DNA of 39,030 bases. Origin: a virus. The position numbers and the translations under genes were made by a program. This document shows, piece by piece, positions 1 to 39,030 of the stretch. The notes beneath the pieces are model-generated. The model had not been told where the DNA came from. It saw nothing but the letters and a program-made list of their open reading frames with translations, and did no database searches. The stretch spans positions 1-39,030 of IMG/VR virus record IMGVR_UViG_3300045935_000041; one strand, given 5' to 3'. The first letter of the stretch is position 1. Each line of letters opens with the position of its first letter.

Positions 1-629
1 CCGCGCTCGCCCTTTTGCCCGTCCTTGCCGTTCCTGCCGTCGCGGCCGCGCTTGACGGCCAGCCGCCAGCCTTTGCCGCCGTCGTCCGGCTTGGCGCCGG
101 TCTTTTCCTGGGCGATCCAGAACGAGCCGGCCCAGGTGACGCCGTCGCCAGGAAAATATTCCGAGCCGTCGCGAAAGACGCCGCGGTCGAGCACAACGGC
201 AAAGGTATGGCGGAATTCCCGTACTTCCTCGCCGCGCCGGTAGCGGCGCACGATGGTGCGGCCATCGTCGGCCAGTTCTTCCGTCATGTCCTCGAAGCCA
301 AAACCGTCGCGGCCATCCTTGCCAGCAGCACCGTCTTCGCCCTTCTTGCCATCTCGGCCGATCACCGGGCCGAGCGATCGGGCGCTGCCGTCCGTCATGG
401 TGACGACGAGCTCGCCATCCCTGTCGATCATAGCTGCGGCGAGGCCGATGCCATCGCGGCCAGGTATTCCGTCACCGCCCTTTTCGCCGGGTAGGCCGGG
501 TTCACCCGGATCGCCTTTTTCCGGCAGCAGCTCCTCGAGCGCTTTTAGACGGGCCGCCAGCGCGGCCAGCGGGACGCCTACAGCGTCGAGAACGGCATCG
601 ACGGCCTTTTCCACGTCAAACTGCTGCAT
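1..629 (-). CDS. Collagen-like head-region protein, 5' part (continues across the circular join)
   Basis: The protein starts with ATG at 629 and runs off the left end. Joined to the right end of the window it continues in frame to a stop at 38967, giving 230 aa. Residues 1-35 look like a helical trimerisation stretch. They are followed by short Gly-X-Y runs (GDPGEPGLPGEKG, GRDGKKGEDG, GRDGRNGKDGQKGERG). Between the runs is a compact beta-rich segment containing GDGVTWAGSFWIAQEKTG, a pattern often seen in phage fibre or carbohydrate-contact proteins. The start overlaps the portal stop by 14 nt and the protein ends on the connector gene, so it belongs to the head operon. It could be a capsid or neck fibre, or an adhesin. 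The exact role is not recognised. Confidence 0.8.
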   Translation of the reverse strand, partial: MQQFDVEKAVDAVLDAVGVPLAALAARLKALEELLPEKGDPGEPGLPGEKGGDGIPGRDGIGLAAAMIDRDGELVVTMTDGSARSLGPVIGRDGKKGEDGAAGKDGRDGFGFEDMTEELADDGRTIVRRYRRGEEVREFRHTFAVVLDRGVFRDGSEYFPGDGVTWAGSFWIAQEKTGAKPDDGGKGWRLAVKRGRDGRNGKDGQKGER

Positions 630-2034
630 CGCGCATCCACCCCTCTGCCAGGCGCCGGGAAAGCCTGTCCTTCCACGCCTTGTTGGCATCCTCGGCCGGC
701 GGCGGTAGTGCGGCGGCCTCGCTGCCGGCCGGCGCAGGCTTCGGTTTGGCGAACGGATCATTGCGATCGCGCTTGTCGAGCGCGGCGAGCGAGAAATTCT
801 GCTGCTGCAGGTATGGCGTATCGCCGCCCTTGACCGGCGCCAGGTCGAACTGCCAGCGCGCCTCGTTCGGCGACATGAAGCCGGCGCCGATCGCATCGCC
901 GGCCGCCTTGACCTTGGCGGCGGTGTCCATGCGCAGCAGTCCCTGCAGGTCAAACTCGGTGCCGTAGGTGCGGCCGTCCTTGGTGCTGTCGAGGCCGAGG
1001 CCTTCGTCGAGGCTGACCTCGAGATTCTCGATCAGACTCTGCAGGCATTGCGAATAGTATTGCTGGTTGAGCGCCTCGATGTTGTTGAGCGTCGGTGCCG
1101 GCCCGACGCCGACCATGTAGGGCGGCACATGGAAGCAGGAGCAGACGTTTTCGGCCGACCATTTCAGCTGCTCGATCAGCTGGCTGTCGACGGCATTGAC
1201 GCTCATCGCCTCGTATTTCAGGCCGTCGCCTAGGACTGCCACCTTGCCGGCATTCTGGCCGCTGTAGTTGCTGTCCCAGTGCTCCTTGAGCCGCGCGGCG
1301 GTCTCGTTGGCGATCGCGCCTGGTGCGGTCAGCACGCCGCCGGGATTGGCGCCGTTGGCGAAGAAGTCGACCGAATTGCCCTGGATCTTCAGTCCCTGCA
1401 GCGCCGCCAGGCCGCAGGCATAGATCGGCGAAACGCCGACCAGCGGATGGTAGAGCGGCACCATCAGGTCATGGATGACCTCGCTGGCCGGGACGGTGAT
1501 GTTCTCCTGGTCGAAGACGCCGGCCAGGTCGTCGCGCCTGAGCTCGTAGTAGACCTCGCCGTTCGGCGCCACCAGCGGTATCACGCGCTGCGGATCGAGC
1601 ACCGTCATGGCGACGACAATGCCGCGCTGGTCGCGCTCCTTCAGCACGTAGGTGTTGCCGTAGACCAGCTTCGAAGTGATCCACTGCTCGAAGAACTTAA
1701 TGCGCGTCTGGAAATGGTTCGGCTTGCGCAGCACCGGCGAGAAGGCCGGGCTGACGATCTCCGACCAGATGCCGAACTGGTCCTCCTCGACCAGCTTGAC
1801 GCGCATCTTGCCGATGTCGGACGCGATCAGCGTCACGCAGGCGAACACCGCCGAGAACGACAGCACGTCGGCGATACGGATCTCCTGGTTGCGCTGCCAG
1901 GCGCCGGGAAACGGATCGCGGACGATGAGCGGCCACCAGCCGCGGCCGGATCCGAAACCGCCCCAGTTCTGCACCGGCGACAGCGTCGGCCGCGGCGCCC
2001 GTTCGATGACCAGCCCGAGCAGCGGAATGCGCAC
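616..2034 (-). CDS. Phage portal protein, HK97 family
   Basis: 472 aa, starting at GTG 2034. It forms the dodecameric ring at the capsid vertex through which DNA enters and leaves. Family hallmarks are visible: the N-terminal block IRIADVLSFSAVFACVTLIASDIG, seen here in parts (ADVLSFSAVFACVTL), the stretch LVYGNTYVLKERDQRG, and the stem/wing part ending in GLLRMDTAAKVKAAGDAIGAGFMSPNEARWQFDL, of which MSPNEARWQFDL is typical of HK97 gp3-like portals. The length is normal. It starts 1 nt after the stop of the 77-aa gene upstream and overlaps the collagen-like gene downstream. It lies downstream of the capsid gene, the reverse of the usual HK97 order. Confidence 0.93.
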   Translation of the reverse strand: MRIPLLGLVIERAPRPTLSPVQNWGGFGSGRGWWPLIVRDPFPGAWQRNQEIRIADVLSFSAVFACVTLIASDIGKMRVKLVEEDQFGIWSEIVSPAFSPVLRKPNHFQTRIKFFEQWITSKLVYGNTYVLKERDQRGIVVAMTVLDPQRVIPLVAPNGEVYYELRRDDLAGVFDQENITVPASEVIHDLMVPLYHPLVGVSPIYACGLAALQGLKIQGNSVDFFANGANPGGVLTAPGAIANETAARLKEHWDSNYSGQNAGKVAVLGDGLKYEAMSVNAVDSQLIEQLKWSAENVCSCFHVPPYMVGVGPAPTLNNIEALNQQYYSQCLQSLIENLEVSLDEGLGLDSTKDGRTYGTEFDLQGLLRMDTAAKVKAAGDAIGAGFMSPNEARWQFDLAPVKGGDTPYLQQQNFSLAALDKRDRNDPFAKPKPAPAGSEAAALPPPAEDANKAWKDRLSRRLAEGWMRDAAV

Positions 2035-2035
2035 C

Positions 2036-2269
2036 TTACTCGTCCTCGGCCTTGACGCGCCGGGTCTTGTACTTCTTGCCGTTGTCGTCCGGCGCCGGCT
2101 CCTCGGACTTGGTCGTCGTCGGCTTCGTCTTCGTCAACGAATCCTTGCGCGTGGCGCGGCCGAGCGAGAACAGCGTCGCGGCATATTGTTCTTCGGCCTC
2201 GAATTCCTCGCCGGCCTGGATGACCTTGCCGCCGAAGGTATGCGGCTTGGTGGCGATCATTTTGACCAT
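2036..2269 (-). CDS. Small head-module protein, unknown function
   Basis: 77 aa, starting at ATG 2269. The ribosome site lies in AAAGGAGCATTGAACC just upstream. The N-terminal half (MIATKPHTFGGKVIQAGEEF) is compact and resembles small uncharacterised proteins found beside phage capsid genes. The C-terminal half is charged and likely disordered, rich in Lys, Thr and Glu. It sits between the capsid terminator-like hairpin and the portal, with a 1-nt gap to the portal. A decoration, connector-accessory or scaffolding-type role is possible, but nothing in the sequence decides between them. Confidence 0.7.
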   Translation of the reverse strand: MVKMIATKPHTFGGKVIQAGEEFEAEEQYAATLFSLGRATRKDSLTKTKPTTTKSEEPAPDDNGKKYKTRRVKAEDE

Positions 2270-2286
2270 GGTTCAATGCTCCTTTG

Positions 2287-2324
2287 AAAAGGACGGCCCG
2301 GCTTGAGGGACGGAACCGGGCCGC
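2287..2324 (-). terminator. Hairpin with short U tract after the capsid gene
   Basis: Perfect 8-bp inverted repeat CGGCCCGG (2317-2324 and 2295-2302 on the minus strand) with a 14-nt loop, followed on the minus strand by TCCTTTTC. It lies 13 nt past the capsid stop and before the ribosome site of the next gene. This is the form of an intrinsic terminator. With genes continuing in the same direction it would act as an attenuator between capsid and portal. Confidence 0.7.
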
Positions 2325-2336
2325 CAGGGTCTGCGG

Positions 2337-3692
2337 TCAGGGCGTGACGACGGCGCCGGTGTAGTTGGCGCCGGTGATGAACGCGACTGCCTGGTCGCGG
2401 CGGCGGCGCCAGGTGATCCAGCGCTCGGCACGGATGCCGACACAGTTGTTCTGCCACAGCGAGAAGGTCGCGGCCGCGCCTGCCGCAGGCGCCGAATCCA
2501 TCGCCAGCGTCGCCTCACGTGAAGCATCGATGGTCACGCCGCCGTCATCGGCGAGCAGGATCTCGGAAGCCTTGACCAGGATCATCAGTCCGGCGGGAAC
2601 CGCCTGGCTGGTGACCACCGGCAGCCCCATAAGGGTGCCGCCGCGCAGGCCCATGCCGGCGAATTCCGACTGGCCAAGCGGGTTCTGCAGCATGGCGATC
2701 TGCAGGGCGAGCGTCTCGTTCATGATCCAGACGGCGTCCGGGATGCCGAGATTGGCGGTGATAAAGGCATTGAACAGCGCCTGCAGGTCGGTCCTGAGAT
2801 CCTGCGCGCCGGTGCCGCTGGATGGTATGCCGGCGACGCCGTAGAGGATCGAGGCCGGCGAGATGCCGGCGACCGCGGCATTGGCAGGATCGATGAACTC
2901 GGCATCGATGAACTGCGCGACCTGCGCCACCAGGTCGGTGCGTACCGTTTCCTCGGCCGAAGGCGTCGACAGCCTGACCAGCTCGTCGGACAGCACCACG
3001 ATGCCGGCGACCTTGTTCACGTCCAGCTGGATCTGGGTAAACTTGAGTTCGCTGACCGGCTTGGGCAGCGCCTCGCCGACCCAGTTGACCAGCGATCCCT
3101 GCGTCTGCACCGGGATCTTGACCATGAACGGCACCCGGCGCAGGCCGGGGATCCGCCCGACGATGGTCGCCGGCCGCAACAGCTCGATCAGCTCGTCGGC
3201 CATTTGCCGATAGGTGACCAGCGGCTGCGCCCAGTCGGCATCGGTGGTCGTGCCGGCCGACACCGCGGCGCGCAGGACGGTTTCGACCTCTGGCGTCGAA
3301 TCGTGCCAGCGCTTGGCGAACTCGGCCGCCTCGAGTCGGTTGCCCCGGCTTGCCGCAAGCGCCATCACATAGCGCGTGAAGGCGGTCGCCGGCGGCAGGG
3401 TCTGGCGGATCTGGATGGCACTGCCGCCGCGCGCCGCGGCAGCCCGTGCCGGATCGTTGACGCCCTGCACCGGCCTGGCATTGGCGCGGTTGAGCCTGTC
3501 GATCGAAGACAGCCGCTTCAGGTCGGCGTCGATAGCTTCGATCTCCTGCTCGAGCGTATCGAACTCCTCCTGCTCGGCAGCGTCGGTCGAGCGGCCCTCG
3601 TCGACGGTCTTCTGCATGATCTCGTTCATGCGCGTGGTCTTGTTGGTTTTCGACGCCTCAAAGGCGGCGATCTGTTCGGCGAGCGTCTTCAT
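2337..3692 (-). CDS. Major capsid protein from an internal in-frame start
   Basis: ATG at 3692 is in frame with the protease above it. It is preceded on the minus strand by AAAGGAGGGCAGCGCC, the strongest type of Shine-Dalgarno, at about 8 nt spacing. The 451-aa product begins exactly where known HK97-type capsid precursors begin (delta domain, then the capsid fold). This suggests that most capsid protein is made unfused, while the longer protease form is made at low level from 4262. The ribosome-binding purines are themselves the codons for KEGSA in the linker. The family is certain; the dual start is an inference from the ribosome site and domain boundary. Confidence 0.75.
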   Translation of the reverse strand: MKTLAEQIAAFEASKTNKTTRMNEIMQKTVDEGRSTDAAEQEEFDTLEQEIEAIDADLKRLSSIDRLNRANARPVQGVNDPARAAAARGGSAIQIRQTLPPATAFTRYVMALAASRGNRLEAAEFAKRWHDSTPEVETVLRAAVSAGTTTDADWAQPLVTYRQMADELIELLRPATIVGRIPGLRRVPFMVKIPVQTQGSLVNWVGEALPKPVSELKFTQIQLDVNKVAGIVVLSDELVRLSTPSAEETVRTDLVAQVAQFIDAEFIDPANAAVAGISPASILYGVAGIPSSGTGAQDLRTDLQALFNAFITANLGIPDAVWIMNETLALQIAMLQNPLGQSEFAGMGLRGGTLMGLPVVTSQAVPAGLMILVKASEILLADDGGVTIDASREATLAMDSAPAAGAAATFSLWQNNCVGIRAERWITWRRRRDQAVAFITGANYTGAVVTP

Positions 3693-4262
3693 GGCGCTGC
3701 CCTCCTTTGCTTGTCGTCTGGTTAGGCCCGCGGCGCCGGGCAGGTAGACGATGCGCCGCTCATGGCCCGACGCGGCCCGCAGCGCTTCGTCGATGGATTT
3801 GACCTGGGTGATGGTGGCGTCCTCGTTGGCCGGGATCGTCACCAGGGAAAGCTCGAGCACTTCCGATTTCAGGAAGCGCAGTGCGCCCCATGGCTCTTTC
3901 GGATTGATCGGTTCGGAGTCGCGCGGCATGAAGCCGATCGACACGGCGCGCACCAGATTGGCCTTGAGGTGCTGCCAGGCATCCTCGAGGCGGTCGCGCA
4001 GCCGTCCCGGCTCGGCGATCTTGGCCAGTTCGGCGCGGAAGGTGATGCCGGCCTTGGTCGGCTTGTCGAACCAGACATGGCCGACCGGCTGGTCGTGCTT
4101 GTGCTGCCACAGGAGCGGCAGCGGCGACTTGAACGACACACCGAGCGGCTCGACGATGTCGCCGAGGCGATCCGGCGACGGCGTCGTCGCCACGCCGCGG
4201 ATTGAGCGGGTTTCCTCCTCGAGGGACTTGATCTCGATCAGGCTATAGGCGCGCGAAAGCAT
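2337..4262 (-). CDS. Prohead protease-major capsid protein fusion (HK97-like)
   Basis: 641-aa ORF joining two proteins that are separate in HK97. Residues 1 to about 175 are an S78-type prohead protease, with the His motif LLWQHKHDQPVG near 50-60 and the Ser motif ELSLVTIPANEDA near 135-147. From residue 191 comes a coiled-coil delta domain (MKTLAEQIAAFEASKTNK onward, rich in Glu and Lys). The HK97-fold capsid domain follows, with PVQTQGSLVNWVGEALPKP and ending in RAERWITWRRRRDQAVAF. The protease matures the shell by cutting off the delta domain. An AAGGAGG ribosome site inside the ORF gives the capsid protein its own start at 3692 (see separate entry). Whether the fused form is made in quantity is unknown. 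Confidence 0.92.
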   Translation of the reverse strand: MLSRAYSLIEIKSLEEETRSIRGVATTPSPDRLGDIVEPLGVSFKSPLPLLWQHKHDQPVGHVWFDKPTKAGITFRAELAKIAEPGRLRDRLEDAWQHLKANLVRAVSIGFMPRDSEPINPKEPWGALRFLKSEVLELSLVTIPANEDATITQVKSIDEALRAASGHERRIVYLPGAAGLTRRQAKEGSAMKTLAEQIAAFEASKTNKTTRMNEIMQKTVDEGRSTDAAEQEEFDTLEQEIEAIDADLKRLSSIDRLNRANARPVQGVNDPARAAAARGGSAIQIRQTLPPATAFTRYVMALAASRGNRLEAAEFAKRWHDSTPEVETVLRAAVSAGTTTDADWAQPLVTYRQMADELIELLRPATIVGRIPGLRRVPFMVKIPVQTQGSLVNWVGEALPKPVSELKFTQIQLDVNKVAGIVVLSDELVRLSTPSAEETVRTDLVAQVAQFIDAEFIDPANAAVAGISPASILYGVAGIPSSGTGAQDLRTDLQALFNAFITANLGIPDAVWIMNETLALQIAMLQNPLGQSEFAGMGLRGGTLMGLPVVTSQAVPAGLMILVKASEILLADDGGVTIDASREATLAMDSAPAAGAAATFSLWQNNCVGIRAERWITWRRRRDQAVAFITGANYTGAVVTP

Positions 4263-4274
4263 GGCTCATCCTCA

Positions 4275-4622
4275 TCAAGTCGCAGTGACCGTGAAGGTTT
4301 TCGCGGCCGATGCCTGCCCATCGGTTTCGACGGTCAGGTCTTTGGCGCCCGGCAAGGCAAAACCGGGCATGTCGGCGGTTAATTCGGTCGCCGAGACGTA
4401 GTGCGTCACCACGCCATTGCCGTCGAGCTTGACGAGGCTGTCGGCGGTGAAGCCGGTGCCGCTGATGGTCACCTGAACCGGCGTGTTGATGACCGTCGTG
4501 GCCGGGTTGACGCTGTCGACAGTCGGCGGCTCCGCCGGCGGCGGCTCGGGCGTGACGATGCCGGGATGCGCGATCATGATACCCCTGGGCGCGAGCCCGG
4601 GCCGTCCTGAACCTCTAGGCAT
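4275..4622 (-). CDS. IPT/TIG (Ig-like) domain protein, probable capsid decoration
   Basis: 115 aa. I chose ATG 4622 because AGGAGG lies 5 nt upstream; a GTG at 4628 is the alternative. After a Gly/Pro-rich leader (residues 1-30) there is one beta-sandwich of the IPT/TIG type: PTVDSVNPATTVINTPVQVT opens it, ISGTGFTADSLVKLDG is the characteristic GxGF turn, and it closes with KDLTVETDGQASAAKTF. It overlaps the terminase end by 8 nt and precedes the capsid gene. Ig-like domains in this location are commonly attached to phage capsid surfaces, where they bind polysaccharide or stabilise the shell. That role is inferred. Confidence 0.75.
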   Translation of the reverse strand: MPRGSGRPGLAPRGIMIAHPGIVTPEPPPAEPPTVDSVNPATTVINTPVQVTISGTGFTADSLVKLDGNGVVTHYVSATELTADMPGFALPGAKDLTVETDGQASAAKTFTVTAT

Positions 4623-6297
4623 GAACACCTCCTGTGAAGATCATCTGGTATTGCGGCTGGCGCAGCGGCTCGGGATTGCGGCTCATCAGCATGACCGCGT
4701 CGAAGACCGCCATCAGCGGATCGATCTTGGCTTTTCCGGCCGCCTGCTTGGTGATCAGCACGGCATTGCCGCGCTGCTCGACGCGGGCATTGCCGACGCA
4801 CCAGGCCATCAGCCCGGATCCGGAATGCCAGAGCGTGCCGTCCTTCAGCTTGCGCTCCATGCCCCAGACGGCGCCGGACAGCCGATAGCCCTGGCCGATG
4901 CCGACCAACTGGCCCTCGGTCAGCCCGCGGCTGGCGAGTTCGTCGACCAGCGCCGAGATGCCCATCGGGTCGAGCCCGACCGCGCCCTTTTCCGGCAGCA
5001 GCCCGGCCTCGGCCAGTTTCTGCACGATATCGGCGACCTCGCGAACATCCTGCGTCGCTTCCTCGCAGATCGTCAGGTCGCCATCGGCCTCGAAGTCACG
5101 CAGCCGTGAAACGATCTCGCGGCGCCGCTCGAGCACGTCCGGCTGCGCCCAGGCATGCGCCCAGACCAGCCAGTCGCGGCTTTCGCGGTCGCGGCCGATC
5201 ACCGCCAGACCGAACAGGTCGTCGAGGCCGCCGCCGTCGATGCCGACCACCGCCACATCGGAGCGCTCGACCAGCGCCTCCAGCGTCAGGCTGTCATCGC
5301 CTGCGTCCGGCCAGTAGTCGGCACCGAGCCAGTGGTCGCCATGCAGCGCCAGGCCGATCTCGACGTTGAAATGCTGGCTGGCCAGCAGCGCCAGCGCGTC
5401 CGGGCCATCGCGCTCGGCCACCGTCAGCGCATTGCGCAGGAAGGCGAGATCGACCGATCGGCCGAGGTTCGGATTGACCGCCGGCCAGGTCTTTTCGTCC
5501 TTCCAGCCGCCCTCGTCGGCCAGCTTGTGCGGCAGCTCGTAGAGCACCGCCAGTCTGGGCAGCCTGACCTTGCCGTCGCGGATATCGCGCGCCAGCGCCA
5601 GCTCGGACTTGAAGACGCCGCGCGGCGGATCCTTGGACTGCGTGGTGATCTGGATCATGAAGCCGCCAGGCCGCGCCGCCAGGCCGCCGCGGATCTCGAG
5701 GAAGACGTCCGCGGCGTCGGCCTTCCTGGCGAAGACGTGCGTCTCGTCGACCAAAATGCCGGTCGCCTTCGATCCGGTAATGACGTTGGTGTCGGCTGCC
5801 TTGATCTGCAGCAGGGCGCCGGTGTTGCGGTGCGTGATCGTCCGCACATGGCGCTGCAGGTGGAACAGCTTCGTCAGCTCGTGATCCATGCGGATGATGC
5901 CGGACGCCTGCTTGAACGAGATGTCGGCAATCTCCTTGGTCGGCGCGATCAGCAGAAACTCGGCGTTATCAACCGGATTGACGATCATCGCCGTGACCAT
6001 GATTGCCGCGGCATAGGTCGACTTGGCGTTCTTCTTCGGCACCAGGAGAAAGAATTCCTGGATCATGCGGCGCCGGGTTTTGGGATCGTAGGCGCCGAAG
6101 ATCGCCGCCACGATGTCGAAGATCCAGCGATCGCCGGCCTCGCCGAGCGTCGGATTGCCGTGCACGTCAGGCAGTTTCAGTCGCTTGAAGATCCGCAGAG
6201 CCCGTGCCGCCTCGTCCTCGAACAGCGGCAGTTCCGGCACCAGCGGCTGCCTGGCCAGAAGCCGTGTTTCCCAGTCTGGGCAGGATGTGTCCCACAT
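4615..6297 (-). CDS. terL: Terminase large subunit (HK97/Terminase_1 type)
   Basis: 560 aa. ATG 6297 is chosen because it follows the small-subunit stop by one base; upstream in-frame sequence is Arg/Pro-rich noise. This ATPase-nuclease drives DNA into the prohead and cuts the concatemer. The ATPase shows a deviant Walker A at residues 86-93 (VPKKNAKS) and Walker B with D184-E185 (GILVDETHVF). The C-terminal nuclease has acidic motifs in VVGIDGGGLDDLFGLAVIG and LTICEEATQDV. The last codons overlap the Ig-like gene. Family identity is firm; the packaging type (cos or headful) cannot be read from this protein alone. Confidence 0.95.
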   Translation of the reverse strand: MWDTSCPDWETRLLARQPLVPELPLFEDEAARALRIFKRLKLPDVHGNPTLGEAGDRWIFDIVAAIFGAYDPKTRRRMIQEFFLLVPKKNAKSTYAAAIMVTAMIVNPVDNAEFLLIAPTKEIADISFKQASGIIRMDHELTKLFHLQRHVRTITHRNTGALLQIKAADTNVITGSKATGILVDETHVFARKADAADVFLEIRGGLAARPGGFMIQITTQSKDPPRGVFKSELALARDIRDGKVRLPRLAVLYELPHKLADEGGWKDEKTWPAVNPNLGRSVDLAFLRNALTVAERDGPDALALLASQHFNVEIGLALHGDHWLGADYWPDAGDDSLTLEALVERSDVAVVGIDGGGLDDLFGLAVIGRDRESRDWLVWAHAWAQPDVLERRREIVSRLRDFEADGDLTICEEATQDVREVADIVQKLAEAGLLPEKGAVGLDPMGISALVDELASRGLTEGQLVGIGQGYRLSGAVWGMERKLKDGTLWHSGSGLMAWCVGNARVEQRGNAVLITKQAAGKAKIDPLMAVFDAVMLMSRNPEPLRQPQYQMIFTGGVHA

Positions 6298-6298
6298 C

Positions 6299-6778
6299 TC
6301 AGTTCGGCCTCGGCGGCGTCTGCAGATCCTCGCCCCAGTCGGTCGCCTCGCCGGCCGTCTGCGCGGCCAGCTGCGCGGCCTCCTTCTTGCCGATCGGGAT
6401 CGAGTTAGGATCGAGCATTTCGGTCGAGGCCCGCCAGCCGAACCGGCATTGCAGGGCGAAGGCGATGGCCCGCATGGCGGCGCCGTCATTGCCGCCGGCG
6501 ATGCGCAGCAGGTTGCCGGCGAGCTTGGCCTCGACGGTCGCGGCGCCGCGCTCGATCTCGCTGCGGTAATGCGTCCGCAGCGTCGGGACGGTAATGCCGA
6601 GCACCATGCAAATCCGCTCGCCGGGAATGCCGAATCCGGCCATCACCTCGACCATCTGCCGGTCCTTGGCAGTCGGGACATGCGGTGGCCGCCCGCCCTT
6701 ATTCGGCGGCTTCGGCGCGCTCGCGCTTGGCTTTGATGGCCGCGTCGTAGCTCGCCGCGGCGTCTTTGGCCGGGTCAT
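6299..6778 (-). CDS. terS: Terminase small subunit
   Basis: 159 aa. Start ATG 6778 has GAGGAG close upstream, which makes the gene overlap the preceding methyltransferase gene by 80 nt. After a basic, disordered N-terminus ending NKGGRPPHVPT, a helix-turn-helix is visible (DRQMVEVMAGFGIPGERICM, then LGITVPTLRTHY). It would recognise the phage packaging site. The rest (GAATVEAKLAGNLLRIAGG, AMRAIAFALQCRFGW) resembles the helical oligomerisation part of small terminases in alphaproteobacterial prophages. It is followed after one base by the large subunit, the expected pairing. Confidence 0.85.
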   Translation of the reverse strand: MTRPKTPRRATTRPSKPSASAPKPPNKGGRPPHVPTAKDRQMVEVMAGFGIPGERICMVLGITVPTLRTHYRSEIERGAATVEAKLAGNLLRIAGGNDGAAMRAIAFALQCRFGWRASTEMLDPNSIPIGKKEAAQLAAQTAGEATDWGEDLQTPPRPN

Positions 6779-8024
6779 ACCTCTCCTCGCTGATGTCTTC
6801 GAAAGTGCGGCCGTCGCCGTCGAGCGTCGCCGCCTCACCGGTGAACGCCTGCCAGCGTTTTATGGCGACGTCGCAATAGCGCTCGTCGATCTCCAGGCAG
6901 AGCGCCGCCCGGCCTTCCATTTCGGCGGCGATTATCGTGGTGCCGGATCCGACGAAGGGATCGTAGACGGCTTGCCCGGCTGACGAGTTGTTGACGATCG
7001 GCCGGCGCATGCACTCGACCGGCTTCTGGGTGGAATGGCCGGTTTCGGAAACCTGGTGGTCAATTGTCCACAGCGTCGACTGCGAGCGGTCGCCGGTCCA
7101 TTGACCTTTCTTGCGCACTGCGTACCAGCACGGCTCGTGCTGCCAGTGGTAGTCGCCACGCGAGATCACAAAGCGGGTTTTGGCCCAGATGATCTCCGCG
7201 CGGATCTTGAAGTCGGCGCCTTCAAGTGCCGTTTGGGTCGCGGCCGTAAACCAGCTTGCATGCCAGACATAGGCGATCTGGCCGGGAAACAGCGCATAGG
7301 CTTCGCGCCAATCCAATCGCCCGTCGTTCGGCACTTTGCCTATGGCTCGCCCATCGCTTGGCAAGCCATCTACCCTAAAGCTGTGGTTGCGCCATTCGGC
7401 GTCATACTCCACGCCATAAGGCGGATCGGTCACCATGAGGTTCGGCTTCACGCCGCCGAGCAGCCGCGCCACGTCATCGGCGGCGGTGGCGTCGCCGCAC
7501 AAGAGTCGGTGATTGCCGCAGATCCACAGATCGCCCCGTCGCGAAACGGCATTGACGCCGAGCGGCGGCGCCTCGTCGGGATCCGTCAGCCCCGCCGTCC
7601 GATCGGCCAGCAAGTCGGCCAGGAAGTCGATGCCGAAGCCGAGCAGGCCGAGGTCAAAACCATCCTCGCCGAGCCCGCCGATCTCGATGCGCAGCAGCTC
7701 CTCGTCCCAGCCGGCATTGAGCGCCAGCTGGTTGTCGGCCAGCACATAGGCGCGCTTCTGCGCCTCGCTCCAGCCCCTGGCGACAACGACCGGGACATCG
7801 CGGGCTCCGAGCGACCTGGCCGCCAGGACGCGCGCATGTCCGGCAATGATGCCGCCGGCCTCGTCGATGAGTACCGGCGCGGTAAAACCCCATTCACGAA
7901 TCGATGCGGCGATCGCGGCGACCTGCTCGGGCGAGTGCGTGCGGGCATTGCGCGCGTATGGCACCAGCGCGGCGACGGCGCGCCGCTCGACGGCGAAGGC
8001 GGGCCAATCCTGGTTTTTGCCCAT
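6699..8024 (-). CDS. ParB-domain DNA methyltransferase
   Basis: 441 aa from ATG 8024. Starts farther upstream are possible, but their extra residues look non-coding. Residues 10-140 are a ParB/sulfiredoxin-type domain (GGIIAGHARVLAA at 57-69, VLADNQLALNAGW near 94). From about 160 it is a beta-class N6-adenine or N4-cytosine methyltransferase, with catalytic DPPY at 200-203 and the S-adenosylmethionine loop DPFVGSGTT at 355-363. This motif order (IV before I) defines the beta class. It modifies DNA, probably protecting the phage from host restriction or marking its own DNA before packaging. It lies between the HNH nuclease and the terminase genes. Confidence 0.92.
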   Translation of the reverse strand: MGKNQDWPAFAVERRAVAALVPYARNARTHSPEQVAAIAASIREWGFTAPVLIDEAGGIIAGHARVLAARSLGARDVPVVVARGWSEAQKRAYVLADNQLALNAGWDEELLRIEIGGLGEDGFDLGLLGFGIDFLADLLADRTAGLTDPDEAPPLGVNAVSRRGDLWICGNHRLLCGDATAADDVARLLGGVKPNLMVTDPPYGVEYDAEWRNHSFRVDGLPSDGRAIGKVPNDGRLDWREAYALFPGQIAYVWHASWFTAATQTALEGADFKIRAEIIWAKTRFVISRGDYHWQHEPCWYAVRKKGQWTGDRSQSTLWTIDHQVSETGHSTQKPVECMRRPIVNNSSAGQAVYDPFVGSGTTIIAAEMEGRAALCLEIDERYCDVAIKRWQAFTGEAATLDGDGRTFEDISEERYDPAKDAAASYDAAIKAKRERAEAAE

Positions 8025-8173
8025 CGCTATTTTGCACCGAGGAAAAAATCTATGCGTGGCTGCGGGGCCGCTCCGCGGCCGGCGTGCCATTTCGGCACAT
8101 ATACGCCCCCCCGGTCCCCCAGTCAGCAATAAAATTGCGCTGTATACGTCAGAGGCGACCGATTGTTGCTGGA
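8025..8173. other. Non-coding gap with hairpins and C runs, candidate cos region
   Basis: 149 bases between the HNH and ParB-methyltransferase genes, just upstream of the terminase block. It contains a perfect 6-bp hairpin GGCCGC/GCGGCC (8066-8080), a perfect 5-bp hairpin GTGCC/GGCAC (8084-8098), then C7-GGT-C5 at 8108-8122. The direct pair GATTGTTGC / GATTGTTGC occurs at 8161-8169 and 8182-8190. GC-rich strings beside paired repeats near terS and an HNH gene are typical of cohesive-end sites. No cut position can be assigned from sequence alone. Confidence 0.35.
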
Positions 8174-8527
8174 TTACGTTCGATTGTTGCGAGACGAGTG
8201 CTCGAGCCCTTGCTTCAGGCTGTCATGGCAAGGCTTGCACAGGGTTTGGAAGGGACCGGCCCAGAACCGGGTTTCATCGCCGCGATGCGGCTCGATGTGG
8301 TCGCAGACCAGCTGCGATGTATCGGCAATGACATGGTGGCAGAGGCGGCAGGTGAACAGGTCGCGGACCAGTACCGACCAGCGCAGATGCTGCCATCGCC
8401 TGGTATGATACCAGGCCTGCCAGTGCTGGGTGGCATGGCGGTATCGGCTTTCGGCCTTGTCGTCGCCCGATGCATAGCCGATGCGTGGCACCAGGGCGGT
8501 GAGCCTGGGCTTCAGGTTGCGCAGCAT
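8174..8527 (-). CDS. HNH endonuclease next to the terminase
   Basis: 117 aa. Start ATG 8527 overlaps the stop of the upstream gene as TGATG. The HNH fold is visible: RDLFTCRLCHHVI (zinc CxxC), then VCDHIEPHRGD (catalytic DH) and WAGPFQTLCKPCHDSLK (second CxxC with His). Such HNH proteins beside terminase genes (HK97 gp74 and relatives) assist terminase cutting in cos phages. It fits a packaging role, with the candidate cos gap immediately downstream. A homing-type nuclease is the alternative. Confidence 0.88.
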   Translation of the reverse strand: MLRNLKPRLTALVPRIGYASGDDKAESRYRHATQHWQAWYHTRRWQHLRWSVLVRDLFTCRLCHHVIADTSQLVCDHIEPHRGDETRFWAGPFQTLCKPCHDSLKQGLEHSSRNNRT

Positions 8528-8751
8528 CAGGCACCGATCTGGCACCACTTCCAATGATAGCCATGCACGGTTCTCCTGCTATCCCGGCATGCCCGGCTGA
8601 TACGCGTTCGAGTACCCATGTCACAGAAGCCCCTTTCCACAGCAAGAGATCGGACTGCTTCCGCGACCGAAGGATAAACCCGTCCATCGGATCGCTCGAC
8701 CGCACGTTTGCCATTACCTTTTTGCGGATAGTCCATCACGCACCGATCTGG
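8525..8751. repeat. Near-identical 18-bp direct repeat bracketing the NUMOD-like gene
   Basis: CATCAGGCACCGATCTGG at 8525-8542 and CATCACGCACCGATCTGG at 8734-8751 differ by one base and are 209 bp apart. On the minus strand each encodes QIGA-stop followed by the next gene's ATG. Thus the fibre gene and the NUMOD-like gene share the same last residues and the same stop-start signal. Confidence 0.85.
8527..8736 (-). CDS. Small NUMOD-like DNA-binding protein
   Basis: 69 aa. Start ATG 8736 and stop 8527 both form TGATG overlaps with the neighbours. The middle part, GRVYPSVAEAVRSL followed by TRISRACRDSRRTVHGYHW, matches the helix-turn-helix repeat (NUMOD1 type) that usually sits at the end of HNH homing endonucleases. 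Here it is free-standing and directly precedes an HNH gene, so it may serve as a specificity partner or be a separated domain. The two ends of the gene lie in near-identical 18-bp sequences, suggesting insertion as a unit. Function is inferred from the motif only. Confidence 0.72.
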   Translation of the reverse strand: MDYPQKGNGKRAVERSDGRVYPSVAEAVRSLAVERGFCDMGTRTRISRACRDSRRTVHGYHWKWCQIGA

Positions 8752-9404
8752 TCGATCGTAGTCAGTGCCACCCATGCTCCGTTCTTGCGGAAGTACATCT
8801 TGCCGTCACTGGGTGCATCGAGGAAGGTCACGCCAGGCACACCCTGCGGCCCTTGCGGGCCAGCAGGCCCAGGTTCGCCTTGAATGCCCTGCGCACCTTG
8901 GAATCCTTGCGGTCCCTGATCGCCCTTGGCACCAGGTGCACCATCGGCACCAGTCGGTCCTTGCGGCCCTGGTACTGTACTGTCGGGACCAGGCGGTCCT
9001 TGCGCACCGTCGGCTCCTGCTGGCCCTTGCGGTCCAGGCACCGTGCTATCCGCACCAAGCGGTCCTTGCGGCCCTGCTGGTCCGACTGGTCCTACAGGTC
9101 CTACAGGTCCTACAGGTCCAACGGGTCCGGGCGGCCCTTGCTCACCCGAACCATCACTGCTGCCGCCACCGCCACCACCGAAGCCGGGGATGAGCTCGGT
9201 CCAGCCCTGATCCTTGCGGGCATAGACCCGGCCGTTGCGCGGCGCATCCGCGACCAGCGGCTTGCCCTTGACCTTCAGCTTGCCGGCGTCTTCGTCGAAG
9301 ACCAGGTCGTCGCTGCCGCCGATCGAGCGGTTGGACGACCAGACCGCCACCTGGTCGGCGACACCCTTGCCGGTGACATCCTTGCGATAAAGCGGCTGGT
9401 CCAT
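8736..9404 (-). CDS. Collagen-like tail fibre or adhesin
   Basis: 222 aa, ATG 9404 with AGGAGG upstream. The N-terminal 75 residues form a head domain ([20 protein letters not shown], then [20 protein letters not shown]). A long Gly-X-Y collagen stretch follows at about 85-190 ([17 protein letters not shown] onward). The end is a second copy of the DAP-x-G-x-YxRK-xGxW motif ([20 protein letters not shown]). Collagen stretches give trimeric rigid rods, so a host-contact fibre is likely. It lies between the endolysin and packaging genes, away from the other tail genes. Short 9-bp repeats inside can change its length without breaking the frame. Confidence 0.85.
9079..9127. repeat. 9-bp tandem repeats inside the collagen gene
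   Basis: On the plus strand GGTCCTACA is repeated in tandem with minor variants, encoding GPV units on the minus strand. Slippage would add or remove three residues at a time and keep the reading frame, so fibre length may vary. Confidence 0.8.
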
Positions 9405-9414
9405 CTCGACCCTC

Positions 9415-10161
9415 CTATGATGACGCCACCATGATCTCGCCGTTGACGGTGACCGCGACTGGAGTACTGCCTGGCGGAATCGTGATCGCGACCAGGATCG
9501 GCGTCTGTTCCGGCGGCGGCGTTGGCGCCGGCGCTGGTTCCGGGATCTTGGCCGCCTTCAGAGCAGCGCGGAACTTGTCGTAATAGCTGGCGACCTGCTT
9601 GCCCATCTTCGACACGTCGCCGTTGATGATGCCTCTGGCATTGACGGGGTCGTCTACGGTGTCGTTGAAATACCTGCCGAGCGTCTCCGGCTTGCCGTCC
9701 TTCTGGCGGAACCAGCCCTCGGTCATGCCCTGGAACATTATCCGGGAAGCGATGACCAGATCGAGCGCCTGATCGGCATGCCACTCGATGTCGCGGTCGC
9801 CGGTCAGACCGAGTTTTTTGGTCGCCTTGGCGTAATTGTCGCGCCACGTCAGTTGGACGAAACCGCGGCCATAATAGGTTTGCCCGGTTTCGGGATCCTT
9901 CTTGCCGTACGGCCTGCCGCTGCCTTTGCCGTATTCCTCGATCGGCCACATGGTCTTCGCCGTTTCATGGAAGGTAGTAGCCAGCATGTAGGCCAGCCAG
10001 CGCGTGTCGGTCATCGCGACGCCGGTCTGCTGGGCTTCCCACTGGCCGAGGACGGCATTCATGCCATCGACCTGCTGCTGGCTCAGCGCGCCGCCGAACA
10101 GCGAACCGCGGACGGAATCGAAGAAGATCGTGCGGTCGAACATTAACGGATCAGCTGCCAT
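9415..10161 (-). CDS. Endolysin, glycoside hydrolase family 19-like
   Basis: About 248 aa. ATG 10161 is preferred, with 10167 also possible; both overlap the small acidic gene. The catalytic part matches chitinase-class lysozymes: [20 protein letters not shown] carries the first catalytic Glu, and [20 protein letters not shown] is the family signature. It cuts the glycan strands of peptidoglycan at lysis. The last 60 residues are a Pro-rich linker and a small beta-rich tail ([20 protein letters not shown]) that could bind cell wall or membrane. No signal peptide is seen, so it needs a holin; the nearest holin candidates are far away at 26 kb. Confidence 0.88.
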
Positions 10162-10321
10162 CGCCATCGCCCTCGCCCTCGCCCTCGCCCTCGCCCTCGT
10201 CCTCGTTCTCGTCCTCGAGGATCTGGGTATATTCCTCGAGCATGGCGATAATCCTATCCCGGTCGACGCCAGCCTCGCGCGCCGCGGCGATCAGCTCCTT
10301 CAGTTCCTGTTCGAAATTCAT
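10151..10321 (-). CDS. Small acidic protein with Glu-Gly repeat tail
   Basis: 56 aa, ATG 10321 with a strong AGGAGG ribosome site. The first 36 residues look helical (NFEQELKELIAAAREAGVDR). The end is a [16 protein letters not shown] tail encoded by tandem GGCGAG hexamers (about 10160-10200). The tail overlaps the start of the endolysin gene, so the endolysin ribosome-binding purines are supplied by the repeat. Not recognised. An acidic regulatory peptide or a translation coupler for the endolysin is possible. Confidence 0.65.
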   Translation of the reverse strand: MNFEQELKELIAAAREAGVDRDRIIAMLEEYTQILEDENEDEGEGEGEGEGDGDGS

Positions 10322-10335
10322 GTCGGCCTCCTGTT

Positions 10336-10557
10336 TCAGAACGGCTCGTCAGGTTCGCACTCTTCTGGACTAGGCTTGTAGCCGATCCCCATCGCGTCGT
10401 GGATCTCGGCGAGCAGCGTGATGCAGACCGTGACCTCGATGCGGATGGCCTCGACGTCGGCCGCCAGGCTGTCGAGCGTCACCTCGGCCTTGCGGGGCTC
10501 GGCCGTCATGCCTGGAACGCGCCGTGTATGGGCCTGCATGTCATGGATCAATTTCAT
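10336..10557 (-). CDS. Small hypothetical protein
   Basis: 73 aa. ATG 10557 is chosen for the GGGAGG site directly upstream. The middle (EVTLDSLAADVEAIRIEVTV) is a predicted coiled coil, and the acidic end is EECEPDEPF. Genes on both sides are in the same direction with short gaps. It lies between the CoiA-like block and the endolysin. No family is recognised. Confidence 0.6.
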   Translation of the reverse strand: MKLIHDMQAHTRRVPGMTAEPRKAEVTLDSLAADVEAIRIEVTVCITLLAEIHDAMGIGYKPSPEECEPDEPF

Positions 10558-10567
10558 GGCAGCCTCC

Positions 10568-10864
10568 CTATGCCTGCCGCAACGCATCGAGCGCGGCGAT
10601 GATGCGATCTTCGTGGCCCATGCGCTCGGTATGCTCGGCGTCGATCCGGCGCAGCGCTTCCTTCGACCGGTGTACCAGCTCGGCGGCCTCGACGCGTAGA
10701 TCGTCGATTAGTTTAGCGCGTGCTAAATGATACGCGCTTTCTGCCTTTTGTCGCGCCAGGCGGCGGCTTTCGTAGTCGCGGCCGGCCTGGTCGAAAAGCC
10801 GGCGCGCAGTGTCCGAATTGCGCTCCAAAGACGACGTCCGGACGAGTTCTGGCTGGGCATTCAT
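10568..10864 (-). CDS. Coiled-coil hypothetical protein
   Basis: 98 aa. ATG 10864 has AAAGGA upstream. The protein is largely helical and highly charged (RRLFDQAGRDYESRRLARQK, then VHRSKEALRRIDAEHTERMG), with no catalytic motif. The start overlaps the last codons of no other gene and lies 12 nt below the stop of the CoiA-like gene. Nothing in the sequence reveals a function. Confidence 0.6.
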   Translation of the reverse strand: MNAQPELVRTSSLERNSDTARRLFDQAGRDYESRRLARQKAESAYHLARAKLIDDLRVEAAELVHRSKEALRRIDAEHTERMGHEDRIIAALDALRQA

Positions 10865-10875
10865 GGGGTTTCCTT

Positions 10876-11754
10876 TCATGTTTCAGAAAACAAATCAGAG
10901 GATGATTGTCGGGAATGCAACCTGGATGCGAGATCGTGATGTTCCCGTCTCAATCGCAGATGCGCAACTGATCCTGCTGGCCAGCGGTATCGGTCGGTCT
11001 GATATGCCTGCCGCCCATGGATGAAGGTTTCCAGATCGTCAGCCTGGAATGGTCCAACCAGCTCCAAATTGCGCCAGCGGGATGACCAGCGATAATAGCC
11101 GCCAGCCGAGTGTTCCTCGCCATACTCATCGAACCACTCGGATTCTTCGACCCATAGTCGATAACCACTTAATCGGCCGTGCCAAAAACCGCAGCGTTGG
11201 GCTTCGAACAACCACATGCCGTGCGATCCATTGAATCCATGGATCCAACGTTCAAATGCCCGCGGCGCGTAGCGCACTCTGAAGCGATCGACACCGATGC
11301 GTTCAGCATCCTGCCAAAGTTTGGGCGGTAAAAACGGAATCCAGATCTGGGCAATATCCGCACCAGCATAACTGCTGGCCCGGGCTTCGATTTCCTCCAG
11401 GCCGATCACCGAATGTTGTAATTCGAACGCCACGCCCTTGCCATTTCTCGTCCATGGCCATGCCATGACATCGGCACGGCGATCCCCTGGAAGGGTAGCG
11501 ATCGGGAATTCTACCTCGGCACGTATTCCTCGTTTGACGAAGGCATCATGCAGCAACCGCTTGGCGAGCAGATGCGCAGATGTTTCACCCAGACCCCATG
11601 CGCAGATGGTTGGCGGCTTGTGCGCGAAATGCGCGACGACAATACGCCCCTTCTTCAGGATCAGAGTACTTTTGCATTCAGGACATAGATATGCCGCACC
11701 GCGCTCTGCTTCCGCGGCATCGACTCGGCGCCCATCGAGCGAACCGATCAACAT
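10876..11754 (-). CDS. CoiA-like nuclease
   Basis: 292 aa. N-terminal zinc-binding part with C24xxC27 (YLCPECKSTL) and the HFAH motif at 42-45, as in competence protein CoiA. This is followed by a PD-(D/E)XK-type core with D95 (RRADVMAW) and E111-L-Q113 (VAFELQHSVIGLEEIEAR), the D...ExQ pattern of the CoiA nuclease domain. The C-terminal half is Trp-rich (WLFEAQRCGFWHGRLSGYRLW) and unassigned. CoiA acts on DNA during competence recombination. In a phage early region it may process recombination or replication intermediates. Codon use is a little more AT-rich than its neighbours. It overlaps the upstream gene by 7 nt. Confidence 0.82.
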   Translation of the reverse strand: MLIGSLDGRRVDAAEAERGAAYLCPECKSTLILKKGRIVVAHFAHKPPTICAWGLGETSAHLLAKRLLHDAFVKRGIRAEVEFPIATLPGDRRADVMAWPWTRNGKGVAFELQHSVIGLEEIEARASSYAGADIAQIWIPFLPPKLWQDAERIGVDRFRVRYAPRAFERWIHGFNGSHGMWLFEAQRCGFWHGRLSGYRLWVEESEWFDEYGEEHSAGGYYRWSSRWRNLELVGPFQADDLETFIHGRQAYQTDRYRWPAGSVAHLRLRREHHDLASRLHSRQSSSDLFSET

Positions 11755-12338
11755 GGTGCGCTCCCGTTCATTTTTTCGTCATCTTGCTGCCCCAGCGCCT
11801 TGAGCAGTACCGGCGTCACATGCAACTTTTGACCGTCGAGCCAGTCTGGTGGATTGACGTCGATGCGCGGCGGCGGCTCAAGCTTCTCAGGTGGTTCCGG
11901 CTTCGGAAACTGCTTCAGCAGATCGGCCTTGGCCTTGTCATGCATGTTGTAGAACCGCCGCATGCGCTCCTGCTGCCGGGCGATTTCCTCTGGTGAGGGT
12001 TGCGGCAGTGGCGGCAGTTTATCGGCCGCTATCTGCTCCTGCCGCTTAAGCCGCGCCAGTTCATCCAGGAACGGCTGCTCGGCCTCGTCGCACAGTTTGC
12101 GCAGTTCGGTTGGCCACGGCACGAACAGCGAGCCATGCCGGCCTTGCAATGCCCATGCCAGCGACTGCTCCAACGCCGCTTGGGAAACGCCGCCGAGTGC
12201 CGCCAGGTAAGCGCTTATCGCCACACCGGGATCGTCGGGACTGGGCTTCGGCAGGCTGTTGAGTAGCACCCGAAGCATTCCCAGTTTTTGCTCAGTGGTG
12301 GCTTTCGGGCGGAAGAAGGAAATACCCGTCATCGCCAT
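11748..12338 (-). CDS. Early-region protein next to the DUF1376 gene, possible helicase-loader type
   Basis: 196 aa, with its start overlapping the end of the DUF1376 gene by 47 nt. N-terminal 80 residues are helical and contain LGMLRVLLNSLPKPSPDDPG and SQAALEQSLAWALQGRHGS, followed by WPTELRKLCDE. This resembles proteins that follow replication initiators in prophages. The remainder is Pro-rich and likely flexible. The position after a replication-initiator-like gene suggests a replication accessory role. No ATPase motif is present, so it is not a DnaC-type loader. Confidence 0.65.
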   Translation of the reverse strand: MAMTGISFFRPKATTEQKLGMLRVLLNSLPKPSPDDPGVAISAYLAALGGVSQAALEQSLAWALQGRHGSLFVPWPTELRKLCDEAEQPFLDELARLKRQEQIAADKLPPLPQPSPEEIARQQERMRRFYNMHDKAKADLLKQFPKPEPPEKLEPPPRIDVNPPDWLDGQKLHVTPVLLKALGQQDDEKMNGSAPC

Positions 12339-12918
12339 TGTGCTGCTCCTCCTTGAGTGCGGCCATGCGCCGATCGATCTCCTCGATCATCGAATTTTTG
12401 GGTTTGTTCGCGCGCTTGCGCGCAGGGCGGCGCTCTGCGCCGCCTACATCTACGTTAGTAGATGTATTCTGATTCTGATTCTGGACAGGTGCGCGCGCGC
12501 GCGAAGAATTCGTTGGCTTTTTCGCGATTCTCGCCGCACCCTTTGCCGCAGGGTTTGCCGCACCCTTCGCCGCAGGGTTCGTTTTATACTTAGTATCCTT
12601 TGGTGACTGTTTCGCCGCAGGGTTCGCCGCAGCCCTTTCCATCTCATAATCGGTGCGGCCATTGTGCAAACGGCCGTCAGCGTCCAACGATAGTTTACCG
12701 AAATCAATTAGCCGCTGGACATTGCTGACTACCTCAGTTGAGCGCCGATAACCGAGCAGCCGACGCAGGCTAAAAGCATCGAAACGGATCGGGCCACCCT
12801 GTTCGTACATCAGGAAAATCAACCGCACATAATTGGCGAAGTCCTCGCGGTTCATACCCCGCGTTCCGTGCAGGAAATCCTGTGGATAGCATTTGAAATA
12901 CGGCAGACTGCGCGTCAT
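12292..12918 (-). CDS. DUF1376 protein, replication-initiator-like
   Basis: 208 aa. Start ATG 12918 overlaps the micro-ORF stop as ATGA. N-terminal 90 residues carry the DUF1376 features (LPYFKCYPQDFLHGTRGMNR, then YVRLIFLMYEQGGPI and LRRLLGYRRS), a winged-helix type of domain common in phage replication genes. The middle is low complexity with NPAAK repeats. The DNA encoding this part holds six 12-bp iteron-like repeats split by an AT-rich stretch, the same arrangement as the lambda origin inside gene O. The end is basic (RPARKRANKPKN). An initiator role is inferred from domain and repeats. Confidence 0.75.
   Translation of the reverse strand: MTRSLPYFKCYPQDFLHGTRGMNREDFANYVRLIFLMYEQGGPIRFDAFSLRRLLGYRRSTEVVSNVQRLIDFGKLSLDADGRLHNGRTDYEMERAAANPAAKQSPKDTKYKTNPAAKGAANPAAKGAARIAKKPTNSSRARAPVQNQNQNTSTNVDVGGAERRPARKRANKPKNSMIEEIDRRMAALKEEQHNGDDGYFLLPPESHH
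12533..12637. other. Candidate replication origin: 12-bp iterons around an AT-rich block
   Basis: The 12-mer GCCGCA followed by CCC or GGG and TTY begins at 12533, 12545, 12557 and 12569, then again at 12614 and 12626. Between the two groups is GTTTTATACTTAGTATCC (12581-12598), clearly richer in A and T than its surroundings. The repeats lie in the coding sequence of the DUF1376 protein. The arrangement is visible; origin function is inferred by analogy with lambda O. Confidence 0.5.
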
Positions 12919-12980
12919 GCCGACACCTCAGCCGCCTCCTCGAGGAAGGAATACCGCCAGGCCTCGCAGCGGCCGGTCAT
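12915..12980 (-). CDS. 21-residue micro-ORF coupled at both ends
   Basis: ATG 12980 to TGA 12915 encodes MTGRCEAWRYSFLEEAAEVS plus one Ala. Both junctions are ATGA overlaps: the upstream gene's stop on its start, and its stop on the DUF1376 start. A chain of three coupled genes argues that it is translated. Its role may be only to carry ribosomes forward. No homology can be judged at this length. Confidence 0.5.
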   Translation of the reverse strand: MTGRCEAWRYSFLEEAAEVSA

Positions 12981-13201
12981 GCGGCGGCCTCCGGTTCGGC
13001 GAGAATGGCGGCTACACGCTCGCGGTCGAGCCACACGACAAGTCCGAGCTTTTCGGTGCCTTTGAAAGTAATGGGCTGGTCCGTGGCAAAGCTTATCTTC
13101 GTGATGCCTTTGTTCATATTCAGGCTGTTGGCGCAGTGATCCAGGTTCTGGAACTGGACCTTGTCATCGCCATATCGGGTAATGAGTTCGGAAAGTTTCA
13201 T
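12977..13201 (-). CDS. Small conserved-looking early protein
   Basis: 74 aa. ATG 13201 overlaps the VRR-NUC stop as ATGA. The start MKLSELITRYGDDKVQFQNL followed by DHCANSLN resembles uncharacterised early proteins in phages of rhizobia and relatives. The rest is a small beta-rich fold (TKISFATDQPITFKGTEKLG). It contains no catalytic motif. It sits between the nuclease and the DUF1376 gene, so a DNA-metabolism accessory role is plausible. Confidence 0.65.
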   Translation of the reverse strand: MKLSELITRYGDDKVQFQNLDHCANSLNMNKGITKISFATDQPITFKGTEKLGLVVWLDRERVAAILAEPEAAA

Positions 13202-13620
13202 GCCTCGACCCTCACGCGGACGGCGTCCCACAGTTCGAGCACCTGCATGGCTTCGTTGAACGACCTCGCCACCGCATGCGGCACGCCGCGCGCCTGGCAG
13301 GCATCGCGGAAGGCCTCCTGTGCCTCGGTCAGCGGCGCCCGGCCGCGCTTGAGCTCGAGCCAGTGATGCTGGCCGGTCGGCGAGATCAATAAAAAGTCGG
13401 AAAATCCGGGCTTTACGCCCATCCGCTTGAGCAGGGCCGCGGTTTCCTTGCTGCGCTTTTCACCGGCCGGGAAATGCGTCCAGATCCAGCCAGGTGCCGA
13501 GCCGAGGTCGAGGCTGTCGGCGATGGCGATGTGGGTTTGCCGTTCCAGCGCCGGCGGCGGTTTTGTGCCGCGCTGCCGGCGCGGATCCTTCAACAGGTCG
13601 AGCTGGCGCCAGGCGGTCAT
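13198..13620 (-). CDS. VRR-NUC domain nuclease
   Basis: 140 aa, ATG 13620 in a TGATG overlap with the upstream stop. The VRR-NUC core shows the PD-(D/E)XK residues: D75 in KPGFSDFLLI and E88-L-K90 in HHWLELKRG, followed by the family end TEAQEAFRDACQARGV. Stand-alone VRR-NUC proteins in phages cut branched DNA such as Holliday junctions or flaps. It sits in an operon with a helicase and a replication-type gene, fitting replication-recombination. The N-terminal 60 residues are a basic extension. Confidence 0.88.
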   Translation of the reverse strand: MTAWRQLDLLKDPRRQRGTKPPPALERQTHIAIADSLDLGSAPGWIWTHFPAGEKRSKETAALLKRMGVKPGFSDFLLISPTGQHHWLELKRGRAPLTEAQEAFRDACQARGVPHAVARSFNEAMQVLELWDAVRVRVEA

Positions 13621-14270
13621 CAGAGTTCCAGCCGTCGTGTGACTTCAGCGTGAATCGCATCGACGAGAGCAAGCGCCTTTTCCGCGCCATACCGAGTAAC
13701 AAGACCCTTTGCAGCCGCGGCAAGATCATCTGGAACAGTGAAGGTCTTTTTGCGAAAACCCGCCTCGATCATTGCCGCATGTGGCGAGATATCCCCGGCA
13801 AGCACGCGCTTGTGCAGATCGGGCCGCTTGGAGCGCAGCATGCGCAGGGCACGGTCGCGGGTGTTGCCGTGATTGGTTTTATTTCTGACATTGTCAGATT
13901 TAACCGCCTTGCGTTTGCGCTTTCCCGGCTTGTGCTGCAATGCCTTGTCGATGGCGTCGAGCGCCTCGGTGTCGTCGAAGCAGAGGTGCTTCAGCCGCTC
14001 GATCGAACAGCCGAGCCCGCGCGGAACATCGGTCGTGACGAACTGCTCAAACGACTCGAATTCGATGTCCTCGTCGACCAGGTCGCTATGCCGCTTGCGC
14101 CACATCTCGACGTGCCATTCATTGTCACCGAGGATGTGCTTGACGGTGCGCGGAATCATATCAAGGCTTCCACCGCCATGATTGATCTGACGACTGAGCG
14201 CCAGAACGGATTCCTCAAAGATCACATCGAAGTTGATGTCACGATCGTCGCTCAAAGCGAGGCTAACCAT
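13620..14270 (-). CDS. Early phage protein of unknown function
   Basis: 216 aa. ATG 14270 has a GGAGGAGGG site upstream and overlaps the helicase end by 19 nt. The middle includes a basic segment (QHKPGKRKRKAVKSDNVRNK). After it comes a conserved-looking helical stretch (NTRDRALRMLRSKRPDLHKR, VLAGDISPHAAMIEAGFRKK), which recurs in uncharacterised proteins of many bacterial mobile elements and is probably DNA-binding. The N-terminal part is acidic. The neighbours suggest a DNA transaction role, but the biochemical activity is unknown. Confidence 0.65.
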   Translation of the reverse strand: MVSLALSDDRDINFDVIFEESVLALSRQINHGGGSLDMIPRTVKHILGDNEWHVEMWRKRHSDLVDEDIEFESFEQFVTTDVPRGLGCSIERLKHLCFDDTEALDAIDKALQHKPGKRKRKAVKSDNVRNKTNHGNTRDRALRMLRSKRPDLHKRVLAGDISPHAAMIEAGFRKKTFTVPDDLAAAAKGLVTRYGAEKALALVDAIHAEVTRRLEL

Positions 14271-21773: not shown

Positions 21774-21895
21774 CCGATGAGGCGCCAGGACTGCCGGCCG
21801 CCTTCTGGCGCGGGATGTTTTTCGGCCTGGTCCTGAACGCCTTGATCATTGCCTTGGCAGTCGTCGCATGGAGGTTCGCCCTGTGGCTGATGTGA
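21770..21895 (+). CDS. 41-residue single-span membrane protein
   Basis: ATG 21770 in an ATGA overlap with the gene before. Residues 16-40 are one hydrophobic helix (FFGLVLNALIIALAVVAWRF). The N-terminus is acidic and Pro-rich. Such peptides can act in superinfection exclusion or as small membrane toxins, but nothing specific is visible. The gene ends where the next begins. Confidence 0.6.
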   Translation: MTDEAPGLPAAFWRGMFFGLVLNALIIALAVVAWRFALWLM

Positions 21896-22074
21896 TCGAG
21901 TTTAACCTTGTCGTCTGCCGGCGCATCATGGAAGGTCTGGCCCATTTCGCCGATGACGAATTCGGCACCTGCCAGCGATGCCATGCCGCGATCCGGTTCC
22001 GGCCCAATCCGCCGAATGGACCGAAGGTCTGCCTGCAATGCGCGAGGGTATTGGTCGGCGAGGCCGCCGGATGA
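21883..22074 (+). CDS. Small zinc-ribbon protein
   Basis: 63 aa. GTG 21883 is preferred because GGAGG lies 8 nt upstream; ATG 21868 and GTG 21892 are alternatives. Two CxxC pairs, CQRC and CLQC, are separated by about 18 residues (HAAIRFRPNPPNGPKV), a treble-clef or zinc-ribbon form common in small phage DNA- or RNA-binding proteins. It overlaps the next gene by ATGA. Confidence 0.68.
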   Translation: MADVIEFNLVVCRRIMEGLAHFADDEFGTCQRCHAAIRFRPNPPNGPKVCLQCARVLVGEAAG

Positions 22075-22265
22075 TCAGCGCCCGCGAGAAGTTTTACGAG
22101 GCGAAGCGCGAGGCCGCGCTGCGCCGCCGCGTCTATCCGCGCTGGGTCGAGGCGGGGAAGATGAAGATGCACCAGGCCGAGCTGCAGATCCTGATCATGG
22201 ACGCGATCGCCGAGGATTATCGCCTCCTGGCCGAGCAAGACGAAAAGGAAGAGAGGCTGCTGTGA
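22071..22265 (+). CDS. Small charged helical protein
   Basis: 64 aa, ATG 22071 in an ATGA overlap. Mostly helix with many Arg, Lys and Glu (AREKFYEAKREAALRRRVYP, then HQAELQILIMDAIAEDYRLL). The pattern is that of small uncharacterised proteins in rhizobial prophages. It ends the recombination operon; the next gene has its own leader. Confidence 0.6.
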   Translation: MISAREKFYEAKREAALRRRVYPRWVEAGKMKMHQAELQILIMDAIAEDYRLLAEQDEKEERLL

Positions 22266-22277
22266 CATCCCGCTGCA

Positions 22278-22330
22278 TTCCGTTGTCTCCCGTATCGTTC
22301 CGTTGTATGGAGCCAGAAGGAAACAACGGA
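22278..22330. promoter_or_regulatory. Triple TTCCGTTGT motif before the excision-integration genes
   Basis: TTCCGTTGT occurs at 22278-22286 and 22298-22306, exactly 20 bp apart (two helical turns). An inverted copy, ACAACGGA, lies at 22323-22330. The pair at 22299 and 22323 also forms an 8-bp stem. The array sits in the 75-base gap before the HTH gene at 22341, so a regulator or excisionase target is likely. Confidence 0.5.
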
Positions 22331-22340
22331 GACGATTCGC

Positions 22341-22565
22341 ATGAGCGATTCTTTTGCCTGGCCGCCGCGCGGCATGAGCCGCGTGGAAGCTGCTCGCTAT
22401 GTCGGCGTCGGCACGACGAAGTTCGACGAGATGATCGCCGACAAACGCATGCCGAAACCGCGCAAGATCGATGGTCGCACGGTCTGGGACCGCGTCGAGC
22501 TCGACAGCGCCTTCAGCGCCCTTCCGCATCAGGAGCGGCCGAATTTCTTCGACAAGGCCTCCTGA
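22341..22565 (+). CDS. AlpA/excisionase-like HTH protein
   Basis: 74 aa, ATG 22341 with GGAG upstream. A short winged helix-turn-helix of the AlpA/excisionase type: RGMSRVEAARYVGVGTTKFD, then EMIADKRMPKPRKIDGRTVW, and VELDSAFSALP. The last eight residues (NFFDKAS) are encoded by a 24-bp sequence that is repeated exactly at 24157. It may act as excisionase or as activator of the integrase gene. A second HTH gene lies between it and the integrase. Confidence 0.75.
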   Translation: MSDSFAWPPRGMSRVEAARYVGVGTTKFDEMIADKRMPKPRKIDGRTVWDRVELDSAFSALPHQERPNFFDKAS

Positions 22566-22593
22566 CAGGAAACCGCTATGCGCAGGTTTGTCG

Positions 22594-22953
22594 ATGACAC
22601 CGCTGTTGACACCCGAACAGGCGGCGAAGGAGCTCGGCATCGGCGTCGACACGCTGAGCGCGATGCGCAAGGCCGGCGATATTCCCTACGTCAACATCGG
22701 CCGCGGCAAAAAGCGTGAGACGCCGCGCTATGAGCTCGACGATCTGATCGCCTGGAAGGCAAAGAGGAAACAAACGGCATGTCAATTTTCATCCGCAAAA
22801 CCACCAAGGACGGGACGTACGACTACGACTTCCAGTTCAAAGGTGACCGATTTCAGGGAAATACTGGCAAGACGCGAAAGCGAGAGGCGGAAGAGATTGA
22901 AAGAGGCCTCAGGGAAGAGGCCCGCCGCACCTGGGAATCCAGAAAGACCGTAA
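22594..22953 (+). CDS. Second HTH protein, overlapping the integrase start
   Basis: 119 aa if read to its stop. The first 60 residues are a clear winged HTH of the excisionase/helix_turn 17 type: TPEQAAKELGIGVDTLSAM, RKAGDIPYVNIGRG, YELDDLIAWKAKRK. After that the frame runs 175 nt into the integrase gene, and the tail is Ser/Thr/Arg-rich in the way an out-of-frame reading looks. The native protein may once have ended near 22780. It may be the excisionase. The overlap is real in sequence, but the tail may be functionless. Confidence 0.65.
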   Translation: MTPLLTPEQAAKELGIGVDTLSAMRKAGDIPYVNIGRGKKRETPRYELDDLIAWKAKRKQTACQFSSAKPPRTGRTTTTSSSKVTDFREILARRESERRKRLKEASGKRPAAPGNPERP

Positions 22954-23951
22954 CGACACCCGACGCCTCGATGACGCTCGCGCAGGCTTGCACCCGGTTC
23001 TGGCAAGATCGAGAGGCCGACCTGGTCGACAGCGACAAACTGCTTTGGTCGCTCGGCTGGTTCGACAAGCATTTCGGAGATCTTCGCCTGGTCGATATCG
23101 GTGACAACGAGATCGCGCGCATGGTCGCGAGACGTCGCGGCGAAACCAACCTCAATCACAAGAAGACCGAAAAGGCGCTGATCTCTAAGACGACGGTGAA
23201 CCGCACGGTCACGGAACCGATGCGGCAGATTCTGCGCCGGGCGCGAAAGGTATGGAAGGTGCCGGTGCAGGACATCGAATGGCCGGAGCACTTCCTGGCC
23301 GAGCCGCAGGAACTCGTCCGAGAGGCTTCGGTGGACGAGGAAGCGGCAATCCTTGCCAACCTCAAACGCGGCTATGACGACGCGGTCTTTTTCGCGATCC
23401 GCATGGGCGCGCGGCGCGAGGAGATTCTCAATCTCGATTGGCCGCACATCGACTTCTTCAACGACCGCCTGACGCTGGACGGCAAGGGTTCCAGGAAGCG
23501 CACCGTGCCGTTTCCGGAGGATGTCCGCGATCTGCTTTGGAGCCTCAAGGATCATCACAAGGTAAAGGTCTTCACCTACGAGGCGGCCTACAATCGCAAG
23601 GCTGGCAAGCACAGCCCTGCGACGGTGCGCGGCCAGCGCTATCCGCTGACCGAGGCCGGGCTCGAGGAAGCCTTCTCGACAGCGATGAAGACTGCCGGCG
23701 TGGCGAATTTCCGATTCCATGACACGCGCCATACGGCAGCCACCCAGATGCTGCGGGCGACCGGCAACCTACGTCTCGTCCAGCGGCTGCTCGGCCATAG
23801 CAAGATCGAGACGACGATGAAGTATGCGCATGTGACCGACGACGACCTGGCGGTAGCGATGAGCGCGACGAAGTCCCACCGCGATGGACTCGTGACAAAA
23901 AGTCCCGCAAAAAGTCCCGCAAATGACAGCCGAAATGCGGCAACTGATTGA
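22779..23951 (+). CDS. int: Tyrosine integrase
   Basis: 390 aa, ATG 22779. The N-terminal arm-binding part (SIFIRKTTKDGTYDYDFQF) is followed by a core-binding helical region and the catalytic domain: R212 (GARREEIL), H314xxR317 (FHDTRH), H340 (LLGHSKIE) and Tyr349 (MKYAHV). It integrates and excises the phage by recombining attP with attB. The last codons contain two copies of AAAGTCCCGC, the same sequence as the repeats downstream, so arm-type sites reach into the gene's end. The C-terminal tail KSPAKSPANDSRN is dictated by these repeats. Confidence 0.95.
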   Translation: MSIFIRKTTKDGTYDYDFQFKGDRFQGNTGKTRKREAEEIERGLREEARRTWESRKTVTTPDASMTLAQACTRFWQDREADLVDSDKLLWSLGWFDKHFGDLRLVDIGDNEIARMVARRRGETNLNHKKTEKALISKTTVNRTVTEPMRQILRRARKVWKVPVQDIEWPEHFLAEPQELVREASVDEEAAILANLKRGYDDAVFFAIRMGARREEILNLDWPHIDFFNDRLTLDGKGSRKRTVPFPEDVRDLLWSLKDHHKVKVFTYEAAYNRKAGKHSPATVRGQRYPLTEAGLEEAFSTAMKTAGVANFRFHDTRHTAATQMLRATGNLRLVQRLLGHSKIETTMKYAHVTDDDLAVAMSATKSHRDGLVTKSPAKSPANDSRNAATD

Positions 23952-24140
23952 CGCAAAAGGATAACTCCGGAGACTTATGCCGGACCTCCTCCCCCGGCGG
24001 GTGTTGTTTTTTTCGGGCGGAAAATCCTTATATTTCAAAGGCATTTAGCCGAAACGCCCAAAAGAACAAAACGGGTATTTCGGGACAAAAACCGGCCTTT
24101 GGTGGCGAAAAGTCCCGCAAAAGTCCCGCAAAAGTCCCGC
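23899..24140. repeat. Five AAAGTCCCGC repeats, candidate integrase arm sites
   Basis: AAAGTCCCGC at 23899-23908 and 23911-23920 (12-bp step) and at 24109-24118, 24120-24129 and 24131-24140 (11-bp steps). The 3-copy group ends 16 bp before the repeated 24-mer at 24157. Clusters at helical spacing on one side of a core are typical of arm-type sites bound by a tyrosine integrase. Confidence 0.65.
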
Positions 24141-24307
24141 TCACGAAGGCCAGCGCAATTTCTTCGACAAGGCCTCCTGAAAATAATTACGCAATTTGCG
24201 CATTTTCCTCTTGCGTCCTGTGCGCAAGTTGCGTATACCTATTTCAACAGCAAGACATTGCGGCGCGGCAATTCCGCCAGCGCCCACCAGCCTTAAGGAG
24301 GCTTTTT
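23952..24307. other. Non-coding attP and control region after the integrase
   Basis: 356 bases without a supported gene. In order: a C/G-rich stretch followed by TTGTTTTTTT (24004-24013), possibly the integrase terminator; three AAAGTCCCGC arm-type repeats; the 24-bp core copy at 24157-24180; a 14-bp inverted repeat over a promoter at 24189-24239; and TAAGGAGG (24294-24301), the ribosome site for the 63-aa gene. A reading frame spans the region but its composition is that of non-coding DNA. Confidence 0.65.
24189..24239 (+). promoter_or_regulatory. Promoter with 14-bp near-perfect inverted repeat
   Basis: ACGCAATTTGCGCA (24189-24202) and TGCGCAAGTTGCGT (24221-24234) match as an inverted repeat at 13 of 14 positions, 18 bp apart. 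Between and over them lies a sigma70-like promoter: TTGCGT (24211-24216), 17-nt spacer, TATACC (24234-24239). A repressor bound to both arms would cover the promoter. Confidence 0.65.
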
Positions 24308-24499
24308 ATGAAACTTCTTTCTTCTACCGACCTCGCGATCGCCATGGCGATCCGCACCGACAGCCTTCGGGTTGTTGAGCGCGAAGGCCGCTTCGGCGCC
24401 TTCTGGTCCATCGAAGACGCCTTTGGCGTCATCGAGGTGGCGCTCAGCGCCGAGGAGGCCGGCCTTCGGGTCGGCGCCATCGAGGCGAGAGCGGCCTAA
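24308..24499 (+). CDS. Small protein expressed from its own promoter
   Basis: 63 aa. ATG 24308 has AAGGAGG 7 nt upstream, the strongest site in this area. Composition is ordinary coding (LLSSTDLAIAMAIRTDSLRV, then FGAFWSIEDAFGVIEVALSA) with high third-position GC. Promoter and operator lie about 70 bp upstream and a terminator covers its stop codon, so it is a stand-alone unit, likely active in the lysogen. Function unknown. Confidence 0.7.
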   Translation: MKLLSSTDLAIAMAIRTDSLRVVEREGRFGAFWSIEDAFGVIEVALSAEEAGLRVGAIEARAA

Positions 24500-24514
24500 A
24501 CCGCTCTTTTCTTT
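24488..24514 (+). terminator. Intrinsic terminator
   Basis: Perfect 7-bp stem AGAGCGG/CCGCTCT (24488-24494, 24501-24507) with loop CCTAAA, followed by TTTCTTTTCC. The stop codon of the 63-aa gene lies in the loop. Some read-through is expected because the next gene follows 25 bases later. Confidence 0.85.
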
Positions 24515-24531
24515 TCCAAAGGATTTATATT

Positions 24532-24735
24532 ATGGCCGAAACAATCACCCTCGAATTTCTTGCCGAGCAGCAGAAGCAGCTTCTGACAGAAGTGCGCAGC
24601 ATGCGCGAAGATCTGGACGTAACATCCGCCACCGTCCGCCGCATGGACGGGACTCTGCAAGGTCTTGTCAGCGAGATCCGCGCCTTGGCCGCACAACAGT
24701 CGCGGCTGCGCCTGAAGGTCGACAGCCATGATTGA
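24532..24735 (+). CDS. Small coiled-coil protein
   Basis: 67 aa, ATG 24532 with AAAGGA upstream. The protein is almost wholly an amphipathic helix (LEFLAEQQKQLLTEVRSMRE, then DGTLQGLVSEIRALAAQQSR), a likely dimer or trimer. It overlaps the HTH gene after it by 8 nt. The pair may work together, for example a coiled-coil partner of a DNA-binding protein. Not recognised. Confidence 0.65.
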   Translation: MAETITLEFLAEQQKQLLTEVRSMREDLDVTSATVRRMDGTLQGLVSEIRALAAQQSRLRLKVDSHD

Positions 24736-24922
24736 GCCCAATGATCTCGCCGCCCAGGTCAAAGCCTGGCGCGGTAAAGTCCCGGCCAGGGAGGCCGCCG
24801 ATGTCCTCGGCATCAGCCTGCGCACGCTGCAGGGTGTCGAGCAGGGCCGCGGCTTCAACTACCCGACACTGCTGCTGATCGCGCTTGAAGCCACGAAGGA
24901 CAAGATCCGTGAAGCATCCTGA
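24728..24922 (+). CDS. Small XRE-type HTH protein
   Basis: 64 aa, ATG 24728. The helix-turn-helix is clear: LAAQVKAWRGKVPAREAADV, LGISLRTLQGVEQGRG, then YPTLLLIALEATKDKI. It lacks any effector domain. It could be the protein that binds the inverted repeat at 24.2 kb. That link is a guess from proximity. Confidence 0.7.
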   Translation: MIEPNDLAAQVKAWRGKVPAREAADVLGISLRTLQGVEQGRGFNYPTLLLIALEATKDKIREAS

Positions 24923-24968
24923 TTATCCTGTCACTGCCGAATCGACAAACCCCTTGAAGGAAATCAAA

Positions 24969-25466
24969 TTGAAAACGCTTCTCGCCGCGGCTCTCACGGC
25001 CGCCTTCGCCATGCCCGCAGCGGCTCGCGATATCTCGTTCACCTTTAATGGTGAGTATCAGGGCAAGTCCTTCGCTGTCGGTAAACTGTCCAGCGACGAC
25101 TGTGGCAAGCTGCTTGTCAAGCCGCTGGTCATGATTCCGACTGGCAATGGCTCACGGCTTGCGGTGCCGGCGACCGACGTCAAGAACCGTCAGTGTGTTG
25201 CATCAGGCGAGAGCGAAACGCCAGACCAGATCCTCCGCTTCGTGAATTTCCCATTGGTCAAGGTCTATAGGCGCGATGACGGCACGTCGGTCGTTCAAGT
25301 CGGCAACGGGCCGAAGGTCGATCTCAACACGGCAGCCAGATTCTCGTCATGGGAAGATGACACCGGCTTCTACTATTTCGTCGACAATCTCATCTTCACC
25401 GACAAAAGCGGCAAGAAGACTTGCTATGAGGATGAGAGTCGCCGGTTCCCATGTGATGCCAACTGA
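24969..25466 (+). CDS. Secreted or periplasmic protein, probable lysogeny gene
   Basis: 165 aa from TTG 24969. I chose it because AAGGAA lies 7 nt upstream and a signal peptide then starts at residue 1: KTLLAAALTAAFAMPAAA, with a likely cleavage after AAA. The mature protein is beta-rich (DISFTFNGEYQGKSFAVGKL) and has four cysteines (in DDCGK, NRQCV, KTCYE and FPCDA), enough for two disulfides, which agrees with export. It lies at the end of the lysogenic arm beside no phage structural gene, the usual place for morons that alter the host surface or block superinfection. The family is not recognised. Confidence 0.75.
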   Translation: MKTLLAAALTAAFAMPAAARDISFTFNGEYQGKSFAVGKLSSDDCGKLLVKPLVMIPTGNGSRLAVPATDVKNRQCVASGESETPDQILRFVNFPLVKVYRRDDGTSVVQVGNGPKVDLNTAARFSSWEDDTGFYYFVDNLIFTDKSGKKTCYEDESRRFPCDAN

Positions 25467-25705
25467 CCGCCGCCTTGCCGCCTGCCGGCCCCGCGAGCAC
25501 GCGCGGGCGGTTCGGCCGATAGAATATGGCCCGGAACGCTAGCGCCTGTCCTTGGGCCGCTTGCGGCCGACGCAGGATATGCTAGACACCTGCCCGTCGC
25601 TTGGCGGCCCGTCAGCAGGCAAGCGACTAGACCGCCGCCGCAGATCCAAACGAATCCCCCTTCGCCCCATCTGTCGCGGCGGTCACCCGCCGCCGAGCGC
25701 CTCTG
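25467..25705. other. Convergent intergenic region with hairpins
   Basis: 239 bases between converging genes. Three hairpins are visible: CCCGCG/CGCGGG (25490-25507), GGCCGC-TT-GCGGCC (25555-25568) and GCGGCGG-TCAC-CCGCCGC (25676-25693). The last is usable on both strands. None has a U run, so they may be weak or Rho-assisted terminators separating the two arms. No gene is supported here. Confidence 0.5.
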
Positions 25706-26179
25706 CTACTCCTTCTCTGGCCGGGGTGAGAACATGGGCCGCTTCGAATGCGGGAAGGTTGGGATCGGCCCGTAGCCCCGCGCATGGGCGATGATCTCGT
25801 CCAGCACCCGGCAGTAGTTCTGGGCATCTGCCGCATTAGGCTCGACCGGCGTGTTGACGCCGATGTACCAGCGGTCGTTGCCGCTGTAGGCATAGCTGAG
25901 CGAGATGTAATAGCTCGCCTTGGCGGCGCGCAGCGAGGCCACCCGCATGCCGCAATCGGTCCCCGGCATCACCCGCTCCTCGAAAGTCGAGAAGATGAGC
26001 TGCAACAGCCGCTCGTCGTTGATGATGCGCCACGTCAGGTAGGCCGGGCCAAGCGACACCACCAGAAGGGCGATCACCAGAACGTTGGTCAGGGTCAGCC
26101 CCTTGACCGCCGTCAGCCAATTGAGCAGTCCGCCCGGCGGCTGTGTGGGTGGCGGCGCAGGAGGTTCGGGCGCAGTCAC
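25706..26179 (-). CDS. Single-span membrane protein at the end of the late operon
   Basis: 157 aa, ATG 26179 overlapping the previous stop. Pro-rich N-terminus, one hydrophobic helix at about 29-50 (TNVLVIALLVVSLGPAYL), then a soluble domain with two Cys (GTDCGM and QNYCRV). That domain could face the periplasm. The position after a two-span protein suggests a lysis-related role, such as a spanin-like or holin-modifier protein, or a superinfection factor. No lipobox is seen. Confidence 0.6.
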   Translation of the reverse strand: MTAPEPPAPPPTQPPGGLLNWLTAVKGLTLTNVLVIALLVVSLGPAYLTWRIINDERLLQLIFSTFEERVMPGTDCGMRVASLRAAKASYYISLSYAYSGNDRWYIGVNTPVEPNAADAQNYCRVLDEIIAHARGYGPIPTFPHSKRPMFSPRPEKE

Positions 26180-26403
26180 GGAAGTGGTGCGCTAACAATG
26201 TGAAACGTCGGAATGCCGAACAGCAAGGCCACCAGCATATAAAGCGCGACCAATGCGACAACGGCGATGTAGCCTTTTTGAACGTTGGCCGGAACCGGGA
26301 AGCTCATCCACGAACAGAACCAGAGGATAACCGCGCCGATCAACAGCAGGATGGCGATGACAATGGCGATGTTGATAATACCGAGGATCAATTGCGGGAT
26401 CAT
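26176..26403 (-). CDS. Two-span membrane protein, holin candidate
   Basis: 75 aa, ATG 26403 with AAAGGAGA upstream. Two hydrophobic helices: QLILGIINIAIVIAILLLIG and IAVVALVALYMLVALLFGI, with a short loop between (FPVPANVQKG). Length and topology fit small holins that let endolysin cross the membrane. The known endolysin gene is 16 kb away in the circle, which is unusual. Confidence 0.55.
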   Translation of the reverse strand: MIPQLILGIINIAIVIAILLLIGAVILWFCSWMSFPVPANVQKGYIAVVALVALYMLVALLFGIPTFHIVSAPLP

Positions 26404-26439
26404 GGCAGTCTCTCCTTTGCCGAAATTCTTCGGGGATGC

Positions 26440-26676
26440 TCATGGCGGCCCCTGCGGCTGGCGGCAATCCCTGATGTCCTTGACCAGTGCGGTGATCAGT
26501 TCCAGCTGCGCCTTGTTGCGCTCGCTGGCATTAGCGGCGACCTCGCCCAGCACAAAGGCGGCGAAGCCGAGAAAGCCGACATTGACGACGAGCAGAGCGA
26601 TGGCCAGCGGCGTCGATTTCATTGCCTCGATCGCCGAGCTGGCGACCTTGCCAGCTTCCTCCGGTATGTTGCTCAT
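26440..26676 (-). CDS. Single-span membrane protein, possible holin or antiholin
   Basis: 78 aa, ATG 26676 with AAAAGGAA upstream. A hydrophobic helix at about 23-46 (PLAIALLVVNVGFLGFAAFV) lies between an acidic N-terminus and a charged tail (NKAQLELITALVKDIRD). It resembles uncharacterised phage membrane proteins beside holins. Its order in the cluster suggests lysis timing. Confidence 0.55.
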   Translation of the reverse strand: MSNIPEEAGKVASSAIEAMKSTPLAIALLVVNVGFLGFAAFVLGEVAANASERNKAQLELITALVKDIRDCRQPQGPP

Positions 26677-26688
26677 CGGCGTTCCTTT

Positions 26689-26781
26689 TCAGATCCGCCA
26701 CAGGACGTAAATCACGAACGCGATGGCCAGCGCGAAGACCAGCCAGGCGAGCAATGTGGTGGTCAGCCTGAAAGGCGGCAT
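26689..26781 (-). CDS. 30-residue membrane peptide
   Basis: ATG 26781 to stop 26689: a short basic start and one hydrophobic helix (TLLAWLVFALAIAFVIYVLW). Too short for standard gene finders. Ribosome site is weak. It sits in the same direction among membrane genes, which supports it. Longer in-frame starts would overlap the gene above and look non-coding. Confidence 0.5.
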   Translation of the reverse strand: MPPFRLTTTLLAWLVFALAIAFVIYVLWRI

Positions 26782-26800
26782 CCTAAAATACCGCTGGCGG

Positions 26801-27133
26801 TCATGCTGGCGCTGCCGCGAACGAGTTGGCCCGCGCATCCCAGATGGTGGCGAGCGCAAACTCGATGTCGCCGTCGGGGACCGCGTCACCGCCTTCTGTC
26901 TCCAGCGTCGAGGCTATGACCGGATTGGCGGCGGCGACGTGCTGGGCGAGCAGCAGCGCGCTGTCCTGCCCCCGGAAGATGCGGTCGGAGTAGGCGACGC
27001 GATTGGCGTGGTTGGGCGCGGTCGGGTCTTCGCTGGCGACGTTCTGCGCCACCTTGAGCGAGATGAACGACACCCGCGTGAAGAACGTCGGGTCCGATGC
27101 GGCGTCGATGATGGCTTGGCTTGACATGGTCAT
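26801..27133 (-). CDS. Late-operon small protein, tail-associated context
   Basis: 110 aa. ATG 27133 has TTAGGAG upstream and overlaps the stop of the gene before as ATGA. The body TMSSQAIIDAASDPTFFTRV then ISLKVAQNVASEDPTAPNHA and ending in WDARANSFAA is well-behaved soluble sequence. It resembles uncharacterised proteins after tail fibre genes. No domain is recognised. Confidence 0.65.
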   Translation of the reverse strand: MTMSSQAIIDAASDPTFFTRVSFISLKVAQNVASEDPTAPNHANRVAYSDRIFRGQDSALLLAQHVAAANPVIASTLETEGGDAVPDGDIEFALATIWDARANSFAAAPA

Positions 27134-27414
27134 GTTTCTCCTAAGACTTGAGCGATGGTTGGGCCGCCGAAAAGCGTGTCGGGAGCGCTGGTGATCCGCT
27201 GGTTGAGCGGTGGCGTCGGTACCCCGGCAACGACCTCGCCGTCGAGCCATTTGCGTTCGCCGGGATATGCGAGGAACTCCCGATATTGTTCGGAACTGAT
27301 CTCGACCGCTTCGACAGGTCGCTGCGCCTCCGGCCAGACGTCGGACGGGAAAAAACTGGTCGGGAAGCCGTCATCGTCAAAGGTCGCGAAATAGCGGATT
27401 TCGTTCTGGTCCAT
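27130..27414 (-). CDS. Tail-fibre-associated small protein
   Basis: 94 aa. ATG 27414 follows the fibre stop by one base. The start DQNEIRYFATFDDDGFPTSF and EISSEQYREFLAYPGERKW resemble tail fibre assembly or accessory proteins of phages, which share a DxxGFPxxFFxxD-type opening. It may help fold or attach the fibre made upstream. The family cannot be named with certainty. Confidence 0.65.
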   Translation of the reverse strand: MDQNEIRYFATFDDDGFPTSFFPSDVWPEAQRPVEAVEISSEQYREFLAYPGERKWLDGEVVAGVPTPPLNQRITSAPDTLFGGPTIAQVLGET

Positions 27415-27415
27415 G

Positions 27416-28261
27416 TCAGTATCCAATCGCCAGACAATGGACATTTATCTGCGCCAATGCCACAGCCCCCGGTGTCACCACGCGTGCTTGAAAAGCGGTG
27501 ATGGCCGAATTTGACATCGACACAAAATGCACACCAAACAACACATTTCCAGCCTGTACCGATCCGGGTGAGGCTGTCAGAGCAACGGCAATACACGCAT
27601 TCGGAAATGCTGCCGGGAATGTGAAATTGCCATTGCCACCTGGGTCTGTTGTCCTAACGCCGAAATTCATGATCAGGCCATTTTGCAGCTTGACATAGCC
27701 GGCACTGGAAAACGGGCTATTGGCCGCCGTAAAGACCGGATTGGCACCGACGGCAAGACTGGCGACGTTGGCAGTCAGCACTGCGCCATTGGCCACCAAC
27801 GTAGACAACACCGATCCGGCACTGTCCTTCCAGATGACAGCAGGAGCGGGAATGGCCCCGGTCCCCTGTACGATCAGATTGGCACCGTTGGTTTGCAGAC
27901 TGCCGTTGATTGTCATGCTGCCGCCATCGTCCATCGTCGCGACATCGGTGCCGGTCAAATCCGCCTTGTCGTTCCACACGAAACGGTTCGGACTGACGCG
28001 GGCGCCGAAGCCGATATCGGCCGCCGTAAATGAAGCCGACAGCGCGAAGGTCGGATCGACCCATGCATTGTTGGCGAGATTGCGCTGCCGCAACTGGCCG
28101 TTAGGCGTCACCGTCGTGTCGAGCCAGAGCTGGCCGGCATAGGTAACGGTGGGCTCGATCGGCCCTGCGCTTGATGATGCCAGTGCCTGGATGGCCCCGT
28201 TCATGTCGGTCCGGACCGCCAAGCCGGGACCGTTGTCGATTACCATGTCATGCTGCGGCAT
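27416..28261 (-). CDS. Tail fibre with gp53-like C-terminal domain
   Basis: 281 aa, ATG 28261. The N-terminal part has the repeat-like pattern seen in phage fibres (YAGQLWLDTTVTPNGQLRQR, then NNAWVDPTF). The middle is beta-rich. The last 90 residues match the fibre tip domain known from gp53-like proteins: KLQNGLIMNFGVRTTDPGG, NFTFPAAFPNACIAVALTAS and the ending HCLAIGY. It follows the J-like gene, the normal place for a receptor-contact fibre. Confidence 0.8.
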   Translation of the reverse strand: MPQHDMVIDNGPGLAVRTDMNGAIQALASSSAGPIEPTVTYAGQLWLDTTVTPNGQLRQRNLANNAWVDPTFALSASFTAADIGFGARVSPNRFVWNDKADLTGTDVATMDDGGSMTINGSLQTNGANLIVQGTGAIPAPAVIWKDSAGSVLSTLVANGAVLTANVASLAVGANPVFTAANSPFSSAGYVKLQNGLIMNFGVRTTDPGGNGNFTFPAAFPNACIAVALTASPGSVQAGNVLFGVHFVSMSNSAITAFQARVVTPGAVALAQINVHCLAIGY

Positions 28262-28272
28262 TTTTTCCTCCT

Positions 28273-31200
28273 CTAGAAACCACGCGCCTGAAAATCAAAC
28301 GTTCGCGTCACCTGGGCGCCGGCGTTCCTGATATCGATATCGAAGCCCTGGCGCGTCTTGTTGAGCACCTGGATCTGATCAGTAGCCAGCGCATCCTGCA
28401 CCGTCACCACCACCGCCGGCACCAGATAGAATTTCACCGTAAAGGTAACGTGCGTGGTGGCCGCAGGATAAGGCACGTCCTCGGCCGAATCCATTTTCAT
28501 CCTGAGATCGGCGATGATGCACAGTTGCTCGACGCCGATGTTCTGGCCGACCGGCGCCGTCAGGTCGGCGCGGAACTCGAAACCCCTGGCAGTGTATTCG
28601 ATTGGCGAGAATACCTGCCAGTTGCCCCAGGCGGCGGACGGCGAGGCCGGATCGTCGTTGGTGGTGCGAATGAAGAGTTGCACCTGGCCATTGAGATCGC
28701 TGCCGACATCGTCCCAGTCCTGCCACTCGTCGGAATTGTTGAGCCGGTCGTCGATGAAGTCGGAGCCCTCCTGGTAGGGAAAGGCGAGGATATCGGCCGA
28801 GAAGCGGACCGTAAAAACGCCGCCGGCATCGATGCGGTTGTCGAACATATACCAGCCATGCCGCGGTTCCGATTGTGGCGGATCCGGCATGCCCTCGACG
28901 AGAACATCGACGTCCGGCCAGCTATCCATGTCGGCCAGTTGCACATCCCACATGCCGCCGGTCTGGCCGAGCACCAGCCATTGCTGCGGCTCCAGCACCT
29001 CGGTGTAGTTGTGCGTGCCGAGCCAGTCCGGATTCTCGCAGATGCGCGCAAACTGGTTGTAGCGTCCGTCCGGCTGCAGGGCGATGATGGTCGCCACGCT
29101 GGCCGACTGGATGCCGACGATATCGAAGGTGCGCAGGAACCAGGTGCCGACACGATAGACCGCCTCGACTGTGGTGGCCGAGCCAGGGATCGATGGAATG
29201 ACGACCTGCGCGGAATTCCACGATGCGCCCGAGGTTTGCGAGGAATGCCTGAGTTCGAAATGGCCGCCGACGATGACGTCCAGTTCCGTCGCCGGTAGCC
29301 ATTCGAACAGCGCCACGCCATCCGAGATCTTGACGCGGAACTGCTGCGGCGCCGATGGCGGCGCAAAGCGGCCGATCACCGTGTAGTTGAGCGTCGCGAC
29401 CGGCCCCCTGACGCCGATCGCGGATATCGGCGTAATGCGGAACTGCCACGGTCCCTCGGTCACCGGCAGATCGATCGCCTGCGCTTCGGTGCGGGTCGTC
29501 GTCCAGTTGCCGTCCTGCGGCCTGCAGGAAACTTCGAACAGCGGCGCTGCCGACGACCAGGACAGGATGACGCGCACGCCGACCGAGATCGGCGAGGTCT
29601 GGATGAGATATTCACGGATTGCCAGGTTGATGACGGCGGGCCAGGCAACCGGGATAACCGAAACATTCGGTACCGTGATTGGGATGTTGTTCTCGACATA
29701 GGCCCACTTGCCCGGGAAATGCCGCACCGCATTGATCTCGTACTTGTCGGCATCGGCCTGCCGCACCGAGATCACCCGCCACAGCGTCGGCTCGAGCGCG
29801 GCGGTCGCCACCATGAACACGGTATCCGGCGCCGGCGCCTCGGACATGCCGAACGCCGCGACCTGCAGCAGCGCCGCTTCGACTGCCGGCTGGGCAATCT
29901 GCCGTGTTTCGATATGGCCGTCGCCCATCATGCAGGTAATGAAATAGGCTCCCGTCACCCCGGCAGCGCCGATCGGAACCGGATGGTCGAGATTGATCAG
30001 AACCACGCCGCCAGATGGCGGATCGGCCGATACGACGCGCCCGCCGAAACGGACGCCGGCGACGTTGACATCGGCGACCTGGATAATTTCCCCAGGCCGG
30101 GCAAACGCCGATTCCAGTCCGGTGGCGAAGGTAACTGCCTCGCCCTCATAGAGTTCAGTATAGAGCGCCCACTTGCCGGTGCGGATGGCCTGGCCTTCGG
30201 ACGTGCAGCCGAGCGCCTCGATCTCGGTTGCCTGGATGCCGTAGCGCGAGATTGCCGGCGGATCCTCGACGACAGCCAGCCGCGGCTGGCCGAGATTGGC
30301 CGGGTCGCTCCAGGCCACCGTCGCCATGGTATGGCGCGCCCTGAGATCGGATCCGGAATAAGTAAATGTACCGTCGATCACATTCGCGTTCGTGAACTGA
30401 TGGACCGGATCAGACGGCAGGTCGGCCACCGCCACCATCTGCGTGCCGCTCCAGTAGGTGAAGCCGCGGAAGATCGATGCGATCTGGGCGATCAGGTCGA
30501 AGGCTTCCTGCTGGCTGGTGATCTGGATGTTGCAGGTAAAGCGCCGCTCGACGCCGCCCTTGCCGTCAGGCACCCGCTCGTCGCACCACTGGCCGATCGA
30601 ATAGAGCGCCCATTTATCGACCTGCGCCGGCGACAGGAAATTGCCGATGCCGTGCCGGTAGCTGACCAAGATGTCGAACAAGACCCATGCCGGATTGTTC
30701 GTCCATGCAATTTTGAACGTGCCGTCCCAGACGCCGGTATAGATCGCATTGTTCGGTTCGTAATTCGAAGGCACCAGCACACGAATGCCTTCGATGAGAT
30801 AGGTGCGCTTGGGGATCGTCGAGAATTGTTCGCTGTCGAGGAACAGGCCGGCGACCGCGGTGCCGTTGTAGTTGACGCGGTCGTCGATGATCTCGGTATA
30901 GCTGTCGAAAAAGAGGTCGCTGGCGTGATCGGGATTCATCGATTTCGGAGCACCGCGCTGGACGATGATCGTCCACGGTCCCGGCCTCGGCAGCGTCAAG
31001 AGATAGCTGCGCTGGTAGCGCGACTGGGTCTTGCCCGACATCGAGTGGATGAGATAGACGACCGGCGGGCCGCCTGCATTGGTGATGTGGACGCTGTAGG
31101 GAACGGTGAAGCCGTCGACATCGCCGCTGGTCAGATCGATATTCGTCAGCTGCGGCGTCGACAGCGTGATGCGGACGCGGTCGACATCGAGGTTGCTGAT

Positions 31201-32013
31201 GCCGCGCGTCAGCGGGTTGCCATATTCCAGCTCGAGCCCGACCGGGATTTCGTTCTCCTGTGAGGGAAAACCGGAAAGGATCGGTTGGGTGCGATAGCCC
31301 GATTGCCACTGGAATTGCGTGTTCTGGAAGTTCGGCATCGGCACGCCGTCGAGGAAGATATCGCTTGCCGAGCGGAAGCCACTGATCTGCCCGTCCGAAA
31401 TAACGTCGATGATGCGTGCGAACTGCTTGGATCGCAGTTCGTTGTTGAGGTCCTTCTGGGTGACCCAGCTGCCCAGTTCGGCGACCTCCAGGCCGGCCGA
31501 TACCACCACCGAGCCGCAATGGACGCGCCCATAGGCGAGCGGCACCGGCGCGCCCTGGGTGACGACGTTTTCCGGACCGGTGAAGGCAAAACCCTCGTTG
31601 CGCTCGTCGCTTTTCTGGTCAGGCGTCTTCGGCCGGAACAGGAACGACAGCCCGACCATGACGCCGAGGAACAGCGCGCCGCCGATAATGGAGGCGGCCG
31701 TAGCGCCGATCGCCGGAAAGAGCGTGCTGATCAGTAGCGCGCCGAGAAACGCCCTGCCCTCGACCTGCGGCACCAGGTGCAGCTCGCGGCTGACCGGCAT
31801 GGTCGCCGCCTGGTCGCCATCGCGCCAGTCGCCATCAGCCAGGACGTGATAGATCCTGTGCGCTGCGAAGTCGCGGATGAAGCCGGGAAAGTTGGCGTCC
31901 AGCGCCCGCACAGCTTCGTGCGGCGTCATCACCGCCAGGCGGTGCAACGCGCCGTACTTATCAGCCAGCGGCCCGTAGAGATGGATGTCGATCGGCTGGC
32001 GGTCCTCGATCAT
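28273..32013 (-). CDS. Tail tip protein J with fused gpI-like N-terminus
   Basis: 1,246 aa, ATG 32013 in an ATGA overlap with the K-like gene. Residues 1-130 match lambda gpI-type tail assembly proteins: IDIHLYGPLADKYGALHRLA, HEAVRALDANFPGFIRDF, then a Gly/Ala-rich hydrophobic segment (GALLISTLFPAIGATAASII). From about 150 it follows the host-specificity protein J: YGRVHCGSVVVSAGLEVAEL, RIDVISDGQISG-type hub, ANVIDGTFTYSGSDLRARHT, and fibronectin-like repeats near 850-1000. It caps the tail, contacts the receptor and triggers DNA release. Confidence 0.92.
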   Translation of the reverse strand: MIEDRQPIDIHLYGPLADKYGALHRLAVMTPHEAVRALDANFPGFIRDFAAHRIYHVLADGDWRDGDQAATMPVSRELHLVPQVEGRAFLGALLISTLFPAIGATAASIIGGALFLGVMVGLSFLFRPKTPDQKSDERNEGFAFTGPENVVTQGAPVPLAYGRVHCGSVVVSAGLEVAELGSWVTQKDLNNELRSKQFARIIDVISDGQISGFRSASDIFLDGVPMPNFQNTQFQWQSGYRTQPILSGFPSQENEIPVGLELEYGNPLTRGISNLDVDRVRITLSTPQLTNIDLTSGDVDGFTVPYSVHITNAGGPPVVYLIHSMSGKTQSRYQRSYLLTLPRPGPWTIIVQRGAPKSMNPDHASDLFFDSYTEIIDDRVNYNGTAVAGLFLDSEQFSTIPKRTYLIEGIRVLVPSNYEPNNAIYTGVWDGTFKIAWTNNPAWVLFDILVSYRHGIGNFLSPAQVDKWALYSIGQWCDERVPDGKGGVERRFTCNIQITSQQEAFDLIAQIASIFRGFTYWSGTQMVAVADLPSDPVHQFTNANVIDGTFTYSGSDLRARHTMATVAWSDPANLGQPRLAVVEDPPAISRYGIQATEIEALGCTSEGQAIRTGKWALYTELYEGEAVTFATGLESAFARPGEIIQVADVNVAGVRFGGRVVSADPPSGGVVLINLDHPVPIGAAGVTGAYFITCMMGDGHIETRQIAQPAVEAALLQVAAFGMSEAPAPDTVFMVATAALEPTLWRVISVRQADADKYEINAVRHFPGKWAYVENNIPITVPNVSVIPVAWPAVINLAIREYLIQTSPISVGVRVILSWSSAAPLFEVSCRPQDGNWTTTRTEAQAIDLPVTEGPWQFRITPISAIGVRGPVATLNYTVIGRFAPPSAPQQFRVKISDGVALFEWLPATELDVIVGGHFELRHSSQTSGASWNSAQVVIPSIPGSATTVEAVYRVGTWFLRTFDIVGIQSASVATIIALQPDGRYNQFARICENPDWLGTHNYTEVLEPQQWLVLGQTGGMWDVQLADMDSWPDVDVLVEGMPDPPQSEPRHGWYMFDNRIDAGGVFTVRFSADILAFPYQEGSDFIDDRLNNSDEWQDWDDVGSDLNGQVQLFIRTTNDDPASPSAAWGNWQVFSPIEYTARGFEFRADLTAPVGQNIGVEQLCIIADLRMKMDSAEDVPYPAATTHVTFTVKFYLVPAVVVTVQDALATDQIQVLNKTRQGFDIDIRNAGAQVTRTFDFQARGF

Positions 32014-32723
32014 GCCAGCGCCTCATGGCGAAGATGCAGGACCGTCGCCTTCTGGAAGAAGCCGTCATATAGCTGCCGCCGCGACAGTTGCCCGACCAGC
32101 TGGTGCAGGATCAGGTCCGGCGCCAGGAACAGCGCCAGGTGGTTGACCACCGGCGAGCCGGGGATCTTCATGCCGAACACGTCGCAGTGTTTTGGTGGCG
32201 TGCCGGCCGGCAGCGCGACAAAGCCGGCGCCGCGAAAATGCCGGGCGATAAGATCCTCGCCCTCTTTCCACCAATTCCAGCGGCGCTCGAAATCGGGAAC
32301 GGCAATGCCGGCATGGATCTTGAGCCCGTCGCGGATGATCGAGAGGCAGTCCTGGCTGCCCCATGCCCAGTGCCGGCCGACCAGCGGCGCCGTAAAGCCG
32401 CACGGCTCGATCACCCGCCACTGGCAGGATGGCCACGATACGATCAGCCAAGGCAGCCCCAGCTTTTCGCAGATCGTCCGGTCAGCTTCGGAGGGAAGCG
32501 GCGGAAGATCGACGTGGCTATGGACGATCGCCTCGACGCCGAACTGCCGGTCGAGCAGCGCATAGCCGCGCATATCCATGACGAAGCTGTCGTGGTCGGT
32601 CGCACGGTTCTCGAGCGGCCGGTAGAAATTGCCGGCGATGACGCCGCAGCTTTCAAGCGGCGCGCAGCATTCGGCATGGATGAGCGCGTCTGCAAGCTGT
32701 GGATCGGTCGGTCGCCACGTCAT
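32010..32723 (-). CDS. Tail tip peptidase, lambda K-like (JAB + NlpC/P60)
   Basis: 237 aa. ATG 32723 overlaps the L-like stop as ATGA. N-terminal JAB/Mov34 metalloprotease: E24, H68-S-H70, S78 and D81 form the complete JAMM zinc pattern. C-terminal NlpC/P60 domain: C126 in SQDCLSIIRD and H195 in VVNHLALFL, the catalytic pair. The NlpC part cuts peptide bonds in peptidoglycan, and the JAB part probably processes tail proteins. Order L-K-J is the same as in lambda except that I is fused into J. Confidence 0.9.
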   Translation of the reverse strand: MTWRPTDPQLADALIHAECCAPLESCGVIAGNFYRPLENRATDHDSFVMDMRGYALLDRQFGVEAIVHSHVDLPPLPSEADRTICEKLGLPWLIVSWPSCQWRVIEPCGFTAPLVGRHWAWGSQDCLSIIRDGLKIHAGIAVPDFERRWNWWKEGEDLIARHFRGAGFVALPAGTPPKHCDVFGMKIPGSPVVNHLALFLAPDLILHQLVGQLSRRQLYDGFFQKATVLHLRHEALA

Positions 32724-33409
32724 ACCATCCTCGTCGGCAGCGAGGACGGGAAAGCCGAGGTCGGCAGTACGCCCCATTCGCCGAACCTGAGCTTGCAGGC
32801 GGTTAGCGTCTTGCCGCAGATGTCCTGGCCGGGAAACACCGGATCGTTGAGCACTGGCCCGCCGGCATAGCCGCAGTCAGGTCCGCGATAGACCCATTGA
32901 CAAGTGCCGGCGATTACCTGCCGCCACGGCAATTGCACGCCAGCGACGTCGAACGGCACCGCCAGCTCGATCTCCATGAAGATCGGATTCTCCGAAACCT
33001 TGCGGGAGATGAAGAACGTCTCGTCGGGAAAGGAGGTGTTCGGGTCGGCGTAAGGATTGCCGCCCGGAAAATTCACCGCATCGAGATATTTGCCCAGCGT
33101 CCGCTTGCGGGTGATTTTTGCGCCCAGCGCATCGTTGAGGCTGCGCAGGAAGGCGCCGAGCACGCCGCCGATGTTGGATGCCCGCATGGTCGGCCTGGGC
33201 AGCTTGCCGGCCGATGTCATTTCAAAGCCAGTCGTCTCGATCGGAAACGGTTCATACTGGACGCCCTGCCAGACGATCGGCTGATCGGCGACCGTGGTGC
33301 CTGGATGCCAGCGGAAGATGTTGGCATCGCCGATCGGCGAGCCGTCATAGACGAACATCTCGACGATCTCGAGCGGCGCTAGCTGGGAAACGTCGGTCCT
33401 GACGCTCAT
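32720..33409 (-). CDS. Minor tail protein, lambda L-like
   Basis: 229 aa, ATG 33409 (ATGA overlap). The family core is visible: LAPLEIVEMFVYDGSPIGDA, RPTMRASNIGGVLGAFLRSL, and a Cys-rich end with C170, C179, C198 and C205. In lambda gpL the equivalent four cysteines bind a 4Fe-4S cluster, so this one probably does as well. It joins the tail tip between M and K. Confidence 0.88.
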   Translation of the reverse strand: MSVRTDVSQLAPLEIVEMFVYDGSPIGDANIFRWHPGTTVADQPIVWQGVQYEPFPIETTGFEMTSAGKLPRPTMRASNIGGVLGAFLRSLNDALGAKITRKRTLGKYLDAVNFPGGNPYADPNTSFPDETFFISRKVSENPIFMEIELAVPFDVAGVQLPWRQVIAGTCQWVYRGPDCGYAGGPVLNDPVFPGQDICGKTLTACKLRFGEWGVLPTSAFPSSLPTRMV

Positions 33410-33774
33410 ACCGTGACCCCGTTTGCCTTGACGAATTCCGCCGACAGCGTGCCGTACCAGACGCCGCCGGGTCGCCGCAGATCCCAGTCGATATGCCAGG
33501 CATCGCAGAACACCTTGTAAGTCGTGCCGGTCTGCTGCTCGAGGAAGGCGAAGGAAGAGGCCTTTTCCGCCTCGAGGAAGGCGACCATGGCGTTGACCGT
33601 GGCCGCGTCCCTGGTCCCCCAGGTGAGTGACCACTTGCGATCCAGCGCGTTGATGCCGTCCAACGTCCTTTGCGCGTAGCCGTCACCGAACTGCGCCGTG
33701 CGCAGCCGCCACTCGTCATCGCGCGAAACTGGCACGTCCGGCATCCAGCAATTGTCGGTTCCGTCGAAGGCCAT
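33406..33774 (-). CDS. Minor tail protein, lambda M-like
   Basis: 122 aa. ATG 33774 overlaps the tape-measure stop as TGATG. Typical parts: RTAQFGDGYAQRTLDGINAL, WSLTWGTRDAATVNAMVAFL and FCDAWHIDWDLRR. It sits between the tape measure and L, where lambda gpM binds the tape-measure end to the tip. Length is normal. Confidence 0.85.
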   Translation of the reverse strand: MAFDGTDNCWMPDVPVSRDDEWRLRTAQFGDGYAQRTLDGINALDRKWSLTWGTRDAATVNAMVAFLEAEKASSFAFLEQQTGTTYKVFCDAWHIDWDLRRPGGVWYGTLSAEFVKANGVTV

Positions 33775-36155
33775 CAGCGCGGCACCTGTCGCAGCAGGCC
33801 ACCAGGCCTGGATTGAGCCACCAGTTCGGCCTGGATGATCTTCTGGATGTTCTCGCCGACCTGCTTGGCATTCTCCGAATTGGCAGCGACATAACCCGAA
33901 CCCGCCATGTCTATCGAGATCCTGTTCTGCTGGTGAACGGAATTGTCGACGCGGCCGCCGCCGCTGGACGAGGCCAGCCGCCTGGCGTTCGGGACGATGA
34001 TCTCGCCGCGGTGCGCGATGATCGGCACCTCGCCAGGCTTGAGGCCGACCATGCCGCCGGCCGCATAGCGCGGCGCATTGGCGAATGCCAATGGCGACAC
34101 CTTGCGCTGGCCGCCGCCGGCCAGGTGCGATACCTGGCCGCCGCCATGGCCTATGCCGAACAGTTTTCCTAAGAATCCGCCGCCACCGCCGGCCGGGTTG
34201 AACAGCGACTGGATCGACATCTGGAACAGGCTGTCGATGATCCGGTTCAGCATGTTGTTGAAGGCATCGCCAGCCGAGACGCCGTTCCTGAGGTCATTGA
34301 CCAGGCCGCCTATCGCGGATTCAGCCATCTGGCCGATCTGCTGCGCAAATTGCTTCGTCGCTTCGGCGCTGTCCTGTTGCGACTTGATGTATGCATTCCC
34401 GGCAAGCGTGGCGTCGGTCTTGGCGAGCGTGGCCGTGCGTATCTGCGCAATCTCCTTTTCCGACAGCGTCAGTCCGTTTTGCTTGGCGGTGTTGAGCGCT
34501 GTCTGCAGCTCGGTTTCGACCGCGATGGCCCGCGCCTTGTCGTCGTCCGACATGCCACTGGTCTTGATATCGGTGATGCGCTGTTCGAGGCTCGCCTGCT
34601 CGTCGAGCTTGGCGAGATAATCGGCGAGATTCTGGGTTGCCTTTTGCCTGGCCTCGGCCTCACGCTCCGCGGCGCTGGCCGCATCGTCGGCGGCCTTCTT
34701 CATGCCGCCCGCCATCTGGACGTGCATCGGATCCTTGATACGGGCCAGCGTCTCGAGTTGCTTGTTTTGATCGACGGCGGCCTGCAGCGTGGCGGCATCG
34801 ATGCCGGTGATGTCGACGGCGGCGCCGACTTCGTGGCGTGAGGCCCCGGCAGGCGCGGCAGGATGCGCTTTGACACCGCCGGGCATGCGTTCATGTCTGG
34901 CCCGAATTTCGGCCTGTTCGGCCTTGGTGCGCAGGCCGCTCTCGATCTTCGCCGAGGACGGCAGCGTCGTGAATAGTTGCGCCAGCGCCGTGGCGAAATC
35001 GTCGTCCATCTGGTCGATGCGGTCGCGGACCTTGTCGCTCGCGGCCTTTGACTTCAGGAACGTCTTGGACGCGGACGGCGTCGCGGTCACCGCCTCGGCG
35101 TTAAGGCCCGGCATAGCCAGGCCGACATCGATCAGCTTGCCGGGAATCGTGCCGAGCAGTTGGCCGTACGTGGACAATTCCTTGATCAGCGATGACCACA
35201 TGTCTTTCTGGTCGGCCTGCGCCTTCTTGAACTTCTCGAACGCCGCGCCGACGTCGTCGAGGTTCTTTTGCGCCTGGACGGCCGCCGGCTGCATCCCCTT
35301 CATCGAGTCCGTCAATTCCTTGCTGGAATCCGAGGCCTGGATCGTCCTGGAGTCCAGCGCCGCGAGTACGTCGGCCACCGCCTGGACGATACCGACGCCG
35401 GACTTCACGGCCGCGCCGAGCTCGTTGTATGCGGCGGTGAGCTTGTTGGCCCCCTCGGTGTCTCCAGCCTGGACGAACAAGTTTATCGCGTTGGCGATGT
35501 CAGGCATGAAGTCCTTGAACTGGCCCGCCACCCCGGCCAATGCCTCTTCCTGCAACTTGAGCTTTGCATTGAACGCCTCGGCGGAGTCGGCCGCATCTTT
35601 CGTATTCCTGGCGTACTCCTGCCCGAACGCCGAATCCGGCAGCACCTTAGCCAGTTTTTCTGCCTCGTCAGCGACCTTGCGCAGCGCCTGGGCCGTCTTG
35701 TCGGCGCCGTCACTCGTAGACGAGAAGAATACAGTCAACGCCGTCGTCGCCACGCCAATGGCGATCGGGATGAGCACGAACGGATCGAGCAGCGCGGTGC
35801 CGATCGTGGCGCCTATTTGCTTGAGGCCCATGCCGGAAAATATCTGCGAGATCTGGCCGCCCTGCTGGGCAAAGGCGCGCAGCGCGCCGCCGCCGGAGGC
35901 GATCGAGGTCGCCAGGTCGTTGAACTGGAAGCCGAGATTCTTGGCGTTGGCCTGCATGGCGCCCAGCGAGGCGCTGGCTTCCTTGGTGTTCTGGTTGAGG
36001 TTGGTGAACCGTGCTTTCGAGCCGATGCCGGACACAGCCTTTTCGGCAGCCGACGCCGCCCTTTCGGTGGCGCGGACAGCGCTTTTCAGCGCCGCTTCAT
36101 AGTCCTTGAGATTGGCGCGGAGCGTTACGACTACTGCGGCGTCGTCGGCGGCCAT
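33774..36155 (-). CDS. Tape measure protein with embedded M15-like peptidase
   Basis: 793 aa, ATG 36155. It sets tail length and enters the cell envelope with the DNA. The N-terminus is helical, with a hydrophobic stretch near 125-150 (DPFVLIPIAIGVATTALTVF). Residues about 405-480 look like a D-Ala-D-Ala carboxypeptidase/L-Ala-D-Glu peptidase of family M15: the pattern H441-x2-G-x-A-x-D448 (SRHEVGAAVDI) and H478 (DPMHVQ) gives the three zinc ligands. The C-terminus is Gly-rich (GHGGGQVSHLAGGG, then KPGEVPIIAHRGEIIVP), common in tape measures. The peptidase would open peptidoglycan during entry. Confidence 0.92.
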   Translation of the reverse strand: MAADDAAVVVTLRANLKDYEAALKSAVRATERAASAAEKAVSGIGSKARFTNLNQNTKEASASLGAMQANAKNLGFQFNDLATSIASGGGALRAFAQQGGQISQIFSGMGLKQIGATIGTALLDPFVLIPIAIGVATTALTVFFSSTSDGADKTAQALRKVADEAEKLAKVLPDSAFGQEYARNTKDAADSAEAFNAKLKLQEEALAGVAGQFKDFMPDIANAINLFVQAGDTEGANKLTAAYNELGAAVKSGVGIVQAVADVLAALDSRTIQASDSSKELTDSMKGMQPAAVQAQKNLDDVGAAFEKFKKAQADQKDMWSSLIKELSTYGQLLGTIPGKLIDVGLAMPGLNAEAVTATPSASKTFLKSKAASDKVRDRIDQMDDDFATALAQLFTTLPSSAKIESGLRTKAEQAEIRARHERMPGGVKAHPAAPAGASRHEVGAAVDITGIDAATLQAAVDQNKQLETLARIKDPMHVQMAGGMKKAADDAASAAEREAEARQKATQNLADYLAKLDEQASLEQRITDIKTSGMSDDDKARAIAVETELQTALNTAKQNGLTLSEKEIAQIRTATLAKTDATLAGNAYIKSQQDSAEATKQFAQQIGQMAESAIGGLVNDLRNGVSAGDAFNNMLNRIIDSLFQMSIQSLFNPAGGGGGFLGKLFGIGHGGGQVSHLAGGGQRKVSPLAFANAPRYAAGGMVGLKPGEVPIIAHRGEIIVPNARRLASSSGGGRVDNSVHQQNRISIDMAGSGYVAANSENAKQVGENIQKIIQAELVAQSRPGGLLRQVPR

Positions 36156-36158
36156 CGG

Positions 36159-36542
36159 TTATCCCTTCATGATCGCATTGCGCGCCGCGCGGCGGATGCG
36201 CGCCTGCGCACGCCGGCGGTTGGCGCGGTAGGCCGGCAGCAGGAACGGCTGTGCTGGCGTGTCCATGGTGCCGAACTCGACGATGCGGGCGGTATTGTAA
36301 TGGCCATCCTTGGTCGGCCTTCCTGCCGAGATCGCCACGAACAGGCCACCGCGGCGCCCTTCCCTGACTTCGCTGCGACGGATCGAATCGCGCAGGTCGC
36401 CACTCTCGACCGGCACCCGCAGCCTGGCGCCGGCGACGATCAGGTCGGCCGATTCCGCCATCGCGATCTCGACCGCGGCGCGCACCGCCTTCGGCATCTC
36501 GTCGACCAGCCGTCGCTGCAGCCTGTCAATTCCCTGCACCAT
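36159..36542 (-). CDS. HK97 gp10-like tail-head joining protein
   Basis: 127 aa, ATG 36542. The family pattern is clear: AESADLIVAGARLRVPVESG, DLRDSIRRSEVREG, ARIVEFGTMDTPAQPFLLPA. In HK97-type genomes this gene stands between the head adaptor and the tail-tube gene. Here it is placed after the tail chaperone and before the tape measure. Its first 17 nt overlap the frameshifted end of the chaperone. Confidence 0.85.
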   Translation of the reverse strand: MVQGIDRLQRRLVDEMPKAVRAAVEIAMAESADLIVAGARLRVPVESGDLRDSIRRSEVREGRRGGLFVAISAGRPTKDGHYNTARIVEFGTMDTPAQPFLLPAYRANRRRAQARIRRAARNAIMKG

Positions 36543-37151
36543 TCCTTTTCGCCCTTGCCTCCTTCAGCGTCAGCGGCACGCCAGGCTTCGCCTGCATCCA
36601 GGCCCAGATCTCGTCCTTCTCGTCCTCGTCCATCTCGCCCTTGTGGTCGCCGGTGTCGTGCGCTTCCATCCAGACATCGATCACGGCGAAGAATTCGCCG
36701 AGACTGAGCTTTTTGGTTTCGGATGGCTGGAGACCGGTGAGGAGGCCGGTTCCGAGGAGATCTGCGAAATCCCATTGCCCGTCGCCATTCTCGATAGAGC
36801 GGCTGTCGCGACCTCGACGACGGCTTTTTTTTTCATGTATTCGTCCATTCCTGCCCAGGCGGCGCCAAGGACATCGATGGCCAGCTTGTAGTTTGGGTCG
36901 AGCGGCTGGCCGTTCATGATCGAGGTCGCCGCCTCGCGCGCCTCGTTCACCGGCAGTCCGCCACCTTCCAGGCCGCGCTCGATCATTTCGCGCACGTCCT
37001 CGATGGTCCAGTCGTCGCTGCCGAAGCGGGCCGAAATCTTCTGCGGTCCGCCACCGAAATGCGTCTGCAGTCGAATCCATTGCCCGACCGTCACCTTGAA
37101 GTTCCAGTCGCGGCCTGCCGCAGTCAGCACCACCGATCCGTCATCGATCAT
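36526..37151 (-). CDS. Tail assembly chaperone made by -1 frameshift
   Basis: Frame A (37151-36681, 156 aa) starts with ATG and holds a GTA-gp10-like chaperone domain (TAAGRDWNFKVTVGQWIRLQ, DWTIEDVREMIERGLEGG). At A9 (minus strand 36833-36825) a slip of -1 joins 109 codons of frame A to 99 residues in the next frame. That part includes WDFADLLGTGLLTGLQPS and LSLGEFFAVIDVWM, a TAC_2-like part, ending at 36526. Fused length 208 aa. Without slipping, frame A ends in a Ser-rich tail. Lambda G/GT use the same strategy with a different slip site. Both forms help wrap the tape measure. Confidence 0.78.
36825..36833 (-). other. A9 slip site
   Basis: On the minus strand ATG is followed by nine A residues and GCC. 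Frame A reads M-K-K-K-A, and a -1 slip reads M-K-K-K-S and continues in the long second frame. The heptamer A-AAA-AAA is highly slippery. A single-base error in a homopolymer would look the same, so the length should be confirmed. Confidence 0.7.
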
Positions 37152-37597
37152 GGGCCGGCCGTCCAGGTTGCAGTGATCGGGCCGTCGGAGGTGGCATTGA
37201 TGGCGAGCGTCACCCGGCCGCCGGCATCGGCGGCGAAGGCTTCGCTGTCGATGTGGAACTTGCCTTCGATCACCTTCTTGCCAGTCGGCAAGAAGTCGAT
37301 CGTCACCCGCATCGGTATGCTGTCAGTCGACATCGCGGCATCGTCCCAATCCGGAACGCTTTCCGCAGCCGCCACGCCGTCGCCGGTGATGGTGGCCGAC
37401 TGGCTCTGGACATCGCGGCCGACCCAGATCGGCGCATCAGGGTCCAGACAGTCGGGAATGTTGATCTCCTGCAGGTTCTTGGAAATGGTGACGCCCTTCG
37501 ACGTGAAGCCGCAAGGCGCGGCATAGACGGTCGGAGTGGCGTCATCGCCGAGCTCGATCAGCATCTTGCCGAATTTGGCAGTGGTGGGCTGGGCCAT
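37148..37597 (-). CDS. Major tail tube protein
   Basis: 149 aa, ATG 37597 with AAAGGAGATAGCC upstream. Typical tube protein of siphophages: AQPTTAKFGKMLIELGDD, then TISKNLQEINIPDCLDPDAP, WVGRDVQSQSATITGDGV and a beta-rich end. It polymerises into hexameric rings to form the tail. Stop overlaps the chaperone start as ATGA. The strong ribosome site fits a high-copy protein. Confidence 0.88.
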   Translation of the reverse strand: MAQPTTAKFGKMLIELGDDATPTVYAAPCGFTSKGVTISKNLQEINIPDCLDPDAPIWVGRDVQSQSATITGDGVAAAESVPDWDDAAMSTDSIPMRVTIDFLPTGKKVIEGKFHIDSEAFAADAGGRVTLAINATSDGPITATWTAGP

Positions 37598-37599
37598 GG

Positions 37600-38010
37600 C
37601 TATCTCCTTTCAATGGCGGCCTCGAATCCGATAATGCCGTGACTCGTCAGGCCGTCCGGGTCGCGGTTGATGCGGGTGGTGCGATGTTCGAAGAACACCA
37701 TGTCGTTGGAGGAAAGCGGCATGGCGTCCTCCTTGTCGTGCAGCGCAGCGCGCACCGCATCGACGATCTTCTTCACTTCGGGGAATCCGACAGAGCGCGA
37801 CCAGCAGTCGATCTGCTGCGCGACGTCGAAGCCGGTGATGCAGTCCGGATCGAAGCCGACCGAATCGACCGGCCCGATCGTCACGTATGGGAAAGCCGCG
37901 TTTTGCGGCACATTGTCATAGACGCGGCCGGCGATCAGCGCCGCCACCGCCGGGTCGGCCTTCAGCCGCGCCACGATGGCGCCCTGCAGCTCGAGCTCGG
38001 GACTAGCCAT
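37600..38010 (-). CDS. Tail completion protein, DUF3168 type
   Basis: 136 aa, ATG 38010. DUF3168 features: ELELQGAIVARLKADPAVAA, LIAGRVYDNVPQNAAFPYVT, CWSRSVGFPEVKKIVDAV. These proteins resemble tail terminators that cap the tube and join it to the head. It lies between the head adaptor block and the tube gene, as expected. Confidence 0.85.
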   Translation of the reverse strand: MASPELELQGAIVARLKADPAVAALIAGRVYDNVPQNAAFPYVTIGPVDSVGFDPDCITGFDVAQQIDCWSRSVGFPEVKKIVDAVRAALHDKEDAMPLSSNDMVFFEHRTTRINRDPDGLTSHGIIGFEAAIERR

Positions 38011-38164
38011 CAGCCGATGCTCCCTGGTTGAGCGGCAGCTGTTCCTGCGCCAGATCCTCGAGCGGGATCGTCGTGCGTTCCGCCGGCAGCCGTTCCGTTA
38101 CCGCTGCCGCCGGCATCTGCCGCCGCGGGATCCAGCCCAGCCGGATCGCCTTTCTCGCCGTCAT
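38003..38164 (-). CDS. Alternative 53-residue ORF overlapping the next entry
   Basis: ATG 38164 to TAG 38003 encodes MTARKAIRLGWIPRRQMPAA onward. In this stretch its codons have mostly G or C in the third position, as true genes in this genome have. The other frame shows many A/T third positions and a Gly/Ala-rich product. This smaller frame may therefore be the real gene here, or both are used. Ribosome site is weak. Confidence 0.45.
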   Translation of the reverse strand: MTARKAIRLGWIPRRQMPAAAVTERLPAERTTIPLEDLAQEQLPLNQGASADG

Positions 38165-38276
38165 CGTCTGAAAACCTTGCAAGCTTGCGTCTCCTTCCGC
38201 CGAACACGATCGTGCCTACCTGGGCCGCCAGCCTGGCGATCGCTTCTCTGCGCTGCTGGCAGCCCACGCACACCAT
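38010..38276 (-). CDS. Small CxxC protein of the connector region
   Basis: 88 aa, ATG 38276 in a TGATG overlap with the adaptor stop. The start MVCVGCQQRREAIARLAAQ has a CxxC and a helix, as in small uncharacterised phage proteins. The rest is a low-complexity Gly/Ala/Asp tail (GLDPAAADAGGSGNGTAAGG). The second half overlaps another frame with better codon use. The N-terminal part is credible; the tail is doubtful. Confidence 0.5.
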   Translation of the reverse strand: MVCVGCQQRREAIARLAAQVGTIVFGGRRRKLARFSDDDGEKGDPAGLDPAAADAGGSGNGTAAGGTHDDPARGSGAGTAAAQPGSIG

Positions 38277-38632
38277 CAGGTCGCCACGCCGCCCTCGACC
38301 ATGAACACCATCATTGCCCTGTTGCTCGTATCCTTGCGGATGTCGCGGATGTTGTAGGCAAGGCCGTTGCGGACGTCGCGCAGCTGCCAGTCGTTGCCGA
38401 CCCGCGCCACCTGGCCGTCGATGCGGACATTGACCTGCATCGGCTGCCGGCCTTCCAGCCTGGCCGCCAGCACCGTTTCGGATCCCGGCATGGTGCGGAA
38501 CTCGGCGCGGCGCTGGAACTGCTCGATCCAGCCCGACACCTGGTTGCCGAATTCGTCTTCCTCGTCCTTCCGCTGGTCGAAGGCGATGCGGTAGTAGAGG
38601 CGGCCGGCGCCGGTTTGCGCGAGTCTCTCCAT
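38276..38632 (-). CDS. Head-tail adaptor (SPP1 gp16 / H_T_join type)
   Basis: 118 aa, ATG 38632 in a TGATG overlap. Typical of small head completion proteins: AFDQRKDEEDEFGNQVSGW, FRTMPGSETVLAARLEGRQ, RDVRNGLAYNIRDIRKDT. It closes the portal channel after packaging and forms the tail docking face. It follows the gp6-like connector, the standard order. Confidence 0.85.
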   Translation of the reverse strand: MERLAQTGAGRLYYRIAFDQRKDEEDEFGNQVSGWIEQFQRRAEFRTMPGSETVLAARLEGRQPMQVNVRIDGQVARVGNDWQLRDVRNGLAYNIRDIRKDTSNRAMMVFMVEGGVAT

Positions 38633-38973
38633 CAGGCCACCGCCGGATCGCGAAAGCGATGCAGGATCGCGGTGATCGCCGGCGTCAGGTAACCCATCGC
38701 GACATTCGGATTGTCCTCGCGGCCCGCGTTGCGGTCGTCATAAAGCTTCGACAGCATCAGCTCGACCGCCGCCCTGACCGGCCCGGGCGCGGTGTCCGAG
38801 GTCCAGTCGACGATCGATGGATCTTCCGGATCGACCGTGCCGACGGTTTTCTTGATGTAGTCGAGCACGATGTCGGAGGCCTGCTCGATCTTGCGCTGGA
38901 TGTCGGCATCGTCGTCGGTATGGTCGACGCGAAGATGCTGCTTGGCGACGTCGAGGGTGAGCAGCGCTACCAT
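38632..38973 (-). CDS. Head-tail connector, HK97 gp6-like
   Basis: 113 aa, ATG 38973. The fold pattern is plain: LLTLDVAKQHLRVDHTDDDA, IQRKIEQASDIVLDYIKKTV, APGPVRAAVELMLSKLYDDR, ending with YLTPAITAILHRFRDP. It forms the ring under the portal. Its first 7 nt overlap the end of the collagen-like gene that crosses the window join, which supports the circular reading. Confidence 0.92.
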   Translation of the reverse strand: MVALLTLDVAKQHLRVDHTDDDADIQRKIEQASDIVLDYIKKTVGTVDPEDPSIVDWTSDTAPGPVRAAVELMLSKLYDDRNAGREDNPNVAMGYLTPAITAILHRFRDPAVA

Positions 38974-39030
38974 TGCCGCGCTCCCGGTTCGCCATTGGCC
39001 TGCACCGGATCCCGCAGGATCTTGCCATCG
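38967..39030 (-). CDS. Collagen-like head-region protein, 3' end (joins position 1)
   Basis: The last 21 codons and stop of the gene beginning at 629. The codon split by the ends (GG from positions 2-1, C from 39030) is Gly. It is followed by DGKILRDPVQANGEPGARQW and TAG at 38969-38967. It continues the KGERG pattern at the left end without interruption. Seen alone, this piece would be missed by gene finders. Confidence 0.8.
   Translation of the reverse strand, partial: DGKILRDPVQANGEPGARQW

Follow-up and report, generated by a model that had tools for sequence, protein, structure and literature searches.

The window analyzed here is the whole 39,030-nucleotide stretch of the viral record, which looks like the circularly permuted complete genome of a temperate phage, since the open frame of a collagen-like protein reads through the join from position 39030 to position 1. 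The record has no remaining terminal repeat, and the host probably belongs to the family Rhizobiaceae. The integration region (Table 1) begins with HTH1, whose match to phrog_66 carries the annotation "excisionase and transcriptional regulator" and whose homologues were found in rhizobial phages and prophages. It is followed by HTH2, by intB (no other integrase was identified in the window), by two clusters of short repeats around the predicted attP core, and by a second copy of the HTH1 gene end. Downstream lie an operator-like region, a further small HTH gene (HTH3) and the relic of another integrase gene (intA).

Table 1. Features discussed in the text and their positions in the 39,030-nt window
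Feature	Position	Strand	Basis or remark
YqaJ exonuclease	19313-20353		
HTH1, AlpA/excisionase-like HTH gene, last before the integration module	22341-22565	+	phrog_25900 (2.2e-15); phrog_66 (2.8e-5); rhizobial homologues
24-mer AATTTCTTCGACAAGGCCTCCTGA, left copy	22542-22565	+	last 7 codons and stop of HTH1
HTH2, HTH_17 excisionase-type gene, frame overlaps intB	22594-22953	+	PF12728 (7.2e-10); phrog_66 (1.6e-9)
intB, tyrosine integrase	22779-23951	+	PF00589 (4.8e-29)
Putative P arm, AAAAGTCCCGC twice, inside the intB 3' end	23898-23920	+	similar repeats at the same place in relatives
Predicted attP core GCCGGACCTCCTCCCCCGGCGGGTGTTGTTTTTTT	23979-24013 (35 bp)	+	same sequence as the 3' terminator in ar14 (RF02344) sRNA genes
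Putative P' arm, AAAAGTCCCGC three times	24108-24140	+	repeat cluster
Stump of an HTH1 allele that was displaced; its end is the right 24-mer	24142-24180 (39 bp)	+	L098 match; allele comparison
24-mer AATTTCTTCGACAAGGCCTCCTGA, right copy	24157-24180	+	downstream of the intB stop (23951)
Operator/promoter-like region	24181-24240	+	alignment with L103, G410 and L104, where it lies directly after the HTH1 stop
HTH3, small HTH gene, between HTH1 and intA in relatives	24728-24922	+	66% to L103, 55% to L104
Relic of the intA start, VKHPDYP, 7 codons	24909-24929	+	same position as the intA starts of relatives

The 24-bp direct repeat that the initial annotation had described around the integrase is real. 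Both copies are exact, no other site was found in the record at up to 3 mismatches, and the 24-mer did not occur in any of 100 dinucleotide shuffles, so that none would be expected by chance. The copies bracket 1,615 bp (22566 to 24180, counting the right copy), and as a direct repeat on both sides of an integrase gene they have the arrangement of an attL/attR pair. The observation that the integrase module sits directly after an intact phage HTH gene also held, and relatives are without the module at that place.

By sequence comparison, each copy is the 3' end of a member of a single phage gene family, HTH1. At the right copy, the 26 nt from 24142 to 24167 (CACGAAGGCCAGCGCAATTTCTTCGA) reproduce, without a mismatch and in the same reading frame, the end of HTH1 in phage contig L098, which identifies the right copy as the final 39 bp of another HTH1 allele. 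The similar codons reported to precede the 24-mer are not a feature shared by the two copies (7 of 15 nt alike), but they proved a useful hint, as the 15-nt flank of the right copy together with the first 11 nt of its 24-mer makes up the L098 match. Translated, the stump ends in HEGQRNFFDKAS and the left copy in HQERPNFFDKAS, each followed by a stop. The C terminus of HTH1 is conserved as protein (NFFDKAS in L103, NFFDRAS in L098 and NFFDQAM in G410) and the L103 gene end shares 22 of 24 bases with the 24-mer; a near-perfect repeat can therefore arise without site-specific recombination. The final 13 nt of the stump agree with the left copy at 13/13 positions versus 8/13 with L098, which makes the stump a mosaic in its own right, its breakpoint lying close to AATTTCTTCGA. 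Simple descent from a single allele does not account fully for this pattern.

Several relatives (G410, L103/L105, L104 and L106) carry the order HTH1, operator, HTH3, intA, with the cassette absent. The closeness of G410 to the window amounts to 79% identity in TerL and 76% in HTH1. In the integrase tree, the intA of these relatives belongs to another clade than intB. HTH2, intB and the predicted attP occupy exactly the gap between HTH1 and the operator of the relatives. As the operator and HTH3 follow the stump and only VKHPDYP is found at the intA position, the module appears to have been placed between the end of HTH1 and the operator, with loss of the old integrase. The intA starts aligned to the relic are VKHPDYPGVSSF (G410), MKHPDYPGVSSF (L103) and PKHPDYPHVSSF (L104). 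The relic overlaps the end of HTH3, and its frame runs on into an unrelated open reading frame with a signal-peptide-like start that ends at 25466. Operator-like repeats (TACGCAATTTGCGCA / TGCGCAAGTTGCGTA) were seen at 24185 to 24240, 3' of the stump, and are probably bound by HTH3 or a repressor; the operators at the equivalent place in relatives differ in sequence (TTGCCAGCTTGGCAA in L103).

Within the module, the order is integrase, AAAAGTCCCGC, GCCGGACCTCCTCCC. The predicted attP core begins 28 bp past the intB stop, between two clusters of AAAAGTCCCGC, which has no further exact copies elsewhere in the genome; these clusters are the putative arm sites of the integrase. In Rhizobiaceae genomes sampled here, ar14 genes have a 3' end that agrees with the core at 35/35 positions. 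Searched for within 2 mismatches over 34 bp, the block was detected in 47 of 298 genomes versus 0 for a reversed-pattern control, and the host matches coincide with Rfam-called ar14 genes. The longest word common to the phage and the ar14 loci is 36 bp here, compared to a maximum of 19 bp for random control stretches of the phage. The Rfam ar14 model scores 19.3 bits at this block against a gathering score of 58.8 and covers a 3' fragment only, and no full ar14 gene above the gathering score was found in the window, as expected of an attP. The identity has a sharp left edge at GCCGG, the host reading ACACCC upstream, and the full host hairpin has a fold energy of -27.4 kcal/mol, while the phage half alone is without a significant fold. 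This sharp edge, together with a hairpin found only in the host, gives the block the appearance of an attP by which the 3' end of the target gene is restored, and putative arm-type repeats lie on both sides of it. The ar14 sRNAs belong to the NfeR1 family, with three hairpins bearing the anti-Shine-Dalgarno motif CCUCCUCCC (PMC10746234).

The 3' end of ar14 is thus strongly predicted as the attB of the phage, and we keep it as a prediction because no lysogen with intB beside ar14 was found in about 400 Rhizobiaceae genomes (one assembly per species) and 397 order-level genomes, two genera being also searched. A profile built from 36 integrases detected no related integrase in the neighbourhood of the ar14 genes sampled, and the block was not found in other viral contigs or phage records. 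Among other candidates, no tRNA that could serve as attP was found in the window, and the matches of the region to mir-4000 (a miRNA family) and PhrS were under the gathering threshold and were dismissed.

The pair formed by HTH2 and the integrase is a known module: Rhizobium phage RHph_I3_18 has it, and it occurs with related integrases in many prophages; in 28 prophage loci, relatives of HTH2 immediately precede the integrase. The window shares with RHph_I3_18 and the phiLM21-like phages an HTH gene that directly precedes a related tyrosine integrase and an attP core just past the integrase stop with repeats on either side; in RHph_I3_18 and L093 the core has short repeats within the 3' end of the integrase gene on one side and further repeats on the other. 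The core itself sets them apart. The attP of phiLM21 lies in tRNA-Pro GGG (PMC12429752) and tRNA-Pro is the core in RHph_I3_18, L093 and several related prophages, whereas here the core is the end of an ar14 sRNA and no tRNA-Pro or tRNA-Met fragment was found in the window. IntB also stands at some distance, being 42% identical to the RHph_I3_18 integrase, up to 50% to prophage integrases and at most 50% to the sampled members of this group, and it grouped with no particular sampled clade in the tree. No donor phage carrying HTH1, HTH2 and intB together was found. sRNA genes are known prophage sites in enterobacteria and make up 17% of such sites in S. enterica, as cited in PMC5502288. In both cases attB, which is predicted here, lies at the 3' end of a bacterial sRNA gene, but the gene matched by the window is of the ar14/NfeR1 family in Rhizobiaceae. 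We found no earlier report of ar14 as attB in the literature searched.

Taken together, an exchange of lysogeny modules that left a scar of HTH1, with intB using 23979-24013 as its attP, is in our view the best explanation (probability of about 0.82). The recipient would have had an HTH1 allele similar to that of L098, ending in CAAGGCCTCCTGA, within the ancestral layout HTH1, operator, HTH3, intA. The incoming segment would have contained HTH2 (a probable excisionase), intB and its attP, probably with HTH1 as well, and would have entered at the HTH1 gene; the arrival of HTH1 with the module is suggested by the difference between the two alleles. The last 39 bp of the old allele would have stayed behind as a scar, so the 24-bp repeat would represent the homology between two HTH1 3' ends and not a product of intB, and intA would later have decayed to its seven-codon relic. 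The route was probably the phage's own short-homology recombination. Temperate phages swap lysogeny modules by relaxed recombination (PMC3945230), and the window resembles those cases in a mosaic swap next to a conserved gene, the phage having genes for recombination (YqaJ here), but differs in having its right boundary marked by a short remnant of the displaced allele. The new integrase would then recombine at the copy of the ar14 (NfeR1-family) 3' hairpin/terminator, and integration would restore the 3' end of the sRNA from the phage copy.

The initial annotation had proposed that the 24-mers are the attL and attR of an excisable 1.6-kb element composed of HTH2 and the integrase, inserted site specifically at the 3' end of HTH1. 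The exact repeats do bracket the module precisely, relatives without the cassette exist, and the left flank of the right copy comes from another HTH1 allele, as would happen with an attP that captures a gene end. However, the predicted attP of intB is intact at the ar14 block, a core that an intB event at HTH1 would split, and the longest word common to the 24-mer and this block is just 6 bp. Both AAAAGTCCCGC clusters are located to the left of the right 24-mer, flanking the ar14 block, with none on its far side and no arm repeats to the right of either copy, so the 24-mer is not a core between the arm sites of the integrase. Neither does it recur beside HTH1 in 26 related HTH1-bearing loci. 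With up to 3 mismatches allowed, it is absent from 395 Rhizobiaceae genomes (0/395), and no viral contig has it as an exact match, so it was found at no attB or prophage border elsewhere. We therefore regard this reading as quite unlikely; recombination between the 24-mers that would drop the integrase is possible in principle, with nothing in its support.

The other proposal, integration of the phage into the 3' end of a host homologue of HTH1 with the right 24-mer as attP, could draw on homologues in rhizobial chromosomes and plasmids, some of them apparently outside intact prophages, but no such homologue was found to end in the 24-mer. The same absence from the 395 genomes, the wrong geometry of the arms and an attP predicted at 23979-24013 make it very improbable. 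In essence, the 24-mer is absent from prophage borders and the attP maps elsewhere, the outcome that the initial annotation had itself named as telling against attachment sites. It might also be imagined that a different recombinase, now lost, or an earlier nested prophage duplicated the 3' end of HTH1 and that the intB module came separately. The mosaic look of the stump, with its breakpoint in the common AATTTCTTCGA, would fit such a history, but neither such a recombinase nor a nested element was observed, and near-identity of the ends is already expected from the conservation of the protein, so we consider it unlikely. Satellites embedded in helper phages have integrases that target prophage genes (PMC10111431) and are superficially similar in having an integrase module inside a phage genome; here, in contrast, the attP is mismatched to the phage gene and satellite genes are absent.

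Under module exchange, an integrase can be flanked by a perfect direct repeat that is the scar of such an event rather than a pair of att sites, and the tempting misreading is corrected here. One step of integrase replacement would have been caught in a phage family with both the stump of the displaced gene and the relic of the lost integrase still readable, and the predicted attachment site would fall in the ar14/NfeR1 sRNAs, a multicopy family in nitrogen-fixing bacteria and related ones. More tentatively, the phage may use the anti-Shine-Dalgarno hairpin/terminator of this family as attB and supply a new 3' end, in which case lysogeny would edit the sRNA wherever the host ar14 stem differs; we hold this as a possible but doubtful extension. 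If true, the edited sRNA belongs to a family regulating nitrogen metabolism and nodulation.

Some additional HTH1 loci were observed. Unannotated HTH1-like frames are present in Mesorhizobium and Rhizobium plasmids (L022:6001-6210 and L023:6001-6192) and are possibly prophage remnants. The provirus IMGVR 2936996657 has two HTH1 homologues (L008:41-289 and L030:4061-4318), one near its integrase and the other an orphan at the other edge of the record, which ends in HQEEKNYFDQVFGN.
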